Positions 1 through 64,000 of a stretch of DNA of 64,000 bases are shown here, in pieces. Origin of the DNA: Burkholderiales bacterium. Lineage in GTDB: Bacteria > Pseudomonadota > Gammaproteobacteria > Burkholderiales > Ga0077523. Positions within the stretch are counted from its first letter, which is position 1; each line of letters starts with the position of its first letter. A model generated the notes under the pieces. The model had not been told where the DNA came from. It worked only from the letters and a program-made list of their open reading frames with translations, and searched no databases. The position numbers were made by a program, and so were the translations under genes. The DNA lies in NCBI GenBank assembly GCA_019745565.1, contig JAIESW010000024.1, positions 64,129-128,128 of the forward strand, given 5' to 3'.

Positions 1-1
1 G

Positions 2-97
2 CTAGTTCCGGCGCCTTTCGAGTACCGGGTGCGTCGTCTCGTCGAGGATTTCACCGTAGCGTGCGCTCACTGCCCGCGGTGCGGGGGTTCACCCTGA
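2..97 (+). CDS. C-terminal end of an unidentified upstream ORF (partial)
   Basis: An open frame enters from the left edge and stops at 95-97, overlapping the start of the pseudopilin gene in another frame. Its last residues contain a Cys-x2-Cys-Pro-Arg-Cys-Gly run (CAHCPRCGG). About 31 residues are visible, too few to name a family. It could equally be a chance frame, so I give it low weight. If real, the overlap would make it translationally coupled to the next gene. Confidence 0.25.
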   Translation, partial: LVPAPFEYRVRRLVEDFTVACAHCPRCGGSP

Positions 98-525
98 TCG
101 AACTGCTGATCGTCAGCGCGATCTTCGCGATCCTCATCGTCCTGGCCGTTGCGCGCTACAACAACCACAAAGAGGAGGTCAGAGTGCAGCAGGCGGTGGC
201 GGACATCCTGTCGATGTCGGCCCTGATCACGCAGTACCTCAATGACAATCACACGCCGCCCGATTCGCTCGCCGACGTGCGCTTGCAGGACAAGATTGAC
301 CCTTGGGGTCATCCCTACATGTACACGAACCTCATGTCCCCCGCTACGGCCGGCGGCGCACGCAAGGACAAGAATCTCCATCCCCTCAACTCAGATTTCG
401 ATCTTTACAGCATGGGGGCAGATGGCGACACCAAGCGCCCGCTTACAGCCAATGTGAGCCGCGACGACATCATCCGCGCTCGCGATGGCCGCTTCGTCGG
501 CTTCGCGAAGGACTTCGATCCGTGA
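61..525 (+). CDS. GspG-like type II secretion pseudopilin
   Basis: The 154-residue protein begins with a very short leader followed by the class III prepilin motif RGFTLIELLIV. Cleavage and N-methylation by the prepilin peptidase would occur between Gly and Phe, and the Glu at +5 is present. One hydrophobic helix follows (about residues 10-30). The remainder resembles the GspG periplasmic fold, with the DPWGHPY turn and the DFDLYSMGADG segment typical of the major pseudopilin. Start is GTG at 61; an in-frame GTG at 79 would give an even shorter leader. The stop overlaps the next gene in a GTGA arrangement. No other secretion genes are visible, but the left edge is cut. Confidence 0.8.
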   Translation: MRSLPAVRGFTLIELLIVSAIFAILIVLAVARYNNHKEEVRVQQAVADILSMSALITQYLNDNHTPPDSLADVRLQDKIDPWGHPYMYTNLMSPATAGGARKDKNLHPLNSDFDLYSMGADGDTKRPLTANVSRDDIIRARDGRFVGFAKDFDP

Positions 526-3323
526 GACCGTTGCCCGCGGTCTTCCAGAGCCGCGTCGGCCGTCGCTTACTGCTGCAGTTCCTGGTGATTGCGCTGCTCC
601 CCCTGGCGGCGTTGGCAATTGTTTCGCTGTCGCAGGTGCGCGACCTCCTGCTGGCGCAAGGCAGTGCACGGCTGGCAACCGTCGCGAAGACCTATGCGAT
701 GGGAGTGCATGAGCGGCTGCAGACGGCGCGCGACCTCGAGATCCTGTCGGCCGCGACACCCGGCCGGTCGTCGCTCGACTCTGCTTCGAACACGCGCCGT
801 TTCCTGTCCATGAGCCGCTTCCAAACGAACGGCAAGGTGGACGTTCTGTGGGGCACGCTGCCTCCGGATGCCGCAAGCCTGGTCGCAAGCTACCGGGGCC
901 GGTCGCGCGAGGCGCCGACGGCGCTGCGCCGGTCTGACGGCGGTCGACTGTTCCTGCTGCATGCGATGGACGCGGGCAGCAGCGATATCCTGGCAGGCGA
1001 ACTGGATCCTGAGTATGTGTGGGGCGCCGAAGCGGAGGTTCGGGCAGGCACGGTCCTGTGCGTGGTCGAGGGCGAGAGTCTGGCCGAGCTGCGCTGCTTG
1101 CGGGGTCATGCGGCGAGCCTGAGCGCATTCCTGAAGGACCGGGCCGGCGGCATCGAATCCCGGGACTTCAATTGGCAGGACGGGGGCGACAGCTATCGGG
1201 GCCGCGTTTGGGCCCAGTTCATGGCGCACGACTTCGCCGCACCGGACTGGTACTTTGCGTTGTCGGCCCGAGAGGATGAAATGTTGGGGGTGGTCAGCGC
1301 GTTCGGCACCGCGTTTGTGTCGACGGTCGTGCTGGCGCTGCTGCTGATCGCGTGGTTGACCATCCGGCAGTTGCGAACGACGCTCGTGCCGCTCCAGGCC
1401 TTGGGCGAAGGCACGCGACGGCTCGCCGCCAATGACCTGGATGCCCGGGTTGCCGTCGAATCGGCGGACGAGTTCGGTGAACTCGGCGACGCGTTCAACA
1501 CAATGGCGGAGCGACTCGGCACCAAGTTCCGCCTCTCGGTGGCGTACTCGGAAATCGATCGGCTGATCCTCGAGCGCGAGGCGCTCGATCGTATCGTCGA
1601 AGCCACGCTGCGGCATGCGAGCGTGCTCGTTCCCGGCGCGCGATTTCGCATCCTTTTCCTCGACGGAGCTGGCAGTTCCAGCGCCAAAGTCGTGACGCTG
1701 GAGGCCGACCGCGTGGTGGCAGAGCGTATCGAAGTGTCCAACATGCCGTTCTCATTCCTGCCTGGAACCGAAAGCGGTGCCGACGGCACAACCCCGCCGT
1801 GGATGACGGCCGGCACGGAGCACGGACCCGGAAGCCGCTGGATGCAGCCGCTCATCTGGGGCAAGACGGCCTGCGGCTGGTTGCTGGCCTTCGGCGCGGC
1901 CGATCGCGAGTTGGACGACGAAGCGATCCGCACCATTGGCGGGCTCGCCAATCGCCTGGCGGTGGCGATCGCTTCCGCGTGGCGCGACGTGGAACTGTTC
2001 CAGCGCGCGCACTACGACTCGCTCACCGGGTTGCCCAATCGCGATCTGTTCGGCGATCGGCTCCGGCAGGAAGTCGCGCGCTGCCGCCGCGACGGCAACG
2101 CCTTCGCCGTCATGTTCCTCGACCTGGATCACTTCAAGGGGGTCAACGATTCCCACGGTCACGGCGCCGGCGACCGGTTGCTGTGCGAGGCCGCGGAGCG
2201 GCTGAGGGAGGCGCTGCGCGAAGGCGATACCGTGTGTCGTCACGGGGGTGACGAGTTCACCGTGCTGGCCACCGGCGTGCGGGAGCAGGGCGAAGTGATG
2301 CCGATCGCCCAGAAGATCATCGACGCGATGAGCCAACCCTTTCTCGTGGACGACCAGGCCTGCTTCCTGTCGGCCAGCATCGGCATCGCGATCCATCCGG
2401 ACAACGGCGATTCGGCCGACGAGCTGCTCAAGCATGCCGACACGGCGATGTATCGTGCCAAGGCGGCTGGCCGTCGCTGCGCCATGTTCTTCGAAGAGCG
2501 CATGAACGCCGAAGCGGTGGCCCGCCTGGCGATCGACCGGGAACTGCGCCGCGCACTCGAGCGCAACGAACTGGTGCTGCACTATCAACCCCAGGTGGAA
2601 TTGAAACGCGACCGGGTCGTCGCGGCCGAGGCGCTGGTCCGCTGGAACCACCCCGAGCGTGGACTACTCAGTCCGGGGCACTTCATTCCGGTCGCGGAAC
2701 AGAGCGACCTCATCGCTGCCGTCGGCCGGTGGGCGATGGAAGAAGCCTGCCGTCAGATGCTGGCATGGCGCAGACAAGTGTTGCCGCTCGAGCGCGTGTC
2801 GGTGAACGTGTCGGCGCGTCAGTTCACCGCGCCCGATTTCATCGAACACGTGCGGGCCACGGTCGTCGAACCCGGACTCACCGCCAACATCGAGTTCGAG
2901 ATCACCGAGAGCGTCCTCCTGGAACACGGGGACGAACTGGTGCGCAAGCTGGCCCAGCTGTCGGAACTGGGTTGTTCCATCGCGCTCGACGATTTCGGGA
3001 CCGGTTTCTCGTCGCTCGCGTATCTGAAGCGCCTGCCGGTGCACGCAGTAAAGATCGACCGGATGTTCGTTGAGGACATCGACCTCACATCCGACGCACG
3101 CGCCCTGGTGGAAGCGATGATCGCGATGTCGCACGTGCTCGGCAAATGGGTGGTGGCGGAGGGTGCGGAACGCGAGACCCAGGTGTCCATCCTGCAGGGT
3201 CTCGGCTGCGATCTGGTGCAGGGCTACTGCTTCGCGAAGCCGCTGCCGGCGGCCGAGCTCGCAACCTTCGTGAAGGACTTCGTGCGCCGCGAATGGGGCG
3301 TGGTAGCCGCGGTAGCGGGATGA
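522..3323 (+). CDS. Membrane-bound GGDEF-EAL cyclic-di-GMP protein
   Basis: Bifunctional diguanylate cyclase/phosphodiesterase of 933 residues, starting at GTG 522 inside the stop of the pseudopilin gene (GTGA overlap). Order: TM helix (about 14-35), periplasmic sensor (about 36-258), second TM (about 261-284), HAMP, a GAF-like linker, GGDEF, EAL. The GGDEF signature (residues 575-579) is intact, and an RxxD inhibitory I-site (REGD) lies five residues upstream. The EAL domain keeps EALVRW (703), NVSARQF, EITES, DDFGTGFSS and KIDRMF, so both activities may be functional. The sensor ligand is unknown. Overlap with a pseudopilin gene suggests co-expression with an appendage or secretion function. 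Confidence 0.9.
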   Translation: MRPLPAVFQSRVGRRLLLQFLVIALLPLAALAIVSLSQVRDLLLAQGSARLATVAKTYAMGVHERLQTARDLEILSAATPGRSSLDSASNTRRFLSMSRFQTNGKVDVLWGTLPPDAASLVASYRGRSREAPTALRRSDGGRLFLLHAMDAGSSDILAGELDPEYVWGAEAEVRAGTVLCVVEGESLAELRCLRGHAASLSAFLKDRAGGIESRDFNWQDGGDSYRGRVWAQFMAHDFAAPDWYFALSAREDEMLGVVSAFGTAFVSTVVLALLLIAWLTIRQLRTTLVPLQALGEGTRRLAANDLDARVAVESADEFGELGDAFNTMAERLGTKFRLSVAYSEIDRLILEREALDRIVEATLRHASVLVPGARFRILFLDGAGSSSAKVVTLEADRVVAERIEVSNMPFSFLPGTESGADGTTPPWMTAGTEHGPGSRWMQPLIWGKTACGWLLAFGAADRELDDEAIRTIGGLANRLAVAIASAWRDVELFQRAHYDSLTGLPNRDLFGDRLRQEVARCRRDGNAFAVMFLDLDHFKGVNDSHGHGAGDRLLCEAAERLREALREGDTVCRHGGDEFTVLATGVREQGEVMPIAQKIIDAMSQPFLVDDQACFLSASIGIAIHPDNGDSADELLKHADTAMYRAKAAGRRCAMFFEERMNAEAVARLAIDRELRRALERNELVLHYQPQVELKRDRVVAAEALVRWNHPERGLLSPGHFIPVAEQSDLIAAVGRWAMEEACRQMLAWRRQVLPLERVSVNVSARQFTAPDFIEHVRATVVEPGLTANIEFEITESVLLEHGDELVRKLAQLSELGCSIALDDFGTGFSSLAYLKRLPVHAVKIDRMFVEDIDLTSDARALVEAMIAMSHVLGKWVVAEGAERETQVSILQGLGCDLVQGYCFAKPLPAAELATFVKDFVRREWGVVAAVAG

Positions 3324-3360
3324 AGGGCTCCCGGACCGGCTGTTGAACTATCGCAGTGTT

Positions 3361-3370
3361 CTGTATACAG
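3361..3370. promoter_or_regulatory. Palindromic GntR-type operator candidate
   Basis: A perfect 10-bp palindrome CTGTATACAG lies 31 bp upstream of the GntR-family start codon. The TGTATACA core is of the kind bound by FCD-type GntR regulators. It sits where a promoter would be, so autoregulation is plausible. This is inference from motif and position only. Confidence 0.5.
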
Positions 3371-3401
3371 TGTTCGGAAATCACGGGTTCCGGACCTGCC
3401 C

Positions 3402-4070
3402 ATGCCGTCGCTGCGACAAATCGAGTTCACTCCCGACCTCACCGAACAGGTGCACCAGCGCCTGCTCGACGCGATCTGTGAAGGGGAACTGGCGCCCGAG
3501 ACGCGGCTGACCCAGGAGGATCTCGCGCTGCAGTTCGACGTGTCGCGACAGCCGGTGCTGCAGGCGCTGCGGCTGCTCAAGAAGGATGGCTTCGTCATCG
3601 ATGCCGGACGCCGCGGGCTGATGGTCGCCCCGCTCGACGCCGCGACCATCCTGCACGTCTACGAAGTGCGCGCCGTGCTCGACGGGCTCGCTGCGCGCAA
3701 GGCGGCGTTGGCTGGTGTGAAGCTGGACAAGGCGCTCATCGTGCAGGGTCGCAAGACCGTGGCGGGCGGCAAGGTCGGTGCGATGATCGACGCCGATGCG
3801 AACTTCCACGCGCAGATCTATCGCGCGTCGGGCAATCCGATGTTGCCGGACGCGGCCGATCACCATTGGCGCCACATCCGCAGGGCGATGGGCGCGGTGC
3901 TGCAATCGGCGCGTGTGCGCGAAGGCGTATGGAACGAGCACGAGGCGATTCTTGCGGCGATCGCTGCCGGCAATGCGGAGCTCGCGGAGCGGTTGGCACG
4001 GGACCATGCCGAAGCGGCCGGCCGCAATCTGGCCATCGAATACGAACGAAAACTGCGCGCCGCCTCCTAG
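3402..4070 (+). CDS. GntR family transcriptional regulator, FCD subfamily
   Basis: The 222-residue protein has an N-terminal winged helix-turn-helix (about residues 8-75) with the typical GntR stretch LTQEDLALQFDVSRQPV. A helical C-terminal FCD ligand-binding domain follows (about 85-210). Likely FCD metal ligands are visible: DANFH, NEHEAIL and a later RDHAEA histidine. Members of this group usually sense small organic acids and control adjacent catabolic genes. The downstream oxygenase and oxidoreductase genes are therefore likely targets. A 9-bp hairpin separates it from them. The ligand cannot be deduced from sequence. Confidence 0.9.
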   Translation: MPSLRQIEFTPDLTEQVHQRLLDAICEGELAPETRLTQEDLALQFDVSRQPVLQALRLLKKDGFVIDAGRRGLMVAPLDAATILHVYEVRAVLDGLAARKAALAGVKLDKALIVQGRKTVAGGKVGAMIDADANFHAQIYRASGNPMLPDAADHHWRHIRRAMGAVLQSARVREGVWNEHEAILAAIAAGNAELAERLARDHAEAAGRNLAIEYERKLRAAS

Positions 4071-4074
4071 TCTT

Positions 4075-4099
4075 CGACGATCGGCTCCATCGATCGTCG
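4075..4099 (+). terminator. Hairpin with pyrimidine-rich tail after GntR gene
   Basis: A perfect 9-bp inverted repeat, CGACGATCG and CGATCGTCG around a 7-nt loop, begins 4 bp after the regulator stop. It is followed by a CT-rich stretch (CGTCTTCTTCTTCC). It may attenuate read-through from the regulator into the following catabolic genes. Confidence 0.5.
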
Positions 4100-4186
4100 C
4101 CGTCTTCTTCTTCCGCCAGCGGAGCCGGGGGAAGGCCGGGATGGGGGCAATGCCGAAACCGTGACACCCAGAAGGAGGAGATGCCC

Positions 4187-5029
4187 ATGAAACTCGACCA
4201 GGAACAGCTCGACCGCTTCGATCGCGAGGGCTATCTGTTCTTCCCCGCGCTGTTCTCGCCCGAGGAGGTGAAGGTGCTCCTCGACGAGGTGCCGGTGCTC
4301 TACGCGCAACGCCGTCCGGAGAACGTGCGCGAGAAGGGCAGCGACGCGGTACGGACCAATTTCGCCGCACACCTGTACAGCGCACCGTTCGCGCGTCTCG
4401 CGCGTCATCCGCGCATGGTGGACCCGATCGCCCAGCTGTTCGGCGAGGCGGTCTACATGCACCAGTTCAAGATCAACGGGAAGATGGCCTTCGACGGCGA
4501 CGTGTGGCAATGGCATCAGGACTACGGCACCTGGCTGAACGACGACCAGATGCCGACGCCGCGCGCCATGAACGTCGCGATCTTCCTGGGCGAGGTGAAC
4601 GAGTTCAACGGGCCGCTCATGTTCATTCCCGGGAGTCACAAGCTGGGCGTGGTCGATGCCCAGCACGACACCTCGACCACCAGCTACCCGCTCTGGACCA
4701 TCAACCACGACACCATCCGCAGGCTGGTGGATAGCGGCGGCATCGTCGCCCCCAAGGGACCGGCCGGCTCGATGATCCTGTTCCATTCGTGCCTGGTGCA
4801 CGCCTCCTCGTCCAATCTTTCGCCGTGGGATCGCATTAACGTCTACTTGAGCCTGTGCGCGGTCTCCAACCACATCCGCCGGTTCAAGCGGCCGGAGTAC
4901 ATCGCGCACCGCGACTTCACGCCCATCGAATGCCTGCCGGACGACTGCCTGCTGAAGGCGTACGACGTCGCGTTGCCCTGGAAGGACGGCACGCCGGAAG
5001 CGGCACTCAAGTCCGCGATCGCCGCGTAG
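4187..5029 (+). CDS. Phytanoyl-CoA dioxygenase (PhyH) family oxygenase
   Basis: Predicted non-haem Fe(II)/2-oxoglutarate dioxygenase of 280 residues. The HxD iron ligands are His110 and Asp112 in WQWHQDYGTW. The distal histidine is probably His205 in LVHASSSN, followed by an Arg suited to 2-oxoglutarate binding. The stretch NGPLMFIPGSHK resembles ectoine hydroxylase, but the segment around the HxD motif differs, so I do not call it EctD. Start is ATG 4187, with a strong AAGGAGGAG 6 bp upstream; ATG 4181 directly abuts that SD and is less likely. It is 10 bp from the next gene, so the two probably form one operon hydroxylating and then oxidising the same unknown substrate. Confidence 0.85.
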   Translation: MKLDQEQLDRFDREGYLFFPALFSPEEVKVLLDEVPVLYAQRRPENVREKGSDAVRTNFAAHLYSAPFARLARHPRMVDPIAQLFGEAVYMHQFKINGKMAFDGDVWQWHQDYGTWLNDDQMPTPRAMNVAIFLGEVNEFNGPLMFIPGSHKLGVVDAQHDTSTTSYPLWTINHDTIRRLVDSGGIVAPKGPAGSMILFHSCLVHASSSNLSPWDRINVYLSLCAVSNHIRRFKRPEYIAHRDFTPIECLPDDCLLKAYDVALPWKDGTPEAALKSAIAA

Positions 5030-5039
5030 GGAGTTCGCT

Positions 5040-6395
5040 ATGAACCTCTACGCCAAGCTGTGCGAACGCGAAGCGCAGGGCAAGCGTCTGCGTGTGGGAT
5101 TGATCGGTGCCGGCAAGTTCGGCGCGATGTATCTTGCACAGGTACCGAAGACGCCAGGGCTGCATCTCGCGGGCATCGCAGATCTCTCGCCCGCGAATGC
5201 GAAGGTGAATCTCGAGCGCGTAGGCTGGGACGCGGGCCGGCACTCGGCGCCGTCGCTGGATGCCGCATTTTCCAGCGGGCTGACGCACGTGGGTGACGAC
5301 TGGCAGGCACTGGTGGCCGATCCGCGCATCGACATCATCGTGGAAGCGACCGGCAATCCGATCGCCGCGGTGGATCACGCGCTGGCCGCGTTCGCGCACG
5401 GCAAGCACGTGGTGATGGTCACCGTCGAAGCCGATGCGATGTGCGGACCGATTCTCGCGCAGCGAGCGCGCAGCGCCGGTGTCGTGTACAGCCTCGCCTA
5501 CGGTGATCAACCGGCGCTCATCTGCGATCTGGTGGATTGGGCGCGAGCGTCCGGTTTTCCGGTCGTGGCGGCCGGTCGAGGTCACAAGTGGCAGGCGCAC
5601 TTCGCGCAGTCGACGCCCGATACCGTGTGGGGTTACTACGGTCTCACGCCGGAGCAGGCGAGGATCGGCGGGCTCAATCCGAAGATGTTCAACTCCTTCC
5701 TCGACGGCTCCAAGCCTGCCATCGAGAGCACGGCCGTATGCAACGCCACCGGGCTGACGCCGGCGCCCTACGGCCTCCTGTATCCGCCGGCCAGCGTGGA
5801 CGACATCCCGTTCGTGATGCGGCCGAAGTCCGAGGGCGGCCATCTGCATCACAAGGGCCAGGTGGAGGTCATCTCGTCGCTCGAGGCGGACGGTCGCGTG
5901 ATTCCCTACGACATCCGCTTCGGGGTGTGGGTGGTCTTCGAGGGCGACACCGATTACATCCGCCGCTGCTTCACCGAGTACGGCGTGCGCACCGATCCGT
6001 CGGGACGTTACGCGTGCCTCTACAAGCGCTGGCATCTGATCGGCCTAGAAGTGGGCATCTCGGTGGCGTCGGTCGGCGTTCGACGCGAGTCCACCGGTTG
6101 TGCCACCGGCTTCCGCGCCGACGTGGTTGCGACCGCCAAGCGCGATCTCAAGGCCGGCGAAGTGCTCGATGGCGAAGGCGGCTACACGGTCGTGGGCAAA
6201 CTGCTGCGCGCGGAGGACTCGGTGCGCATCGGAGCGCTCTCCCTCGGACTCGCGCACGGCGTGAAGCTGACCGCGCCGGTCAAGGCGGGCGAGCCGGTGC
6301 GCTGGCGCGACGTGGTGATGGACGAATCGCTGGCGGCGGTGAAGCTGCGTCGCGAGATGGAGCAGGCGTTCGCGCCCGAAGCAGCGCTCGCCTGA
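5040..6395 (+). CDS. NAD(P)-dependent oxidoreductase with C-terminal SAF domain
   Basis: The 451-residue protein has an N-terminal Rossmann fold (GLIGAGKFGAMY, about residues 20-31) like homoserine dehydrogenase. A central dehydrogenase region follows, then a C-terminal SAF domain (about 330-440, from FRADVVATAKRDLKAGEVL). SAF domains are shared by sialic acid synthase, FlgA and antifreeze-like proteins, and such fusions are often misnamed FlgA. The substrate is unknown. It lies 10 bp after the PhyH gene and is convergent with the DUF938 gene, separated by only 5 bp. Confidence 0.8.
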   Translation: MNLYAKLCEREAQGKRLRVGLIGAGKFGAMYLAQVPKTPGLHLAGIADLSPANAKVNLERVGWDAGRHSAPSLDAAFSSGLTHVGDDWQALVADPRIDIIVEATGNPIAAVDHALAAFAHGKHVVMVTVEADAMCGPILAQRARSAGVVYSLAYGDQPALICDLVDWARASGFPVVAAGRGHKWQAHFAQSTPDTVWGYYGLTPEQARIGGLNPKMFNSFLDGSKPAIESTAVCNATGLTPAPYGLLYPPASVDDIPFVMRPKSEGGHLHHKGQVEVISSLEADGRVIPYDIRFGVWVVFEGDTDYIRRCFTEYGVRTDPSGRYACLYKRWHLIGLEVGISVASVGVRRESTGCATGFRADVVATAKRDLKAGEVLDGEGGYTVVGKLLRAEDSVRIGALSLGLAHGVKLTAPVKAGEPVRWRDVVMDESLAAVKLRREMEQAFAPEAALA

Positions 6396-6400
6396 AGCTT

Positions 6401-7006
6401 TCAGTCCCGTCGCAACACGACGGAGAAATTGTTCGCCGGCATCGCGGTGATGCCGGCGAGCGCGAGGCCTGCGCCGGCCGCGGCTTCGAGCACCGCTTCC
6501 AGATCGCGCACACCCCAGGCGGGGTCGCGGGCGCGCAGGCTCTCGTCGAACGCGACGTTGCTCGGCGCCGTGTGCATGCCGTCGCGCTTGAACGCGCCGT
6601 ACAGATAGAGGATGCCACCGCCAGTCAGCACGGCGGCAGCGTTGCGCATCAGCCCGAGCGTCGCCGTCCACGGCGAGATGTGGATCATGTTGATGCAGAG
6701 GACTGCGACCGGCGCTTCCGGCAGCGTCCACGACGACGTGGTCGCGTTCAGATCGAGCGGCATCCGCACGTTCGCGACTTTCGCATGCGTGATCCACGCC
6801 GCGATGCTGTCCCGATTGGCCGGGTCAGGGTCGCTCGGCTGGAATGCGAGCTGCGGCAGGGCGACCGCGAAGTGCACGACGTGTTCGCCGGTGCCGCTCG
6901 CGATCTCGAGCACCGTGCCGGCGCCCGGCAACCACGTCCGCAACACCTCCAGGATCGGCTCGCGATTGCGTTCCGTCGCCGGCGCAAAACGGCGTGCATC
7001 GGTCAT
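6401..7006 (-). CDS. DUF938 SAM-dependent methyltransferase-like protein
   Basis: The 201-residue protein opens with RFAPATERNREPILEVL, characteristic of the DUF938 family. It has a class I methyltransferase SAM motif VLEIASGTGEHVVHFA (about residues 33-48), then LNATTSSW and INMIHISPW segments. The family is widespread in proteobacteria and its substrate is not established. It probably heads away from the GST gene as part of a minus-strand run, 15 bp downstream of the GST stop. Confidence 0.85.
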   Translation of the reverse strand: MTDARRFAPATERNREPILEVLRTWLPGAGTVLEIASGTGEHVVHFAVALPQLAFQPSDPDPANRDSIAAWITHAKVANVRMPLDLNATTSSWTLPEAPVAVLCINMIHISPWTATLGLMRNAAAVLTGGGILYLYGAFKRDGMHTAPSNVAFDESLRARDPAWGVRDLEAVLEAAAGAGLALAGITAMPANNFSVVLRRD

Positions 7007-7021
7007 CGCCAGAGCGCCGGG

Positions 7022-7741
7022 TTAACGCTCTTCCAGTTCGGGATAGTGGCGGAAGATGCCGTTCTCGTTGAACGGAATGCGCCGTTTCGACGCGAGGTAG
7101 GCAGCAACACGCGGTACGTCCGCCACCTTGTCGTGCAGGGCGACCAGATTCGGCCAGCGCGGCTCCAACTTCTTCATCGCCTTCGGGAACGCGTAGCGCA
7201 AACCCTCGACCAGCTGGAACATGGACAGGTCCACGTAGGACAGCGCGCGCCCTACCATGCGACCCCGGTTTGCCGCGCACACGCGTTCGAAGTAGTCGAA
7301 GCGCTTGGGCAGACGATCCCGCAGGAAGTACTGCGTGCGACGCTTCGCTTCCGCCTTCTGTTCGCGGTAGTACAGCGCCACCGCGATCGGATGATGGGTG
7401 TCGTGCACCTCCGAGAGGAAGTCCGTGATCGACAGCTGCAAGCCGTGCGCCCAGATCCGGCCCTGCTCGGCCTTGGGCACCAGCCCCAACCGTGGCCCGA
7501 GGTACTGCAGGATGTTGGCGCTGTGGGAGATCACGAGCTTGCCGGCCTTGAGGAACGGCGGCGCGAAGGGCGGTTGAGCGAGCTTGCCGTCGTTCATCAG
7601 GCTGAGCATCGCAGCCACGCCCTTGCCGCGGCCGGACAGGCGCGCCATGTCCGCGTAGTCGGCACCCCCGGCTTCGAGGGCCAGGCGGACGAATTCGCCG
7701 CGGCCCTGAATGCCGGGCCAGTAGTAGAGCTCATAGCGCAC
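7022..7741 (-). CDS. Glutathione S-transferase family protein
   Basis: The 239-residue cytosolic GST-like protein starts at GTG. It has a thioredoxin-like N-terminal domain (YYWPGIQGRGEFVRLAL, with the Tyr and Arg usual for alpha/mu/pi-like and sigma GSTs). SHSANILQYLG forms the glutathione gamma-glutamyl site. The all-helical C-terminal domain contains LSYVDLSMFQLVEGLRYAFP. Probable role is conjugation or reduction of electrophiles with glutathione; the glutathione synthesis genes lie far away at 49-51 kb. Substrate unknown. Confidence 0.85.
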   Translation of the reverse strand: MRYELYYWPGIQGRGEFVRLALEAGGADYADMARLSGRGKGVAAMLSLMNDGKLAQPPFAPPFLKAGKLVISHSANILQYLGPRLGLVPKAEQGRIWAHGLQLSITDFLSEVHDTHHPIAVALYYREQKAEAKRRTQYFLRDRLPKRFDYFERVCAANRGRMVGRALSYVDLSMFQLVEGLRYAFPKAMKKLEPRWPNLVALHDKVADVPRVAAYLASKRRIPFNENGIFRHYPELEER

Positions 7742-7768
7742 GGCACGGTCCCCCTGGTCGGTTCGAAG

Positions 7769-8626
7769 TCATTCGGCATGGCGCGGAATGCGCGGCATGC
7801 CGGAACTCTGCGTGCGGTCGTGGTTGATCCACAGCACTGCGCCCTCGGCCACCAGCAGCGAGGCGATGCGCTCCATGGATCGCAGCGACTGGTCGCGGTC
7901 GAAGTTGCGTGCCGGCACCCGCTGCGCATCCCAGTTCTCGCGGAAATGCACCATGTCGCCCGACAGGATCACCGCGCCCTGCTGCGGCAAACGCACGAGC
8001 AGCGACTGATGTCCCGGCGTGTGACCCGGCGTGGCGATGATCATCACGGAACCGTCGCCGAACACATCGTGGTCGCCCTCGAGCTTCGTCGTCGGGTTGT
8101 CCTTCAACTTGCCGTAGAGCGTGGGATTGAACCCGTACTTGGCCGGATCGGGTCCGAACGCAGCGTCGTACTCGGCACGCTGCACCAGCACGGTGGCCGC
8201 GGTGAACAGGTTGGCGTTGCCGACGTGGTCGCTATGGAAATGAGAAAACGCCACGTGCGTCACGTCGGTGGGCGCGATGCCCAGCTCCGCCAGCTGCGAT
8301 TGCAGCGTCCTGCGCACGTACAAGGTGAGGATGCCGCCGCCGGCCACCACGCCGTCGGGCTTGTCGGCGATCGCATCGGACATGCCCGAGTCCCACAGCA
8401 ACCAGTGCTTGCCGTGCCGGATGAGATAGCAGTTGTCGCTGAATTCCCGTGCGACGCCGACGTTGACGCCGGGTGACCAGTTCGACACGTCGGAGGTGCG
8501 TGACTCGCCGCATTCGAGGACGTACATCCGGTCGACGGCTGCTGCGAAGACCGGTCCTCCCAGGCTCGCAGCGGCGACACCCAGCAGCACCAGGCAGAGT
8601 CGGTTCAATGTAACAGGCAGGCTCAT
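7769..8626 (-). CDS. Exported metallo-beta-lactamase-fold hydrolase (lactonase-like)
   Basis: The 285-residue protein has a Sec signal peptide (LCLVLLGVAAASLGGPVFAA). The MBL metal-binding motif HFHSDH is at residues 129-134, with further ligands in TPGHTPGHQS and LSGDMVH. The order and spacing resemble N-acyl-homoserine lactone lactonases (AttM/AiiA type), but a secreted form with another ester or lactone substrate is equally possible. A good SD (AGGGGAG) precedes the ATG. It may act in the periplasm. Whether it quenches quorum sensing cannot be decided from sequence. Confidence 0.8.
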   Translation of the reverse strand: MSLPVTLNRLCLVLLGVAAASLGGPVFAAAVDRMYVLECGESRTSDVSNWSPGVNVGVAREFSDNCYLIRHGKHWLLWDSGMSDAIADKPDGVVAGGGILTLYVRRTLQSQLAELGIAPTDVTHVAFSHFHSDHVGNANLFTAATVLVQRAEYDAAFGPDPAKYGFNPTLYGKLKDNPTTKLEGDHDVFGDGSVMIIATPGHTPGHQSLLVRLPQQGAVILSGDMVHFRENWDAQRVPARNFDRDQSLRSMERIASLLVAEGAVLWINHDRTQSSGMPRIPRHAE

Positions 8627-8699
8627 GGCTCATCTCCCCTGCTGGAACGACGGCGATCGGGGCCGTCGGACGATCGTTCGAAACGGGGTGGCACGAACC

Positions 8700-9491
8700 T
8701 CAACCGAAGCACGCGCGCACCACGCCCCCCTCGACCCGCAGCGCGGCACCGTTGGTGGCCGACGCGAGCGGGCTGCAGACGTAGGCCACCAGATTCGCCA
8801 CTTCGTCGACGGTCGCATAGCGCTTCAGCAGCGAAGTCGGGCGGATCTTCTCGAAGAATTCCTGCTCCACCTCGGGAAACGGCCGGCCCGGTGCCCGCCG
8901 CGCGATGGCGGCCTTGTTGCCGTCGGACAGCGTCGGGCCCGGTAGCACGGCGTTCACGGTCACGGCGGTGCCGGCGCAGGTCTCGGCGAGCCCGCGCGAG
9001 ATGGCGAGCTGCGCGGTCTTGGTCATGCCGTAGTGGATCATGTCGGGCGGGATCTGGATGCCGGATTCGCTGCTGATGAAGACCACGCGGCCCCAGTTGC
9101 GTTCCTTCATCGCGGGCAGATAGCTGCGCGACAGGCGCACTCCGCTCATCACGTTGACGTCGAAGTAGCGCTGCCAGTCGGCATCGGCGATGTCGCCGAA
9201 GGCCTTGCGCTCGAAGATGCCCAGGTTGTTGACGAGGATGTCGACGGCAGGAAAGCGCTGCGCGATGTCGTTCGCCGCCTGCGCTGTCGAGAGATCCCCG
9301 ACGAAGGTCCGGACGTCGGCGCCCGGCGTCGCGGCCTTGATGCCGGCGACGGCATCGGTGACTGCCGCTGATTCACGGCCGTTGATGATGACGCGACATC
9401 CCTCCGCGGCCAGCACCCGGGCGATGGCGAGGCCGATGCCCTTGCTGGAACCGGAAACGAGGGCGAGCTTGCCTTGCAACTGGAGGTCCAT
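8700..9491 (-). CDS. Short-chain dehydrogenase/reductase
   Basis: Classical SDR of 263 residues. It has the cofactor motif SGSSKGIGLAIARVLA near the N-terminus, NNLG at about residues 88-91, catalytic Ser in FISSESG, and YGMTK (YxxxK) at about 155-159. An Asn-Gly-Arg after beta-2 (IINGRE) suggests NADP(H) preference. Often annotated 3-oxoacyl-ACP reductase, but the true substrate is open. It stands alone on the minus strand, with about 60-70 bp gaps to its neighbours. Confidence 0.85.
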   Translation of the reverse strand: MDLQLQGKLALVSGSSKGIGLAIARVLAAEGCRVIINGRESAAVTDAVAGIKAATPGADVRTFVGDLSTAQAANDIAQRFPAVDILVNNLGIFERKAFGDIADADWQRYFDVNVMSGVRLSRSYLPAMKERNWGRVVFISSESGIQIPPDMIHYGMTKTAQLAISRGLAETCAGTAVTVNAVLPGPTLSDGNKAAIARRAPGRPFPEVEQEFFEKIRPTSLLKRYATVDEVANLVAYVCSPLASATNGAALRVEGGVVRACFG

Positions 9492-9549
9492 GACGGCGCA
9501 TCCCCGATCGGGCGAGGGAAAGACCGGATGATAGGCGCAAGCCGCGGAT

Positions 9550-10806
9550 TCAGCGATTGATCGGCAGCGCGTCGATGCGTGCTTCGATCTCGGTCATCAT
9601 CCTGTCGTATTCGGGACCACCCACGCCGCCGAAGCGCTTCACGAACTCGGCCTCCGGCATGAACTCGGGCAGGTCGGCGCTGGGTGGCATCACGTCCGGT
9701 TCGTCGATGCCCCGGACGACACGCTGCTGCAGTCTGCGTGCGCCGTCCGCACGCGCGGTCGCCAGTTCGCCGAAGCGGGTGCCTGCACCATCGGCGGCGA
9801 TGTCGTTGAAGGAAAAACCGCTGCCGCCGCGCGAATCCTGGATCTCCTTGTACAGGCCGATCGCATCGGCCAGCGACTTGCCGGCGTTCGCGGCAAGCGC
9901 CGCGGAGACCAGGAAGTGCTTCGGAAAGTCGTCGCGTCCGCTCAACACGATGCGGCGGGGAGCCGGCTGCGGCCATGACTTGGCCGCGGGGACCACGGCC
10001 GCGATGTCCTGTTGCACGACGTAGAGCGCGGCGGTGAGGATCGCGGCCCGGTTCTCCTCCACCGGATCGTTGCCGGCCGAACGCTCCAGCGCGAACCCGA
10101 AGAGATCGCCGAGCAGCGCGGTCATGGGCACCGACTCGCCCGGCACGCGCCGGCTCCAGTCCGCAAGGCGCGTCCGGTAGGCGAGCAGACGCGCCTGGTC
10201 CTCCGGCGGGACCGCGACCGCGGTCAGCCGTGCCGGGGCTTGTTCCTGCCAGCGATAGACGATGTTCACGCGACCCTTGCCGAAACGCACCTGCTGCACC
10301 ATGTCGGCGACGAGGCGCGCTTCGCTGTCCGGCGCGGACATCGACACGGCAGCTGCGATCAGGCGATTGGCGACCGCATCGGGCACGGGCAGGCGTCCGA
10401 TCCGCAGGTAGCCCACGGTGGGCAGCTTCCCGGTTTCCTCGAGGGTCGCATCGATGTTGAGGAACTTGCCGACCGGGCTGTGCGGCACCGCCACGGTGAT
10501 GGCGAGGTGTGCGGCGCCCTGTTGCACGACCAGCCGGCCGGTGCCGCGCGCGAATCGCTGCAGCAACTGGTTGAGCGCCAGATCGGCGTCCTGGGCCGAG
10601 ACCGACAGCGTGCGCACGTCACCGGTGCGCAGGTGGCGCGGATCGTTGCGATCGAGGATGCGCTTGGCGCGCTCGATCGACTCGGGCGTGAAGGTCGCGC
10701 TGCGGTTCACCAGGGGCACGTCGTCGAGCGCGAGCGTCACGGCAGCGGCAACGCCCGCCGCCAGCGTCGCGATCAGGAGCAGCAGACCCCAGAGGATCTT
10801 GCGCAT
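9550..10806 (-). CDS. Conserved hypothetical protein with N-terminal membrane anchor
   Basis: The 418-residue protein has one N-terminal hydrophobic segment (ILWGLLLLIATLAAGVAAAVTLAL) and a long predicted extracytoplasmic part. I do not recognise a catalytic family. Visible pieces are a beta-rich region (RTLSVSAQDADLALNQLLQR to GKFLNIDATLEETG, about 60-140) and a helical C-terminal half ending in a VKRFGGVGGPEYDRMMTEIEARID segment. It lies 16 bp downstream of the cytochrome gene on the same strand, so a shared transcript with the cytochrome is likely. No function is proposed. Confidence 0.65.
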   Translation of the reverse strand: MRKILWGLLLLIATLAAGVAAAVTLALDDVPLVNRSATFTPESIERAKRILDRNDPRHLRTGDVRTLSVSAQDADLALNQLLQRFARGTGRLVVQQGAAHLAITVAVPHSPVGKFLNIDATLEETGKLPTVGYLRIGRLPVPDAVANRLIAAAVSMSAPDSEARLVADMVQQVRFGKGRVNIVYRWQEQAPARLTAVAVPPEDQARLLAYRTRLADWSRRVPGESVPMTALLGDLFGFALERSAGNDPVEENRAAILTAALYVVQQDIAAVVPAAKSWPQPAPRRIVLSGRDDFPKHFLVSAALAANAGKSLADAIGLYKEIQDSRGGSGFSFNDIAADGAGTRFGELATARADGARRLQQRVVRGIDEPDVMPPSADLPEFMPEAEFVKRFGGVGGPEYDRMMTEIEARIDALPINR

Positions 10807-10822
10807 GGTTCGGTGCGACGCC

Positions 10823-11770
10823 TCAGGGATTGCGGCTCGCCGCGTATGCGGCGATCGACACCATGTCCTCTTCCGTGAGTGGCGTCACCACCGGCTTCAT
10901 CAACGCGGCCCACGGTCCGTGACGCAGCCCCTGCTTCATGTCGAACAGCTGGCGGAAAAGATAGCTCGGCGAGCGGCCCGCGAGCGCCGGGACCGGACCG
11001 AGACCCCTGAGATCCCCGCCGTGGCACACGCCGCAGGCCGTGGTCTTGCCGGCGCCGGTGTTGACCAGTGCCTCGCCCCGGGCGAGGCTGCCCGTCGGCA
11101 CGAACGCACGGAACGGGGACTTCGAATCGCGCAACTCGGTCCGTTCGAGATCGAGCGGCATCTCGATGATGCGGTTGCCGATGGGTTCGGTACCGGCGCT
11201 TTCCGCGGCGATCAGCATCCAGCCGCCGACGCGGGTCTTCGGCACGGTGTCGGTCTCGACCACATGGATCCATTTGCGCGGCTTGAGCGCGGCAAAGTAG
11301 GCGGCGGCGGCCTGCACCTCCTCGGCCGTGGCGACCTTCGCCACCGCGGTCATCAGGTTGATGGGCAGGCTTGCCGGCTCGGCACTGCGGCGAGCACCCG
11401 ATCGGAAGTCTTCGACCTGCTGCACGATGTACGCCGCCGGGAGACCGGCGAGGCTCGCGTTCTCGGGGCGGCCCAGACCGTTGGGAAGATGGCAGTAGCC
11501 GCACGCGAACACCTCGGGACGCCGTCCATGGGCTACGATCTGCGGCATCGACGGATGATCCTCCGGATGCCAGTCCGGCGCGTCGAACAGATCGCGGATC
11601 CGCGTCAGCGTGAATGCCGCGCTGCTGTCGGGCACGTGCCGCGGGACACCGTCATCGGCGGGCGGCTGCGCACCGGGAGGATTGACCGGATAGGCCCAGG
11701 GCGGCGGCGGTTCGGCTGCACCGGCCGCGCAGGCGATGAACAGCAGCGCGCAAGAGACGAGTCTTCCCAA
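10823..11770 (-). CDS. Exported diheme c-type cytochrome
   Basis: The 315-residue protein has a Sec signal peptide (LVSCALLFIACAAGAAEPP) and two haem-binding CxxCH motifs, CGYCH and CGVCH, in two cytochrome c domains. Start is TTG at 11770, chosen because AGGGAGG lies 4-10 bp upstream and the frame then opens directly into the signal peptide; longer versions run into non-coding sequence. The role is periplasmic electron transfer, possibly as the acceptor for an unidentified dehydrogenase. Its downstream partner is the membrane-anchored hypothetical protein. Confidence 0.85.
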   Translation of the reverse strand: MGRLVSCALLFIACAAGAAEPPPPWAYPVNPPGAQPPADDGVPRHVPDSSAAFTLTRIRDLFDAPDWHPEDHPSMPQIVAHGRRPEVFACGYCHLPNGLGRPENASLAGLPAAYIVQQVEDFRSGARRSAEPASLPINLMTAVAKVATAEEVQAAAAYFAALKPRKWIHVVETDTVPKTRVGGWMLIAAESAGTEPIGNRIIEMPLDLERTELRDSKSPFRAFVPTGSLARGEALVNTGAGKTTACGVCHGGDLRGLGPVPALAGRSPSYLFRQLFDMKQGLRHGPWAALMKPVVTPLTEEDMVSIAAYAASRNP

Positions 11771-11832
11771 GGGGCCTCCCTGGCTTTTTCGAAGGATCGA
11801 CGGCTCGCCCCGGATTCTACGTGGACCCGGCC

Positions 11833-12771
11833 CTAGGCGGCCGACAGGGCCAGCGCCAGCGGCGTCGTCACCACGGACAGCGCCGTAGACAGCACCATGC
11901 TCGATGCCACGGGGCTCTGCATGGCGTCGAACTGGCGCGCCATCACGTAGACGTTGACACCCACGGCCAGCGAAGCGAGCAGCACGGCCGACTGGCGTTC
12001 GAGCGGGGGCAGCCCCAGCAGCAGCGCGAGGCCCAGCACCACCAGCGGTTGCACGGCGAGCTTTACGACCGTGATGCCGAGACCTTCGCGCCAGCCGGAG
12101 CGCACGCCGAACTCGGCGAGACCCATGCCGACGACGATCAGCGCGAGCGGCGCTGCCGATTGCGCGATGAGCGCAAGCGGTTCGTCGACCATGGCCGGCA
12201 GCTTCCAGCCGGTGAGGCCGAATGCCGCGCCGGTCAGGACGGCGGCGATGACGGGCGTGGTCACCACCTTCTTCGCCGTTCCCAGGAAGCCCTGGATCGA
12301 GAGATCGCCGTGCCGTGCCCATTCGACCGAGACCGTGGCGAGCGTCCACAGCGTGAGCGAATTGAACACGATGATGAGGCTGATCGGACCGAGCGAGGCG
12401 TCACCGAGCGCCGCTTTCGCGAGCGGGATGCCGAGCAGCACGTTGTTGGAGAAGATGCCGCCGAGCGCGAATACCGATTGCTGAACTCCGTTCAGTCGGA
12501 ACAGCGTCGCGGCCGCGAGGCGGCCGATGACGAAGGTGATCAGACAACCGCCGAAGAACGCCAGCAGCAGGCGCCACTCGAACGGCGGCAGGCGCGACGG
12601 GTCGCTCATCAGCCGAAACAGCAGGGCGGGCACGGCGACACCGAACACGAACGCGGCGAGCGCGTCACTCACCGCCTTCGGCCAGCGCCCGGAGGCCGCG
12701 AGGGCGTAGCCCAGCACGACCAGCACGAAGTGCGGGGCGGCGAGCGAGAGCTGCTGCAGGAACGTGGACAA
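11833..12771 (-). CDS. AEC family transporter
   Basis: Integral membrane protein of 312 residues with about ten hydrophobic helices and the auxin-efflux-carrier fold. GGIFSNNVLLGIPLAKAALG shows the Asn-rich half-helix break typical of this family, and GMGLAEFG marks the second repeat. AEC members in proteobacteria move dicarboxylates such as malonate or malate, or other organic acids. Start appears to be TTG 12771. Its substrate is not indicated by the neighbours. Confidence 0.85.
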   Translation of the reverse strand: MSTFLQQLSLAAPHFVLVVLGYALAASGRWPKAVSDALAAFVFGVAVPALLFRLMSDPSRLPPFEWRLLLAFFGGCLITFVIGRLAAATLFRLNGVQQSVFALGGIFSNNVLLGIPLAKAALGDASLGPISLIIVFNSLTLWTLATVSVEWARHGDLSIQGFLGTAKKVVTTPVIAAVLTGAAFGLTGWKLPAMVDEPLALIAQSAAPLALIVVGMGLAEFGVRSGWREGLGITVVKLAVQPLVVLGLALLLGLPPLERQSAVLLASLAVGVNVYVMARQFDAMQSPVASSMVLSTALSVVTTPLALALSAA

Positions 12772-12820
12772 CCGGCGGCCCTTCGAGAAACCGCGATTGT
12801 CCCACGCCTGCAGTTTCGGA

Positions 12821-14239
12821 TTACGCCGCGCGCCGCTCCGCTGACTGGTGCGCCGCGAGCTTTGCCGCCGCGTCGCGCAGCGCGGTGCGCAGGCCCTCTT
12901 CGACCACCGGGTGGTAGAAGGGCATCTCGAGCATGCGCTCCACCGTCATCCCGCTCTGGATGCCCCAGGCCAGCAGATGCGCCAGGTGCTCGGCGTCCGG
13001 ACCCATCAGCTCCGCGCCCAGCACGCGACCATCGTCGGCATCGGCATAGACATGCAGCAGCCCGCGGTTGCGGAGCATGACGCGGGAGCGCCCCTGGTCT
13101 TCGAAGGAAACTTCGCCGACGACGATCGCGGCGGCATCGAGATCGGCGTAGCGCCGGCCCACCGTGGCCAGCTGCGGATCGGAGAACACGATGCCGAGCG
13201 GCGTGCGCCGCTGCCCGGGCCGCACGTCGGGGAACCGAGCCGCGTTCTCGCCGGCGATGCGGCCTTCGTCCGCGGCTTCGTGCAGCAACGGCAGGTCGTT
13301 GTTCGCATCGCCCGCGATGAAGATGTTGCTGTCGCCGCAGCGCAGCGTGCAGGGGTCGAACGCTGGAACGCAGCGCGCATCGAGTTCGATGCCGGTGGCC
13401 GTCAGCCCGAGATTGCGCACGTTCGGCGTGCGGCCGGTCGCGGCGACCACGGTGTCGACCACGATCTCCCCGGCAACGCCCTTGGCGGACGTCCACCGCA
13501 CCCGCACCCCCGAGTCGATCCGCTCTACGGCGACGTCGCGCACGTCGGCGTCGAGCGGGAACTCGGCGGCGAAGGTCCGCGTGGCGTAGTCGCGGATCGC
13601 CGGATCGGTGAATGGGCCGACCTGGCCGCCGAGGCCGAACATGTGGACCTTCACGCCCAGCCGGTGCAATGCCTGGCCGAGTTCGAGGCCGATGACGCCG
13701 GGACCGAACACGGCGGCCGAGCGCGGCAGATCGTTCCAGTCGAAGATGTCGTCGTTCACCACGAGCCGGTCGTTGGCCGCACGCAGCGGCGGCGGGATGC
13801 TCGGCGAGGAGCCTGTCGCGATGACCGCCGTCGCGAAGCGCACGGCGGTGTGGTCATCGACTACGAGCGTGTTGCGGTCGGTGAACCGCGCGTACCCGCG
13901 CAGCCGGTCGCGCTCCGGAATGCGTTGCACCCCATCCAGCACGAACCCCACGAACCGGTCGCGTTCGCGGCGCACGCGCTCCATGACCGCCCGTCCATCC
14001 ACATGCACGGACCCTTCGAGCCGCAGCCCGAACGCATGCCACTTCGCCGGACCGTGAGCGGCCTCCGCCGCGGCGATCAGCAGCTTGCTCGGCATGCAGC
14101 CCACGCGGGCGCAGGTGGTGCCGTATGGGCCGCCTTCGATGATCATGGCCTGCTTGCCGGCCGCCTTGGCAGCGCGGTAGGCCGCGAGGCCGGCGGTGCC
14201 GGCGCCGATCACGGCGACGTCGGTATGGATGGTGTGCAT
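12821..14239 (-). CDS. Dihydrolipoyl dehydrogenase-like flavoprotein disulfide reductase
   Basis: The 472-residue pyridine nucleotide-disulfide oxidoreductase has an FAD motif VIGAGTAGLAAYRAA and a redox-active CxxxxC in TTCARVGCMPSK (about residues 43-50). It also has a second FAD site GDSNIFIAGDANND and a C-terminal active-site His in FYHPVVEEGLR. The active site is Lpd-like rather than classical glutathione reductase. It sits directly downstream of a Prx-Grx hybrid, a pairing that recalls garA/garB of Chromatium. It may thus regenerate the thiol that drives the peroxidase. GTG 14242 is an alternative start. Confidence 0.85.
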   Translation of the reverse strand: MHTIHTDVAVIGAGTAGLAAYRAAKAAGKQAMIIEGGPYGTTCARVGCMPSKLLIAAAEAAHGPAKWHAFGLRLEGSVHVDGRAVMERVRRERDRFVGFVLDGVQRIPERDRLRGYARFTDRNTLVVDDHTAVRFATAVIATGSSPSIPPPLRAANDRLVVNDDIFDWNDLPRSAAVFGPGVIGLELGQALHRLGVKVHMFGLGGQVGPFTDPAIRDYATRTFAAEFPLDADVRDVAVERIDSGVRVRWTSAKGVAGEIVVDTVVAATGRTPNVRNLGLTATGIELDARCVPAFDPCTLRCGDSNIFIAGDANNDLPLLHEAADEGRIAGENAARFPDVRPGQRRTPLGIVFSDPQLATVGRRYADLDAAAIVVGEVSFEDQGRSRVMLRNRGLLHVYADADDGRVLGAELMGPDAEHLAHLLAWGIQSGMTVERMLEMPFYHPVVEEGLRTALRDAAAKLAAHQSAERRAA

Positions 14240-14262
14240 CACTCGTTGTCCTTGTTAGTGCC

Positions 14263-14292
14263 GGATCGAGACCGATGTTCCGGTCTCGATCC
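14263..14292 (-). terminator. Perfect 11-bp hairpin between prx-grx and flavoprotein genes
   Basis: GGATCGAGACC and GGTCTCGATCC pair perfectly around an 8-nt loop in the 73-bp gap between two co-directional minus-strand genes. There is no U-tract, so attenuation, RNA processing or mRNA protection is as likely as termination. Confidence 0.5.
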
Positions 14293-14312
14293 GTCCTTCG
14301 CTGGGCCTTGCG

Positions 14313-15062
14313 TTACGCCGCCTTGCGGGCCTTCTCGCGGGCCCACTGCTCCAGCTCGTCCGCACCGCCGATGTAGCTGCCGTCGATGAAGATCTGCGGC
14401 ACGGTGCCCTTGCCGGTGACGGCGCCCACCACCTTGCTGCGGATGGTGTGGTGCAGCGGAATCTCGGCATAGTCGTAGCCGAGGTCGCCCAACAGCGACT
14501 TGGCGCGGGCGCAGTGCGGGCAGCCTTCGCGGGTGAAGATCGCGACCTGCGACGGCTTGCTGGCCTTGGGGTTGATGTAGGAGAGCATCGTGTCGGCGTC
14601 CGACACCTCGAACGGGTCGCCGGCCTTCTCGGGCTCGATGAACTGCTTCACCACCACGCCGTCCTTCACCAGCATCGAGTAGCGCCACGAGCGCTTGCCG
14701 AAGCCCAGGTCGGACTTGTCCACCAGCAGGCCCATGCCGTCGGAGAACTCGCCGTTGCCGTCGGGGATCAGGCGGACGTTGGACGATTCCTGGTCCTTCG
14801 CCCACTCGTTCATCACGAACGTGTCGTTGACCGAGACGCACACGATCTCGTCCACGCCGTTCGCACGGAACGCGCTCGCGAGTTCGTTGTAGCGCGGCAG
14901 GTGGGTCGACGAGCACGTGGGCGTGAACGCGCCGGGCAGGGAGAAGACCACGACGGTCTTGCCCTTGAAGATGTCATCGGTCGTGACGCTCTTCCATTCG
15001 TTGTTCTCGCGCACGCGGAACGTGACGTTGGGGACGCGCTTGCCTTCGCTGTTGGGGAACAT
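14313..15062 (-). CDS. Peroxiredoxin-glutaredoxin hybrid
   Basis: The 249-residue fusion has an N-terminal Prx5-type peroxiredoxin with peroxidatic Cys50 in PGAFTPTCSSTH. A C-terminal glutaredoxin follows, with CPHC at residues 181-184 and the glutathione-site motif GTVPQIFIDGSYIGG. Such hybrids (Haemophilus, Neisseria, Chromatium GarB) reduce H2O2 and alkyl hydroperoxides directly with glutathione. Start is ATG 15062 after an AGGAG; the upstream in-frame extension crosses the OxyR-type site and is rejected. It is divergent from oxyR, so peroxide induction is expected. Confidence 0.95.
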   Translation of the reverse strand: MFPNSEGKRVPNVTFRVRENNEWKSVTTDDIFKGKTVVVFSLPGAFTPTCSSTHLPRYNELASAFRANGVDEIVCVSVNDTFVMNEWAKDQESSNVRLIPDGNGEFSDGMGLLVDKSDLGFGKRSWRYSMLVKDGVVVKQFIEPEKAGDPFEVSDADTMLSYINPKASKPSQVAIFTREGCPHCARAKSLLGDLGYDYAEIPLHHTIRSKVVGAVTGKGTVPQIFIDGSYIGGADELEQWAREKARKAA

Positions 15063-15149
15063 GCATGACTCCTTGGTAGGGTTGGGATAGGTTGGGCTGG
15101 CGATCAGCTTGCAGACCGCAGGATGCCGGCCGTACCCCTGATGGGGCCA

Positions 15150-15186
15150 ATACCTTGTTACGATGCGGGTGATAGGCAATGACTAT
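15150..15186. promoter_or_regulatory. 37-bp OxyR-type tandem binding site
   Basis: Two half-sites, ATACCTTGTTACGAT (15150-15164) and ATAGGCAATGACTAT (15172-15186), are separated by exactly 7 bp. This matches the E. coli OxyR architecture ATAG-N7-CTAT, N7, ATAG-N7-CTAT. It lies just upstream of the oxyR ATG and about 90 bp upstream of the divergent prx-grx start. It is therefore placed both to repress oxyR and to activate the peroxidase operon. Confidence 0.8.
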
Positions 15187-15195
15187 CGAGGTGCC

Positions 15196-16110
15196 ATGAC
15201 CCTGCAGGAACTGAAGTACGTGGTGGCGGTGGCGGACGAACGCAATTTCCGGCGCGCTGCCGACAAGGTGTTCGTGAGTCAGCCGAGTCTCAGCGCATCG
15301 GTGAAGAAGCTGGAGGACGAACTGGGCGTGCAGTTGTTCGAACGCGGCCCGCAGGAGGTGCTGCTGACCGAGGCCGGTCGCCAGGTGGTGGCGCAGGCGC
15401 GTCGTGTGCTGGACGAAGCGGCCCGCGTGAAGGTGGTGGCCAAGGAGAAGCACGATCCGTTGCGCGGCACGCTGCGGCTGGGCGTGATCCACACCATCGC
15501 GCCCTACCTGTTGCCGGATCTGGTGATGGCGCTGCGCTCGAGCGCGCCCGGCATGCCGCTCGACATCGAGGAGAACCTCACCGCGAACCTCGACCAGATG
15601 CTGCGCGGCGGCCTCATCGACGTCGCGATCGTCGCGGAACCCTACTCGGCCACGGGTATCGAGACAGTGCCGCTGTACGACGAGGAGTTCCGCGTGGTGG
15701 TCCCCGCCAAGCATCCGTGGGCCCGTCGCAAGGCGGTCTCCGCCGACGAGCTGGAGACCCAGAATCTGTTGTTGCTGTCCATCGGGCATTGCTTCCGTGA
15801 CCAGATCCTGGAGGCCTGCCGCGAGTTCGCGAAGCCGGCACCTCCGGGCAAGGAAGGCAACTCGCTCGAGACGCTGCGCAGCATGGTGGCATCGGGCCTG
15901 GGCATCTCCGTGTTGCCGGCCTCGGCGCTTACGCAGCGCTACGCCAATCCGCTCATCAAGGTGATCGATTTCCTGCCGCCCACGCCGCTGCGTCGCGTGG
16001 TGGCCGCGTTCCGGACGGATTTCCCGCGCAGGGCAGCCGTCGAGGCGATCGCGGCGGCGGCTCCCACCCTCGATCTGCCGGTCAAGGCGGCGCCTCGCCA
16101 GCGCCCGTGA
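15196..16110 (+). CDS. oxyR: Hydrogen peroxide-sensing LysR regulator OxyR
   Basis: LysR-type regulator of 304 residues with the N-terminal HTH (FRRAADKVFVSQPSLSASVK). The two OxyR sensor cysteines lie at exactly the E. coli positions: Cys199 in GHCFRDQ and Cys208 in ILEAC. These form the peroxide-induced disulfide in the family. ATG 15196 is used because the upstream in-frame ATG at 15163 would place the OxyR-type site inside the coding region. Divergent from the Prx-Grx/flavoprotein operon, its probable main local target. Confidence 0.95.
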   Translation: MTLQELKYVVAVADERNFRRAADKVFVSQPSLSASVKKLEDELGVQLFERGPQEVLLTEAGRQVVAQARRVLDEAARVKVVAKEKHDPLRGTLRLGVIHTIAPYLLPDLVMALRSSAPGMPLDIEENLTANLDQMLRGGLIDVAIVAEPYSATGIETVPLYDEEFRVVVPAKHPWARRKAVSADELETQNLLLLSIGHCFRDQILEACREFAKPAPPGKEGNSLETLRSMVASGLGISVLPASALTQRYANPLIKVIDFLPPTPLRRVVAAFRTDFPRRAAVEAIAAAAPTLDLPVKAAPRQRP

Positions 16111-16164
16111 TCCGCAACGAATCCGGGGGTTCCGCTCGCGGGGACGTCGAGGTTGCTGCGACCT

Positions 16165-16812
16165 CTAGGTCTCGCGCCGGCCCCGCCGAGTCAGCGTGCT
16201 GCGGATCGCTTCGATGTTGGCGCGCACACCGGGCATGTTCGGGTTGAGGGCGAGCGCGCGCTCGAAGTAGCCGAGCGCCGCTTCCATGTCACCACGCTGC
16301 AGCGATATCAGGCCGTAGCCCGACAGTGCTCCGAAGTGCGACGGGTTGCGCTTCAGCACCTCGTCGCAATCCGCGGCGGACGCGTCGAGGTCGCCCGCGA
16401 GGTAAAGAGCGGTGGCGCGTTTGTTCCAGCCTTCGGCGAAGTCCGGCTTGCGCTGGATGATGCGGGTGAACACCTCGATGCTCTCCGGCAGCCGGCGGTA
16501 GGCGAGGTGCTCGGCACCTTCGGCGAACAGGCGATCGATCTCGACGTCGCCCGAGCGGCTCCAGATGGCCCAGATGGCGCGTTCCGAGCCGGCGCGTACC
16601 GAGGCATCCTCATCGTCGAGCGCCGACAGCAACGGCGGCACGTCCGCCATCTCGCCGGATTCCGCGAGGTGGGCGACGCCCAGCTGTCGCGTCCGCACGT
16701 CGTCCGAGGCGAGTTCGCGCAGCGCGGTGGCGCGGTCCGTGTCGGCCCAGGCTGCCGGACCGGCCACGCCCGACAGCAAGAGGATGCAGCACATCCAGGA
16801 AAGCGGCTTCAT
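16165..16812 (-). CDS. Exported TPR/HEAT-type repeat protein
   Basis: The 215-residue protein has a Sec signal peptide (MCCILLLSGVAGPAAWA). A HEAT-like segment follows (LPPLLSALDDEDASVRAGSERAIW region, about 45-85), then about three tetratricopeptide repeats (about 100-200, from FTRIIQRKPDFAEGWNKRATAL through YFERALALNPNMPGVRANI). Such proteins usually serve as periplasmic protein-interaction scaffolds. No partner is suggested by the neighbours, and no enzymatic motif is seen. Confidence 0.75.
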   Translation of the reverse strand: MKPLSWMCCILLLSGVAGPAAWADTDRATALRELASDDVRTRQLGVAHLAESGEMADVPPLLSALDDEDASVRAGSERAIWAIWSRSGDVEIDRLFAEGAEHLAYRRLPESIEVFTRIIQRKPDFAEGWNKRATALYLAGDLDASAADCDEVLKRNPSHFGALSGYGLISLQRGDMEAALGYFERALALNPNMPGVRANIEAIRSTLTRRGRRET

Positions 16813-17081
16813 CGGCGTTTCCCTTCGTCTTGCCGGATGCCATGGTACCCCCGGGGACGCCGATCCTCCGCCGCTTCTCGTAGAATGGACCGCAACCGAG
16901 ACGGTTCAGGAGCCCAGGATGACACGACCCCCACGCTCGCATTGCGCCCTGCCCTCCAACGGGGCGCGTCGGTACCTTGGCGCAGCCCGGCGGTACTCAC
17001 CTCGAGGCTTGTTGCCAGCGGGCCTGTACGACCCGGCGGCGTCGGCCACTGGCCCATCGCGGCTGCAGGTTTTGCACTGAC

Positions 17082-17912
17082 ATGTCCGACACCGAAACCC
17101 CGGTCCGGCTGATCGATGCCGTGGGCAGGGAGCACGCGCCCGCGACGGGCGTGGTGCGGATCGTTTCGCTCGTGCCGAGCATCACCGAGCTGCTGTTCAG
17201 CCTGGGGCTGCAGGAGAACCTCGTGGGGCGGACCGGCTTCTGCGTGCACCCCAGGGGCCAGGTGCGGCGCGTGTCGAAGGTCGGCGGCACCAAGACCGTG
17301 GATGTGCCCAAAGTGAAGAAGCTGGGCGCCACCCATCTGGTCGTCAACATCGACGAGAACCCGCGTCCCGTGGTGGAGGAACTCGCGGAGTTCGTGCCGA
17401 ACGTGATCGTGACTCATCCGATCGAGCCCGAGGACAACATCCGTCTCTATCGGCTGCTGGGCGGCATCTTCGGTCGCGAGCCGAAGGCGGAAGAGCTGGC
17501 GAGCGCCTTCATCCGGGAACTTGCCGAGACGCGCGCAGCCGCCCGGGAGTTCGAGCGCGAGAAGGTCCTCTACCTCATCTGGAAGTCGCCCTGGATGACC
17601 GTGTCGCGGGACACCTACATCTCCCGCATGCTCGACCTGGTCGGCTGGGAGACGGTGCCCGCGCAGGCCCACTCGCGCTATCCGTCGGTGGAACTCACGC
17701 AGCAGAACCTGCGCGACGTGGACGTCGTGTTGCTGTCGACCGAGCCCTACAGTTTCTCCGATCGGCATATCGACGAGATCCGCGCGGAGTTGCCGCCGCA
17801 ATCGAACCCGCAGATCGCGTTGATCGACGGCGGCATGACCTCCTGGTACGGCAGTCGGGCGATCGACGGGCTGCGCTACCTGAGGGAGCTGCGGCGCGCG
17901 TTGCGCGCCTGA
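17082..17912 (+). CDS. BtuF-like helical-backbone metal receptor domain protein
   Basis: The 276-residue protein is of the periplasmic-binding-protein-II-like fold used by BtuF and Fe-siderophore receptors (VSLVPSITELLFSLGL near the N-terminus). Further family segments are LGATHLVVNIDENPRP and a C-terminal IDGGMTSWYGSRAIDGLRYL. It has no signal peptide and no adjacent TonB receptor or ABC permease genes, so a cytoplasmic or non-transport role is possible. Start is ATG 17082. I looked for a cobalamin riboswitch in the 269-bp leader and saw none. Confidence 0.75.
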   Translation: MSDTETPVRLIDAVGREHAPATGVVRIVSLVPSITELLFSLGLQENLVGRTGFCVHPRGQVRRVSKVGGTKTVDVPKVKKLGATHLVVNIDENPRPVVEELAEFVPNVIVTHPIEPEDNIRLYRLLGGIFGREPKAEELASAFIRELAETRAAAREFEREKVLYLIWKSPWMTVSRDTYISRMLDLVGWETVPAQAHSRYPSVELTQQNLRDVDVVLLSTEPYSFSDRHIDEIRAELPPQSNPQIALIDGGMTSWYGSRAIDGLRYLRELRRALRA

Positions 17913-17918
17913 GGCCCG

Positions 17919-20081
17919 CTACTTCCGCTTCTTCTTCGCGGGCTTCGACACCTTCGCTGCGCGTGCCGCGGCCTGCTGCGCCTGAAAGATCGCGCTGATC
18001 GTCGCGGCTGGCGAACCGGCCGACGCTGACTTCGAACCGGCAGGCTTCTCCGCCTTCTTCGCCTTCACCTTGCGCTCGGACGAGGGCTCCGCAGCGACCT
18101 TCGCGGGCTTGGCGGCCGTGGGTGCTCTCACCTTCCCGGCCGTCGTGCGCGGCGGCTCGTCGGCCGCCTTCGGCGCCGGAGCGGACGGCGGCGCGACCGG
18201 CGCAGTCCGCTCCGGGGCCGCGGTCGGCGCAGACTTCGCCTGCGGTGTCCGGGTGACGGGAGCGCATTTCGCGCCCACCTCGCCGGCATCGAGGCGGAAC
18301 TTGGCGTAGGAGCCGGGCGCATCTTCCAGGGCCGGCAACGCACCGTCGCCGGGCGTGCGCGGCTTCACCTGCCCGCCGCTGAAACCGTGAATCCAGGTGG
18401 TCCAGTCGTTCCACCACGACCCGTCGTGGCGCTGGGCACCTGCGAGCCACGCGTCGGGCTTCTCACCGAGCTGCTCGTTGGTCCAGAAGTTGTACTTCTG
18501 GGCGGCCGGCGGGTTCACGATGCCGGCGATGTGGCCGGATCCGCCGAGCACGAAGCGCACCTTGCCGCCCAGGCGCTGCGCACCGTAGTAGGTGGATTTC
18601 CACGGGGCGATGTGGTCCTCGATGGTTGAGATGAAGTAGGCCGGCGTCGTGACCGCCGACAGATCCATCTTCTCGCCCGCCACGGTGAGCGCGTTCTTCT
18701 CCCGCAGCAGGTTGCGGATGTACATGTTGCGCAGGTAGAACGTGTGCATCTTCGCCGGCATGCGCGTGGAATCGGAGTTCCAGTACAAGAGATCGAACGG
18801 AAACGGATCCTTGCCCATCAGGTAGTTGTTCACGACGAACGACCAGATGAGGTCGTTGTCGCGCATCATGTTGAAGGTGCCGGCCATCTCGGACCCCTCC
18901 AGATAGCCGCGGCTCTCCATGCGCTTCTCGAGCTTGTCGACGATCGCGTCGTCGACGAACACGCCCAGTTCGCCGGGCTCCTGGAAGTCGATCATGGTGG
19001 TGAAGAACGTGACGCTCTTCACGCGGTCCGCCTGCCCCTTTTTCTGCAGCCACGAGAGCAGGCAGGCGGTGAGCGTGCCGCCGAGGCAATAGCCGATCAG
19101 GTTCACCGCGGGCTCACCGGTGATCTTCGCGACCGCGTCCATGCCCGCGAGGGGGCCTTCGTACAGGTAGTCGTCGAAGGTCTTCTGCGCGTGCCGCTCG
19201 TCCGGGTTGACCCAGGAGATGACGAACACCGTGATGCCCTGGTCCACCGCCCACTTGATGAACGAGTTCTTCGCGCGAAGATCGAGGATGTAGTACTTGT
19301 TGATCCAGGGCGGCGTGATGAGCAGCGGCGTGCGGTCCACCTGCGGTGTCGCAGGGGCGTACTGCAGCAGTTGCATGAGATCGTTCTGGAACACCACCTT
19401 GCCCGGCGTGGTGGCGACGTTCTCGCCCATCGTGAAGGCCGAGTTGTCGGTCATCGAGATGGCGAGCTTGCCCTTGCCGCGCTCGAGATCGCCCAGCAGG
19501 TGGTTCAGGCCCTCCAGCAGATTCTTGCCGCCGGAATCGATGGTGGTCTTCAGCACCTCGGGGTTGGTGAACACGAAGTTGGTCGGCGCCAGCGCATCCA
19601 CGTACTGACGGGTGAAGAACTTGACCTTCTTCGCGTCGTTCGCATCGAGGCCCTGCGCTTCCGCCACTCCCCGCTGGATGTGGTCGGCGGCGATCAGATA
19701 GGACTGCTTGATGTAGTCGAACACGAAGTTGTTCTGCCACACCTCGTTGCGGAAGCGGTTGTCGCCCTTGGCGGGCTCCTTCACCGGCTTCGAAGCATCG
19801 CCGAGGAACTTGGACAGCGTCGCGCCCCAGAGCTTCGAATAGTCCTCCCACGCGCGCATCTGCAGCTCGGCGAGCTTCATCGGGTCGGACATCAGCTTGG
19901 CGCCGAGTTCCATGAAGGCCTTGTTGATGCCGAGTTCCTCGAGGTCGCGCAGCATGCCGGCCTGCGGCTGGTGCTCCACGAACTCCGAGATCACCTTCGC
20001 GGATTTCTCCGCGATCTCGGCGAGCGATCGCTGCAGTTCGGCGGGATCGACCGGGGGTGGGGTTTGCGGTGCGTCGGCCAT
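17919..20081 (-). CDS. phaC: Class I poly(3-hydroxyalkanoate) synthase with Lys/Ala/Pro-rich C-terminal tail
   Basis: PHA synthase of 720 residues, polymerising (R)-3-hydroxyacyl-CoA at granule surfaces. The lipase-like box GYCLGGTL carries the nucleophile Cys332. The catalytic Asp lies in STIEDHIAPW and the His in GSGHIAGIVNPP. The usual domain ends near residue 596 (APGSYAKFR). About 124 further residues are rich in Ala, Lys and Pro and end in KVSKPAKKKRK, resembling the histone-like tails of PhaF/PhaM/AlgP. Typical class I enzymes are about 560-600 residues. Strong SD AAGGAGGAG. It lies 16 bp downstream of an MBL-fold gene, with no phaA/phaB in the window. Confidence 0.95.
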   Translation of the reverse strand: MADAPQTPPPVDPAELQRSLAEIAEKSAKVISEFVEHQPQAGMLRDLEELGINKAFMELGAKLMSDPMKLAELQMRAWEDYSKLWGATLSKFLGDASKPVKEPAKGDNRFRNEVWQNNFVFDYIKQSYLIAADHIQRGVAEAQGLDANDAKKVKFFTRQYVDALAPTNFVFTNPEVLKTTIDSGGKNLLEGLNHLLGDLERGKGKLAISMTDNSAFTMGENVATTPGKVVFQNDLMQLLQYAPATPQVDRTPLLITPPWINKYYILDLRAKNSFIKWAVDQGITVFVISWVNPDERHAQKTFDDYLYEGPLAGMDAVAKITGEPAVNLIGYCLGGTLTACLLSWLQKKGQADRVKSVTFFTTMIDFQEPGELGVFVDDAIVDKLEKRMESRGYLEGSEMAGTFNMMRDNDLIWSFVVNNYLMGKDPFPFDLLYWNSDSTRMPAKMHTFYLRNMYIRNLLREKNALTVAGEKMDLSAVTTPAYFISTIEDHIAPWKSTYYGAQRLGGKVRFVLGGSGHIAGIVNPPAAQKYNFWTNEQLGEKPDAWLAGAQRHDGSWWNDWTTWIHGFSGGQVKPRTPGDGALPALEDAPGSYAKFRLDAGEVGAKCAPVTRTPQAKSAPTAAPERTAPVAPPSAPAPKAADEPPRTTAGKVRAPTAAKPAKVAAEPSSERKVKAKKAEKPAGSKSASAGSPAATISAIFQAQQAAARAAKVSKPAKKKRK

Positions 20082-20097
20082 GGGAGCGGCTCCTCCT

Positions 20098-21162
20098 TCA
20101 AGAGGCGGCGAAACGGAAGATGCCGTCGCTGCCGGAGGCGCGCGTCACGGCGCCTTCGGCGAGCAGGCGGTTGAGATGCGCGATGGCTTCGCCCATCGCG
20201 AAATAGAGCTGGTGGCTGTCGAGCTTGCGGCGGAACAGCACCGGCAGCACCTCGGCGGCCGTGACGGGCTTGCCGGTGCAGGCCTCGCGCAACTCCGTCA
20301 GGCGGTCGCGGTGATGCTGCTGCAGCGCTGCCACGCGCGTGGCGATCCCGCGAAACGGCAGGCCGTGCGCCGGCAGCACCAGCGTGTCGGGCGGCAGGTC
20401 GGTGTAGCGGGCAATGGAGCGCAGGAACTGCCCCACGGGATCGCCCTCCGGTTCCGTGGACCACACGCTGGTGTTGGTGCTGATCTTGGGCAGCAGCATG
20501 TCGCCCGAGATCAGGATGCCGAGGTCCTCGCAGTGGAGCGATGCGTGCTCCGGTGCATGGCCGTGACCGACGATGACCTTCCACGTGTGAGCGCCGATGG
20601 CGAGCCGGTCGCCCTCGGTGATGCGGCGAAAGCGCAGCGGCAGCTCGGTCACGGATCGGCGATAGGCATTGCCGCGGCCGTTGATGGCGGCGACACCCTC
20701 GGCGTCGAGGCCGTGCGCATGGAACAGTTCGGCCAGTGCGTTCCCGCCGTAGCCGGCGGTTCCTTCCCAGACCGCGTGGGCGGTCAGGTATTCGGCCTCC
20801 GTCATCCAGAGTTCGACGTTCCACCGCTGCGTGAGCCAGCCGGCGAGGCCGACGTGGTCCGGGTGGTAGTGGGTCGCGATGACCCGTGTAATCGGTCCGT
20901 GGGTACGGAAGATCTCGTCCCAGGCGGCTTTCGTGGGGTCGGAACCGAACCCGCAATCGACGATGGCCCAGCCGGCGCCGTCGCGCAGGAGCCAGAGGTT
21001 GATGTGATCGAGCGCGAACGGCAGGGGCATCCGCAGCCACAGCAGCCCTTCGACGATCGGCGTCACCGCCCCGGTGGGGGGCGGCCCGGCAAACGGAAAC
21101 TGCAGGGTACCCGCTGCTGGTGATTCGGCGATCGATTGAGCGGCGGTGGCGGGTGGGGTCAT
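20098..21162 (-). CDS. MBL-fold metallo-hydrolase (glyoxalase II/LACTB2-like)
   Basis: The 354-residue protein has an MBL motif THYHPDHVGLAGWL (HxHxDH) near residue 90. Further metal ligands lie in VGHGHAPEHASL and SGDMLLP, and a C-terminal winged-helix-like extension contains DRLTELREAC and a HLNRLL segment. This layout matches LACTB2-like thioesterase/nuclease-type MBL proteins. It is co-directional with phaC and only 16 bp before it, so it may be co-transcribed and act on acyl thioesters, though this is inference. Start chosen at ATG 21162; GTG 21186 is possible. Confidence 0.8.
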   Translation of the reverse strand: MTPPATAAQSIAESPAAGTLQFPFAGPPPTGAVTPIVEGLLWLRMPLPFALDHINLWLLRDGAGWAIVDCGFGSDPTKAAWDEIFRTHGPITRVIATHYHPDHVGLAGWLTQRWNVELWMTEAEYLTAHAVWEGTAGYGGNALAELFHAHGLDAEGVAAINGRGNAYRRSVTELPLRFRRITEGDRLAIGAHTWKVIVGHGHAPEHASLHCEDLGILISGDMLLPKISTNTSVWSTEPEGDPVGQFLRSIARYTDLPPDTLVLPAHGLPFRGIATRVAALQQHHRDRLTELREACTGKPVTAAEVLPVLFRRKLDSHQLYFAMGEAIAHLNRLLAEGAVTRASGSDGIFRFAAS

Positions 21163-21343
21163 GGCAGGGCTGTCCCGGGACGCCACCACGCTTCCCCGCG
21201 AGGGGCGACGAGCGGTCTCGCGCGTGGGGCCGGTGTCATCCTCGTGAAGCCTCCCGGGCGGGCCGGAGGCAGGTCGTCGTTTTGAGCCCCAGTGTAACGC
21301 GCGCCGCGTCGCACCGCCGCTGCACCCGGTCCCAGGCGCAAAA

Positions 21344-21372
21344 TTGACGTCCCCCCCAACGTTACCTAGACT
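21344..21372 (+). promoter_or_regulatory. Sigma-70-type promoter for the liu operon
   Basis: TTGACG (21344-21349), a 17-bp spacer and TAGACT (21367-21372) lie 60 bp upstream of the isovaleryl-CoA dehydrogenase ATG. No other promoter of similar quality is seen in the 269-bp divergent gap. Confidence 0.55.
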
Positions 21373-21431
21373 CGAAGGCTCTTCGCGTTGCGGTCCCGAT
21401 CCGCAGCCAGGTGCCCTAAGGAGGGGTCGAC

Positions 21432-22622
21432 ATGGACCGCGCATCGCCTTCCGCCCTCACCCGACTGCCGATGCTCAACTTCGCGCACGGCGAGACGCTC
21501 GACATGCTGCGCGAAACCGTTCAGAGCTTCGCTGCGGCCGAGATCGCGCCGCGGGCGGCCGAGATCGACCGCTCGAACCAGTTCCCCATGGACCTGTGGC
21601 GCAAGATGGGCGACCTGGGGCTCCTCGGCATCACCGTGGAGGAGGAGTTCGGCGGCACCGCCATGGGCTACCTCGCCCACATGATCGCGATGGAGGAGAT
21701 CTCGCGCGCCTCCGCGTCCGTCGGACTTTCTTACGGCGCGCACTCCAACCTGTGCGTGAACCAGATCCGCCGCAACGGCAGCACGGCGCAGAAGGCCCAC
21801 TACCTGCCGAAGCTCGTCTCGGGCGAGCACGTAGGTGCTCTCGCCATGAGCGAACCCGGGTCTGGGTCGGACGTGGTGAGCATGCGGTTGAAGGCCGAGA
21901 AGCGTGGTGCCGGGTATGTGCTGAACGGCAGCAAGATGTGGATCACCAACGGACCGGACGCCGACGTGCTGGTGGTCTACGCGAAGACCGACAGCCAAGC
22001 GGGCCCCAAGGGCATCACCGCGTTCCTGATCGAGAAGGGCATGCCCGGGTTCTCCACGGCGCAGAAGCTGGACAAACTCGGCATGCGCGGCTCGAACACC
22101 TGCGAACTGGTGTTCCGCGATTGCGTCGTGCCCGAGGATCACATCCTGGGCGAGCTGAATCGCGGCGTGCAGGTCCTGATGAGCGGGCTCGACTACGAGC
22201 GCGCCGTGCTCGCCGCCGGGCCGCTGGGCATCATGCAGGCGTGCATGGACGTCGTCGTGCCCTACGTGCACGAGCGCAAGCAGTTCGGTCAGCCCATCGG
22301 CGAGTTCCAGCTGATGCAAGGCAAGCTCGCGGACATGTACACGACACTCTCCGCATGCCGCGCCTACGTGTACGCGGTGGGCCAGGCGCTCGACCGCGGC
22401 GAGACCACGCGCAAGGACGCGGCCGGTGCGATCCTGTACGCCGCGGAGAAGGCCACGTGGATGGCCGGCGAAGCGATCCAATGCCTGGGCGGCAACGGCT
22501 ACATCAACGAGTATTCCACCGGCCGGCTGTGGCGCGACGCGAAGCTCTACGAAATCGGCGCCGGCACGTCGGAGATCCGCCGCTGGCTGATCGGCCGCGA
22601 GCTGTTCGCGGAAACCTCGTGA
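21432..22622 (+). CDS. liuA: Isovaleryl-CoA dehydrogenase
   Basis: Acyl-CoA dehydrogenase of 396 residues converting isovaleryl-CoA to 3-methylcrotonyl-CoA with FAD, the first liu step of leucine degradation. The isovaleryl-specific catalytic Glu is in [14 protein letters not shown], where straight-chain enzymes carry it near the C-terminus. Other family motifs are [33 protein letters not shown] and [16 protein letters not shown]. Strong SD (AAGGAGG) before ATG. Its TGA overlaps the aceK GTG start. The downstream carboxylase, hydratase and lyase genes support the assignment. Confidence 0.95.
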
Positions 22623-24433
22623 CGCAGGCGCTTTCCGCGGTCAGCCCGTTCCCCGACAAGGGGCGCAGCCAGATCCGCACCGACACCGCGCTCGCCATCG
22701 CCCGCGCGCTGCTCGAAGGCTTCGACAAGCACTACCGCATCTTCCGCGAGATGAGCCGCGCGGCGAAGGAACGCTTCGAGCGCGCCGACTGGGCCGCGGT
22801 GCAGCGCGCCCACGCGGACCGCATAGCCCTGTACGACGAGCGCGTGCGCGAAGCCGCCGAGCGCCTGCAGCACGAGTTCGATGCCGACGCCCTGCCCGAC
22901 GCGCTGTGGCAGGACATCAAGCTGCAGTACGTGGGGCTGCTCACCAACCACAAGCAGCCGGAGCTGGCCGAGACCTTCTTCAATTCCGTCAGCACGCGCA
23001 TCCTGCACCGGTCCTACTTCCACAACGACTACCTGTTCGTGCGTTCCGCGGTGGCGACCGAGTACATCGAATCGGATCCGCCCGCCTACCGCAGCTACTA
23101 CCCGGCCACCGACGGGTTGCGCACGGTCGTGGCCACCATCCTGGCCGATTTCGGTCTCAGGGTGCCGTTCAACCATCTGCGTCGCGACGTCGGCTATCTC
23201 ATCCGCGCGGTGCGCGAGATCCTGCCGAAGCCGTTGCGCCTCGAGGCAAACCATCAGATCCAGGTGCTCTCGTCGCTGTTCTTCCGCAACAAGCGCACCT
23301 ATCTCATCGGCAAGTTCATCAACGGGCATCTGGAACAACCGTTCGCCGTGCCCATCGTGCACGACGGCGCCGGCGGCCTCACGCTGGACGCTTGCCTGTT
23401 CGATCCGCGCGAGATCGCGCCGCTGTTCGCCTTCAGCCGGGCCTATCTGATGGCGGACATGGAAGTGCCGTCCGCCTTCGTGGACTTCCTGTCGAGCATG
23501 ATGCCCGGCAAGCCGCGCGCCGAGCTCTACACCGCGCTCGGGCTGCAGAAGCACGGCAAGACGCTCTTCTATCGCGAGTTCCTGCACCACCTCAAACACT
23601 CGCGCGACCAGTTCGTGCTGGCGCCCGGCATCAAGGGCCTGGTGATGGTGGTGTTCACCCTGCCGTCCTATCCGTACGTCTTCAAGGTGATCCGCGACAA
23701 CATCTCGCCCACCAAGGACGTCACGGCCGAGACGGTCAAGGAGAAGTACATGCTGGTCAAGCGCCACGACCGCATCGGGCGGATGGCCGACACGCTCGAG
23801 TACGCCAACGTGGCGTTCCCGCGCGAGCGCTTCACCCGCGAACTACTGGACGAACTGCGCCGCGAACTGCCTTCGCAGATCGAGGAGGACGGCTCCAACG
23901 TGGTCGTGAAGCACACCTACATCGAGCGGCGTATGAAGCCGCTCAACATGTTCCTCGACGAGGCCGACGACGAACAGGCGCACGCCGCGGTGCGCGACTA
24001 CGGTCGTGCCATCAAGGAACTCGCCTCGGTCAACATCTTCCCGGGCGACATGCTGTTCAAGAACTTCGGCGTCACGCGCGGCGGCCGCGTCGTGTTCTAC
24101 GACTATGACGAGATCGCCTACATGACCGAATGCAACTTCCGCCGCATCCCCGCGCCACCGACGCCGGAAGCGGAGATGTCGGCCGAGGCCTGGTACCCGG
24201 TGGCACCGAACGACATCTTTCCGGAGGAGTTCGCGCCCTTCCTGCTGTCCGGTGCGAAGGTGCGCGACGAGTTCCTCGCCCACCATTCCGATCTGCTGAG
24301 TCCCGACTTCTGGAACGACTGCAAACACAACATCGAGCGCGGTCACATCGAGGACGTATTTCCCTACCGTCGCGAGGCGCGCTTCGCCAGCCGGTTCGGC
24401 GCCGCGACACCGTCAGGAGGAGACCATCCATGA
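22619..24433 (+). CDS. aceK: Isocitrate dehydrogenase kinase/phosphatase
   Basis: AceK of 604 residues, which phosphorylates and dephosphorylates isocitrate dehydrogenase to divert isocitrate into the glyoxylate shunt. The N-terminal regulatory region contains [20 protein letters not shown]. The kinase ATP site is [20 protein letters not shown] followed by FKVIRDN. Catalytic-loop and metal residues are in [14 protein letters not shown] and [21 protein letters not shown] start overlaps the liuA stop (GTGA), and its own stop overlaps the thiolase start (ATGA). Isocitrate lyase and malate synthase are not in the window. Placement here links it to acetyl-CoA production from leucine. Confidence 0.95.
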
Positions 24434-25614
24434 ACAACGATCCGATCGTCATCGCCGGCCTCGCCCGCACGCCCATGGGCGGGTTCCAGGGCGAACTGAA
24501 GGACTTCACCGCGGCCGAGCTCGGCGCGGTGGCCATCCGCGCGGCCGTCGAGCGGGCCGGTGTCTCGCCTCAGGACATCGAGGAAGTGGTGATGGGCTGC
24601 GTGCTGCCGGCCGGTCAGGGCCAGGCGCCGGCGCGGCAGGCCAGTCTCGGTGCCGGGCTGCCGCTCGGGGCCGGCTGCACGACGGTCAACAAGATGTGCG
24701 GCTCCGGCATGAAGGCGGCCATGTTCGCGAACGACCTGCTCGCGGCCGGAACCAACCGCGTGATGGTGGCCGGCGGCATGGAGAGCATGACCAACGCGCC
24801 TTATCTGCTGCCCAAGGCGCGCTCGGGGTATCGCATGGGACACCAGCAGGTGCTGGATCACATGTTCCTCGACGGTCTGGAGGATGCCTACGAGAAGGGC
24901 CGCCTGATGGGGACGTACGCGGAGGAGTGCGCGTCGAGCTTCAGTTTCTCGCGCCAGGAGCAGGACGCCTTCGCCATCGCGTCGCTCGAGCGCGCCCAGA
25001 AGGCGAACTTGGATGGCTCGTTCTCGTGGGAGATCGCGCCGACCACCTTGAAATCGGGCAAGGGCGACCGCTTCCTCGATCGCGACGAACAACCGTTCAA
25101 GGCGAACTTCGAGAAGATCCCGCAATTGAAGCCGGCCTTCCGCAAGGACGGCACGGTGACCGCGGCGAATTCGAGTTCGATTTCCGATGGCGCCGCGGCA
25201 CTGATCCTGATGCGCCGGTCGGAGGCGGACCGGCGCGGCATCAAGCCTATCGCCGCGATCGTGGGCCATGCCACGCATGCGCAGGAGCCGGGGTTGTTCA
25301 CCACGGCGCCGGTAGGTGCGATCCGCAAGCTGTTCGAGCGCACCGGCTGGACCGCGGACGGCGTGGACCTGTACGAAATCAACGAAGCGTTCGCGGTGGT
25401 GACCATGGCCGCGATGCGCGAGCACAAGCTGCCGCACGACAAGGTGAACATCCACGGCGGTGCGTGTGCGCTGGGGCATCCCATCGGGGCGTCGGGCGCA
25501 CGGATTCTGGTGACGCTGATCGGGGCATTGCGGAAGAACGGCCTGAAGCGTGGTGTGGCCTCGCTGTGCATCGGCGGAGGCGAGGCTACAGCGATGGCGG
25601 TCGAGATGGTTTGA
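24430..25614 (+). CDS. Acetyl-CoA C-acyltransferase (thiolase)
   Basis: Thiolase of 394 residues with nucleophile Cys90 in NKMCGSGMK. Catalytic His350 lies in GGACALGHPIGASGAR and Cys380 in SLCIGGGEATA. It resembles biosynthetic/degradative acetyl-CoA acetyltransferases and would cleave acetoacetyl-CoA formed after HMG-CoA lyase action, completing leucine breakdown to acetyl-CoA. Start ATG overlaps the aceK stop, with AGGAGGAGA as SD. Followed by a 190-bp gap holding a long inverted repeat. Confidence 0.9.
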   Translation: MNNDPIVIAGLARTPMGGFQGELKDFTAAELGAVAIRAAVERAGVSPQDIEEVVMGCVLPAGQGQAPARQASLGAGLPLGAGCTTVNKMCGSGMKAAMFANDLLAAGTNRVMVAGGMESMTNAPYLLPKARSGYRMGHQQVLDHMFLDGLEDAYEKGRLMGTYAEECASSFSFSRQEQDAFAIASLERAQKANLDGSFSWEIAPTTLKSGKGDRFLDRDEQPFKANFEKIPQLKPAFRKDGTVTAANSSSISDGAAALILMRRSEADRRGIKPIAAIVGHATHAQEPGLFTTAPVGAIRKLFERTGWTADGVDLYEINEAFAVVTMAAMREHKLPHDKVNIHGGACALGHPIGASGARILVTLIGALRKNGLKRGVASLCIGGGEATAMAVEMV

Positions 25615-25623
25615 GGTTCGGAG

Positions 25624-25760
25624 AAAAGCGTGAAACACGAAGGGCACGAAGGGAGCACGAAGGAGTAGCCAACGAGTAGCTTCTGTCGATGGCATGCGGC
25701 GCCGATGCACGCGAGGGCTGGTTTTCCTTCGTGTCCTTCGCGTCCTTCGTGCTGAAGGAG
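25624..25760. repeat. Intergenic inverted repeat, family A copy 1
   Basis: The left arm (about 25624-25672) and right arm (about 25720-25760) are imperfectly complementary. Each is built from repeats of a CACGAAGG-like unit. The left arm shares AAAGCGTGAAACACGAAGG with copy 2 at 30.65 kb. The roughly 47-nt loop is unrelated between the copies. It occupies the gap between the thiolase and the next gene. Confidence 0.85.
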
Positions 25761-25804
25761 TTGTGATTCAGGTCTGAGACCCAGCGGCATTGGAGGAGAA
25801 AGCA

Positions 25805-26710
25805 GTGAACAAACACAACATCGGCTTCGTCGGCGTCGGCCTCATGGGCCACGGCATGGCGAAGAATCTCTTGGAGAAGGGCTGGAAGGTCACGATCCTC
25901 GGCCATCGCAACCGCGCGCCGGTCGACGACCTGGTGGGCCGCGGTGCGACCGAGGCGAAGGATGTGGCAGGTCTCGTCGCCGCCAGCGACGTGGTCATCC
26001 TGTGCGTCACCGGCACGCCGGAAGTGGAGGATCTGGTGAACCGCCCCGGCGGCGTGCTCGCCTCGTGTCGCAAGGGCCAGATCATCGTCGACACGTCCAC
26101 CAGCCAGCCGGCCTCCACGCTCAAGCTGGTGGAGGCCTTCAAGGCGAAGGGTGTGCGCTACGTCGATGCGCCGCTCACCCGCACGCCGGTGGAAGCGGAA
26201 CAGGGCCGGCTCAACACGCTCGTGGGCGCGGACGCTGCCACCTTCGCGGAGCTGGAGCCCATCTTCAAGGGGTACTGCGAGAACGTCTTCCACATGGGCG
26301 AGCCGGGCGCCGGGCACGTCATCAAGCTCATCAACAATTTCGTCGCGATCGGTACCGTGGCGCTGGTGTCCGAGGCGCTGGTCGCATGCGTCAAGATGGG
26401 CGTCGACCCGAGAAACCTGGTGAAACTGATGAGCGTGGGCGCCATCAACTCCGGCATCCTGCAGATGGTCGCCGGCGGTGCATCCGAGGGCGATTTCACG
26501 CGCATGAAGTTCGGGCTCAAGAACGCCGCGAAGGACGTGCGCTACTACAACCAGGCGATGACCGAGATCCAGCTGGCCGGTGTCATGGGACCCGCGGTGA
26601 ACCAGAGTCTCGCGCAGGCCATGTTGCTGGGCTTCGATGCATCCGACAAGCTCCTCGCATCGCTGGTGGAAGCGCAGGCCAAACTGAACGGTGTGCGGGT
26701 CGGCGCATGA
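25805..26710 (+). CDS. 3-hydroxyisobutyrate dehydrogenase-family oxidoreductase
   Basis: Beta-hydroxyacid dehydrogenase of 301 residues. It has an N-terminal NAD(P) motif GFVGVGLMGHGMAKNL, the substrate-loop DAPLTRTPVEAEQG, and catalytic Lys174 in GHVIKLINNF. GTG 25805 is preferred because GGAGGAG lies 6-12 bp upstream. The family includes 3-hydroxyisobutyrate dehydrogenase (valine pathway) and tartronate semialdehyde reductase. Its position inside a leucine operon favours a branched-chain role, but the substrate is not proven. Its stop overlaps the next start (ATGA). Confidence 0.85.
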   Translation: MNKHNIGFVGVGLMGHGMAKNLLEKGWKVTILGHRNRAPVDDLVGRGATEAKDVAGLVAASDVVILCVTGTPEVEDLVNRPGGVLASCRKGQIIVDTSTSQPASTLKLVEAFKAKGVRYVDAPLTRTPVEAEQGRLNTLVGADAATFAELEPIFKGYCENVFHMGEPGAGHVIKLINNFVAIGTVALVSEALVACVKMGVDPRNLVKLMSVGAINSGILQMVAGGASEGDFTRMKFGLKNAAKDVRYYNQAMTEIQLAGVMGPAVNQSLAQAMLLGFDASDKLLASLVEAQAKLNGVRVGA

Positions 26711-27309
26711 GCGACCCGATCACCTTCCACTTCGACTTCTCCTCGCCGTACGGGTACCTCGCGAGCACGAAGATCGATGCACTGGGTGCGAAGTACGGGC
26801 GCGAAGTCGTCTGGAAGCCGTTCCTGATCGGGGCGACGTTCAAGGTCACCGGGCTGCCCGCGCTGGTGGAAATCCCGCTCAAGGGTGACTACGCTCGCCA
26901 CGACTTCGCCCGCAGCGCGCGCTTTCATGGTGTGTCGTACCGCCACCCGGAGCCCTTCCCGATCGCAACCCAGGCGCCGGCCCGCGCGTTCTATTGGGTC
27001 GACAAGCAGGACAAGGTTCGCGCGAAGCAGCTCGCGGTGGCGCTGCTCAAGGCCTACTTCGTCGACGGCATCAACATCTCGAATCCGGCCGACACGGTCG
27101 CGGTTGCCAGGGGCCTCGGTCACGATGCCGCCGCTCTCGAAGCGGCCCTGAACGATCCCGCGGTCAAGGCGCTGCTCAAGAGCGAGGTGGATGCCGCCAT
27201 GGCGAAGGGCGTGTTCGGATCGCCCTTCGTGTTCGTCGGCAACGAGGCCTTCTGGGGCATCGATCGCTTCGACCAGATCGAGCGCTGGCTCGCCACGGGA
27301 GGATTCTGA
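26707..27309 (+). CDS. DsbA-family 2-hydroxychromene-2-carboxylate isomerase-like protein
   Basis: Kappa-class GST/HCCA isomerase-like protein of 200 residues. It has [13 protein letters not shown] at the N-terminus, where Ser replaces the DsbA cysteine and contacts glutathione. It also has a helical insertion and the cis-Pro region [18 protein letters not shown]. Family members catalyse glutathione-dependent cis-trans isomerisation in naphthalene degradation, but most homologues have unknown substrates. Here it is translationally coupled to the HIBADH-like gene, and no aromatic degradation genes are near. Confidence 0.85.
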
Positions 27310-27314
27310 GTCCC

Positions 27315-27911
27315 GTGACCCTGCGTCGGTTTCGTCATCTGTGCGTCTTCTGCGGTTCGAGCCCGGGACGCGATCCGGTCCACACCCGCACCGCGCGCGA
27401 AGTGGGTCGCCTGCTCGCGCACCGGGGCATCGGTGTCGTCTATGGAGGAGGGCGCATCGGCATGATGGGCGCGGTGGCGGAGGCGGCGCTGGCCGAGGGA
27501 GGGACAGTGCTCGGCATCATTCCGGAAGCGCTGATGCGCAGCGAGATCGCCTACCAGGGGCTGACCGAGCTGCGCGTCGTACGGTCGATGCACGAGCGCA
27601 AGCAGATGATGGCGGACGCGTCGGACGGCTTCCTCGCCTTGCCGGGCGGCTTCGGCACCTTAGAGGAGTTCTGCGAGATCCTAACCTGGGCGCAGCTCGG
27701 CATTCACGCGAAGCCCTGCGGTCTGCTCAACGTCGCCGGCTACTACGACCCGTTGATCGCGATGTTCGATCGCGCGGTCGCCGAAGGCTTCGTGCGGGAA
27801 CGGCACCGGGCGCTGATGGTGTCGGACAGCGATCCCGAGCGCCTGCTGGCAGCCATGGCACGGTTCGAGGCCGGCGCTGCCGAGCCGCACCTGGCCCCCG
27901 AGAACGCCTGA
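27315..27911 (+). CDS. LOG family (TIGR00730) nucleotide phosphoribohydrolase
   Basis: Rossmann-like LOG protein of 198 residues with CVFCGSSPG at the N-terminus and the signature [17 protein letters not shown] (PGGxGTxxE). It is predicted to release free bases from nucleoside 5'-monophosphates, including cytokinin-type N6-modified AMP. GTG start at 27315, 5 bp after the previous stop. Its place just before the methylcrotonyl-CoA carboxylase beta gene has no obvious metabolic reason. It may be a passenger, or may clear a nucleotide by-product. Confidence 0.9.
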
Positions 27912-27925
27912 TATTCTTTGGAGCT

Positions 27926-29533
27926 ATGTCCCAGATCCGGTCCAGGCTGAACGCCCGCAGTGACGAGTTCCGCGCCAACGCTGCCGCCATGGGGGGCCTG
28001 GTGGCGGACCTGCGCGACAAGGTGGCGCGCATCGGCCAGGGCGGTGGTGCCGCGGCCCGCGAGAAACACCTGGCACGGGGCAAGCTGCTGCCGCGCGAAC
28101 GGGTCCGCCAGCTGCTGGACGTGGGCTCGCCCTTCCTCGAGCTGTCGCAGCTCGCCGCCTGGGGCATGTACAACGACGAATCGCCTGGCGCCGGCATCAT
28201 CACCGGCATCGGGCGCGTGAGCGGGCGCGAGTGCGTCGTGGTGGCGAACGACGCCACGGTGAAGGGCGGCACCTACTATCCGATGACGGTGAAGAAGCAT
28301 CTGCGCGCGCAGGAGATCGCGCAGCAGAACCGCCTGCCGTGCATCTATCTGGTGGACTCGGGCGGCGCCAACCTGCCCAACCAGGACGACGTGTTTCCCG
28401 ATCGCGAGCACTTCGGGCGCATCTTCTTCAACCAGGCCAACATGTCCGCGCAGGGCATCCCCCAGGTGGCCGTGGTCATGGGCTCGTGCACGGCCGGCGG
28501 CGCGTACGTGCCGGCGATGAGCGACGAGTCGATCATCGTGAAGAACCAGGGCACCATCTTCCTGGGCGGGCCGCCGCTGGTGAAGGCTGCCACCGGCGAA
28601 GTGGTGAGCGCCGAGGAACTGGGTGGCGCCGACGTGCACACGCGCGTCTCCGGCGTGGCCGACCACTATGCGTTGAACGATCGGCATGCGCTCGACATTG
28701 CGCGGCGCATCGTCGCGAACATGAACGGCTCCAAGCGCGTGGATGCCGACGTCGCCGCGCCGCGCGAACCTGCCTATGCCAGCGAAGAACTGCATGGAGT
28801 CATCCCGGCCGACGTACGCAAGCCCTACGACGTGCGCGAGATCATCGCCAGGGTCGTCGACGGGAGCGAACTCGACGAGTTCAAGGCGAACTACGGCACC
28901 ACGCTCGTGTGCGGCTTCGCCCGCGTGTTCGGCTACCCCGTAGGCGTCGTCGCCAACAACGGCATCCTGTTCTCCGAATCCGCACTGAAGGGCGCCCACT
29001 TCATCGAACTGTGCGCGCAGCGCGGCGTGCCGCTCGTGTTCCTGCAGAACATCACCGGCTTCATGGTGGGTCGCAAGTACGAATCCGGCGGCATCGCGAA
29101 GGACGGCGCGAAGATGGTCACGGCGGTCGCCTGTGCCAGGGTGCCGAAGTTCACGTTCATCATCGGCGGCAGCTTCGGTGCCGGGAACTATGGCATGTGC
29201 GGGCGGGCGTTCGGTCCGAGGTTCGTCTGGATGTGGCCCAACGCGCGCATCTCGGTCATGGGCGGAGAACAGGCCGCCAGTGTGCTCGCCCAGGTTCGGC
29301 GCGACGGCATCGAGGCGAAGGGCGGGGCCTGGAGCAGTGAGGAGGAAGCCCGGTTCAAGGCGCCGATCCGCGCCCAGTACGAAACCCAGGGACACCCCTA
29401 TTACGCGAGCGCGCGGTTGTGGGACGACGGCGTGATCGATCCGGCGGAGACCCGGATGGTGCTGGGGCTGGGCCTGTCGGCGGCATACAACGCGCCAGTG
29501 GAGCGCACCCGGTTCGGGGTGTTCCGCATGTGA
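27926..29533 (+). CDS. liuB: Methylcrotonyl-CoA carboxylase beta subunit (carboxyltransferase)
   Basis: Carboxyltransferase of 535 residues that transfers carboxybiotin to 3-methylcrotonyl-CoA. Characteristic segments are [48 protein letters not shown], and the C-terminal [20 protein letters not shown] and [15 protein letters not shown] acyl-CoA pocket. Length matches the MCC beta family. It pairs with the biotinylated alpha subunit 1.3 kb downstream, separated by the TfoX-like and hydratase genes. A weak SD (TTGGAG) precedes ATG 27926. Confidence 0.95.
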
Positions 29534-29561
29534 CGCGGGAGACGGGGAGCGAGGCAGAACG

Positions 29562-29858
29562 ATGGTCGAGAAGAAACCGGAATCGAAAGGACGACCGTCC
29601 GCGGAGGTGGACGTCGTCACGCTGAAGAACATCGGTCCGCAGTCGGGCAAGTGGCTCGCGGCGGTGGGCATCCGTACCAAGAAGGATCTGGAGGAGCTCG
29701 GTGCGGTGAACGCGTTTCGCCTGATGAAGAGCCACGGGTACAACGTGACGCCGGTGATGCTCTATGCGTTGCAGGGCGCGTTGATGGATCTGCATTGGAA
29801 CCGTCTGCCCGGCAAGCTCAAGGACGAACTGCGGGCGAAGGCGCGTGCCGATGAGTGA
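29562..29858 (+). CDS. Stand-alone TfoX C-terminal domain protein
   Basis: The 98-residue protein consists of a TfoX/Sxy C-terminal domain only, a helix-hairpin-helix-like fold with LKNIGPQSGKWLAAVGIRT and LYALQGALMDLHW. Full TfoX/Sxy proteins regulate natural competence and carry an extra N-terminal domain that is absent here. Single-domain versions are common and uncharacterised. Its last 8 bp overlap the start of the hydratase gene, so it is a true operon member. Confidence 0.85.
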   Translation: MVEKKPESKGRPSAEVDVVTLKNIGPQSGKWLAAVGIRTKKDLEELGAVNAFRLMKSHGYNVTPVMLYALQGALMDLHWNRLPGKLKDELRAKARADE

Positions 29859-30642
29859 GCCGCTCACGACGGTCGACGTCGCCTCCGACGGAGTGGCGCA
29901 CCTCACCATGAACCGGCCGGACGTGCACAACGCGTTCGACGACGTGCTGATCGCCGAACTCACCGAACGCCTGCGGCAACTGGACCACGATGCGCAAGTG
30001 CGTGTCGTGGTGCTGGCGGCGAACGGGAAGAGCTTTTCCGCCGGGGCCGACCTCAACTGGATGAAGCGCATGGCGCGCTATTCGGAGGCCGAGAACCTGC
30101 GCGACGCGATGCACCTCGCGGGGCTGATGTATACGCTCGACCGGATGCGCAAGCCGACCATCGCTCGCGTGCAGGGTGCGGCGTTCGGCGGTGGCGTGGG
30201 CCTGGTCGCCTGCTGCGACATGGCGGTCGCGGCGCGCGAGGCGCAGTTCTGCCTGTCCGAAGTGCGGCTGGGATTGATCCCCGCCGTGATCAGTCCCTAC
30301 GTGGTGCAGGCCATCGGCGCACGGGCGGCGCGACGCTACTTCCTGACCGCGGAACGGTTCGATGCCGCGGAAGCCCATCATCTCGGTCTGGTGAGCAAGA
30401 TGGTCGAGGCGGACCAGCTCGACGAGACCGTGACGACGCTGACCGGTCATCTGCTGAAGGGTGGTCCGCACGCCATCGCCGCCGCGAAGGACCTGATCGC
30501 GGCGGTGAACGACCGACCGATCGAGATGCCGGTGGTGGAAGACACGGCCCGGCGCATCGCCCAGCAACGCGCGAGCGTCGAAGGGCGCGAGGGCGTGGCG
30601 GCGTTCCTCGAGAAGCGGGCCGCTGCGTGGATCGGACGTTAG
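29851..30642 (+). CDS. liuC: Methylglutaconyl-CoA hydratase (enoyl-CoA hydratase family)
   Basis: Crotonase-fold protein of 263 residues. The oxyanion-hole motifs are FSAGADLNWMKRM and GAAFGGGVGLVACCDMAVA, and the second catalytic Glu lies in CLSEVRLGLIPAVISPYVV. Between the MCC subunits it should hydrate 3-methylglutaconyl-CoA to HMG-CoA. The ADLNWM sequence after the oxyanion turn is typical of liuC/AUH-type enzymes. ATG 29851 overlaps the TfoX-like gene. It is followed by a 160-bp gap with a perfect 29-bp inverted repeat. Confidence 0.9.
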   Translation: MSEPLTTVDVASDGVAHLTMNRPDVHNAFDDVLIAELTERLRQLDHDAQVRVVVLAANGKSFSAGADLNWMKRMARYSEAENLRDAMHLAGLMYTLDRMRKPTIARVQGAAFGGGVGLVACCDMAVAAREAQFCLSEVRLGLIPAVISPYVVQAIGARAARRYFLTAERFDAAEAHHLGLVSKMVEADQLDETVTTLTGHLLKGGPHAIAAAKDLIAAVNDRPIEMPVVEDTARRIAQQRASVEGREGVAAFLEKRAAAWIGR

Positions 30643-30649
30643 AGGCAAA

Positions 30650-30779
30650 ACAAAGCGTGAAACACGAAGGACACGAAGCGCACGAAGGAAAACCACGGAA
30701 AGCGCTTCCTCGTGGCACCGCCCGCCCTGTCTTCCATCGTGCTCCTTCGTGCGCTTCGTGTCCTTCGTGTTGAAAGAGG
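30650..30779. repeat. Intergenic inverted repeat, family A copy 2 (perfect 29-bp arms)
   Basis: Arms 30661-30689 and 30743-30771 are perfectly complementary over 29 bp and enclose a 53-nt loop. Each arm is three degenerate CACGAAG units. The flanks share AAAGCGTGAAACACGAAGG and, on the right, a TTGAAAGAGGTT-like end with copy 1. It fills the gap between liuC and liuD within the operon. Confidence 0.9.
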
Positions 30780-30802
30780 TTCCTTTCTCCAACCTTGCGT
30801 AA

Positions 30803-32812
30803 ATGTTCGACAAGATCCTCATAGCCAACCGCGGCGAGATCGCCTGCCGGGTCGCCCGCACCGCTAAGCGCCTCGGCATCCGCACGGTCGCCGTCTATTC
30901 CGAGGCCGACGCCGGCGCGATGCACGTGGCCTCCTGCGACGAGGCCTGTCTCATCGGTCCGCCGCCGGTCCGCGACAGCTATCTGCGCATCGACCGCATC
31001 GTCGATGCGGCGATGCGTTCCGGTGCGCGCGCCGTGCATCCCGGGTACGGATTCCTGTCGGAGAACGAAGACTTCGCGGAGGCATGTGCGGCCGCCGGCA
31101 TCGTGTTCATCGGGCCGCCGGTGGCTGCCATCCGCGCCATGGGATCGAAGAGTGCGGCCAAAGCGCTCATGGAGAACGCTGGTGTTCCGCTGGTGCCGGG
31201 CTATCACGGTGAGGCGCAGGACATAGATCTGCTTGCGCGCGAGGCCGAACGTGTCGGCTATCCGGTGTTGATCAAGGCCTCCGCGGGCGGCGGCGGGAAG
31301 GGCATGCGGATCGTCCGCACCCCGGCGGAACTCAAGGACGCGGTGGCCTCCGCCAAGCGCGAAGCCGCCTCCTCGTTCGGTGACGACAAGGTGCTGATCG
31401 AGCGCTATCTCACGCGGCCGCGCCATGTGGAACTGCAGGTGTTCGCGGATACCCACGGCAACTGCATCCACCTGTTCGAGCGCGACTGCTCGGTGCAGCG
31501 GCGGCACCAGAAGGTGCTTGAGGAAGCGCCCGCTCCCGGTATGACCTCGGAGCGCCGGCGTCAGATGGGCTCGGCCGCCGTTGCCGCGGCGAACGCGGTG
31601 AACTACGTCGGCGCCGGCACCGTCGAGTTCATCCTCGACGAATCGGGCGAGTTCTACTTCATGGAAATGAACACACGCCTGCAGGTGGAGCACCCGGTCA
31701 CGGAGATGATCACGGGGCTCGATCTGGTCGAATGGCAGTTGCGCGTCGCCGCGGGCGAACCGCTCCCGCTGACGCAGGAAGAAGTGACGGTCCACGGCCA
31801 TGCGATCGAGGCGCGCGTGTACGCGGAGGATCCGGCGCGCGGCTTCCTGCCGTCGATCGGGCGCCTGGCGCACCTGCGCGAACCGGCCACCTCGAAGCAC
31901 GTGCGCGTCGACACCGGCGTGCGCGCCGGCGACGAGATCGGGGTGCACTACGATCCGATGATCGCGAAGCTGATCTGTTGGGACGTGGATCGGCCCTCGG
32001 CACTGCGCCGCCTGCGTCGCGCTCTCGGCGAATACCAGGTCGCGGGCGTTTCCAACAACGTCGCTTTCCTCGCAGCGCTGACGGCCCACCGCGCGTTCGC
32101 GCAGGCGCACGAGGATACGTCGCTGCTCGATACCGGCCTCATCGAACGCCACCAGGCGGAACTGTTTCCGCCGGCCGCACCAATCCCCGACGCCGTGCTT
32201 GCCGTGGCGACACTGTCCGAGTTGCTGCATGCGGACGCGCTCGCGCGGGAGCGTGCAGCGGCTTCCGGCGATCCGCATTCGCCGTGGCATGGGTCGAGCG
32301 GCTGGCGCCTGAACGAGGACAATTTCCACGTGCTGCGTTTCCTCGATGCCGGCAAGGCGGTCGCGGTCACGGCGCACTATCGTGCCGACGGCTACGAGTT
32401 CGAGCTGCCAGGCTCGCGCTCGTCGGTGCGTGGGTTGCTGAAAGTGGACGGGAGCATGGCGGTGGACATCGACGGCACGTGCTTCGATGCCACCGTGGTG
32501 CGGCTGGGGACCGTGCTCGAGGTGTTCGCGTTGGGTTCGACCCACCGGATCGAGATCGAAGTCCCCGACCGCGGTGGCGACGACGCGGACGGCGGATCGC
32601 TCGCCGCGCCGATGCCGGGCAGCGTGATCGAGGTGCTGGTGAAGCCCGGCGATACCGTGGCGAAGGGTGCCGCTCTGATGATCATCGAGGCGATGAAGAT
32701 GGAGCACACTATCGCCGCACCCGCGGCCGGAACGGTGAAGGAAGTCTATTTCGCGAAAGGCGATCAGGTGGCCGAAGGGGTCGATCTGATCGGATTCGAG
32801 GCGGGCGCATGA
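30803..32812 (+). CDS. liuD: Methylcrotonyl-CoA carboxylase alpha subunit (biotin carboxylase/BCCP)
   Basis: Biotin-dependent carboxylase subunit of 669 residues. The biotin carboxylase domain (about 1-450) has the ATP-grasp glycine loop KASAGGGGKGMRI, EMNTRLQVEHPVTEMITG and the ERDCSVQRRHQK segment. An MCC-type BT linker follows, then a C-terminal BCCP with biotinyl Lys632 in IIEAMKMEHTI, 38 residues from the end. It drives ATP-dependent carboxylation of 3-methylcrotonyl-CoA with the beta subunit. No clear SD is seen; the start lies about 30 bp after the family A repeat. Its stop overlaps liuE (ATGA). Confidence 0.95.
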   Translation: MFDKILIANRGEIACRVARTAKRLGIRTVAVYSEADAGAMHVASCDEACLIGPPPVRDSYLRIDRIVDAAMRSGARAVHPGYGFLSENEDFAEACAAAGIVFIGPPVAAIRAMGSKSAAKALMENAGVPLVPGYHGEAQDIDLLAREAERVGYPVLIKASAGGGGKGMRIVRTPAELKDAVASAKREAASSFGDDKVLIERYLTRPRHVELQVFADTHGNCIHLFERDCSVQRRHQKVLEEAPAPGMTSERRRQMGSAAVAAANAVNYVGAGTVEFILDESGEFYFMEMNTRLQVEHPVTEMITGLDLVEWQLRVAAGEPLPLTQEEVTVHGHAIEARVYAEDPARGFLPSIGRLAHLREPATSKHVRVDTGVRAGDEIGVHYDPMIAKLICWDVDRPSALRRLRRALGEYQVAGVSNNVAFLAALTAHRAFAQAHEDTSLLDTGLIERHQAELFPPAAPIPDAVLAVATLSELLHADALARERAAASGDPHSPWHGSSGWRLNEDNFHVLRFLDAGKAVAVTAHYRADGYEFELPGSRSSVRGLLKVDGSMAVDIDGTCFDATVVRLGTVLEVFALGSTHRIEIEVPDRGGDDADGGSLAAPMPGSVIEVLVKPGDTVAKGAALMIIEAMKMEHTIAAPAAGTVKEVYFAKGDQVAEGVDLIGFEAGA

Positions 32813-33723
32813 AATATCCGCACAAGGTGAAGATGGTCGACGTCGGTCCGCGTGACGGTCTGCAGAACGAGTCCGCACCGGTGTCCACCGAGGTCAAGGT
32901 CAGGTTGATCGAGCGGCTCGCCGACGCCGGCCTGCCGGTGGTGGAGGCGACCAGCTTCGTGTCACCCAAGTGGGTACCGCAGATGGCGGATGCCGCGGAG
33001 GTCATGGCGCGCATCCGGCGCAAGCCCGGTGTGAGCTACCCGGTGCTGGTGCCGAACCTGAAAGGTCTCGAAGGCGCTCTCGCCGCCAGGGCGGAGGAGG
33101 TGGCCGTCTTCGCCGCGGCGTCCGAGGCGTTCTCGAAGCGCAACATCAACTGCACCATCGACGAATCGCTCGATCGCTTCGCACCCGTGTGCGAGGCGGC
33201 GGCGGCGAAGGGCGTGCGCGTGCGCGGCTACGTTTCTTGTGTGCTCGGTTGTCCCTACGAAGGCGAAGTCGCGCCCGAGGCGGTCGCGCACGTTTCGCGG
33301 CGGCTGTACGCGATGGGCTGCTACGAGGTGTCCCTGGGCGACACCATCGGCACGGGCACGCCGGCGAAGGCGCAGCGCATGGTTGAAGCGGTTGCGAAGC
33401 ACGTTCCCGTGGAGCGGCTCGCCGGGCATTTCCACGACACCTACGGCCAGGCGCTCGGTAACATCGTTGCGGTGATGGAACTGGGCGTGGCCACGTTCGA
33501 CAGTTCCGTGGCCGGGCTCGGCGGATGTCCCTACGCGAAGGGCGCGACCGGCAACGTTGCGAGCGAGGACGTGCTGTACCTCATGAACGGTCTCGACATC
33601 GAGACCGGCGTCGACCTCGAACGGCTCGTGGATGCAGGGGTCGAGATCTGCACCGCCATCGGCCGCGAGAACGTGTCGAGGGCCGGTCGGGCACTGGCCG
33701 CCAAGCGCGCTGCGGCGCGCTAA
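32809..33723 (+). CDS. liuE: Hydroxymethylglutaryl-CoA lyase
   Basis: TIM-barrel HMG-CoA lyase of 304 residues that splits HMG-CoA to acetoacetate and acetyl-CoA. It shows MVDVGPRDGLQNE at the N-terminus, metal ligands in GHFHDTYGQALGN, and the signature loop GGCPYAKGATGNVASEDV with the catalytic Cys. Last gene of the liu run, translationally coupled to liuD. Downstream lie a G/C-rich repeat and a 12-bp hairpin that may end the transcript. Confidence 0.95.
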   Translation: MKYPHKVKMVDVGPRDGLQNESAPVSTEVKVRLIERLADAGLPVVEATSFVSPKWVPQMADAAEVMARIRRKPGVSYPVLVPNLKGLEGALAARAEEVAVFAAASEAFSKRNINCTIDESLDRFAPVCEAAAAKGVRVRGYVSCVLGCPYEGEVAPEAVAHVSRRLYAMGCYEVSLGDTIGTGTPAKAQRMVEAVAKHVPVERLAGHFHDTYGQALGNIVAVMELGVATFDSSVAGLGGCPYAKGATGNVASEDVLYLMNGLDIETGVDLERLVDAGVEICTAIGRENVSRAGRALAAKRAAAR

Positions 33724-33800
33724 GGGGGACGTCCCCCCGACAGCCTGCGGCCTTTCCCCCCAAGGGGGCCAGCCCTCTTGGGGCGGCCCGGCGAAGGCTG
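33724..33800. repeat. G/C-rich intergenic repeat, family C copy 1
   Basis: It begins with the palindrome GGGGGACGTCCCCC and contains CCCCAAG and CTTGGGG pairing arms. CTTGGGGCGGCCCGGCG (33777-33793) recurs in inverse orientation at 49980-49996. This looks like the G/C-rich intergenic elements familiar from Burkholderiales genomes. It lies directly after the liuE stop. Confidence 0.65.
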
Positions 33801-33817
33801 AGGCTGCGGTGGAACGG

Positions 33818-33846
33818 TGCCCGTGCGGCGTGCAGCCGCACGGGCA
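33818..33846. terminator. Perfect 12-bp hairpin between convergent genes
   Basis: TGCCCGTGCGGC and GCCGCACGGGCA pair perfectly around a 5-nt loop. It lies between the end of liuE (plus) and the stop of the small secreted protein gene (minus), so it could serve transcripts from either side. There is no T-run on either strand, so intrinsic termination would be atypical. Confidence 0.5.
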
Positions 33847-33857
33847 GTCGGTCGACC

Positions 33858-33986
33858 TTACTTCTTGTCGTCCTTCGGGGCTTCCTTCTTGGTCTCGTCG
33901 GTCTTGTCGCCGGCGAACGCGGCCGGGGCGATGGCGACGGTCAACAGGGCGGAACCCAGCAGGGCAGCGATCAGCTTCTTGAACAT
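33858..33986 (-). CDS. Small secreted Lys/Asp-rich protein (42 aa)
   Basis: A 42-residue gene starting at ATG 33986 behind a strong SD (GGAAGGAGAAG). The N-terminus is a clean Sec signal peptide (FKKLIAALLGSALLTVAIAP, then AAFAG). The mature part is only about 18 residues, charged and rich in Lys, Asp and Glu (DKTDETKKEAPKDDKK). It is divergent from the DUF6502 gene, with the paired GTGG/CCCAC palindromes between them. I recognise no named family; short exported charged peptides of this style are frequent in betaproteobacteria. Confidence 0.8.
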   Translation of the reverse strand: MFKKLIAALLGSALLTVAIAPAAFAGDKTDETKKEAPKDDKK

Positions 33987-34019
33987 GGTCTTCTCCTTCC
34001 ACACAGGTTGCAATGTGAC

Positions 34020-34069
34020 GTGGGAAACATACCCACGCGAGAAACATCGTATGTGGTAAAATTTCCCAC
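34020..34069. promoter_or_regulatory. Two 17-bp GTGG-N8-CCCAC palindromes (operator candidate)
   Basis: GTGGGAAACATACCCAC (34020-34036) and GTGGTAAAATTTCCCAC (34053-34069) agree at 13 of 17 positions and start 33 bp apart, about three helical turns. A third half-site TTTCCCAC lies at 34099-34106. The second copy overlaps a TAAAAT -10-like element (34057-34062). Position between two divergent genes suggests a shared regulator. Confidence 0.6.
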
Positions 34070-34131
34070 GTCAACAACTCGATTAGCGTCGTGTGCGGTT
34101 TCCCACCAACCCGACCGACTGGACGCTCCCG

Positions 34132-34992
34132 ATGGCAGCCGACCAATCCGATTCCACCTCGCCCGGCGCGCCGCCGGGACCTTTGCTCGCGGCGCTGCGG
34201 CGCCTGCTGCAGCCGCTCGTGCGACTGGCGATCGCGCGTGGCATCACCTACCCCGCGCTGTCCGAGCTCATCAAGGAACTGTTCGTCGAAGTGGCCGACC
34301 GGGATTTCGCCCTCGCCGGCAAGGCACAGACCGACAGTCGACTCACGTTGCTGACCGGCGTGCACCGCAAGGATGTGAAGCGCCTGCGGGAGGAGAAGTC
34401 ACGGTCCGCGCACGCGCGCATGCCGCGCAGCGTTTCCCTCGGGGCGCAGATTGCGTCGGCCTGGAGTACGCGGCCCGGATACGTGGACGCGGATGGTGCG
34501 CCGCTGCCGCTGCCCAGATCGGCTGCCGACGGCAGCGAGGCATCCTTCGAAGCGCTGGTGGCATCGGTCAGCAAGGACATCCGGCCCCGGGCGGTGCTGG
34601 ACGAGTGGATCCGGCTCGGCGTGGTGAGCGTGGACGACCAGGGCCGCGTGCATCTGGACAGTGCTGCCTTCGTGCCGGGCAGCGGATTCGAGGAGATGAG
34701 CTTCTACCTGGGGCAGAACATCCACGACCATATCGCGGCGATCGATCACAACCTCGCGAGCGGTGCCGAACGCTTTCTCGAGCGTTGCGTGCACTACGAC
34801 CACGTGGCGCCCGAGTCGTTGCCGGAACTGGCGCGGCTCGCCGAGTTGCACGGGATGAAGGCGTTGCGCGCAGTGAACGCGCGCGCCGCGTCACCGCAGA
34901 CCCGCGGCGGCGACTGGCGCATGAACTTTGGCATCTATTTTTTTGCCGAACCGCTCCCGGGCGGATCGCAGGAGCAACAGAATGCAGGCTAG
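34132..34992 (+). CDS. DUF6502 family protein
   Basis: Protein of about 286 residues. The N-terminal helical region PLLAALRRLLQPLVRLAIARGITYPALSELIKELFVE reads as a winged-helix-like DNA-binding or interaction module, followed by LTGVHRKDVKRLREE and a C-terminal helical half. This layout matches DUF6502, whose function is unknown. I prefer ATG 34132 because the third TTTCCCAC box lies just upstream; GTG 34093 is an in-frame alternative adding 13 residues. It overlaps the DUF5666 gene by 11 bp, a pairing that suggests a functional couple. Confidence 0.75.
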   Translation: MAADQSDSTSPGAPPGPLLAALRRLLQPLVRLAIARGITYPALSELIKELFVEVADRDFALAGKAQTDSRLTLLTGVHRKDVKRLREEKSRSAHARMPRSVSLGAQIASAWSTRPGYVDADGAPLPLPRSAADGSEASFEALVASVSKDIRPRAVLDEWIRLGVVSVDDQGRVHLDSAAFVPGSGFEEMSFYLGQNIHDHIAAIDHNLASGAERFLERCVHYDHVAPESLPELARLAELHGMKALRAVNARAASPQTRGGDWRMNFGIYFFAEPLPGGSQEQQNAG

Positions 34993-36127
34993 CGAGATCG
35001 CCCCCGGCCAGCGCTTCGCGCCGCCGAGGCGTCCGGAATCCGTGGCAGGGTGGTCTTCGGTGGTGGGCCGCTGCTGCCTCGCGATCACCTTTGCGATGCT
35101 GTTCGCGGTACCGGCGTCGGCGGCGGACGACGTCTGTGGAGATGGCGGCATCGGCGGCACGGGCGCACCGGTCGCCGCTCACGCCGGTGAGGGCGACGGC
35201 TCCAATCCGGAACCGGTCGGCGGCATCGGCGGCACCGGCATCGTCGCGCGGCTCGCGCCCGGCGAGCGCGGCCGTGTGATCGGCACCATCACGCGGTTCG
35301 GGAGCATCTGCGTGAACCGGCTGCGCATCGCGTTCGAGGCAGACACGCCGACTGCGCGGGACGGTCGCGCCATACCGGCCGCGGACCTCCAGGTGGGTCA
35401 GATGGTGCGCGTCGAAGTCGCGCGCGGCGGCGACGCTCTGCGGGCGCAAAGCATCGTGCTGCTCGCGAGCCTGGTGGGCACCGTCACGGCCCGTGACGAG
35501 GAGGCACGCGTGTTCCGGGTGATGGGTCAGCCGGTCCGTTTGAGCCGCAGCACGTGGATCGGTATTTCCGGCACCGCCGTACCGGCGGTGGGTACCAAGG
35601 TGCGTGTGAGCGGCGTGATCGATCCCGCGGGCATCGTGGCCGCGTCGCGCCTGGATGGGGCCGGTGTGGACGAGCCCGACGCGATCATGGCGCGCGTACG
35701 GGAGATTGACGGCCGCTATCTGGCGGTGGGCGAAGTCCACGTGGAACTGGTTTCCGGTGAACCGGCCGAGCCGCCCGAACTGGGCGAGGAGGTGGCGGTC
35801 GCGGGGCGCTGGAACGGGGAGGCGCTCGTAGCGCAATCGCTGGCGCTGGCTCCGCGGGGCGCCTTCGGCGTCCGAGCCGCCAGCATCGAGGGCTTCCTGC
35901 ATGGATGCCGAAGCTCGGACGACCTGGGCCTGGACGGCCAGCAGCTCGACTTCGGGGCTGCACCGCCGCCCCGCGGATGGGTCGGCCGGCGCGTCGTGGC
36001 AGACGGCCATCTGCGCGAAGACGGCGTGTTCGAAGTGGAACGCGTCGTCCCGAGTCCGTTCGACGGAGATACCCCCGGGAAGGCGGTCGAGTTGCAGTGC
36101 ACGACGCGGTCGTCGCCTGGTAGCTGA
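34982..36127 (+). CDS. Exported DUF5666-type beta-barrel-repeat protein
   Basis: The 381-residue protein has an N-terminal export signal ([20 protein letters not shown], about residues 32-51). A Gly-rich stretch with repeated GGIGGTG follows. Then come several OB-like repeats of the DUF5666 kind, with lines such as [52 protein letters not shown] and [14 protein letters not shown]5666 domains are exported and uncharacterised. ATG 34982 has an AGGAG upstream and lies within the end of the DUF6502 gene. Confidence 0.75.
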
Positions 36128-36213
36128 ACCAGGATCGGCGCGGGATCCGCGTCGATTCAGGGGGTCCGGGATGGGGTATTCTTGCGCACTGCCGCATCCG
36201 TAGCTGCGCTCGC

Positions 36214-36408
36214 ATGTTCTCCGCCGTCCCGGACGTGCCGTCTCCCTGTATCCAGGTCTGTCGTCTCGATCCCGTCACCGGTCTGTGCGTGGGCTGCCTG
36301 CGCACCATGGACGAGATCGCGGGCTGGCTCGATCTTTCGCCGGTCGAGAAGCAGGAAGTCCTCGCGCATCTCGAGGAACGCCGCCAGCAGACTGCGCCCA
36401 GCACCTGA
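36214..36408 (+). CDS. DUF1289 small cysteine-motif protein
   Basis: The 64-residue DUF1289 protein has the signature [19 protein letters not shown] followed by [10 protein letters not shown]. Four conserved Cys are likely to bind a metal or Fe-S cluster. These proteins are widespread in proteobacteria (YdhL type) and their function is unproven. ATG start at 36214; a TATTCT hexamer about 35 bp upstream may be a -10 element. It is followed after 35 bp by the DUF2889 gene on the same strand. Confidence 0.85.
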
Positions 36409-36443
36409 ACGATCCCGACGCCGACCTACACCGGTTACCGCCC

Positions 36444-37013
36444 TTGCCTCTTTCCAGACCCGCTGCCCGCCAGCCCATCCATACCCGTACCGTCCAATGC
36501 CGCGGCTACGCGCGCGACGACGGCCTGTGGGACATCGAAGGCCATCTGGTCGACACCAAGAGCTACGACCTGCCGAACGAGCATCGCCGCGATGGTGTCA
36601 TCCGCACCGGTGAGCCGTTGCACGAGATGTGGCTGAGGCTCACCGTCGACATCGATCTCAAGGTGCATGCCGTCGAAGCCGTCACCGAATGGGGTCCCTA
36701 CGCGGGATGCGGCGACATCACGCCCAACTTCCAGCGGTTGAAGGGCCTCACCATCAAGGCCGGCTGGACGCTCAAGACCCGCGAACTGGTTGGCGGCGTG
36801 GAGGGTTGCACCCATCTCGTGGAACTGCTCGGACCGGTGGCCACCACTGCGTTCCAGACCATCTACTCGGCGCGCGAGAAGCTGCGCCCCGCCGGTTCGG
36901 ACGGCCGGCGTCCGGGCCTGATCGGCACCTGTCACATGTACGCGCCGGACGGCGCGATCGTCCGCGAACGCTGGCCGCGCTGGGCCACGGGGACGGCGGA
37001 AGAGCGCGGATGA
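36444..37013 (+). CDS. DUF2889 domain-containing protein
   Basis: DUF2889 protein of 189 residues containing CRGYARDDGLWDIEGHLVDT near the N-terminus and a Cys-rich middle (GPYAGCGDITPNF). The C-terminal part has HLVELLGPVATTAFQTIY. I place the start at TTG 36444 because family members begin with a Pro-Leu-Ser leader followed closely by the HTR and CRGY motifs; no SD is obvious. Function unknown. Its stop overlaps the next gene (ATGA). Confidence 0.8.
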   Translation: MPLSRPAARQPIHTRTVQCRGYARDDGLWDIEGHLVDTKSYDLPNEHRRDGVIRTGEPLHEMWLRLTVDIDLKVHAVEAVTEWGPYAGCGDITPNFQRLKGLTIKAGWTLKTRELVGGVEGCTHLVELLGPVATTAFQTIYSAREKLRPAGSDGRRPGLIGTCHMYAPDGAIVRERWPRWATGTAEERG

Positions 37014-37414
37014 AGCGCGCCAAGCGCCAGCACCGACCGGTCGTCGCGATCCATGTCGAGCCGGCGATCCGGCAGGCGTTCAACGAGCAGTTCGGATTCA
37101 ACGCGGAGCGTCGCTCGGTGACCGTGGGCCGCAAGACCGCGAGTCACGAGTTCGCGCTGCACGATGCCGGGAAGACGCTGGGTGCGATCGTGCTGCCCTC
37201 CGACCGCGCCTTCGATACCGCAGCCGCGGAGATCCTGTGGTTGTGTCTGTGGGAAGGCCCGGAACGTCGCGTGATCATCACCAGCGAGCTCGAACTCGCG
37301 CAGCGGCTGGTGACGGTGTTCCACGGCTGCTATTTCCCGACGCAGATCGAAGCGTTTCATTTCGATGCGGCATCGCGATCGTTCTACCGGGCGGGGCGCT
37401 TGGGTGCAGACTGA
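37010..37414 (+). CDS. Hypothetical protein, translationally coupled to DUF2889 gene
   Basis: A 134-residue soluble protein that I do not recognise. It has a basic N-terminus (KRAKRQHRP), an alpha/beta-looking middle (GAIVLPSDRAFDTAAAEILW) and a C-terminal aromatic-rich stretch (FHGCYFPTQIEAFHFDAASR). No signal peptide or TM segment. The ATGA overlap with the DUF2889 gene argues that it is a real gene acting with it. It is followed by a family B inverted repeat. Confidence 0.65.
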   Translation: MKRAKRQHRPVVAIHVEPAIRQAFNEQFGFNAERRSVTVGRKTASHEFALHDAGKTLGAIVLPSDRAFDTAAAEILWLCLWEGPERRVIITSELELAQRLVTVFHGCYFPTQIEAFHFDAASRSFYRAGRLGAD

Positions 37415-37440
37415 GAGTTGTTAAGGACCCGCAAGACCTA

Positions 37441-37531
37441 GCTCTCAACGCGGCGGACGCGAAGGGGTAAAGAGCCCTGCAAGCTTCCCTGCTCTTGCCT
37501 CTCCGCCGCGTCCGCCGTGTCCGCCGCGTTG
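37441..37531. repeat. Intergenic inverted repeat, family B copy 1
   Basis: CAACGCGGCGGAC (37446-37458) and its exact complement (37519-37531) close a long hairpin, and the right arm holds three CCGCCG units. The left arm CTCTCAACGCGGCGGACGCG followed by GGGGTAAAG is repeated at 56.8 kb. It fills the gap between the hypothetical gene and the CoA-transferase gene. Confidence 0.85.
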
Positions 37532-37601
37532 TGCGCTTAGCATTGCAGTACAAACGCAAAATAAGAGACGCAGTGCTTCGAAATCCATATCGGGAGGACG
37601 C

Positions 37602-38780
37602 TTGAGCAAGCCACTCGCAGGAATACGGGTGCTGGATCTGACGCGGCTGTTGCCGGGCCCGGTCTGCACGTTGCACCTGGCGGATCTCGGTGCCGACGTC
37701 ATCAAGATCGAGGACACGGGGCCGGGTGACTACGCCCGCACGCTCGGGGCGCCGGCGGGGCGCGAAGCACCGGTGTTCCTGGCGATCAACCGCAACAAGC
37801 GCGGACTCCGTCTCGATCTCAAGCAGCGCGAAGGCGTCGAGACCTTTCTCGACCTCGCGCGCACCGCGCACATCGTGGTGGAAAGTTTCCGGCCTGGCGT
37901 CGTCGATCGACTGGGAGTCGGCTACGAAGCCGTGCGGAACGTGAACAAGGCGATCGTGTACTGCGCGATCTCCGGCTACGGACAGACCGGTCCCTATCGC
38001 GAACTCGCCGGGCATGATCTCAACTACAACAGCATCGCGGGCTTCACGGACCAGGTCGGATCGGCGGACGGCGACCCGGTGATTCCGAATCTGCAGGTGG
38101 CCGACATCCTCGGCGGCGCCGTGGTCCCTGCCATGGGCATTCTCGCCGCACTGGTGGATGCGCAGCGCACCGGCGAGGGCCGGTTCGTCGACGTGGCGAT
38201 GACGGAGGGTGTTCTCGTTCACAACCTGCAGGCGCTGTCGGCGATGGCGCTGGAGGGGAAGCCGCGGCCGCGCGGTCGCGACCTGCTCTCGGGCCGCGAG
38301 GCCTGCTACAACGTGTATCGCACGGCCGACGGACGCCACATGGCGGTCGGTGCGCTCGAGACCAAGTTCTGGAACGAGGTCTGCGATGTGCTGGAGCGCC
38401 CCGATCTCAAGACCTGCCACTGGGCGATGGGTGGCGACCCCGCTCCGGCGGTCGAAGCGCTGCGCAGGATCTTCGCTTCACGGACCCAGGCGCAATGGGT
38501 GGCGGCGTTCGAAGGCCGCGATTGCTGCGTGACACCGGTGCTGACTCTCGACGAAGCCGAGCGCGATCCGCAGCACGAGGCGCGCGAAATGTTCGTGCAT
38601 GCGGCGCATCCGCGTGCCGGCGACGTGCTGCAGTTCGCGCCGCCGTTCAAACTCTCACGCTTCGACTTCGAAGTGGAGCGGCCGGCCCCTGCGGCCGGCG
38701 AGCACGCTGAGGAGATCCTCGTTGCGCTCGGCTACGACGGCGCGAAGATCGCCGGCCTCAAGGCGCGACGGGTGATCTGA
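37602..38780 (+). CDS. CaiB/BaiF family CoA-transferase (class III)
   Basis: Formyl-CoA transferase/racemase-family protein of 392 residues. It opens with LAGIRVLDLTRLLPGPVCT, then LADLGADVIKIE and NRNKRGLRLDLK, and AGHDLNYNSIAGF with the His/Asp region used by alpha-methylacyl-CoA racemase. VADILGGAVVPAMGILAAL and GEGRFVDVAM follow. Residues suggest the racemase or CoA-transferase subgroup; the substrate cannot be fixed. TTG start with GGGAGG about 7 bp upstream. Confidence 0.85.
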   Translation: MSKPLAGIRVLDLTRLLPGPVCTLHLADLGADVIKIEDTGPGDYARTLGAPAGREAPVFLAINRNKRGLRLDLKQREGVETFLDLARTAHIVVESFRPGVVDRLGVGYEAVRNVNKAIVYCAISGYGQTGPYRELAGHDLNYNSIAGFTDQVGSADGDPVIPNLQVADILGGAVVPAMGILAALVDAQRTGEGRFVDVAMTEGVLVHNLQALSAMALEGKPRPRGRDLLSGREACYNVYRTADGRHMAVGALETKFWNEVCDVLERPDLKTCHWAMGGDPAPAVEALRRIFASRTQAQWVAAFEGRDCCVTPVLTLDEAERDPQHEAREMFVHAAHPRAGDVLQFAPPFKLSRFDFEVERPAPAAGEHAEEILVALGYDGAKIAGLKARRVI

Positions 38781-38781
38781 A

Positions 38782-39672
38782 TCACTGCTCTTCGCCGGTA
38801 CCTTCGATCCAGTAGGTGACGGTGGTGGGATGGGCGCCGATCCAGCGTCGCGCTGCGTCGCGCGGAGTCATCTTCTCCACGTTCACCCAGTAGTCCATCT
38901 CGGTCACCGCACGCAGCGACAACTCGATGCGGCTCAGCATCGCCCGCTGCTTCTTAGAAAGCTTCGACGCGAACTCGCGATTCGCGACCAGGTAGGCGAC
39001 GTTGGATCCGCCGAGGAACTGCTGCGGCTCGTCCAGGATGCGCAGCTTGTAGGCGCGGTTGAGATACTGCGGCTGCCACAGCGGCATCACGAACCAGTCG
39101 CCGGCGGCCATGCGTTCGTTGATGTTGGCGAGCCACTCCTTCGCCGGACCGGGCACCAGTTCATAGCCGGCTTCGCCGAGGCCGTACGAGTCGAAGATCT
39201 TCTTCGAGCCGATCATGATGCCGCTGTCGGGCAGCGTGCCGCGGATGGCCTTGACCATCTTCGCGGCCACCTCGGGCTTCTTCAGATCCGCGACGCTCTT
39301 CACGTCGGACTCGGGGACGTAGGCCGGCACCGCCCAGAATAGCTTCGCGTCCTCGAAGAGCGGGCCGAGCTTGACCAGGTTCTGCTGGTACTCGTTCCAG
39401 TACTGCGCGTGGGCGTACGGCAGCCAGGCGGCCACGTACAGGTCGAGATCGCCCTTCGCGACCAGCGGGTAGATGTTGCTGTGACTGCCCGCCTTGAGCG
39501 AGACGTTCCAGCCGGAACGCTCTAACAGGAGCTGGATCACGCTGGCCGTGGCTTCGTAGAAGCTCAGGTTGACGTGGCCGATGTTGACGCTGTCGGCCCG
39601 GGCGGGCGCGGTGAGCTGCAGGCACAGGACGGCGCCGGCGAGCGCGGCGGTGCAGCGCTGGAGCAATTTCAT
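38782..39672 (-). CDS. Periplasmic glycine betaine/choline-type ABC substrate-binding protein
   Basis: OpuAC/ProX-family binding protein of 296 residues with a signal peptide (LQRCTAALAGAVLCLQLTAPARA). Family segments are VNIGHVNLSFYEATASVIQ, GDLDLYVAAWLPYAHAQYW with aromatic residues of the quaternary-amine cage, and a C-terminal ITEMDYW-like WVNVEKMTPRDAARRWI. No permease or ATPase genes are adjacent, so it is an orphan that must use a distant transporter or act as a sensor. ATG 39699 is an alternative start. The link to methylated amines is notable given the NMG genes 13 kb away. Confidence 0.85.
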   Translation of the reverse strand: MKLLQRCTAALAGAVLCLQLTAPARADSVNIGHVNLSFYEATASVIQLLLERSGWNVSLKAGSHSNIYPLVAKGDLDLYVAAWLPYAHAQYWNEYQQNLVKLGPLFEDAKLFWAVPAYVPESDVKSVADLKKPEVAAKMVKAIRGTLPDSGIMIGSKKIFDSYGLGEAGYELVPGPAKEWLANINERMAAGDWFVMPLWQPQYLNRAYKLRILDEPQQFLGGSNVAYLVANREFASKLSKKQRAMLSRIELSLRAVTEMDYWVNVEKMTPRDAARRWIGAHPTTVTYWIEGTGEEQ

Positions 39673-39755
39673 GGAAGGCTTGCCTCTTGGAATGTGCACG
39701 ATCCGCCGGCGGCAGCGCCACCGACAGACCGTGGATTATGGGGCAAGCTATTAGT

Positions 39756-40190
39756 TCAACGAGCGGCCAGCGAACCGTGGCCGATCCTGACCGCCCACGT
39801 CGGACGCCACACGAATGCACCGTCGCCGATCAGGGCGTGCACGGCCGAGACGGCAGCCAGGAACACCGGGTACTCCCACCCGCCACCGGGGCTCGTGAAC
39901 ACCCAGCCGTTGGGCCAGTGCACCCACGCCGCCACCAGCAGGATGGGGATGAGCAGCACCGACACGAAGCGACCTTGCAGGCCGAGCAGGATGGCGGTGC
40001 CGCCCAGCAACTCCGCGGCGACCACGGGGTAGACCAGTACGCCGGGTAAGCCGACCGAGTCGAAGAACTGCGCGGCGCCGGGCAGGGTGAACACCAGGAT
40101 CTTGAGCAGCGCGTGGGAGATCCACATGGCGCCGAGTGCCACGCGCAGCAGCAGCGCACCCCAGTCGGCGGAAGTCGATGATGCGTTCAT
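39756..40190 (-). CDS. DoxX family membrane protein
   Basis: DoxX-like protein of 144 residues with four hydrophobic helices. Landmarks are ALLLRVALGAMWISHALLK, VVAAELLGGTAILLGL and VAAWVHWPNGWVFTSPGGGWEY. DoxX proteins are linked to thiosulfate:quinone oxidoreductase and to thiol-redox and oxidative-stress membrane complexes. It has a good SD (AGGAGAAG) and lies 48 bp after the rhodanese gene, so the two probably form a sulfur-redox operon. Confidence 0.85.
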   Translation of the reverse strand: MNASSTSADWGALLLRVALGAMWISHALLKILVFTLPGAAQFFDSVGLPGVLVYPVVAAELLGGTAILLGLQGRFVSVLLIPILLVAAWVHWPNGWVFTSPGGGWEYPVFLAAVSAVHALIGDGAFVWRPTWAVRIGHGSLAAR

Positions 40191-40238
40191 GATCTTCTCC
40201 TGTGATGGATGTCGAAGTCCCCGTCCCCATTCCCGCGA

Positions 40239-40583
40239 CTACGCGCCGACCGGCACGGCGGAATTGAAAGGCAGCCCCGCCGCCTCCCAATCCTGCTTTC
40301 CGCCCGTGTAGACGCGCACGTTTTCGTAGCCGAGCTGCGTCAGGCGCCGCGCGGCGATGTGCGAGTTCTGGCAGGTGGTGCTGGCGCAGTACACGACGAC
40401 CGGCGCGGACTTCGACGGGATGAGTCCGGCGGCCAGGGCGTCCACCTGGTCGTGCGGCATGTGCAGCGCGCCCGGCAGGTGCTTCTGCGCGTAGTACTTC
40501 TCGGGCAGGGCTTCGAGCACGACCGGCGGCGTGGCGGATTGCAGGCTGGCGGCGAGGGCTTCGCGGCTGATGGTCTGGTTCAT
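40239..40583 (-). CDS. Rhodanese-like domain protein
   Basis: Single-domain rhodanese of 114 residues with the active-site Cys in VVYCASTTCQNS. The family segments HLPGALHMPHDQ and YENVRVYTGGKQDWEAAGLP are present. It probably carries persulfide sulfur for the DoxX partner or for general thiol chemistry. ATG 40583 follows AAAGGAAA. It is divergent from a MarR regulator gene, and the 120-bp gap carries an obvious operator-like inverted repeat. Confidence 0.9.
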   Translation of the reverse strand: MNQTISREALAASLQSATPPVVLEALPEKYYAQKHLPGALHMPHDQVDALAAGLIPSKSAPVVVYCASTTCQNSHIAARRLTQLGYENVRVYTGGKQDWEAAGLPFNSAVPVGA

Positions 40584-40618
40584 GGGGTTTCCTTTCTGCA
40601 AGTTGGCAATAAGTTGAG

Positions 40619-40680
40619 TTCACAATCATTGCGATTGCAATTACATGTTGCTTGATTGTGATTGTGAATGCAACTATTAT
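40619..40680 (+). promoter_or_regulatory. MarR promoter and operator region
   Basis: TTGATT (40652-40657), a 17-bp spacer and TATTAT (40675-40680) form a good promoter for the MarR gene. The inverted repeat TTCACAATCA (40619-40628) and TGATTGTGAA (40659-40668) overlaps it, and several TTGC/GCAA half-sites lie inside. The region is markedly AT-rich compared with its surroundings. It is suited to MarR control of both divergent directions. Confidence 0.65.
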
Positions 40681-40703
40681 TTTTGCAACGAAGGAGATCG
40701 ACC

Positions 40704-41189
40704 ATGGGAAGGGCATTCGAAACGCCGGCGGGATCGGTGTGGCCGCTGTTCCTGACGGCCCACGCGGTGCTGGTGGAGCGCATCGAGGCGCGCCTGGCGG
40801 GAGCGGGCCTGCCGCCACTCGCTTGGTACGACGTGTTGTGGGCGCTCGAGCGGGCGCCGGAGCGGCGGCTGCGCATGAGCGAACTGGCCGACCACGTGGT
40901 CCTGTCGCGCAGCAACCTCACACGGCTGGTGGATCGCCTCGAGGAAGCCGGTCTGGTGGCGCGCGAACGTTCCGAGGAGGACCGCCGCGGCGCCTATGCG
41001 GTCATCACGACCGCGGGCCGGGAAGTGCGGCGGAAGATGTGGCCGACCTACGAGGCCGGCATCCGCGAGGTCTTCGATTCACAGCTCGGGGAAGCTGAGG
41101 CACGCCCCATGGCGGCCGCCCTGCAGCGCATGCTGGATGCGGCACGCGGTGTCCCGAGCCGCGCGGCGCCGGTCAAGCGCGCGCGCTGA
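40704..41189 (+). CDS. MarR family transcriptional regulator
   Basis: MarR protein of 161 residues with the winged-helix core LRMSELADHVVLSRSNLTRL, then VDRLEEAGLVARERSEEDRRGAYAVITTAG. Helices at both ends serve dimerisation. ATG 40704 has AAGGAG upstream. It probably represses itself and the divergent rhodanese-DoxX pair, with a redox-active or phenolic ligand as inducer in analogy to the family. It is convergent with nudC. Confidence 0.9.
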   Translation: MGRAFETPAGSVWPLFLTAHAVLVERIEARLAGAGLPPLAWYDVLWALERAPERRLRMSELADHVVLSRSNLTRLVDRLEEAGLVARERSEEDRRGAYAVITTAGREVRRKMWPTYEAGIREVFDSQLGEAEARPMAAALQRMLDAARGVPSRAAPVKRAR

Positions 41190-41198
41190 AGCCGGCGA

Positions 41199-42020
41199 CT
41201 ACGTTTTCCAGACGCTGTCGATCAACCGCCGCGCGATGCTCAGCCGTCCCGGCAGCACGGGCGGTGGGCGCTGGCGCGTGAACCAGTCGGCTGCTTCGAT
41301 CTCACCTTGCTGGGGCACGATGTCGCCGCGCACCCAGTCGCAATGGAACGCGACCATCAGCGAATGGGGAAACGGCCAGGGCTGGCTCGAGAAGTAGCGC
41401 ACGTTCGTCACTTCCACGCCGACTTCCTCCTTCACCTCGCGAATCAGGCACTGCTCCAGGCTTTCGCCGGGTTCGACGAAGCCGGCGAGTGCGCTGAACA
41501 TGCCCGGCGCGAAATGCGGCGAGCGGGCAAGCAGCAACTCATCACCGCGATGAACCAGCGCCATCGCCACCGGCGCCAGCCGCGGATAGTGCACCTGACC
41601 GCAGTTGGGGCAGGCGCGGGAACGCTCCGCGAGTTTGCGTTCGGTCGGCGTGCCGCACCGGCCGCAGAACTGATGCGACCGGTCCCAGTCCATGATCTGG
41701 ACCGCGCGCCCGGCAAGCGCGAAGGTGTCGTCGTCGATGGCGCCGAACAGGCTGCGCAGCCCGGCCCAGGTCATTTTCTCCGGCGGTTCCGTTTCCTCCG
41801 TGCACTCGGCCGAGTAGACATGGGCGTCGCCCAAGACGCCGAGGAACTGCGAGCGGATCGGCGCGAGCCCCAGCTCGTCGAGACTCCGGACGAACGGCAC
41901 GTGCGCGCGACCCTCCTCTTTCCGGACCAGCAGGTTGGCACCGCGGAACACGAACCACCAAGCCTCGCCCCGCTGCGCCTGCGGCGGGGCGAGCAGCGGG
42001 ATGAAGATGTCGCCGGCCAT
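41199..42020 (-). CDS. nudC: NAD(+) diphosphatase
   Basis: Nudix hydrolase of 273 residues acting on NADH/NAD and on NAD-capped RNA. It shows a zinc ribbon (CGRCG and CPNCG), the Nudix box GFVEPGESLEQCLIREVKEE with VGVEV, and the NudC-specific SQPWPFPHSLM downstream. The ATG overlaps the lpdA stop (TGATG), so the two are translationally coupled. ATG 42020 is chosen over TTG 42023. Confidence 0.95.
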   Translation of the reverse strand: MAGDIFIPLLAPPQAQRGEAWWFVFRGANLLVRKEEGRAHVPFVRSLDELGLAPIRSQFLGVLGDAHVYSAECTEETEPPEKMTWAGLRSLFGAIDDDTFALAGRAVQIMDWDRSHQFCGRCGTPTERKLAERSRACPNCGQVHYPRLAPVAMALVHRGDELLLARSPHFAPGMFSALAGFVEPGESLEQCLIREVKEEVGVEVTNVRYFSSQPWPFPHSLMVAFHCDWVRGDIVPQQGEIEAADWFTRQRPPPVLPGRLSIARRLIDSVWKT

Positions 42021-43792
42021 CAACGCTTGGGCATGTAGAGGTCGGTGATGCTGCCCTCCGCGATCTCGGCAGCGAAGAACACGGTCTCCGAAAGCGTCGG
42101 ATGCGGGTGGATGGTGAGGCCGATGTCTTCGGCATCCGCGCCCATCTCCAGCGCGAGCACGGTCTCCGCGATCAACTCGCCGGCGTTCGGGCCGACCATC
42201 GCGGCACCGAGCAGCCGTCGCGTGCCCTTCTCGAACAGCAGTTTGGTCATTCCCTCGTCGCGCCCGGTGGCGAGCGCGCGGCCGCTGGCGGCCCAGGGGA
42301 ACGTCGCCTTCTCGTATTCGATGCCCTGGGCCTTGGCGTGCGTTTCGGTGAGTCCCATCCAGGCCACCTCGGGGTCGGTGTACGCCACCGACGGGATGGT
42401 CCGTGCGTCGAACGCACCCTTGTGGCCCGCAATGATCTCCGCGGCGAGCTTCCCTTCGTGCGTGGCCTTGTGCGCGAGCATCGGCTCACCGCACACGTCG
42501 CCGATGGCGTAGATGTGCGGGACGTTGGTGCGCTGCTGCTTGTCCACGGGAACGTAGCCGCGCTCGTTCACGGTGACGCCTGCCTGGTCGGCAGCGATGT
42601 CGCGGCCGTTCGGGCGGCGTCCCACAGCCATTAGCACCCGGTCGTAGACCTGCGGTGCCGGCGCGCCTTCGCCTTCGAAGGTGGCTTCCAGCCCGGCCTT
42701 GGTCGCGGTGAGTTTCGCGACCTTGGTCTTGAGCAGGATCGCCTCGTACTTCTTCTCGATGACTTTGTGCAGCGGCTTCACCACGTCGCGATCGGCCCCG
42801 GGGATCAGGCCGTCGGCGAGTTCCACCACACTGATCTTCGAACCGAGCGCGTGATACACGCACGCCATCTCGAGGCCGATGATGCCGCCGCCGATGACCA
42901 GCAGGCGCTTTGGGACCTCCTGCAGTTCGAGGGCGCCGGTGGAATCCATCAGCCGCACGTCGTCGTAGGGGAAGCCGGGAATGCGTGCCACCGACGAGCC
43001 GGCCGCGATGATGCAGTGATCGAACGATACCGTCTTCCGCCCGCCATCGGCGGTCGCGACTTCGATCATGTGCGGCGAGGTGAACTTGCCCACGCCGGTC
43101 ACGACCTCCACCTTGCGCTGCTTGGCCAGGCCGCCCAGACCCTTGGTCAACCGCACGACGATGCCGTTCTTCCAGGCGCGCAGCGCGTCGATGTCGATCT
43201 CGGGCTTCGCGAACTTCACGCCGAAGTGCGACATCTCGTCGGCCTCCGACACTACGCGCGCCGCGTGCAGCAGCGCCTTCGAGGGAATGCAGCCGACGTT
43301 GAGACAGACGCCACCGAGCGTCGGATAGCGTTCGATGAGGACCACCTTCTTGCCGAGATCGGCGGCACGGAACGCCGCAGTGTAGCCGCCGGGGCCGGAC
43401 CCCAGCACGACCACTTCGGCATGCACGTCCCCCTTCACGACCGACGAAGCTGTCGCAGGTGCAGGCTTGGGCGCGGGGACGGCCGAGGGTGCGGAAGGAG
43501 CCGCGGGCGCCGGGGCCGGCGCGGTCGCAGGAGCCGCCGCGGCAGCCGCGCCGCTCGCCTCCAGCATCAGGATCAGCGTCCCCTGGGAGACCTTGTCGCC
43601 CACCTTGATCTTCAGTTCCTTCACGACGCCGGCGGCAGGCGCGGGCACTTCCATGGTCGCCTTGTCGGATTCGAGCGTGATGAGCGAATCCTCCGCCGCG
43701 ACCGTGTCGCCGGGCTTCACCAGCAGTTCGATGACGGGTACGTCCTTGAAGTCGCCGATGTCGGGCACGCGGACTTCGATCACGTTAGGCAA
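42020..43792 (-). CDS. lpdA: Dihydrolipoyl dehydrogenase with N-terminal lipoyl domain
   Basis: E3 component of 590 residues with a lipoyl domain (about 1-80, lipoyl Lys in [12 protein letters not shown]). An Ala/Pro linker (about 82-118) and the flavoprotein core follow, with redox CxxxxC in [13 protein letters not shown] and C-terminal HPHPTLSE. This lipoyl-E3 architecture is typical of betaproteobacterial pyruvate dehydrogenase. The E1 and E2 genes are not in the window, and the upstream neighbour is a membrane-tail hypothetical gene. TTG start with GGGAG upstream. Confidence 0.95.
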
Positions 43793-43820
43793 GAGAACAC
43801 TCCCGGGTTGTGGTTCGGTT

Positions 43821-44183
43821 TTATCGCGTCCAGGCGACGATCAGCGCGATCACGGCGACGATCACCGAGACGGCGGTGATCCAGGTCAGCGCGCGCATGC
43901 GCGCCGTGATGGCGCGAAAACTCTCGGTGAGCGCCTTGGACTGCGCGTCCATGGCGGCCGTCTGGGATTCGGAATAGCTGCGCAGGCGTTCGAGGTTGGA
44001 CTTGAGTACCTCGATCTCGAACTTGAGTTGCTCGGCCCCCGGCACCGGCGTCGACGTGGTCGGCGGCACCGGTTCGTTGTTCGCCGCGGTCTTGCGGAAA
44101 TCGCGCACGAATTCCGGCACGCGCGAGGCCGCCTTGGCTATCTCGCCCCACGGTGCATGTTTGAGGACTCCCCACCACGCCAT
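43821..44183 (-). CDS. Hypothetical tail-anchored coiled-coil protein
   Basis: A 120-residue protein with a helical, probably coiled-coil, middle (about 50-95, [20 protein letters not shown]). A single hydrophobic segment lies at the very C-terminus ([17 protein letters not shown]), implying tail anchoring with the body in the cytoplasm. I do not recognise a family. It lies 11 bp after proA on the same strand and 28 bp before lpdA, so it may be co-transcribed with them. Confidence 0.65.
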
Positions 44184-44194
44184 GGGCGGTCGCC

Positions 44195-45451
44195 TCAGGT
44201 GCGGATCTGACCGTCGCCGAGGACGATGTACTTGAGCGAGGTCAACCCGTCCAGGCCCACCGGGCCGCGCGCGTGCAGCTTGTCGGTCGAGATGCCGATC
44301 TCGGCGCCGAGTCCGTACTCGAAGCCGTCAGCGAAGCGCGTCGATGCGTTCACCATGACCGAACTCGAGTCCACTTCGCGCAGAAAGCGCCGGGCGCGCG
44401 TGTAGTCCTCGGTGACGATGGCGTCGGTGTGCTGGGAACCGTAGACCGTGATGTGCTCGATGGCCGCATCGAGGTCGTCCACCACGCGCACCGCCAGGAT
44501 GGGGGCCAGGTACTCGGCGTACCAGTCTTCCTCGGTGGCGGGTTTCATGATGTCGACGATGGCGCGCGCGCGCTCGCAGCCGCGCAGCTCGACGCCCTTC
44601 TCGCGATAGATCTGCGCGAGCAGCGGCAGCGCACGGGACGCGATGGTCACGTGCACCAGCAGCGTCTCCATGGTGTTGCAGGTGCCGTAGCGCTGGGTCT
44701 TGGCGTTGTCGGCGATGCGGATCGCCTTGTCCAGGTCGGCGCGGTCGTCGATGTAGACGTGGCACACGCCGTCCAGGTGCTTGATCACCGGAATGCGCGA
44801 TTCGGCGCTGATGCGTTCGATCAGACCCTTCCCCCCGCGCGGCACGATCACATCGACGTAGTCGCGCATGGTGATGAGTTCGCCCACGGCGGCGCGATCG
44901 GTGGTCTCGATCACCTGGACCGCCGCTTCCGGCAACCCAGCCGCTTCGAGACCTTCGCGCACGCACGCGGCGATCGCCTGGTTGCAACGGATCGCCTCCG
45001 ACCCGCCGCGCAGGATCGCCGCATTGCCGGACTTGAGGCACAGGCCGGCCGCGTCCGCGGTCACGTTCGGGCGCGCTTCGTAGATGATGCCGATCACGCC
45101 CAGCGGCACGCGCATCCGGCCCACCTGGATGCCGCTCGGCCGGTAGGCCATGTCGGAGATCTCGCCGATCGGGTCAGGCAGCTGTGCGATCTCGCGCAGG
45201 CCCTGGGCCATGGAAGCGACCCCCTTCTCGGTGAGACCCAGCCGGTCGACGAGGGCGGGTTCGAGGCCCTTGCGCTTCGCTTCCGCGACATCCTCCGCGT
45301 TGGCCGCGAGCAGGCGCGCACGGTCGCGTTCGATCGCCGCCGCCATCGCTTCGAGTGCACCGTTCTTGGCGGCGGTGTCGGCACGCGCGAGCTCCCGCGA
45401 GGCCGCGCGAGCGGCCCGACCGACACCGTGCATGTAAGACTGAACGTCCAA
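44195..45451 (-). CDS. proA: Glutamate-5-semialdehyde dehydrogenase
   Basis: ProA of 418 residues, reducing gamma-glutamyl phosphate to glutamate semialdehyde in proline synthesis. Catalytic Cys lies in [13 protein letters not shown]; other motifs are [35 protein letters not shown] and [16 protein letters not shown] use TTG 45451 because the leader [20 protein letters not shown] fits the family N-terminus and a GAGGT lies upstream; ATG 45433 would trim it. It lies 31 bp after holA, as in many betaproteobacteria. Confidence 0.95.
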
Positions 45452-45482
45452 GGGTTTTACCTCAGGAACCGATGGACGAATT

Positions 45483-46502
45483 CTAGCGCGGTTCCGGCGC
45501 CGCCCCTGCGAGCGTCAGCCCGAGCGTCCGCAACTCGTCCCATACCGCGCCCGGGGCGACCCCTTTCGCGATGCGGTCGATGCGGGCGGCGTGCTCGAGC
45601 ATGGGTTCGAGCGCCTGGGTGTCGAGCCGGCGCAGCGCCTGCTGGATCGGTCCCTGGCGTTCGCCCCAGACCCGCGCGTCGCGCAGCGCCTGCTGCGAGG
45701 GCACCCCGCGCGCGGTGGCAGCGCGGATCGTGAGCAGCGCTCGCGCCTCTTCCGCCAGGGCCCACAGCACCAGCGGCGGTCCGGCGCCCTCGGCCTCCAG
45801 CCCATCCAGCATGCGCGCGAAATGACCGGCCTCCCCCTTCAGCACCGCCGGACCCAGGTCGAAGGCGTCGTAGCGCGCGACGTCGAGCACGGCACTCTTG
45901 ATGTCCGCAAGCTGGATGCGGCCGGGCGGAAACAGCAGTGCGAGTTTCTGCACCTCCTGGTGCGCCGCCATCAGATTGCCCTCGACGCGGGCCGCCAGGT
46001 ACTCGAGGGTGGGTTCGTCCACCTGATGGCCCTGGGCGCCCAGGCGTCCCGCGAGCCATTGCGGCAGCCGGTCCATGGTGACCTTCTGCGCATGCACAGC
46101 GACGCCGGCTGCCTCGAGAGCGGTGAACCACGCGCTCTTGCGCGCCCGACCGTCGAGCTTGCCGACCGTGATCAGCGTGAGCGTGTCGGGGGGAAGGTTC
46201 GCCGCATGGTTGGCCAGCGCTTCGGCCCCTTCCACCCCGGGGCCGCTGCCCGGGATGCGCACCTCGATCAGGCGTTGCGTCGCGAACAGCGAGAGGCTCG
46301 CCCCGCTCGCCTGGAGCCGGCGCCACTCGAATCCCGGCTCCGCGATCAGCACTTCGCGTTCCGAATAGCCTTTGTGGCGAGCCGCGCCGCGGATGCGGTC
46401 CGCGGCTTCCAGGGCGAGCAACGCCTCCTCGCCGTATACCAGGTACAACGGCGCCAGCTGCCGTTCGAGGTGCCGCGCGAGCTGTTCGGAGTCGAGGTTC
46501 AC
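45483..46502 (-). CDS. holA: DNA polymerase III delta subunit
   Basis: Clamp-loader delta subunit of 339 residues. It has [20 protein letters not shown] near the N-terminus, the [14 protein letters not shown] segment and the C-terminal delta fold ([23 protein letters not shown]). GTG start overlaps the ptsI stop (GTGA), coupling replication and PTS genes on one transcript. The more usual neighbours leuS and lptE are not seen upstream; PTS genes take that place. proA follows. Confidence 0.9.
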
Positions 46503-48226
46503 GCTTCGTTCAGCTTGCCGAGCAGCGCGTAGAGCTTCTCGGGTTCGTCGGTCCGCAGCATCCGGCGCGCGAAATTCGAGGTCTCCACCAGATCGGGCTT
46601 GAGCACGATCTGCTTCACCGACAGCAGGTTCGCCGGATGCATGGAGAACTGCCGCAACCCGAAGCCGAGCAGCAGCCGCGTGAGCGTCGTGTCGCCGGCC
46701 ATCTCGCCGCACACCGCCACCGGCCTGCCGGCCTTGGCGGCGCCCTGGATGATGCTCGCGACGAGATGCAGTACGGCGGGGTGCAGCGGATCGTAGAGGT
46801 GCGCCACTGCGTCGTCGGTGCGATCGATGGCGAGCGTGTACTGGATCAGGTCGTTGGTACCGATCGACAGGAAGTCCAGCTTGCGCGTGAAGATGCCGAG
46901 CGACAGGGCCGCGGCCGGGATCTCGATCATGCCGCCGATGGGCACCGCCGGGTCGTAGCGGATACCGTCCTGATCCAGGCTGCGCTTCGCCTCGTCGATC
47001 AGGTGCAGCGTCTGATTGAGCTCGTGCACGCCGGAGAGCATCGGCACCAGGATCTTCACCTTGCCGTAGGCCGACGCGCGCAGGATCGCGCGCAACTGCC
47101 CGAAGAACATCAGCGGTTCGGCGAGGCAGAGGCGGATGGCGCGCAGGCCCAGCGCCGGATTGGTGGACACGCGCTCGGTGTCGAGCAGCGCCTTGTCGGC
47201 GCCGAGATCGAAGGTGCGGATGGTGACCGGCAGGCCGTCCATCTCCTCGGCCACCCGGCGGTAGGCCTCGAACTGTTCGTCCTCGGTCGGCAGGTCGCGC
47301 CGGTTGAGATAGAGGAACTCGGTGCGGAACAGGCCGACGCCGGCGGCGCCGTTGTCCTTGGCCTGGGCGACGTCGTCGGGCAGTTCGATGTTGGCCTGCA
47401 GTTCGATGCGCGTGCCGTCGAGCGTCGCCGAGCGCGTGGTCTTCAGCCGGCGCAGCTTCTGCCGCTCGAGATCCCATTCCTCCTGGCGCAGGCGGTACTC
47501 CGCGAGCGTGGTTTCGTCGGGATTGACGATGACCACGCCATGGGAGCCGTCGACGATCAGCAGCTCATCCTCGCGCACCAGGCGCCGCGCGTGATGCAGC
47601 GCCACGATGGACGGGATGCCCAGGCTGCGCGCGACGATCGCGGTGTGCGACGTGGTGCCGCCCACGTCGGTGATGAAGCTCGCGAACTTGTGCTGCTTGA
47701 ACAGGATCACGTCCGCGGGCGACAGGTCGTGGGCCACCAGGATGCTGCCGTCCTCGGGTGTGGCGACCGTCGCCGCGCTGGTGGTGTCGAGCAGCAGCGC
47801 TGCCAGGACCCGCTCGACCACCTGGATCACGTCGGTCTTGCGGGCGCGCAGGTACGGATCGTCGATCTCGTCGAACTGCGCGAGCAGCGCGTCCATCTGC
47901 TGCTTGAGCGCCCATTCGGCATTGCAGCGCTGGCTCGCGATGAGGGTCTTCGGCGTTACGGCGAGCGTCTCATCGCCGAGGATCATCAGGTGGACGTTGA
48001 GGAAGGCCTCGAACTCCGGGGGTGCATTCTCCGGAATGTCGTTGGCGAGCTCGGACAGCTCGCGCCGGACCCGTGCCAGGGCCGTGTCGAAACGCGCCTG
48101 CTCCTGCGCGATGCGGTCCTCGGGAATCTCGAGGTGCGGCACCTCAAGCTGAGCGTGCGAAACGAGGTGCGCGCGCCCGATGGCGATGCCGCTGGAAACG
48201 CCCAGGCCGTGGAGGGTGAAGGACAT
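46499..48226 (-). CDS. ptsI: PTS enzyme I (phosphoenolpyruvate-protein phosphotransferase)
   Basis: Enzyme I of 575 residues that passes phosphate from PEP to HPr. The phosphorylated His lies in DVGGTTSHTAIVARSLGIP. PEP-site motifs are GVGLFRTEFLYL and the C-terminal MIEIPAAALSLG with FLSIGTNDLIQYTLA. Length is standard. No sugar-specific EIIB/EIIC genes are present, so this is likely a regulatory PTS. A 97-bp gap with an inverted repeat separates it from ptsH. Confidence 0.95.
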   Translation of the reverse strand: MSFTLHGLGVSSGIAIGRAHLVSHAQLEVPHLEIPEDRIAQEQARFDTALARVRRELSELANDIPENAPPEFEAFLNVHLMILGDETLAVTPKTLIASQRCNAEWALKQQMDALLAQFDEIDDPYLRARKTDVIQVVERVLAALLLDTTSAATVATPEDGSILVAHDLSPADVILFKQHKFASFITDVGGTTSHTAIVARSLGIPSIVALHHARRLVREDELLIVDGSHGVVIVNPDETTLAEYRLRQEEWDLERQKLRRLKTTRSATLDGTRIELQANIELPDDVAQAKDNGAAGVGLFRTEFLYLNRRDLPTEDEQFEAYRRVAEEMDGLPVTIRTFDLGADKALLDTERVSTNPALGLRAIRLCLAEPLMFFGQLRAILRASAYGKVKILVPMLSGVHELNQTLHLIDEAKRSLDQDGIRYDPAVPIGGMIEIPAAALSLGIFTRKLDFLSIGTNDLIQYTLAIDRTDDAVAHLYDPLHPAVLHLVASIIQGAAKAGRPVAVCGEMAGDTTLTRLLLGFGLRQFSMHPANLLSVKQIVLKPDLVETSNFARRMLRTDEPEKLYALLGKLNEA

Positions 48227-48227
48227 G

Positions 48228-48323
48228 CAGGGGTCAGGGGACGGGTAACAGGCGACAGTCTAGCCGGAGGGCCGGGCGATGCGTCGCGATTCTGTTGCCC
48301 GTTGCCTGAAGCCTGTCTCCTGA
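48228..48323. repeat. Intergenic inverted repeat, family D
   Basis: Left arm 48228-48259 (ending GGGTAACAGGCGACAG) and right arm 48290-48323 (starting CTGTTGCCCGTTGCCTG) are imperfectly complementary. Both are made of short GGTAACAGG/CGACAGG-like units. The 30-nt loop is GC-rich. It fills the ptsH-ptsI gap; only one copy was noticed in this window. Confidence 0.7.
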
Positions 48324-48593
48324 CTACTCGCTTTCCCCGAACTTCTCCGCGATCAGCTGCACCAGCGCCGCCATGGCGTCGTTCTCGTCGGTGCCGTCGG
48401 TCTCGATCTCGATCTTCGAGCCCTTCGCGGCCGCCAGCATCATCACACCCATGATGCTCTTCGCGTTCACGCGGCGGCCGTTGCGCGACAGCCAAACCTC
48501 GCACTGGTACTTGCCCGCGAGCTGCGTCAGCTTGGCCGAGGCGCGCGCGTGCAGTCCCAGCTTGTTGACGATATCAACTTCCCGTCGCTGCAT
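48324..48593 (-). CDS. ptsH: PTS phosphocarrier protein HPr
   Basis: HPr of 89 residues with the phosphorylatable His in KLGLHARASAKL. A Ser lies at the regulatory Ser46-equivalent position in VNAKSIMGVMML. It receives phosphate from EI and passes it to the adjacent EIIA-Man. The start overlaps the EIIA gene by 20 bp. An HPr kinase (hprK) that could use the Ser is not in the window. Confidence 0.95.
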   Translation of the reverse strand: MQRREVDIVNKLGLHARASAKLTQLAGKYQCEVWLSRNGRRVNAKSIMGVMMLAAAKGSKIEIETDGTDENDAMAALVQLIAEKFGESE

Positions 48594-48987
48594 TCTCGAT
48601 CGCCGGCGGCATGCGGAAAACCCCTTCGACGCCGCCCGACATGGCCTTGGCGACGACGGTCTTGAGCGGCTCGTTGCGGTAGGTCAGCGCCCGCACGAGC
48701 ATCGGGAGATTCACGCCCGCCACGCCCTCGACCCGGTTCGGGATGAGGAGCCGCGCGGCGATGTTGCCGGGGGTGGCGCCGTACACGTCGGTCAGCACGA
48801 GCACCCCGTTGCCGTGGTCGAGCTGCTTCACCAGGCGCAGGGCCTGGGGCAGGATCTGGGCCGGGTCGTCGTGCACCGTGACGCCGATCTGCATGAGCTG
48901 GGGCGGGCGGGTGCCCATGACGTGGCTCGCGCAGTGGATCAGGCTCTCGCCCAGAGTGCCGTGGGCGACGATGAGGATGCCGACCAT
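48574..48987 (-). CDS. PTS EIIA component, mannose family
   Basis: EIIA-Man-like protein of 137 residues with the active-site His in GILIVAHGTLGESL. The family stretch VLVLTDVYGATPGNIAARLL is present. It lacks accompanying EIIB, C or D genes. Such stand-alone EIIA proteins next to ptsH-ptsI in proteobacteria act as phosphorylation-state sensors rather than transporters. It overlaps ptsH and follows gshB by 32 bp. Confidence 0.9.
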   Translation of the reverse strand: MVGILIVAHGTLGESLIHCASHVMGTRPPQLMQIGVTVHDDPAQILPQALRLVKQLDHGNGVLVLTDVYGATPGNIAARLLIPNRVEGVAGVNLPMLVRALTYRNEPLKTVVAKAMSGGVEGVFRMPPAIENAATGS

Positions 48988-49019
48988 GTACCTAGAAGAA
49001 GAAGGGACGCGCGCGGATT

Positions 49020-49958
49020 CTACGCCCGGCGCTCGAGAGCATCCATCACCAGGGCAGGGGTATCGAACCCGGTCTGGTCCAGGATTTCCCGCATGCAGGT
49101 CGGGCTGGTGACGTTGACCTCGGTCAGGCAGTCGCCGATCACGTCCAGGCCGACGATCAGCAGCCCGTGGGCCTTCGCCACCGGTCCCACGCCCTCCGCG
49201 ATCTCCCGGTCGCGCGCCGACAGCGGCTGGGCGACGCCGGTGCCGCCGGCGGCGAGGTTGCCGCGGGTCTCGCCGGCCTTGGGGATGCGCGCCAGCGCGT
49301 AGGGCACAGGCACGCCGTCGATCAGCAGGATGCGCTTGTCGCCCCGGACGATGTCGGGAATGAAGCGCTGCGCCATGGCGGTGCGCCGGCCGTGCACGGT
49401 CAGCGTCTCGATGATCACGCCCACGTTCGGGTCGTCGGCCCGGATGCGGAAGACCGATGCGCCGCCCATGCCGTCCAGCGGCTTCAGGACGATGTCGCCG
49501 TGCTCCGCGAGGAAGGCGCGGATCGCATGCTCCTGCCGCGTCACCAGGGTCGGCGCGGTGAACTGCGGAAACCGGGCGATCGCGAGCTTCTCGTTGAAGT
49601 CGCGCAGGCTGCGCGGGCTGTTGAAGACGCGCGCACCGCGAGCTTCCGCGAGCTCCAGCAGATAGGTGCTGTAGAGGTATTCGGTGTCGAACGGCGGATC
49701 CTTGCGCATCAGCACGGCGCCGAACCGCGCGAGTTCACCCGTGGATTCGCCGACGGTGCGGTACCAGTCGTCCTCGCTGCCGGTGAGCTGCAGTTCGGTC
49801 GCGCGGGCGTGCACCGCGTTGCCGGTCCACACCAGGTCTTCCTGGAACAGTACGAACAGGCGATGCCCGCGCGCGGCAGCGGCGCGCATCATCGCGAACG
49901 ACGAATCCTTGTACGGCTTGATCGACTCGAGCGGATCGAGGACGAACGCGATGTCCAT
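49020..49958 (-). CDS. gshB: Glutathione synthetase
   Basis: ATP-grasp enzyme of 312 residues joining gamma-glutamylcysteine and glycine. Segments are DIAFVLDPLESIKPYKDSS at the start, MRKDPPFDTEYLYSTYLLE, the ATP-grasp loop VLKPLDGMGGASVFRI, and C-terminal GLDVIGDCLTEVNVTSPTC. ATG 49958 matches the family N-terminus. It lies downstream of gshA with a G/C-rich repeat in the 96-bp gap. Confidence 0.95.
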   Translation of the reverse strand: MDIAFVLDPLESIKPYKDSSFAMMRAAAARGHRLFVLFQEDLVWTGNAVHARATELQLTGSEDDWYRTVGESTGELARFGAVLMRKDPPFDTEYLYSTYLLELAEARGARVFNSPRSLRDFNEKLAIARFPQFTAPTLVTRQEHAIRAFLAEHGDIVLKPLDGMGGASVFRIRADDPNVGVIIETLTVHGRRTAMAQRFIPDIVRGDKRILLIDGVPVPYALARIPKAGETRGNLAAGGTGVAQPLSARDREIAEGVGPVAKAHGLLIVGLDVIGDCLTEVNVTSPTCMREILDQTGFDTPALVMDALERRA

Positions 49959-49979
49959 GCCGATGGGGACTGTCAGTGG

Positions 49980-50048
49980 CGCCGGGCCGCCCCAAGCCAC
50001 TGACGCGCCCCCATGGGGGGCAGCGACCGACGGGAGCGTGGGGGCCGT
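49980..50048. repeat. G/C-rich intergenic repeat, family C copy 2
   Basis: CGCCGGGCCGCCCCAAG (49980-49996) is the inverse complement of 33777-33793. It is followed by a GCCCCCATGGGGGGC palindrome (50007-50021 region). It sits between gshA and gshB on their shared transcript. Confidence 0.65.
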
Positions 50049-50054
50049 TTCACT

Positions 50055-51347
50055 TCAGGCCACCGCTTCGAGGGCCGGCTCGGTGCGTTCCAGTTCCAGC
50101 GATGCGGCGAGCAGCGCGAGCCGCGCGACCACGCCGTAGGAGTAGAAGCGGTTGGGCGGGGCATGCGGCGACACGTCGAAGTCGGGTTGCGAACAGTGCG
50201 TGTCGAATGCGAGCGGCACGAAGTGCATGCCCGGCGCGTTCAGGTTTTCGTCCGGACCGCGCTCGGTGTGCACGCGATAGAAACCGCCCACCACGAAGTG
50301 GTCGATCATGTAGACCACGGGTTCGGCCACCGCGTCGTTCACGTTCTCGAAGGTGGGAACGCCTTCCTGCACCATCACGTTCGAGACCTCCAGGCCTTCC
50401 TTCACCACCGCCATCTTGTTGCGCTGCTTGCGGTTCAGGCCCTTCACGTCGTCCGGGCTCTTCACCGACATGACGCCCATGCCGTAGGTGCCGGCATCGG
50501 CCTTCACGATCACGAACGGCTGCTGGGTGATGCCGTACTCGCGGTACTTCACCGCCGTGCGCTTCAGGATGTCGTCGACCCAGCCCGCCAGGCACTCCTC
50601 GCCGGTGCGTTCCTGGAAGTTGATCTCGCCGCAGACGCCGAAATAGGGGTCGATCAGCCAGGGATCGATGCCGATCAGGTCGGCGAACTCCTTCGCCACC
50701 TCGTTGTAGGCAGCGAAATGGTTCGACTTGAGGCGCGTCGACCAGCCCGCGTGCAGCGGCGGAATGATCGGCTGATCGATGCCTTCGAGGACCTTGGGAA
50801 TGCCCGCCGACAGGTCGTTGTTGAGCAGGATGGTGCACGGATCGAAATCCGCCAGTCCCACGCGGCGGCCGGAGCGCACGATCGGCTCCAGCAGCAGCTT
50901 GCGACCGTCGGGCAACGCGAGTTCCGTGGGCGTCGTGATCTCGGGAATGAGCGTGCCGACGCGCACCTTCATGCCGGCCTGGCGCAGGATCGACTGCAGC
51001 GTCGCCACGTTCTGCAGATAGAACGTGTTGCGCGTGTGGTTCTCGGGCACCAATAGGACGCCGCGCGCGTCCGGACAGATCTTCTCCACGGCGACCATGA
51101 TGGCCTGCACGCACAACGGCATGAATTCCGGGGCGAGATTGTTGAAGCCGCCGGGGAAGAGGTTGGTGTCGACCGGCGCCAGCTTGAAGCCGGCGTTGCG
51201 CAGGTCCACGGAAGCGTAGAACGGCGCCGCATGCTCGAGCCATTGACCACGCAGCCAGTGTTCGATGGCGGGCTGGGCGTCGAGGATCTGGCGCTCGAGT
51301 TCGAGCAGCGGTCCGGTGAGGGCGGTGACGAGATTTGGAACGGTCAT
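50055..51347 (-). CDS. gshA: Glutamate-cysteine ligase, proteobacterial (A. ferrooxidans) type
   Basis: The 430-residue enzyme matches the TIGR02049-type gamma-glutamylcysteine ligase rather than E. coli GshA. Segments are VDLRNAGFKLAPVDTNLFPG, LLVPENHTRNTFYLQNV, FVIVKADAGTYGMGVM and a C-terminal NRFYSYGVVARLALLAAS. It makes gamma-glutamylcysteine, the first step of glutathione synthesis. On the minus strand a TATACT element (complement of 51393-51398), about 46 bp upstream of the start, is a likely -10 box. Confidence 0.95.
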   Translation of the reverse strand: MTVPNLVTALTGPLLELERQILDAQPAIEHWLRGQWLEHAAPFYASVDLRNAGFKLAPVDTNLFPGGFNNLAPEFMPLCVQAIMVAVEKICPDARGVLLVPENHTRNTFYLQNVATLQSILRQAGMKVRVGTLIPEITTPTELALPDGRKLLLEPIVRSGRRVGLADFDPCTILLNNDLSAGIPKVLEGIDQPIIPPLHAGWSTRLKSNHFAAYNEVAKEFADLIGIDPWLIDPYFGVCGEINFQERTGEECLAGWVDDILKRTAVKYREYGITQQPFVIVKADAGTYGMGVMSVKSPDDVKGLNRKQRNKMAVVKEGLEVSNVMVQEGVPTFENVNDAVAEPVVYMIDHFVVGGFYRVHTERGPDENLNAPGMHFVPLAFDTHCSQPDFDVSPHAPPNRFYSYGVVARLALLAASLELERTEPALEAVA

Positions 51348-51461
51348 GAATGCGATGCGGGCGACGTGCTGCCGGGTCGATCAGGTCGGCGGAGTATAGC
51401 CCACGGGTTTTTTCGACAACCCCGATCGCTGCGTGGTTTGCGGTCGCAGCATGGATCGCGC

Positions 51462-51491
51462 TTGACAGTCCAAAACGGCGGGGAGTACAAA
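51462..51491 (+). promoter_or_regulatory. Promoter candidate for the permease/NMG cluster
   Basis: A consensus -35 TTGACA (51462-51467) is followed after 18 bp by TACAAA (51486-51491). It lies in the 261-bp divergent gap between gshA and the first small membrane protein gene, about 117 bp upstream of that ATG. It could drive the whole plus-strand run. Confidence 0.5.
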
Positions 51492-51608
51492 GCCACTCGC
51501 ACGAAACAAAGGTTCGCCGCAGTTATCAGCGTGCCGCGGGGTTGAATTTCCGCGCGAATGGCGGATCGACCTATAACGAGATCCAAGCTCAAGTCACGGG
51601 AGGAGTCG

Positions 51609-51893
51609 ATGGCGGAGTCACTCGCCTCACGCATCGACCGCATGTTCGCACGCGACCGGTTCATGGCGCTGCTGTTCGTCGCCATGCTCTGGCTGTGCAC
51701 GGGCTTCGTCTACTTCGCGGTGGACTCGCTCGTCTCGAACGGCGGCATACGCCTGGCGCTCGCGATCGCGGCGCTGTTTCTCCTCGCGTTCAACACCGCT
51801 TCGATCCTCGCGATGATCCGTCACTACCGCGAGGACAAGGAACACATCTACGGTCTGGACATCCGTCACCTGGACGAGAACCGCGCCAGATAG
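51609..51893 (+). CDS. Small two-TM membrane protein (94 aa)
   Basis: A 94-residue protein of unrecognised family. Two hydrophobic helices (ALLFVAMLWLCTGFVYFAV and IRLALAIAALFLLAFNTASI) are joined by a short loop. Both ends are charged (RIDRMFARDRF in front; HYREDKEHIYGLDIRHLDEN behind). ATG 51609 follows a good GGGAGGAG. It is the first of three tiny membrane proteins before an APC permease. No named function. Confidence 0.75.
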   Translation: MAESLASRIDRMFARDRFMALLFVAMLWLCTGFVYFAVDSLVSNGGIRLALAIAALFLLAFNTASILAMIRHYREDKEHIYGLDIRHLDENRAR

Positions 51894-51972
51894 CGCGGCA
51901 GTCGGGTGATGGTGGCGTGCGTCGCCGCGGCGGTGCGCGTCGATCGGTTGTCGGTAGCCACGGGAGAACGAC

Positions 51973-52377
51973 ATGGCGCAGCACTACGAGCCCCCGAAGC
52001 AGGCGGGCGTGGGTCAGTTCATCGACAGCATCGTGCTGATGGTGCTGGTGTTCATCTGCTTGCTGGCGCCGGTGTATCTCAAGGCGGACCACAGCGCGGC
52101 ACCGCCTCCGGAGGTGCAGGCGGAAGCCGCCAAGGCTGCCGCGACCTGGCAATCCCTCGGTCAGACGCCGGCGCAGGCGCAGCAGTGGGAGAAGTTGGGC
52201 TACACGCCCGAGACCGCGCAGCCCATCGTCGAGAACCGGTTCGACTACACCGTCGATCCGACCGCGCTGATCGTCACGATCGCCGTGATCGTGGGCTACT
52301 TCGTCTTCGTGTTCCGCATCTCCGATCGCGAGTATCGCGAAGTGGTGCGCGAGCGGTTCGGCAACGGCGGCAACTGA
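51973..52377 (+). CDS. Small two-TM membrane protein (134 aa)
   Basis: A 134-residue protein with an N-terminal helix (FIDSIVLMVLVFICLLAPVY) and a C-terminal helix (ALIVTIAVIVGYFVFVFRIS). A roughly 55-residue, Ala- and Gln-rich soluble loop lies between them (about 45-95, TWQSLGQTPAQAQQWEKLGY). The second helix is followed by a charged tail REYREVVRERFGNG. Unrecognised. It starts 79 bp after the previous gene and ends 12 bp before the 46-residue protein gene, so these are very likely co-transcribed. Confidence 0.75.
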   Translation: MAQHYEPPKQAGVGQFIDSIVLMVLVFICLLAPVYLKADHSAAPPPEVQAEAAKAAATWQSLGQTPAQAQQWEKLGYTPETAQPIVENRFDYTVDPTALIVTIAVIVGYFVFVFRISDREYREVVRERFGNGGN

Positions 52378-52389
52378 GGGAAACGCTCC

Positions 52390-52530
52390 ATGGACCTGTG
52401 GGATCTGCTGAGCTATGCCGCATGGGCCGTCTCGGTCCTGCTCTTCCTCTGGATGCTGATCGACGCCTGGGGCGTGGGGCGGAAGTTCCAGGAGGATTTC
52501 CTGCTGTCCTCGCGCGAAGGCGAGGAATGA
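52390..52530 (+). CDS. Very small single-TM protein (46 aa)
   Basis: A 46-residue gene starting at ATG 52390 behind GAGGGAAA. It has one hydrophobic helix (LLSYAAWAVSVLLFLWMLID) and an acidic/basic tail ending SSREGEE. It fits snugly between the 134-residue protein gene (12 bp before) and the permease (24 bp after), which supports it as real. I infer a possible small subunit or regulator of the permease, by analogy with small proteins of other transporters. Confidence 0.75.
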   Translation: MDLWDLLSYAAWAVSVLLFLWMLIDAWGVGRKFQEDFLLSSREGEE

Positions 52531-52554
52531 CGTGGCGGTCTCGGGGAGGCATCG

Positions 52555-53964
52555 ATGAGTGAGGCAACGACGGCCGCCGCAGGCGGCAGTTCCGGTCAAC
52601 CGACGCGCATCGCCCTGCTCAAGGTGCTGGGCCCGGTGCACGTGTGGGCGCTGGGCGTGGGCATCGTGCTGGTGGGTGAGTTCATGGGCTGGAACTTCTC
52701 CGTGGGCAAGGGCGGAGCCTACGGTTCGCTGATCGCGTGCTGGGTGGTGGGTCTGCTCTACACCTGTGTGGCGATGATCGATTCGGAAGTGACGTCCACG
52801 GTGGCGGCCGCGGGCGGGCAGTACACGCAGGCGAAGCACATCGTGGGGCCGCTCATGGCCTTCAACGTGGGGCTGTATCTGGTGATGGCCTACACCATGC
52901 TCGAAGCCGGTGACGCGCTGGTGGTGGGCGACCTGATGAAAGCCGTCGCGGGCGAGTTCGGTCACGCCGACCTCGATCCGCGTCCGTTCGTGGTGCTGTC
53001 GATCGCGATCCTCGCGTGGCTCAACTACCGCGGCGTGTTCATGACGCTCACGGTGAATTTCGTCATCACCGCGGCGGCGTTCCTCGCGATCGTCATCCTG
53101 TTCTTCGGCGTCGCGCCGTGGGAGCCGGGCAAGGTGCTGCTGCACAAGGAACTGTTGATCGACCTGCCCTATGGATGGATCGGCGTCATCGCCGCCATGC
53201 AGTTCGCCATGTGGTACTACCTCGGCATCGAGGGCACCTGCCAGGCGGCGGAAGAGGTGCGTTCCGCCGGCCGCTCGATTCCGCTGGGAACCATGAGCGG
53301 CATGATCACGCTGCTGATCGCCGCATCGCTCACGTGGTACGTCGCGGCCGGGCTGATGCCGTGGGAGTATCTGGGCCAGGCCATAACACCCTTGTACGAC
53401 GCCGCCAAACTGACCGGCAACGGCACGCTGCAGGTGATCCTGTTCGTGGGCACCATCTTCTCGGCCATCGCGTCGGCCAACGGGTGCATCAACGACGCGT
53501 CGCGCGCCTGGTTCTCCATGGGGCGCGACCGTTATCTGCCCACGTGGTTCGGCGCGGTGCATCCGCGCTACCGCACGCCCTACCGTGCGATCCTGTTCCT
53601 GATCCCGATCGCGGTGGTGTTCGCGTTCCAGGCGCCGCTCGACCAGGTGATCAGCTTCTCGATCCTGTCCGGCCTGCTGGGGTACACCTTCATGTCGCTC
53701 AACATGATGAAGTTCCGCAAGCAGTGGCCGCTCGGCAGCATCAAGCGGGGCTACGTGCACCCGTTCCATCCGCTGCCGGCCATCGTGCTGCTGGTGCTCT
53801 GCGTCGCCACGTACTTCGCGACGTTCCTGGGCTACGGCGCGACGCTCGTGGCGGTCATGGCGTTCTACATCCTCGCGTCCGCCTGGTTCGTGTTCCATCG
53901 CTACAAGTTCGTGCGGCGCGGCGACCAGTTCACCATGCCCTGGCCGCGGCCCAAGGGCTACTGA
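52555..53964 (+). CDS. APC superfamily permease, ethanolamine permease-like
   Basis: Amino acid/polyamine/organocation transporter of 469 residues with about twelve hydrophobic helices. The first helix shows VHVWALGVGIVLVGEFMGWN, close to ethanolamine permease-type APC proteins. Later segments are MQFAMWYYLGIEGTCQAAEE and IFSAIASANGCINDASRAWF. The cytoplasmic substrate site should favour a small organic cation or amine. Its placement upstream of an NMG pathway suggests import of methylamine, N-methylated amino compounds or a related amine; this is inference. Confidence 0.85.
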   Translation: MSEATTAAAGGSSGQPTRIALLKVLGPVHVWALGVGIVLVGEFMGWNFSVGKGGAYGSLIACWVVGLLYTCVAMIDSEVTSTVAAAGGQYTQAKHIVGPLMAFNVGLYLVMAYTMLEAGDALVVGDLMKAVAGEFGHADLDPRPFVVLSIAILAWLNYRGVFMTLTVNFVITAAAFLAIVILFFGVAPWEPGKVLLHKELLIDLPYGWIGVIAAMQFAMWYYLGIEGTCQAAEEVRSAGRSIPLGTMSGMITLLIAASLTWYVAAGLMPWEYLGQAITPLYDAAKLTGNGTLQVILFVGTIFSAIASANGCINDASRAWFSMGRDRYLPTWFGAVHPRYRTPYRAILFLIPIAVVFAFQAPLDQVISFSILSGLLGYTFMSLNMMKFRKQWPLGSIKRGYVHPFHPLPAIVLLVLCVATYFATFLGYGATLVAVMAFYILASAWFVFHRYKFVRRGDQFTMPWPRPKGY

Positions 53965-53990
53965 CGCTGTCCGCGCCAAGGAGATAGCCC

Positions 53991-54422
53991 ATGATCCGGA
54001 AGATCCTCTGCGCCACCGACGGTTCGATCGCGTCGGCGAAGGCGGTGGACGTCGCTGTCGATCTGGCTTCGCAGCTGGGGGCTGCGCTTGCGTTCGTGAC
54101 GGTGGAGCGAGTGACGGCCGAGACGGCCGCCAATTCCGCATTCTGGGATTCGCAGGTGCTGGATGCAGCGGCGGCCCAGACCCACCGCGATCTGTCCGCC
54201 GCCCAGGCGAAGGCGCGCGCCGCCGGATTGACGCAGGTGCAATGCGTGACGACCCAGGGCGGCAACGTGGCTGCGGCGCTCATCGACTATGCGGAGAAAC
54301 ACGGCTTCGACCATATCGTGACCGGTTCGCTGGGGCGCACCGGTCTCGCCCGTCTCATGCTGGGTTCGGTTGCAGCGGACGTGGTGGCCAAGGCGCACTG
54401 CCCGGTCACGGTCGTGCGGTAG
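53991..54422 (+). CDS. Universal stress protein, UspA family
   Basis: Single-domain USP of 143 residues with MIRKILCATDGSIASAKAVD at the N-terminus. The ATP-binding motif GSLGRTGLARLMLGSVAADV (G-x2-G-x9-G-S) is intact, so it is probably of the nucleotide-binding class. USPs are often linked to transporters and modulate them. Strong SD AAGGAG; 26 bp after the permease stop and 4 bp before the next gene, so it belongs to the same run. Confidence 0.9.
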   Translation: MIRKILCATDGSIASAKAVDVAVDLASQLGAALAFVTVERVTAETAANSAFWDSQVLDAAAAQTHRDLSAAQAKARAAGLTQVQCVTTQGGNVAAALIDYAEKHGFDHIVTGSLGRTGLARLMLGSVAADVVAKAHCPVTVVR

Positions 54423-54426
54423 GCAC

Positions 54427-55106
54427 ATGCAGTGGGAGGCAGTCGTACTGGGCTGCGCGCTCGGTGGTGCGCTGGCCTGGCAAGCACGGCGCGACCACGC
54501 GCGCGCGCGCGGGCTTGGCGCACACGCCTGTTCGACGATTGCGGCACGTCGCTCGCGCGCTCCGCGATCCGCATCGATCGCACCGGCTGGCCGGCGCTGC
54601 ACGGTGAGCGGGATGGGATGCAAGCCACGTGCAGTCTCGTCTTCGACGATCTTGGCTATCGCAAGTTGCCGGTCCTCTGGCTGTCGGTGACTCTCTCGAC
54701 GACCCTCGGGATCGGCGCGTCGTTCGACGCGCTGGCGCGGGAGCAGGGCACCGAGTTCTTCTCGCCGGCCTCGGAACTGCCGGTACGTCTGTCGCTGCCG
54801 GATTCCTGGCCCCGGCACATCAGCCTGCGCGCCGATCGCGAAGCGTCGCTGCCGCCACCGCTGGCGGATCTGGGCGCGCGGTTCTTCCAATCCCCCCAGG
54901 CCAAGGAGATCGTGCTCTCGCCGCGTGGCGTGCGACTGGTCGGCTTCGTGGCGGAAGGGCGCCGTGCGGAGTACCTGGTGCTGCGCCGGCCGCGCTTCGA
55001 TCTGGTGCGGATCGACCCGGCCCTGGTGGAGGCGCGCCTCGCGGAAGCCCGCGAGTTCGTGCTGGCGCTGAACGAGACTGCGGATGGCCAGCGCCGCGCC
55101 GCCTGA
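54427..55106 (+). pseudogene. Hypothetical membrane-anchored protein gene with apparent frameshift at a CG run
   Basis: The likely N-terminus, starting at ATG 54427, is MQWEAVVLGCALGGALAWQA followed by RRDHARAR, with a hydrophobic helix. The rest of the protein continues in another frame (AWRTRLFDDCGTSLARSA onward) to a stop at 55106. The frame switches within a run of seven CG dinucleotides (54498-54511), where one extra CG, or one lost base, explains the break. The downstream part has a conserved-looking LGYRKLPVLWLSVTLSTT and a C-terminal EAREFVLALNET. The family is unknown to me. It may be a sequencing error, a true mutation or a slippage site. Alternative: a 224-residue protein from GTG 54432 with an odd Arg-rich start. 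Confidence 0.55.
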
Positions 55107-55386
55107 GTCGCCCCGCCCGCCGCCGCACCCCTTGCTGGTGATGGCCGTCGCGGCGGTGCTCCCGGGCATGGGGCAGGTGATGAACGGCAACACCACCCGG
55201 GCGCTCACGTTCATCTTCTTCATGTTCATGCTGGGGATGGTGAGCTGGCACCTCACCACGTCCGCCCACTCCTTCATCGGCCGCCATGCCGGCGGTGTCC
55301 TCGTCTACGCGATCTCGGTGATGGATGCCTATCGCCTGGCGCGCTGGCGCTTCGAAGTCCATCGGTCGCGCCTCGCGCATCCGTGA
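55084..55386 (+). CDS. Small TM2-like membrane protein
   Basis: A 100-residue protein with a Pro-rich start (PPESPRPPPHP) and hydrophobic helices. The motif AAVLPGMGQVMNGNTTRALT resembles the Pro-Gly-x-Gly-Gln-x-x-Asn-Gly turn of TM2-domain and related small membrane proteins. A second helical pair includes FMFMLGMVSW and a C-terminal VYAISVMDAYRLARWR. Its start overlaps the preceding gene by 23 bp. A 145-bp gap with a possible TTGACG/CATCAT promoter (55428-55456) then leads to mgdA. Confidence 0.75.
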   Translation: MASAAPPESPRPPPHPLLVMAVAAVLPGMGQVMNGNTTRALTFIFFMFMLGMVSWHLTTSAHSFIGRHAGGVLVYAISVMDAYRLARWRFEVHRSRLAHP

Positions 55387-55531
55387 CCGTTCCGGATCGT
55401 CCGCCGGGCCGGCCGCCGACAGGCGCATTGACGGTCCGCAGTGCGAAGTTCATCATATGCACGAAAGATTCACCGCAAGAATCAGTCTCCGCTCCCGGCG
55501 ACTGCCCGTTCCCCCGTTCGCTCCCGCCTAG

Positions 55532-56773
55532 ATGCCGTACCAGCTGCTGCGCTTCGCCTTCGCTTCGAAGCATCCGGAACCGCGGATGTTCCGGGCGCCC
55601 GAGCGCCTGAAGGATACATACGACGCCGTGATCATCGGTGCCGGCGGGCATGGACTGGCGTCGGCCTACTACCTCGCGCGCGACCACGGGATGACCAACG
55701 TGGCGGTGCTGGAGCGCGGCTATATCGGCGGCGGTAACACCGGCCGCAACACCACCATCATCCGGTCGAACTACCTCACGCCCGAGGGCGTGGCGTTCTA
55801 CGACCAGTCGGTGCGGCTCTGGCAGGATCTGTCGCAGGACTTCGATCTCAACCTGTTCTACGCGACCCGTGGCCACTTCACGCTCGCGCACACCGACTCC
55901 GCCGTGCGCACCATGCGCTGGCGCGCCGAGGTCAACCAGCACTTCGGCGTGAACAGTGAACTGGTGGGGCCCGAGGAAGTGCGCAAGGCGGCGCCGCAGA
56001 TCGACATCACGTGCGGCGGTCACGCGCCGATTCTCGGGGCGCTGTACCACGCGCCCGGCGCTATCGCTCGGCACGACGCCGTGGCCTGGGGTTACGGCCG
56101 CGGTGCCGATCAGCGCGGGGTGGAGATCCACCAGCAGACCGAAGTGCTCGGCATCGAGGTGCAGGGCGGCAAGGTGACCGGCGTGCGCACGACCAGGGGC
56201 AACATCTCGACGCCGCGCGTGCTTTCGGCGGTGGCGGGGTTCACGCCGCGGGTCACGAACATGGTGGGGCTGCGTACGCCGATCTACATTCATCCGCTGC
56301 AAGCCATGGTGACCGAGCCGATGAAGCCGTGGCTCGATCCGATCCTGGTCTCGGGCAGCCTGCACGTCTACGTGAGTCAGTCGGCGCGCGGCGAACTGGT
56401 CATGGGCGCATCGCTCGATCCGTACGAACTGCACGCCACGCGCTCCACACTGGATTTCGTCGAAGGTCTGGCGGCGCACATGCTCGACATGTTCCCGTTC
56501 CTCTCGAATGCGCGCGTGAATCGCCAATGGGCGGGCATGGCCGACATGACGCCCGACTTCGCGCCCATCATGGGCACCACACCGGTCGAGGGGTTCTACC
56601 TCGACGCCGGCTGGGGCACCTGGGGCTTCAAGGCGACGCCCGTATGCGGCAAGACCATGTCTTGGACCGTGGCCAACGGCCGCGATCACGAGCTGATCAA
56701 AGGCTTCAACCTCTCGCGGTTCGAGCGCTACGAACTCACCGGCGAGAAGGGCGCGGCGAGCGTGGGCCACTAG
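55532..56773 (+). CDS. mgdA: N-methylglutamate dehydrogenase subunit A (sarcosine oxidase beta-like)
   Basis: Flavoprotein of 413 residues of the SoxB family. It has the FAD motif VIIGAGGHGLASAYYLA and the SoxB-specific GRNTTIIRSNYLTPEG. His181 in GAIARHDAVAW is at the position that carries covalent FMN in heterotetrameric sarcosine oxidases. It is followed by SoxD-, SoxA- and SoxG-like genes, then gmaS and mgsABC. The context argues for oxidation of N-methylglutamate rather than sarcosine. It oxidises the N-methyl group, passing electrons through FAD and FMN. The start has no clear SD. Confidence 0.85.
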   Translation: MPYQLLRFAFASKHPEPRMFRAPERLKDTYDAVIIGAGGHGLASAYYLARDHGMTNVAVLERGYIGGGNTGRNTTIIRSNYLTPEGVAFYDQSVRLWQDLSQDFDLNLFYATRGHFTLAHTDSAVRTMRWRAEVNQHFGVNSELVGPEEVRKAAPQIDITCGGHAPILGALYHAPGAIARHDAVAWGYGRGADQRGVEIHQQTEVLGIEVQGGKVTGVRTTRGNISTPRVLSAVAGFTPRVTNMVGLRTPIYIHPLQAMVTEPMKPWLDPILVSGSLHVYVSQSARGELVMGASLDPYELHATRSTLDFVEGLAAHMLDMFPFLSNARVNRQWAGMADMTPDFAPIMGTTPVEGFYLDAGWGTWGFKATPVCGKTMSWTVANGRDHELIKGFNLSRFERYELTGEKGAASVGH

Positions 56774-56820
56774 CATGCGACAGTCCTCAAGTACCGGCTT
56801 GTCGGTGATCGTCAGGCAGA

Positions 56821-56900
56821 AGCTCTCAACGCGGCGGACGCGGGGTAAAGCCAAACCCGTCGTGCTTGGGTCTCGCCTTTCCGCCGCGTCCGCCGCGTCG
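56821..56900. repeat. Intergenic inverted repeat, family B copy 2, inside the mgd operon
   Basis: The left arm repeats CTCTCAACGCGGCGGACGCG plus GGGGTAAAG from 37.4 kb. The segment 56829-56843 pairs perfectly over 15 bp with 56884-56898, enclosing a 40-nt loop. It separates mgdA from mgdB, which in related operons are usually close together. Confidence 0.85.
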
Positions 56901-56929
56901 AGCGCCTTGCGCCTCGGGTGCCATAGGCA

Positions 56930-57178
56930 ATGAAGATCCTGACCTGCCCCGTCAACGGCCCGCGCCCGGTCTCCGAGTTCGCCTACGGCGGCGAAGTACG
57001 TCCCATGCCCGACGGTGCCACCTGCTCCGACCGCGAATGGGCCGACTACGTGTTCAACCGCAGCGGCGTGCCCGGCGTGAAGATCGAATGGTGGTACCAC
57101 ATCGCGAGCGGCACCTGGTTCCACGCCGAACGCGACACCGTCACGGATCGCGTGATCCGCACCTGGCTGCCGGGATGA
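56930..57178 (+). CDS. mgdB: N-methylglutamate dehydrogenase subunit B (sarcosine oxidase delta-like)
   Basis: SoxD-family protein of 82 residues with TCPVNGPRPVSEFAYGGEV at the N-terminus and EWWYHIASGTWFHAERDT near the C-terminus. In characterised heterotetrameric sarcosine oxidases the delta subunit binds zinc through Cys6, Cys9, a His and a further Cys. Here only Cys6 and the His remain, and the other two positions are Asn and absent. It is translationally coupled to mgdC (ATGA). Confidence 0.85.
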   Translation: MKILTCPVNGPRPVSEFAYGGEVRPMPDGATCSDREWADYVFNRSGVPGVKIEWWYHIASGTWFHAERDTVTDRVIRTWLPG

Positions 57179-60081
57179 GTTCGCGCCTGCCCCCCGTCAC
57201 CGGCGAATGGATCGATCGTTCGCGCGGCCTCGATTTCACCTTCGACGGCAAGGCCTATCGCGGCTGGGTCGGCGACACACCGGCGAGCGCCCTGTGGGCC
57301 GCCGGCGTCCACGTCCTCGGGCGCAGTTTCAAGTACCACCGGCCGCGCGGCGTGCTGTCCATGGCCAACCACGACGTCAACACCATGATGCAGACCGGTG
57401 CACGCCTCAATCTGCGTGCCGATGTCGAGCCGCTCGAGGCGGCAATGGCGTTGACCAGCGTCAACACCGCGGGGGGCGCGTCGGGCGATCGCCTGCGCTT
57501 TCTCAATGCGCTCGGCGGGTTCCTGCCGGTGGGGTTCTACTACAAGGCGTTCCATCGGCCGAAGGCGTTGTTCCCTTTCTGGGAGCGCGTGTTCCGCCGC
57601 ATGACCGGTCTCGGCACGCTGGACTTCAACGCGCCGCACATCCGCACGCCGAAGCGCTACGACTTCTGCGACGTGCTGGTGGTGGGTGCCGGTCCTTCGG
57701 GGTTGCATGCAGCGCTTGCCGCCGGGCGTGCCGGCGCAAAGGTGGTGCTGGTGGACGAGAACGCGCGCATCGGCGGATCGCTCGGCTACCAGCGTGGCGG
57801 TTCCGTCGAAGGGCTCGAGATGCTGCGCGACCTCGAACGCGATCTCGCGGAGCTGCCGAACGTATCGGTGCGCGCCGCCACCCTCGCGGCCGGCTACTAC
57901 GCCGATCACTGGATCCCGCTGGTGGACGCGAAGCGCATGACCAAGCTCCGCGCGCGCGCGGTGATCTGCGCCGGCGGCGTGTTCGAGCAGCCGGCCGTGT
58001 TCCGCAACAACGATGTCCCCGGCGTCATGCTCGCGTCCGCCGCGCAACGCCTGCTGTATCGCTATGCGGTCAAGCCCATGGACAAGGCGGTCGTGCTGAC
58101 GGCCAACGCGGACGGCTATCGTGCCGCGCTCGATCTGATGGCCCATGGCGTCGCCATCGCGGCGGTGGCGGATCTGCGGGCCGAAGGCGAACCCAGTGCC
58201 CTCACCATGCGCGTGAAGCAGGTGGGTATCCCGGTCCTCAAGGGCCATTGCGTGCTGGAGGCCGAGGCGGTCGATGACCGCCTGGTGGCGGCGACGCTCT
58301 GTCCCGTGAGCGCGGAGGGCAGGCCCGACACCGCCTCCCCGCAGAAATTCGCGTGCGACGGCCTCCTGATGAGCGTGGGCTGGGCACCGGCGGCGGCACT
58401 TCTGTACCAGGCGGGCGCGAGCATGCGCTACGACGCCGGCGTCCACCAGTTCGTCCCCGAGCGCTTGCCCGAGGGCGTGTTCGCCTGCGGACGCGTGAAC
58501 GGCGTGTACACGCTCGATTCGAAATGCGAGGACGGCGAACGCGCCGGCACCGAAGCCGCCCGACTGCTCGGCTTCGACGTGCCGGCGCGGAATTTCTCGG
58601 TGGCCGCGGAACGCGTGGCGCCGTCGCATCCCTGGCCGATCGTGGATCACCCGGCCGGCAAGAATTTCGTCGACTTCGACGAGGACCTGCATCTGCGCGA
58701 CTTCCACAACGCCGCGCAGGAAGGCTTCGACAACATCGAGCTGCTGAAGCGCTACACCACCGTGGGCATGGGGCCGTCGCAGGGCAAGCACTCCAACATG
58801 AACGCGATCCGCATCCTCGCGCGTATCCGCGGCAAGTCGCCCGGCGAAGTGGGTACCACGACCGCGCGGCCGTTCTTCCATCCGGTCCCCATGTCGCACT
58901 TGGCCGGCCGCGGTTTCAACGTGCATCGCGAAACGCCGCTGCATGGACGCCACGACGGTCTGGGTGCGGTGTGGATGCAGGCGGGCGTGTGGTTGCGTCC
59001 GGAGTACTACGGGCAACCCGGCAAACGCAAGGCCGACATCGTGCGCGAGGAAGCACGTGCCGTCCGCGAGAGTGTCGGCATCATCGACGTGGGCACGCTC
59101 GGCAAGATGGAGCTCTACGGGCCCGATGCGGGAGCATTCCTGGAGCGTGTCTACACCGCGAAGTTCGCGGGCATGAAGCCGGGCACCACGCGCTACGCAG
59201 TGATGCTGGACGAATCCGGTGTCGTGATCGACGACGGCGTGGTGGCACGCCTCGCCGATCAGCACTTCTACTTCACGACCACGACGACGGGCTCGACGAC
59301 GGTCTACCGGGAACTGCAGCGGTGGAACGCCCAATGGAACCTCGAAGTGGGCATCGTCAATGCGACCGGCGCGTTCGCCGCGATGAATCTGGCAGGTCCG
59401 AAGGCACGCGCGGTGCTGCGCAAGCTGACCACGCTCGACCTGTCCAACGAAGCCTTCCCCTACCTCGCGTTGCGCGAGGCCGACGTGGCCGGCGTCCCTG
59501 CACGGTTGATGCGCGTGGGCTTCGTGGGTGAACTCGGCTACGAGATCCACGTGCCGGCGGATCGCGCCGGGCATCTGTGGGATGCCCTGATGGATGCCGG
59601 CGGCGAGTACGCGATCCGTCCGTTCGGCGTGGAGGCGCAGCGCCTGCTGCGCCTGGAGAAGGGCCACATCATCATCGGGCAGGACACCGACGGGCTGACC
59701 CAGCCCGACGAAGCCGGCCTCGAATGGGCGGTCAAGATGGACAAGGCGTTCTTCGTGGGCCAGCGCAGCGTCGATATCGTACGCAAGCGCGGGCCGAGGC
59801 AGAAGCTGGTGGGGTTCGAACTGGATGCGATCGGCGCGTCGACCGCGCCGCGCGAATGCCATCTGGTCGTGCGCAACGGCGCGATCGCCGGTCGCGTGAC
59901 CAGCATCGCGTGGAGCGACACGCTGGGCAAGCACGTGGGACTCGCGTTCGTGGCCCCCGACATGACCGAGGTGGGTTCGCCGTTCTTCATCCGTGCGGAT
60001 GGCGGCACCATGGTGCAGGCGCGCGTGGTGCCCACGCCGTTCTACGATGCCGAAGGTCTGCGGCAGAAGGTGGTGGACTGA
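57175..60081 (+). CDS. mgdC: N-methylglutamate dehydrogenase subunit C (sarcosine oxidase alpha-like)
   Basis: SoxA-family protein of 968 residues. The N-terminal region resembles ferredoxin-like/SoxA N-domains (FDGKAYRGWVGDTPASALWA). Then comes an NAD-binding Rossmann domain (VVGAGPSGLHAALAAGRAG, about residue 168 on), and a C-terminal GcvT-like tetrahydrofolate domain (about 590-965, with VRESVGIIDVGTLGKMELYG and GFVGELGYEIHVPADRAG). The folate domain can capture the released one-carbon unit as methylene-tetrahydrofolate. Starts within the mgdB stop and ends within the mgdD start. Confidence 0.9.
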   Translation: MSSRLPPVTGEWIDRSRGLDFTFDGKAYRGWVGDTPASALWAAGVHVLGRSFKYHRPRGVLSMANHDVNTMMQTGARLNLRADVEPLEAAMALTSVNTAGGASGDRLRFLNALGGFLPVGFYYKAFHRPKALFPFWERVFRRMTGLGTLDFNAPHIRTPKRYDFCDVLVVGAGPSGLHAALAAGRAGAKVVLVDENARIGGSLGYQRGGSVEGLEMLRDLERDLAELPNVSVRAATLAAGYYADHWIPLVDAKRMTKLRARAVICAGGVFEQPAVFRNNDVPGVMLASAAQRLLYRYAVKPMDKAVVLTANADGYRAALDLMAHGVAIAAVADLRAEGEPSALTMRVKQVGIPVLKGHCVLEAEAVDDRLVAATLCPVSAEGRPDTASPQKFACDGLLMSVGWAPAAALLYQAGASMRYDAGVHQFVPERLPEGVFACGRVNGVYTLDSKCEDGERAGTEAARLLGFDVPARNFSVAAERVAPSHPWPIVDHPAGKNFVDFDEDLHLRDFHNAAQEGFDNIELLKRYTTVGMGPSQGKHSNMNAIRILARIRGKSPGEVGTTTARPFFHPVPMSHLAGRGFNVHRETPLHGRHDGLGAVWMQAGVWLRPEYYGQPGKRKADIVREEARAVRESVGIIDVGTLGKMELYGPDAGAFLERVYTAKFAGMKPGTTRYAVMLDESGVVIDDGVVARLADQHFYFTTTTTGSTTVYRELQRWNAQWNLEVGIVNATGAFAAMNLAGPKARAVLRKLTTLDLSNEAFPYLALREADVAGVPARLMRVGFVGELGYEIHVPADRAGHLWDALMDAGGEYAIRPFGVEAQRLLRLEKGHIIIGQDTDGLTQPDEAGLEWAVKMDKAFFVGQRSVDIVRKRGPRQKLVGFELDAIGASTAPRECHLVVRNGAIAGRVTSIAWSDTLGKHVGLAFVAPDMTEVGSPFFIRADGGTMVQARVVPTPFYDAEGLRQKVVD

Positions 60082-60761
60082 TGGCGAACATGCGTTCCAG
60101 TCCGCTGGCCCATGCGTTGGCCACTTTGCATCCCGAGTGGATCGACGTGGCGGGCATGCCGCTCGCGGCGACGCTGCGCGACGACCATTCCGGTCGCAGC
60201 GACAAGCTGGGGGTGTGCGATCTGTCCGGGTTGCCGCGGGTCGGCGTCAAGGGGCCGGGTGCGGCGGCATGGCTCGCTGCACGCGGCGTACCGGTACCCG
60301 ATCAACCGAATACCTGGACGCTGCTGGAAGGCGGCGGCGTGGTGGCTCGTCTGGCCCGCACGGAGTTCCTGGTGGAGGATGGTTTCGGTGGCCGCATCGC
60401 TGCACGTCTTGCCCCGGAGCTGAAACCCGGCACGACCGGCGTGTATCCGGTGCCGCGGCAGGACTGCGCGCTGGCGCTCACCGGCACCGTGGTGAACGAA
60501 CTGCTGGTGCAGACCTGCAACGTCGATTTCGCTTCACAAGCACGAGACGCGTGCATCGTCACGCTGACCTTGATGGTGGGTGTCTCGGTCACCGTCCTGC
60601 GCCAGACGTTCGCCGGCAGGGACTGCTGGCGTCTGTGGTGCGACGGCACTTCCGGTCCGTACCTGTGGGAAACGTTGACGGGCATCGCCGCGGAGCTCGG
60701 CGGCGGCCCTGTCGGACTCAAGAGCGCGTTCCCGGACGCGCGATTCCAGAACCTCCAATGA
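60081..60761 (+). CDS. mgdD: N-methylglutamate dehydrogenase subunit D (sarcosine oxidase gamma-like)
   Basis: SoxG-family protein of 226 residues with a GcvT-like fold lacking folate residues. Segments are [20 protein letters not shown], a central [15 protein letters not shown], and a C-terminal [20 protein letters not shown]. In the complex it is a structural subunit bridging the large flavoproteins. Its ATG overlaps the mgdC stop (TGATG). gmaS follows 22 bp downstream. Confidence 0.85.
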
Positions 60762-60783
60762 TTCATCGCACGAGAAGGGGAAG

Positions 60784-62124
60784 ATGACCATGACACCGGC
60801 GCAGGCGAAGAAGCTCTTCAAGGACGAGAACATCCAGTACATCCTGGCGCAGTTCGTGGACATTCACGGAGCCGCCAAGGCCAAGGCCGTGCCGGTGGAG
60901 CACCTCGAGATGGTGCTGACCGACGGCGCCGGCTTCGCGGGTTTCGCGCTGTGGGGGTTCGGCATGGGGCCGCAGGGCCCCGACTACATGGCGGTGGGCG
61001 ATCTCGACACGCTCCAGCCGATTCCCTGGATGCCCGGCTTCGCGCGCATGGCCACGTGGGGCCACGTGAAGGGCAAGCCCTATCCCTACGATTCGCGACT
61101 GGCGCTCAAGAACGCGACGGACCGACTGAAGGCCAAGGGCCTCACGCTCTACACCGGGATCGAACCGGAGTTCATGCTGCTCAAGCGCCGGCCGGACGGC
61201 AGTGTCGGACCTTGTGACGACACCGATTCGCTCGAGAAGCCCTGCTACGACTACAAGGGGCTCGCGCGCAGCGCGGAGTTCCTGACCCGCATCACCGGCG
61301 CGTGCCGCAAGGTCGGGATCGACGTGTACCAGATCGATCACGAGGACGCGAACGGCCAGTTCGAGGTGAACTACACCTACGCCGACGCGATGACGACGGC
61401 CGACCGGCACATCTTCGTCAAGATGGCAGCGAGCGAGATCGCGAACCAGCTCGGCCTGATCGCCACTTTCATGCCGAAGCCGTTCTCGAACCGCACCGGT
61501 TCGGGGGCGCACTTCCACCTGTCGATAGGTGACGGCAAGACGAAGAACCTGTTCCACGACGACAAGGACAAGCGCGGCCTCGGCCTGTCGAAGATGGGCT
61601 ACCACTTCATGGGCGGGCTGCTGCATCACGCGCGTGGTCTCACGGCCATCTGCGCGCCGACGGTGAACTCGTACAAGCGTCTGGTGGTGGGGCGCGCACT
61701 GTCGGGTGCCACGTGGGCCCCGGCGTACATCACCTATGGCGACAACAACCGTACGTGCATGGTCCGCATCCCCTACGGACGTCTCGAGATGCGGCTGCCC
61801 GATGCCGCGGTCAATCCTTATCTGGCGAGCGCCGCGATCATCGCCGCCGGCATGGACGGCGTGGAGAAGAAGATGGATCCGGGCGAACCCAACAACACCA
61901 ATCTGTACGAGTGGAGCGACGCCCAGCTCAAGAAGGCAGGCATCGGCGTGCTGCCGCAGAACCTCAACGAATCGCTCGACGCGCTCGAAGCCGACAAGGT
62001 GCTGTGCGAAGGGCTCGGCAAGGAGCTCGCGGCCGAGTTCATCCGCCTGAAGCGGATGGAATGGATCGAGTACCAGCGCCATGTGTCGGGCTGGGAAGTG
62101 GAACGCTATCTCGAGTTCTTCTAG
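60784..62124 (+). CDS. gmaS: Gamma-glutamylmethylamide synthetase (glutamine synthetase-like)
   Basis: Glutamine-synthetase-family ligase of 446 residues (GlnT/type III-like). Metal- and substrate-site stretches are [48 protein letters not shown] and the ATP-site [20 protein letters not shown]. In the NMG pathway GmaS condenses methylamine with glutamate using ATP. Length agrees with known GmaS (about 444). Standard GlnA is longer and would not sit between mgd and mgs genes. Some GlnT proteins have other amine substrates, so methylamine is inferred from context. Confidence 0.85.
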
Positions 62125-62156
62125 ACGGAACTCGCAGTCAGAAAAGGATATCGATC

Positions 62157-63053
62157 ATGTGCGGAATCGTGGGATTGCTGGTGAAGAACCCGGCCATGCG
62201 CAGCCAGCTGGGTGAACTGATGGTGCCGATCCTCGAGGAGATGGCCTCGCGCGGACCGGAGTCGGCGGGGTTGGCCGTGTTCACCGACCGCCTGCCGGAG
62301 ACGGATCGCAAGTACAGCCTGCATGCGCCGGCGTGGGACTACGACTGGGCGCCGTTCGAGGCGGACTTCATCAAGCGCTTCGGCACCGAAGCGCAACTGG
62401 CCGTCAAGGGCAACCATGCGGTGTTGACGTGCGACGAACCCGCGGACGCCGTGAAGGCCTGGACGCATCAGCACTATCCGGGGCTGCACGTGCTGTCGGC
62501 CGGCCGCCGCATCGACATCTACAAGGACACCGGCCATCCGGCCGACATCGCGAAGCGCTACGACTTCCCGAAGCTGACCGGTACCCATGTGGTCGGTCAC
62601 ACGCGCATGGCGACCGAATCGGCGGTCACGCCGGATCGCGCCCATCCGTTCACCGCGGGTGAGGATTTCTGCCTGGTGCACAACGGCACCATCTCGAATC
62701 CGTTCATGATCCGGCGCAAGCTCGAGCACCGCGGCATCCGCTTCGAGACCGACAACGACACCGAAGCCGCGACGCGCTTCCTCGAATGGCGCACGCGCGA
62801 AGGTGACTCGTTGGAGCAGGCGCTGCAGAAAGGCTTCGAGGAGCTCGACGGCTTCTACACTTTCCTGATCGGGACCGAGAACAAGCTGGCGCTGGTCCGC
62901 GACGCGTTCGCGTGCAAACCGGCCATCGTGGCGGAGACCGACGACTACGTCGCGATCAGCTCCGAGTTCCGCGGTCTCGCCCACTTGCCCGGGGTGAACA
63001 ACGCGAAGCTGTTCGAGCCGATGCCCGAGGAACTCTACGTATGGACAGTCTGA
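62157..63053 (+). CDS. mgsA: N-methylglutamate synthase subunit A (class II glutamine amidotransferase)
   Basis: Class II amidotransferase domain of 298 residues with the N-terminal nucleophile Cys2 exposed after Met removal (MCGIVGLLV). The glutamine-binding segments are GHTRMATESAVTPDRAHPF and VHNGTISNPFMIRRKLEHRG. It corresponds to the GltB amidotransferase domain as a separate protein. In NMG synthase it would hydrolyse gamma-glutamylmethylamide and pass methylamine to the FMN subunit. The end overlaps the mgsB start. Confidence 0.9.
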   Translation: MCGIVGLLVKNPAMRSQLGELMVPILEEMASRGPESAGLAVFTDRLPETDRKYSLHAPAWDYDWAPFEADFIKRFGTEAQLAVKGNHAVLTCDEPADAVKAWTHQHYPGLHVLSAGRRIDIYKDTGHPADIAKRYDFPKLTGTHVVGHTRMATESAVTPDRAHPFTAGEDFCLVHNGTISNPFMIRRKLEHRGIRFETDNDTEAATRFLEWRTREGDSLEQALQKGFEELDGFYTFLIGTENKLALVRDAFACKPAIVAETDDYVAISSEFRGLAHLPGVNNAKLFEPMPEELYVWTV

Positions 63054-63760
63054 CCGTCGAGAAGCGGACCACCATGGACAAGACCTTCGACCTCGCGAAG
63101 TCCTCGGTGCGGGAACTCAACCAGTTCCTGCACCAGGATCTCGCGACCAGCGGCGTGAAGCACATCGACGTGCTCAACCCGAACGGCAGCCACAGCATCG
63201 CGGTGGGCGTGAACCATCCGGTGGCCATCGACATCCGCGGCCAGGGCGGCTACTACGTGGGCGGCATGAACAAGTTCGCCGACATCACGGTGCATGGCAA
63301 CGTGGGCTGGGGTGTCGCGGAGAACATGATGTCCGGCTCGGTGCGCGTGAAGGGGTTCGCGTCCGAATCCGCCGGTGCGACCGGTCACGGCGGCACGCTC
63401 ATCATCGAGGGGGACGCGAGCCTGCGCTGCGGCATCTCCATGAAGGGCATCGACATCGTCGTCGGCGGCCGGGTCGGCAACTACTCCGCGTTCATGGCGC
63501 AGGCAGGGCGGCTGGTGATCTGCGGCGATGCCGGCGATGCGCTCGGCGATTCGCTCTACGAAGCCGTGATCTACGTGCGCGGCAAGATCAAGTCTCTGGG
63601 CGCGGATGCGCAGCAGGAGCCCATGACGGCCGCGGATCACGCTGCGGTGGCCGAGTTGCTGAAGCGCGCCGGCTTTCCCTATGACCCCACCGAGTTCAAG
63701 CGCGTTGCGTCCGCGCGTTCCCTCTACCATTGGAACGCCGACGCGAACCAGGAGTATTGA
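63041..63760 (+). CDS. mgsB: N-methylglutamate synthase subunit B (GltB C-terminal GXGXG-domain protein)
   Basis: The 239-residue protein forms the right-handed beta-helix found at the C-terminus of glutamate synthase large subunits. Repeated turns include GQGGYYVGGMNKFADITVHG, SAGATGHGGTLIIEG and GRVGNYSAFMAQAG. It is a structural subunit of the three-protein NMG synthase. I use ATG 63041, with GAGG upstream inside the end of mgsA; ATG 63074 is an in-frame alternative that removes 11 residues. mgsC follows 11 bp downstream. Confidence 0.85.
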   Translation: MDSLTVEKRTTMDKTFDLAKSSVRELNQFLHQDLATSGVKHIDVLNPNGSHSIAVGVNHPVAIDIRGQGGYYVGGMNKFADITVHGNVGWGVAENMMSGSVRVKGFASESAGATGHGGTLIIEGDASLRCGISMKGIDIVVGGRVGNYSAFMAQAGRLVICGDAGDALGDSLYEAVIYVRGKIKSLGADAQQEPMTAADHAAVAELLKRAGFPYDPTEFKRVASARSLYHWNADANQEY

Positions 63761-63771
63761 GGAGCACGGAA

Positions 63772-64000
63772 ATGAACAAACCTGTCGAGCATCCGGCCCA
63801 GGCGCCGAAGCGCATCCAGCGGGAGGAGTCCGCCGGCTTCGACCGCACCGTCATCGACTACATCCACAACGCCGCCGCCCATGGGCTCTACGAGATCCGC
63901 GGTCTCGGCGCCAAGCGCAAGCTGCCGCACTTCGATGATCTGGTCTTTCTGGCGGGCTCCGTGTCGCGCTATCCGCTCGAGGGCTATCGGGAGAAATGCC
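63772..64000 (+). CDS. mgsC: N-methylglutamate synthase subunit C, FMN domain (partial, cut by window end)
   Basis: The first 76 residues of a glutamate-synthase FMN-domain protein are visible. They include FDRTVIDYIHNAAAHGLYEI, GLGAKRKLPHFDDLVFL and SRYPLEGYREKC, matching the GltB2/FMN-binding family N-terminus. The reading frame is open to the right edge. In the complex this subunit would bind FMN and possibly an Fe-S cluster and reductively combine methylamine with 2-oxoglutarate. ATG 63772 follows GGAGCACGGAA. Confidence 0.85.
   Translation, partial: MNKPVEHPAQAPKRIQREESAGFDRTVIDYIHNAAAHGLYEIRGLGAKRKLPHFDDLVFLAGSVSRYPLEGYREKC

Follow-up and report, generated by a model that had tools for sequence, protein, structure and literature searches.

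Directly ahead of the N-methylglutamate (NMG) pathway genes in the 64,000-nucleotide stretch of DNA analysed here (the window), a conserved six-gene unit encodes three tiny membrane proteins (SP1, SP2, and SP3), a permease of the APC superfamily, and two further membrane proteins (P6 and P7), with a universal stress protein (USP) as an optional extra. This module recurs across alpha-, beta-, and gammaproteobacteria, mostly in methylotrophs, and in the genomes sampled its small proteins and its permease clade never occur apart. We propose that the locus encodes a heteromeric methylammonium importer feeding the NMG pathway, a reading to which we give a probability of about 0.55, and in which the complex, the direction of import, and the substrate are all inferred. 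Against it stands the absence of transport, expression, or interaction data for the module genes. The first-pass annotation had suggested that these genes form a multi-part system for the uptake of amines and its regulation, connected with methylamine use; the linkage that it assumed is supported, and the function stands as a well-founded hypothesis.

Gene content and order of the module

The local gene order proposed in the first-pass annotation was borne out by the open reading frames (Table 1). Three very small membrane proteins of 94, 134, and 46 residues do precede the permease, the gaps between SP1, SP2, SP3, and the permease gene are exactly the 79, 12, and 24 bp reported, and the USP, a frameshifted membrane-anchored protein, and a TM2-like protein follow in that order before the mgd genes. 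P6 and P7 had been taken as mere followers, which does not hold, as both belong to the conserved core, whereas USP can be retained only as an optional member, being found in 22 of the 69 assessable loci described below. Within the window, the module is flanked upstream by divergent genes for glutathione synthase and glutamate-cysteine ligase, and directly downstream by mgdABC, gmaS, and mgsAB, all on the + strand.

Table 1. Coordinates of the module and adjacent NMG genes within the window
Feature	Position	Strand	Length	Description
SP1	51609..51893	+	94 aa	Predicted two-helix membrane hairpin
SP2	51973..52377	+	134 aa	Two TM helices
SP3	52390..52530	+	46 aa	Single TM helix
APC permease	52555..53964	+	469 aa	AA_permease_2, ethanolamine-permease-like
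USP	53991..54422	+		Universal stress protein, PF00582 match
P6	54427..55106	+		Predicted membrane-anchored protein, reading frame broken in window
P7	55084..55386	+	~100 aa	Polytopic membrane protein, TM2/DUF5683-like
mgdA	55532..56773	+		NMG dehydrogenase beta-type subunit (soxB-like)
mgdB	56930..57178	+		Delta-type subunit
mgdC	57178..60081	+		Alpha-type subunit; start not exact
gmaS	60784..62124	+		Type III glutamine-synthetase-like, gamma-glutamylmethylamide synthetase
mgsA	62154..62984	+		Start approximate
mgsB	63074..63730	+		Start approximate

An alignment-based scan of GTDB with SP2 returned 225 relatives; 80 loci were retained, the majority of them belonging to named methylotrophs. 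Loci were considered assessable when at least 3.5 kb of downstream sequence was available (n = 69), and SP1 was waived if the contig started within 300 bp of SP2. The arrangement SP1-SP2-SP3-APC-(USP)-P6-P7 was complete, in the same order and on the same strand, in 68 of these 69 loci, the exception (L060) being a locus without P6 and P7 in which mgsA comes next after the permease. Carriers include Methylophaga, Methylotenera, Methyloversatilis, Hyphomicrobium, Methylorubrum, Aminobacter, and rhizobia. The test for conserved synteny in other mgd- and gmaS-bearing bacteria, proposed in the first-pass annotation, was strongly positive and extended to many taxa beyond the betaproteobacteria. The genes are tightly packed in these loci, with median gaps of 10, 9, and 10 bp from SP1 through to the permease and a P6/P7 overlap that is usually 4 bp. 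A tblastn search with SP2 further recovered 22 plasmid records (Aminobacter, Sinorhizobium, Paracoccus, Paraburkholderia, and others), whose annotation follows the order small-small-small-permease-hypothetical-hypothetical.

Association with the NMG pathway and identity of the permease

Among Burkholderiales genomes, gmaS (at least 58% identity) was detected in 14 of 15 module-bearing genomes vs. 30 of 334 others (Fisher p-value 4.5e-13, indicative only since related genomes are not independent), and G181, the only one of the 15 in which it was not detected, is a draft with a completeness of 82%. Across the GTDB loci, the module is placed directly after mgsC (33 loci), before mgdA (9), or between divergent mgdA and mgsA (4), and further loci place it next to gmaS or mgsA in some different way. 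It therefore does not owe its linkage to the NMG genes to one inherited layout, as there are at least five arrangements in which its direct neighbour is mgsC, mgdA, mgsA, or gmaS. NMG genes were in view at 38 of the 51 loci with at least 8 kb of sequence on each side; where they were out of view or distant, mgsC (68–85% identity) was found elsewhere in 25 of the 28 genomes or records tested. In three MAGs that have the module no close mgsC was found, and a 62-kb plasmid of Pseudohalocynthiibacter carries the module with no mgsC on the plasmid. The module begins 519 bp after mgsC in Methyloversatilis universalis EHg5, and lies ~0.6 kb from mgsA on pAMI6 of Paracoccus aminophilus and ~12 kb from mgdD on plasmid paAMD1 of Aminobacter niigataensis MD1, where its genes have the locus tags O1Y97_RS25720-25745 (304.0-307.4 kb). 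The module is nevertheless missing from 30 of the 44 gmaS-bearing Burkholderiales genomes and is thus no general prerequisite for using methylamine. We infer that it may instead be the sign of one specific mode of use, perhaps that of methylamine as a carbon and energy source. Of the genomes with gmaS, 7 of the 14 that have the module and 14 of the 30 that lack it carry an Amt gene no more than 25 kb from gmaS, and on these counts the idea that module and Amt replace one another was rejected.

During growth of Methyloversatilis universalis FAM5 on methylamine, NMG genes and "co-clustered conserved proteins" were induced 6-10-fold, and amino-acid permeases were induced as well (PMC5023235); the portion of that paper available to us describes no multi-part permease and does not name the module genes in its text. 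Plasmid pAMI6 carries mgs-gmaS and mgd operons (PMC4543880), with the module unmentioned in the accessible part of the article, and methylamine genes of paAMD1 were more abundant on methylated amines (PMC9699525), again without the module genes being named in the available sections of the main text. Neither the module nor a dedicated catabolic methylamine permease was found in the open-access literature, which is weak evidence of absence; the earlier description of the system as undescribed holds to the extent of Pfam, NCBIfam, and that literature.

The permease itself matches AA_permease_2 (PF13520) over residues 33-425 (110.4 bits, cut-off 27), which identifies it as a member of the APC superfamily. 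It resembles the ethanolamine permeases of the same superfamily over its whole length and shares with them the acidic residue of the TM1 motif G(E/D)xxGW(N/S), yet its score against the ethanolamine permease equivalog TIGR00908 (183.8 bits, cut-off 381.75) excludes formal membership. Four acidic residues are invariant in the module permease family (E42 in TM1, E117, E226, and D314), and at E117 and D314 the relatives have proline and glycine. The retained TM1 residue and these two extra carboxylates would fit a small amine cation as substrate. By sequence comparison, then, the permease is ethanolamine-permease-like yet belongs to a separate clade. It has no match to PF00909 (Amt/Mep/Rh), and the Amt genes are separate loci.

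A real multi-part transporter could have another main substrate (dimethylamine, ethanolamine, or a glutamate derivative) or could act as an exchanger, taking methylammonium in and ammonium out and so shedding the nitrogen excess of growth on one-carbon amines. We regard this alternative as unlikely while keeping it in serious consideration: the closest permeases are of the ethanolamine type, the module is sometimes away from NMG genes, and on Sinorhizobium pSymB it has oxidoreductase/aminomethyltransferase genes on one side and mgs/gmaS on the other, but it is mgs, gmaS, and mgd specifically that most often adjoin it, and their entry substrate is methylamine, and the TIGR00908 score speaks against an ethanolamine permease proper.

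Obligate pairing of the small proteins with one permease clade

Because the GTDB scan had been seeded with SP2, we added searches seeded with SP1 and with the permease. Across 349 Burkholderiales genomes, SP2 was found in 15, and a permease orthologue (E ≤ 1e-80) in exactly the same 15, each time 162–306 bp downstream of SP2. Permease matches in 299 genomes from across the phylum fell into two groups, with 11 scoring at least 800 bits, all others no higher than 170 bits, and none between, a gap that separates the module permease from the next permeases. SP1, SP2, and SP3 lie directly upstream of all 11 high-scoring orthologues and next to none of the 19 lower-scoring loci examined, and the SP1-seeded search of the same 299 genomes returned the same 11 plus one chance-level match (E 0.004). 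Thus, in the genomes sampled, the small proteins and this permease clade were always observed together. Homologues scattered away from APC permeases, which the first-pass annotation had set in advance as grounds for refutation, were not seen with SP1, SP2, and the permease as independent seeds. No terminator above chance was detected between the small genes and the permease gene, and scans for consensus promoters and terminators gave chance-level matches only.

The pairing also weighs on the view that the small genes are mere operon neighbours, conserved proteins of the envelope or of assembly that share a transcript with a permease able to work by itself. Most APC carriers do work alone, and there is no physical evidence of a complex here, so that without biochemistry this view is not excluded. 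It is nonetheless improbable, and the least economical of the rivals given the synteny and pairing tests: the association is absolute with one permease clade and absent from all others tested, the gene order is unchanged across classes though its surroundings are rearranged, and the distance matrices of module genes agree among themselves (r 0.68-0.85) better than with most NMG genes.

Features of the small proteins

SP1, SP2, and SP3 are real genes, based on dN/dS ratios of 0.16-0.28 (vs. two relatives), which indicate purifying selection, and on their conservation across proteobacterial classes. Hydropathy and charge distributions over up to 80 homologues gave SP1 two helices, with positive flanks at both ends and a loop poor in positive residues, from which it is predicted to form a hairpin with cytoplasmic N- and C-termini. 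It carries the conserved motif RDR...W...FN(T/S)AS(I)xAM(I)RHYxEDKxxIYGxDIxxLD. The two TM helices of SP2 are joined by a loop of ~60 residues, probably on the periplasmic side, with motifs WxxLGQ...QWxxLG and RFDY, and are complemented by a C-terminal motif, SDREYREVxxERFG. A weak AF2 model of SP2 (pLDDT 77, pTM 0.35) comprises two long helices, with another three, all short, within the loop, and a fold search with this model gave no match. In the same type of analysis as for SP1, SP3 has one helix with no positive charge before it and some after, and ends in a strongly conserved tail, LxSSREG.

No Pfam or NCBIfam family was matched above cut-off by SP1, SP2, SP3, or P6, even when alignments of SP1, SP2, and P6 were used, and neither SP2 nor P6 has a sequence relative among solved structures. 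The Pfam and NCBIfam scans did not support the possibility that the small proteins are diverged relatives of DUF485, DUF4212, or comparable subunits, and DUF485 and DUF4212 were absent among the Pfam matches of SP1 (E ≤ 1), SP2 (E ≤ 0.1), and SP3 (E ≤ 1).

P6, P7, and the universal stress protein

The P6 reading frame that opens with the ATG at 54427 starts MQWEAVVLGCALGGALAWQARRD... and changes frame inside a (CG)7 run (54498-54511) in the window assembly. Its nearest relatives have an intact frame and no CG run, which marks the frameshift as either a local lesion of recent origin or a mistake in the assembly, judged from the nucleotide comparison, rather than a feature of the family; phase variation is ruled out by the absence of the run in relatives. 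With P6 broken at its anchor, the system may be impaired in the source genome, unless the base calls are wrong. Across up to 80 homologues, P6 shows a single helix at its N-terminus, with 4.5 positive residues per 15 after it, and is predicted to be a membrane anchor with a soluble domain in the cytoplasm.

The structural model of P6 is confident (pLDDT 93, pTM 0.88), and a Foldseek comparison with the PDB gave TtfA as the sole match below E 0.001. This match is moderate (E 7.5e-4, prob 1.00, TM-score 0.35/0.43, the latter by target, 10% identity). TtfA is a cytoplasmic, membrane-anchored protein that forms complexes with MmpL3 and is required for MmpL3 transport in mycobacteria (PMC6593404), and it shares with P6 the plan of an N-terminal TM anchor plus cytoplasmic domain; P6 differs in lacking sequence similarity, in its only moderate TM-score, and in its association with another transporter superfamily. 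We treat the modelled likeness as a lead on the role of P6, not as proof, and transporter binding by P6 remains an inference. P7 carries the motif LPGxGQVxN, scores 22.6 bits against DUF5683 (below the curated cut-off of 26.7), and has no TM2 profile match in Pfam, whereas USP matches PF00582 clearly (106.7 bits, cut-off 24).

The presence of USP and of an anchored cytoplasmic domain protein looks regulatory, and Amt occurs near gmaS at the frequencies given above in genomes with and without the module, but a sensor (transceptor) or sensed permease, in which SP1, SP2, SP3, P6, P7, and USP would report extracellular methylamine and bulk uptake would proceed via Amt, is doubtful at best, as none of the six proteins has a signalling output domain and the permease is the most strongly conserved module member (dN/dS 0.03-0.09; 68-97% identity across classes) with its transporter core fully kept.

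Proposed function and comparison with known transporters

Under the importer hypothesis, the APC permease would be the carrier for the methylammonium cation, and SP1 (as a hairpin), SP2 (bearing a small periplasmic helical cap), and SP3 (as a single helix) would be obligatory subunits packed against it, probably stabilising the carrier and tuning its affinity, coupling, or selectivity for a small cation in the face of excess ammonium. P6, with its TM anchor and TtfA-like cytoplasmic domain, and the TM2-like P7 may act as assembly or regulatory partners at the inner face, and USP, where present, as a nucleotide-responsive regulator. Once imported, methylamine would pass to GmaS and MgsABC/MgdABCD.

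Precedents exist for parts of this arrangement. In SSS symporters (ActP with DUF485; others with DUF4212) and in the NSS importer MetP with MetS, a LeuT-fold carrier is accompanied by one tiny membrane protein encoded next to it. The module follows the same plan of a carrier with tiny membrane proteins encoded alongside, but its carrier belongs to the APC superfamily, its small proteins are three and all different, P6 and P7 are added, and there is no Pfam match to the known partners. Heteromeric SLC7-SLC3 transporters offer a case of an APC light chain that needs a partner, and SLC7 proteins are among the closest solved structures to the module permease; the module partners, however, are tiny, bacterial, and unrelated in sequence, and a profile scan found no glycosidase-like SLC3 heavy chain among the module proteins. 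Amt/Mep/Rh proteins likewise provide inner-membrane methylammonium entry and are linked to NMG genes; for Pseudomonas sp. C5pp, the Amt encoded in gmaS-mgsABC-amt operons has been described as the transporter for methylamine (PMC8292978). They are, however, unrelated to the module permease in fold and gene, and Amt coexists with the module in some genomes.

A bolder claim, which we advance tentatively and at slightly under even odds, is that the module represents a new class of secondary transporter architecture: an APC carrier that functions solely when assembled with three tiny membrane subunits into a hetero-oligomer, together with two more membrane proteins, of which one has a TtfA-like domain in the cytoplasm. 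Such a carrier would be dedicated to the catabolic uptake of methylammonium and common to methylotrophs of three proteobacterial groups.

Implications for methylamine use

In the literature searched, no gene has been assigned to methylamine entry for carbon and energy use through the NMG pathway, and Amt is the usual suggestion. The proposal points to a possible role for no fewer than four conserved families (SP1, SP2, SP3, and P6) that are nameless and annotated as "hypothetical protein" in the records seen, and several of the bacteria with the module can be cultured and manipulated genetically. If true, a dedicated multi-part methylamine carrier would fill this uptake gap across three proteobacterial groups, would provide a marker for methylamine use that is catabolic and goes beyond nitrogen alone, and would mean that a carrier of the APC superfamily may depend on more than one small subunit.

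Gene context and integrity of the module

The reading frame of P6, the membrane-anchored protein of the module, changes within a (CG)7 run; in the P6 of the nearest relatives the frame is intact and this run is absent. The frame change is thus either a local pseudogene-type lesion or an assembly error. Divergently from the module lies a gene pair for glutathione synthesis, which was also found near the module, on either side, in several further betaproteobacteria (loci L016, L022, L058, and L085), and this recurrence suggests that glutathione synthesis is tied to the C1 cluster. A separate ammonium transporter (Amt) gene is located just outside the window, ~4.4 kb past its end.

Features in and near the window
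Feature	Position	Strand	Context
(CG)7 run	window 54498-54511		within P6
Glutathione synthase and ferrooxidans-type glutamate-cysteine ligase	window 49020-51347	-	divergent, adjoining module
Amt gene (source genome G000, contig C95)	G000:C95:132527-133708	opposite to gmaS	6.3 kb after gmaS

Module loci in other records

The module was also present in three publicly deposited MAGs whose record titles give Klebsiella pneumoniae or Bordetella parapertussis as the organism (L034, L057, and L087), accompanied by N-methylglutamate pathway (NMG) clusters in L034 and L057; all three look like mislabelled bins from methylotrophic bacteria. In Methyloceanibacter marginalis R-67177 (L054), the permease is divided over two ORFs, reflecting either a frameshift or a sequencing error. 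Finally, a 62-kb Pseudohalocynthiibacter plasmid (L131, NZ_CP049043.1) carries the entire six-gene module and lacks mgsC, and the module can therefore travel apart from the NMG genes.
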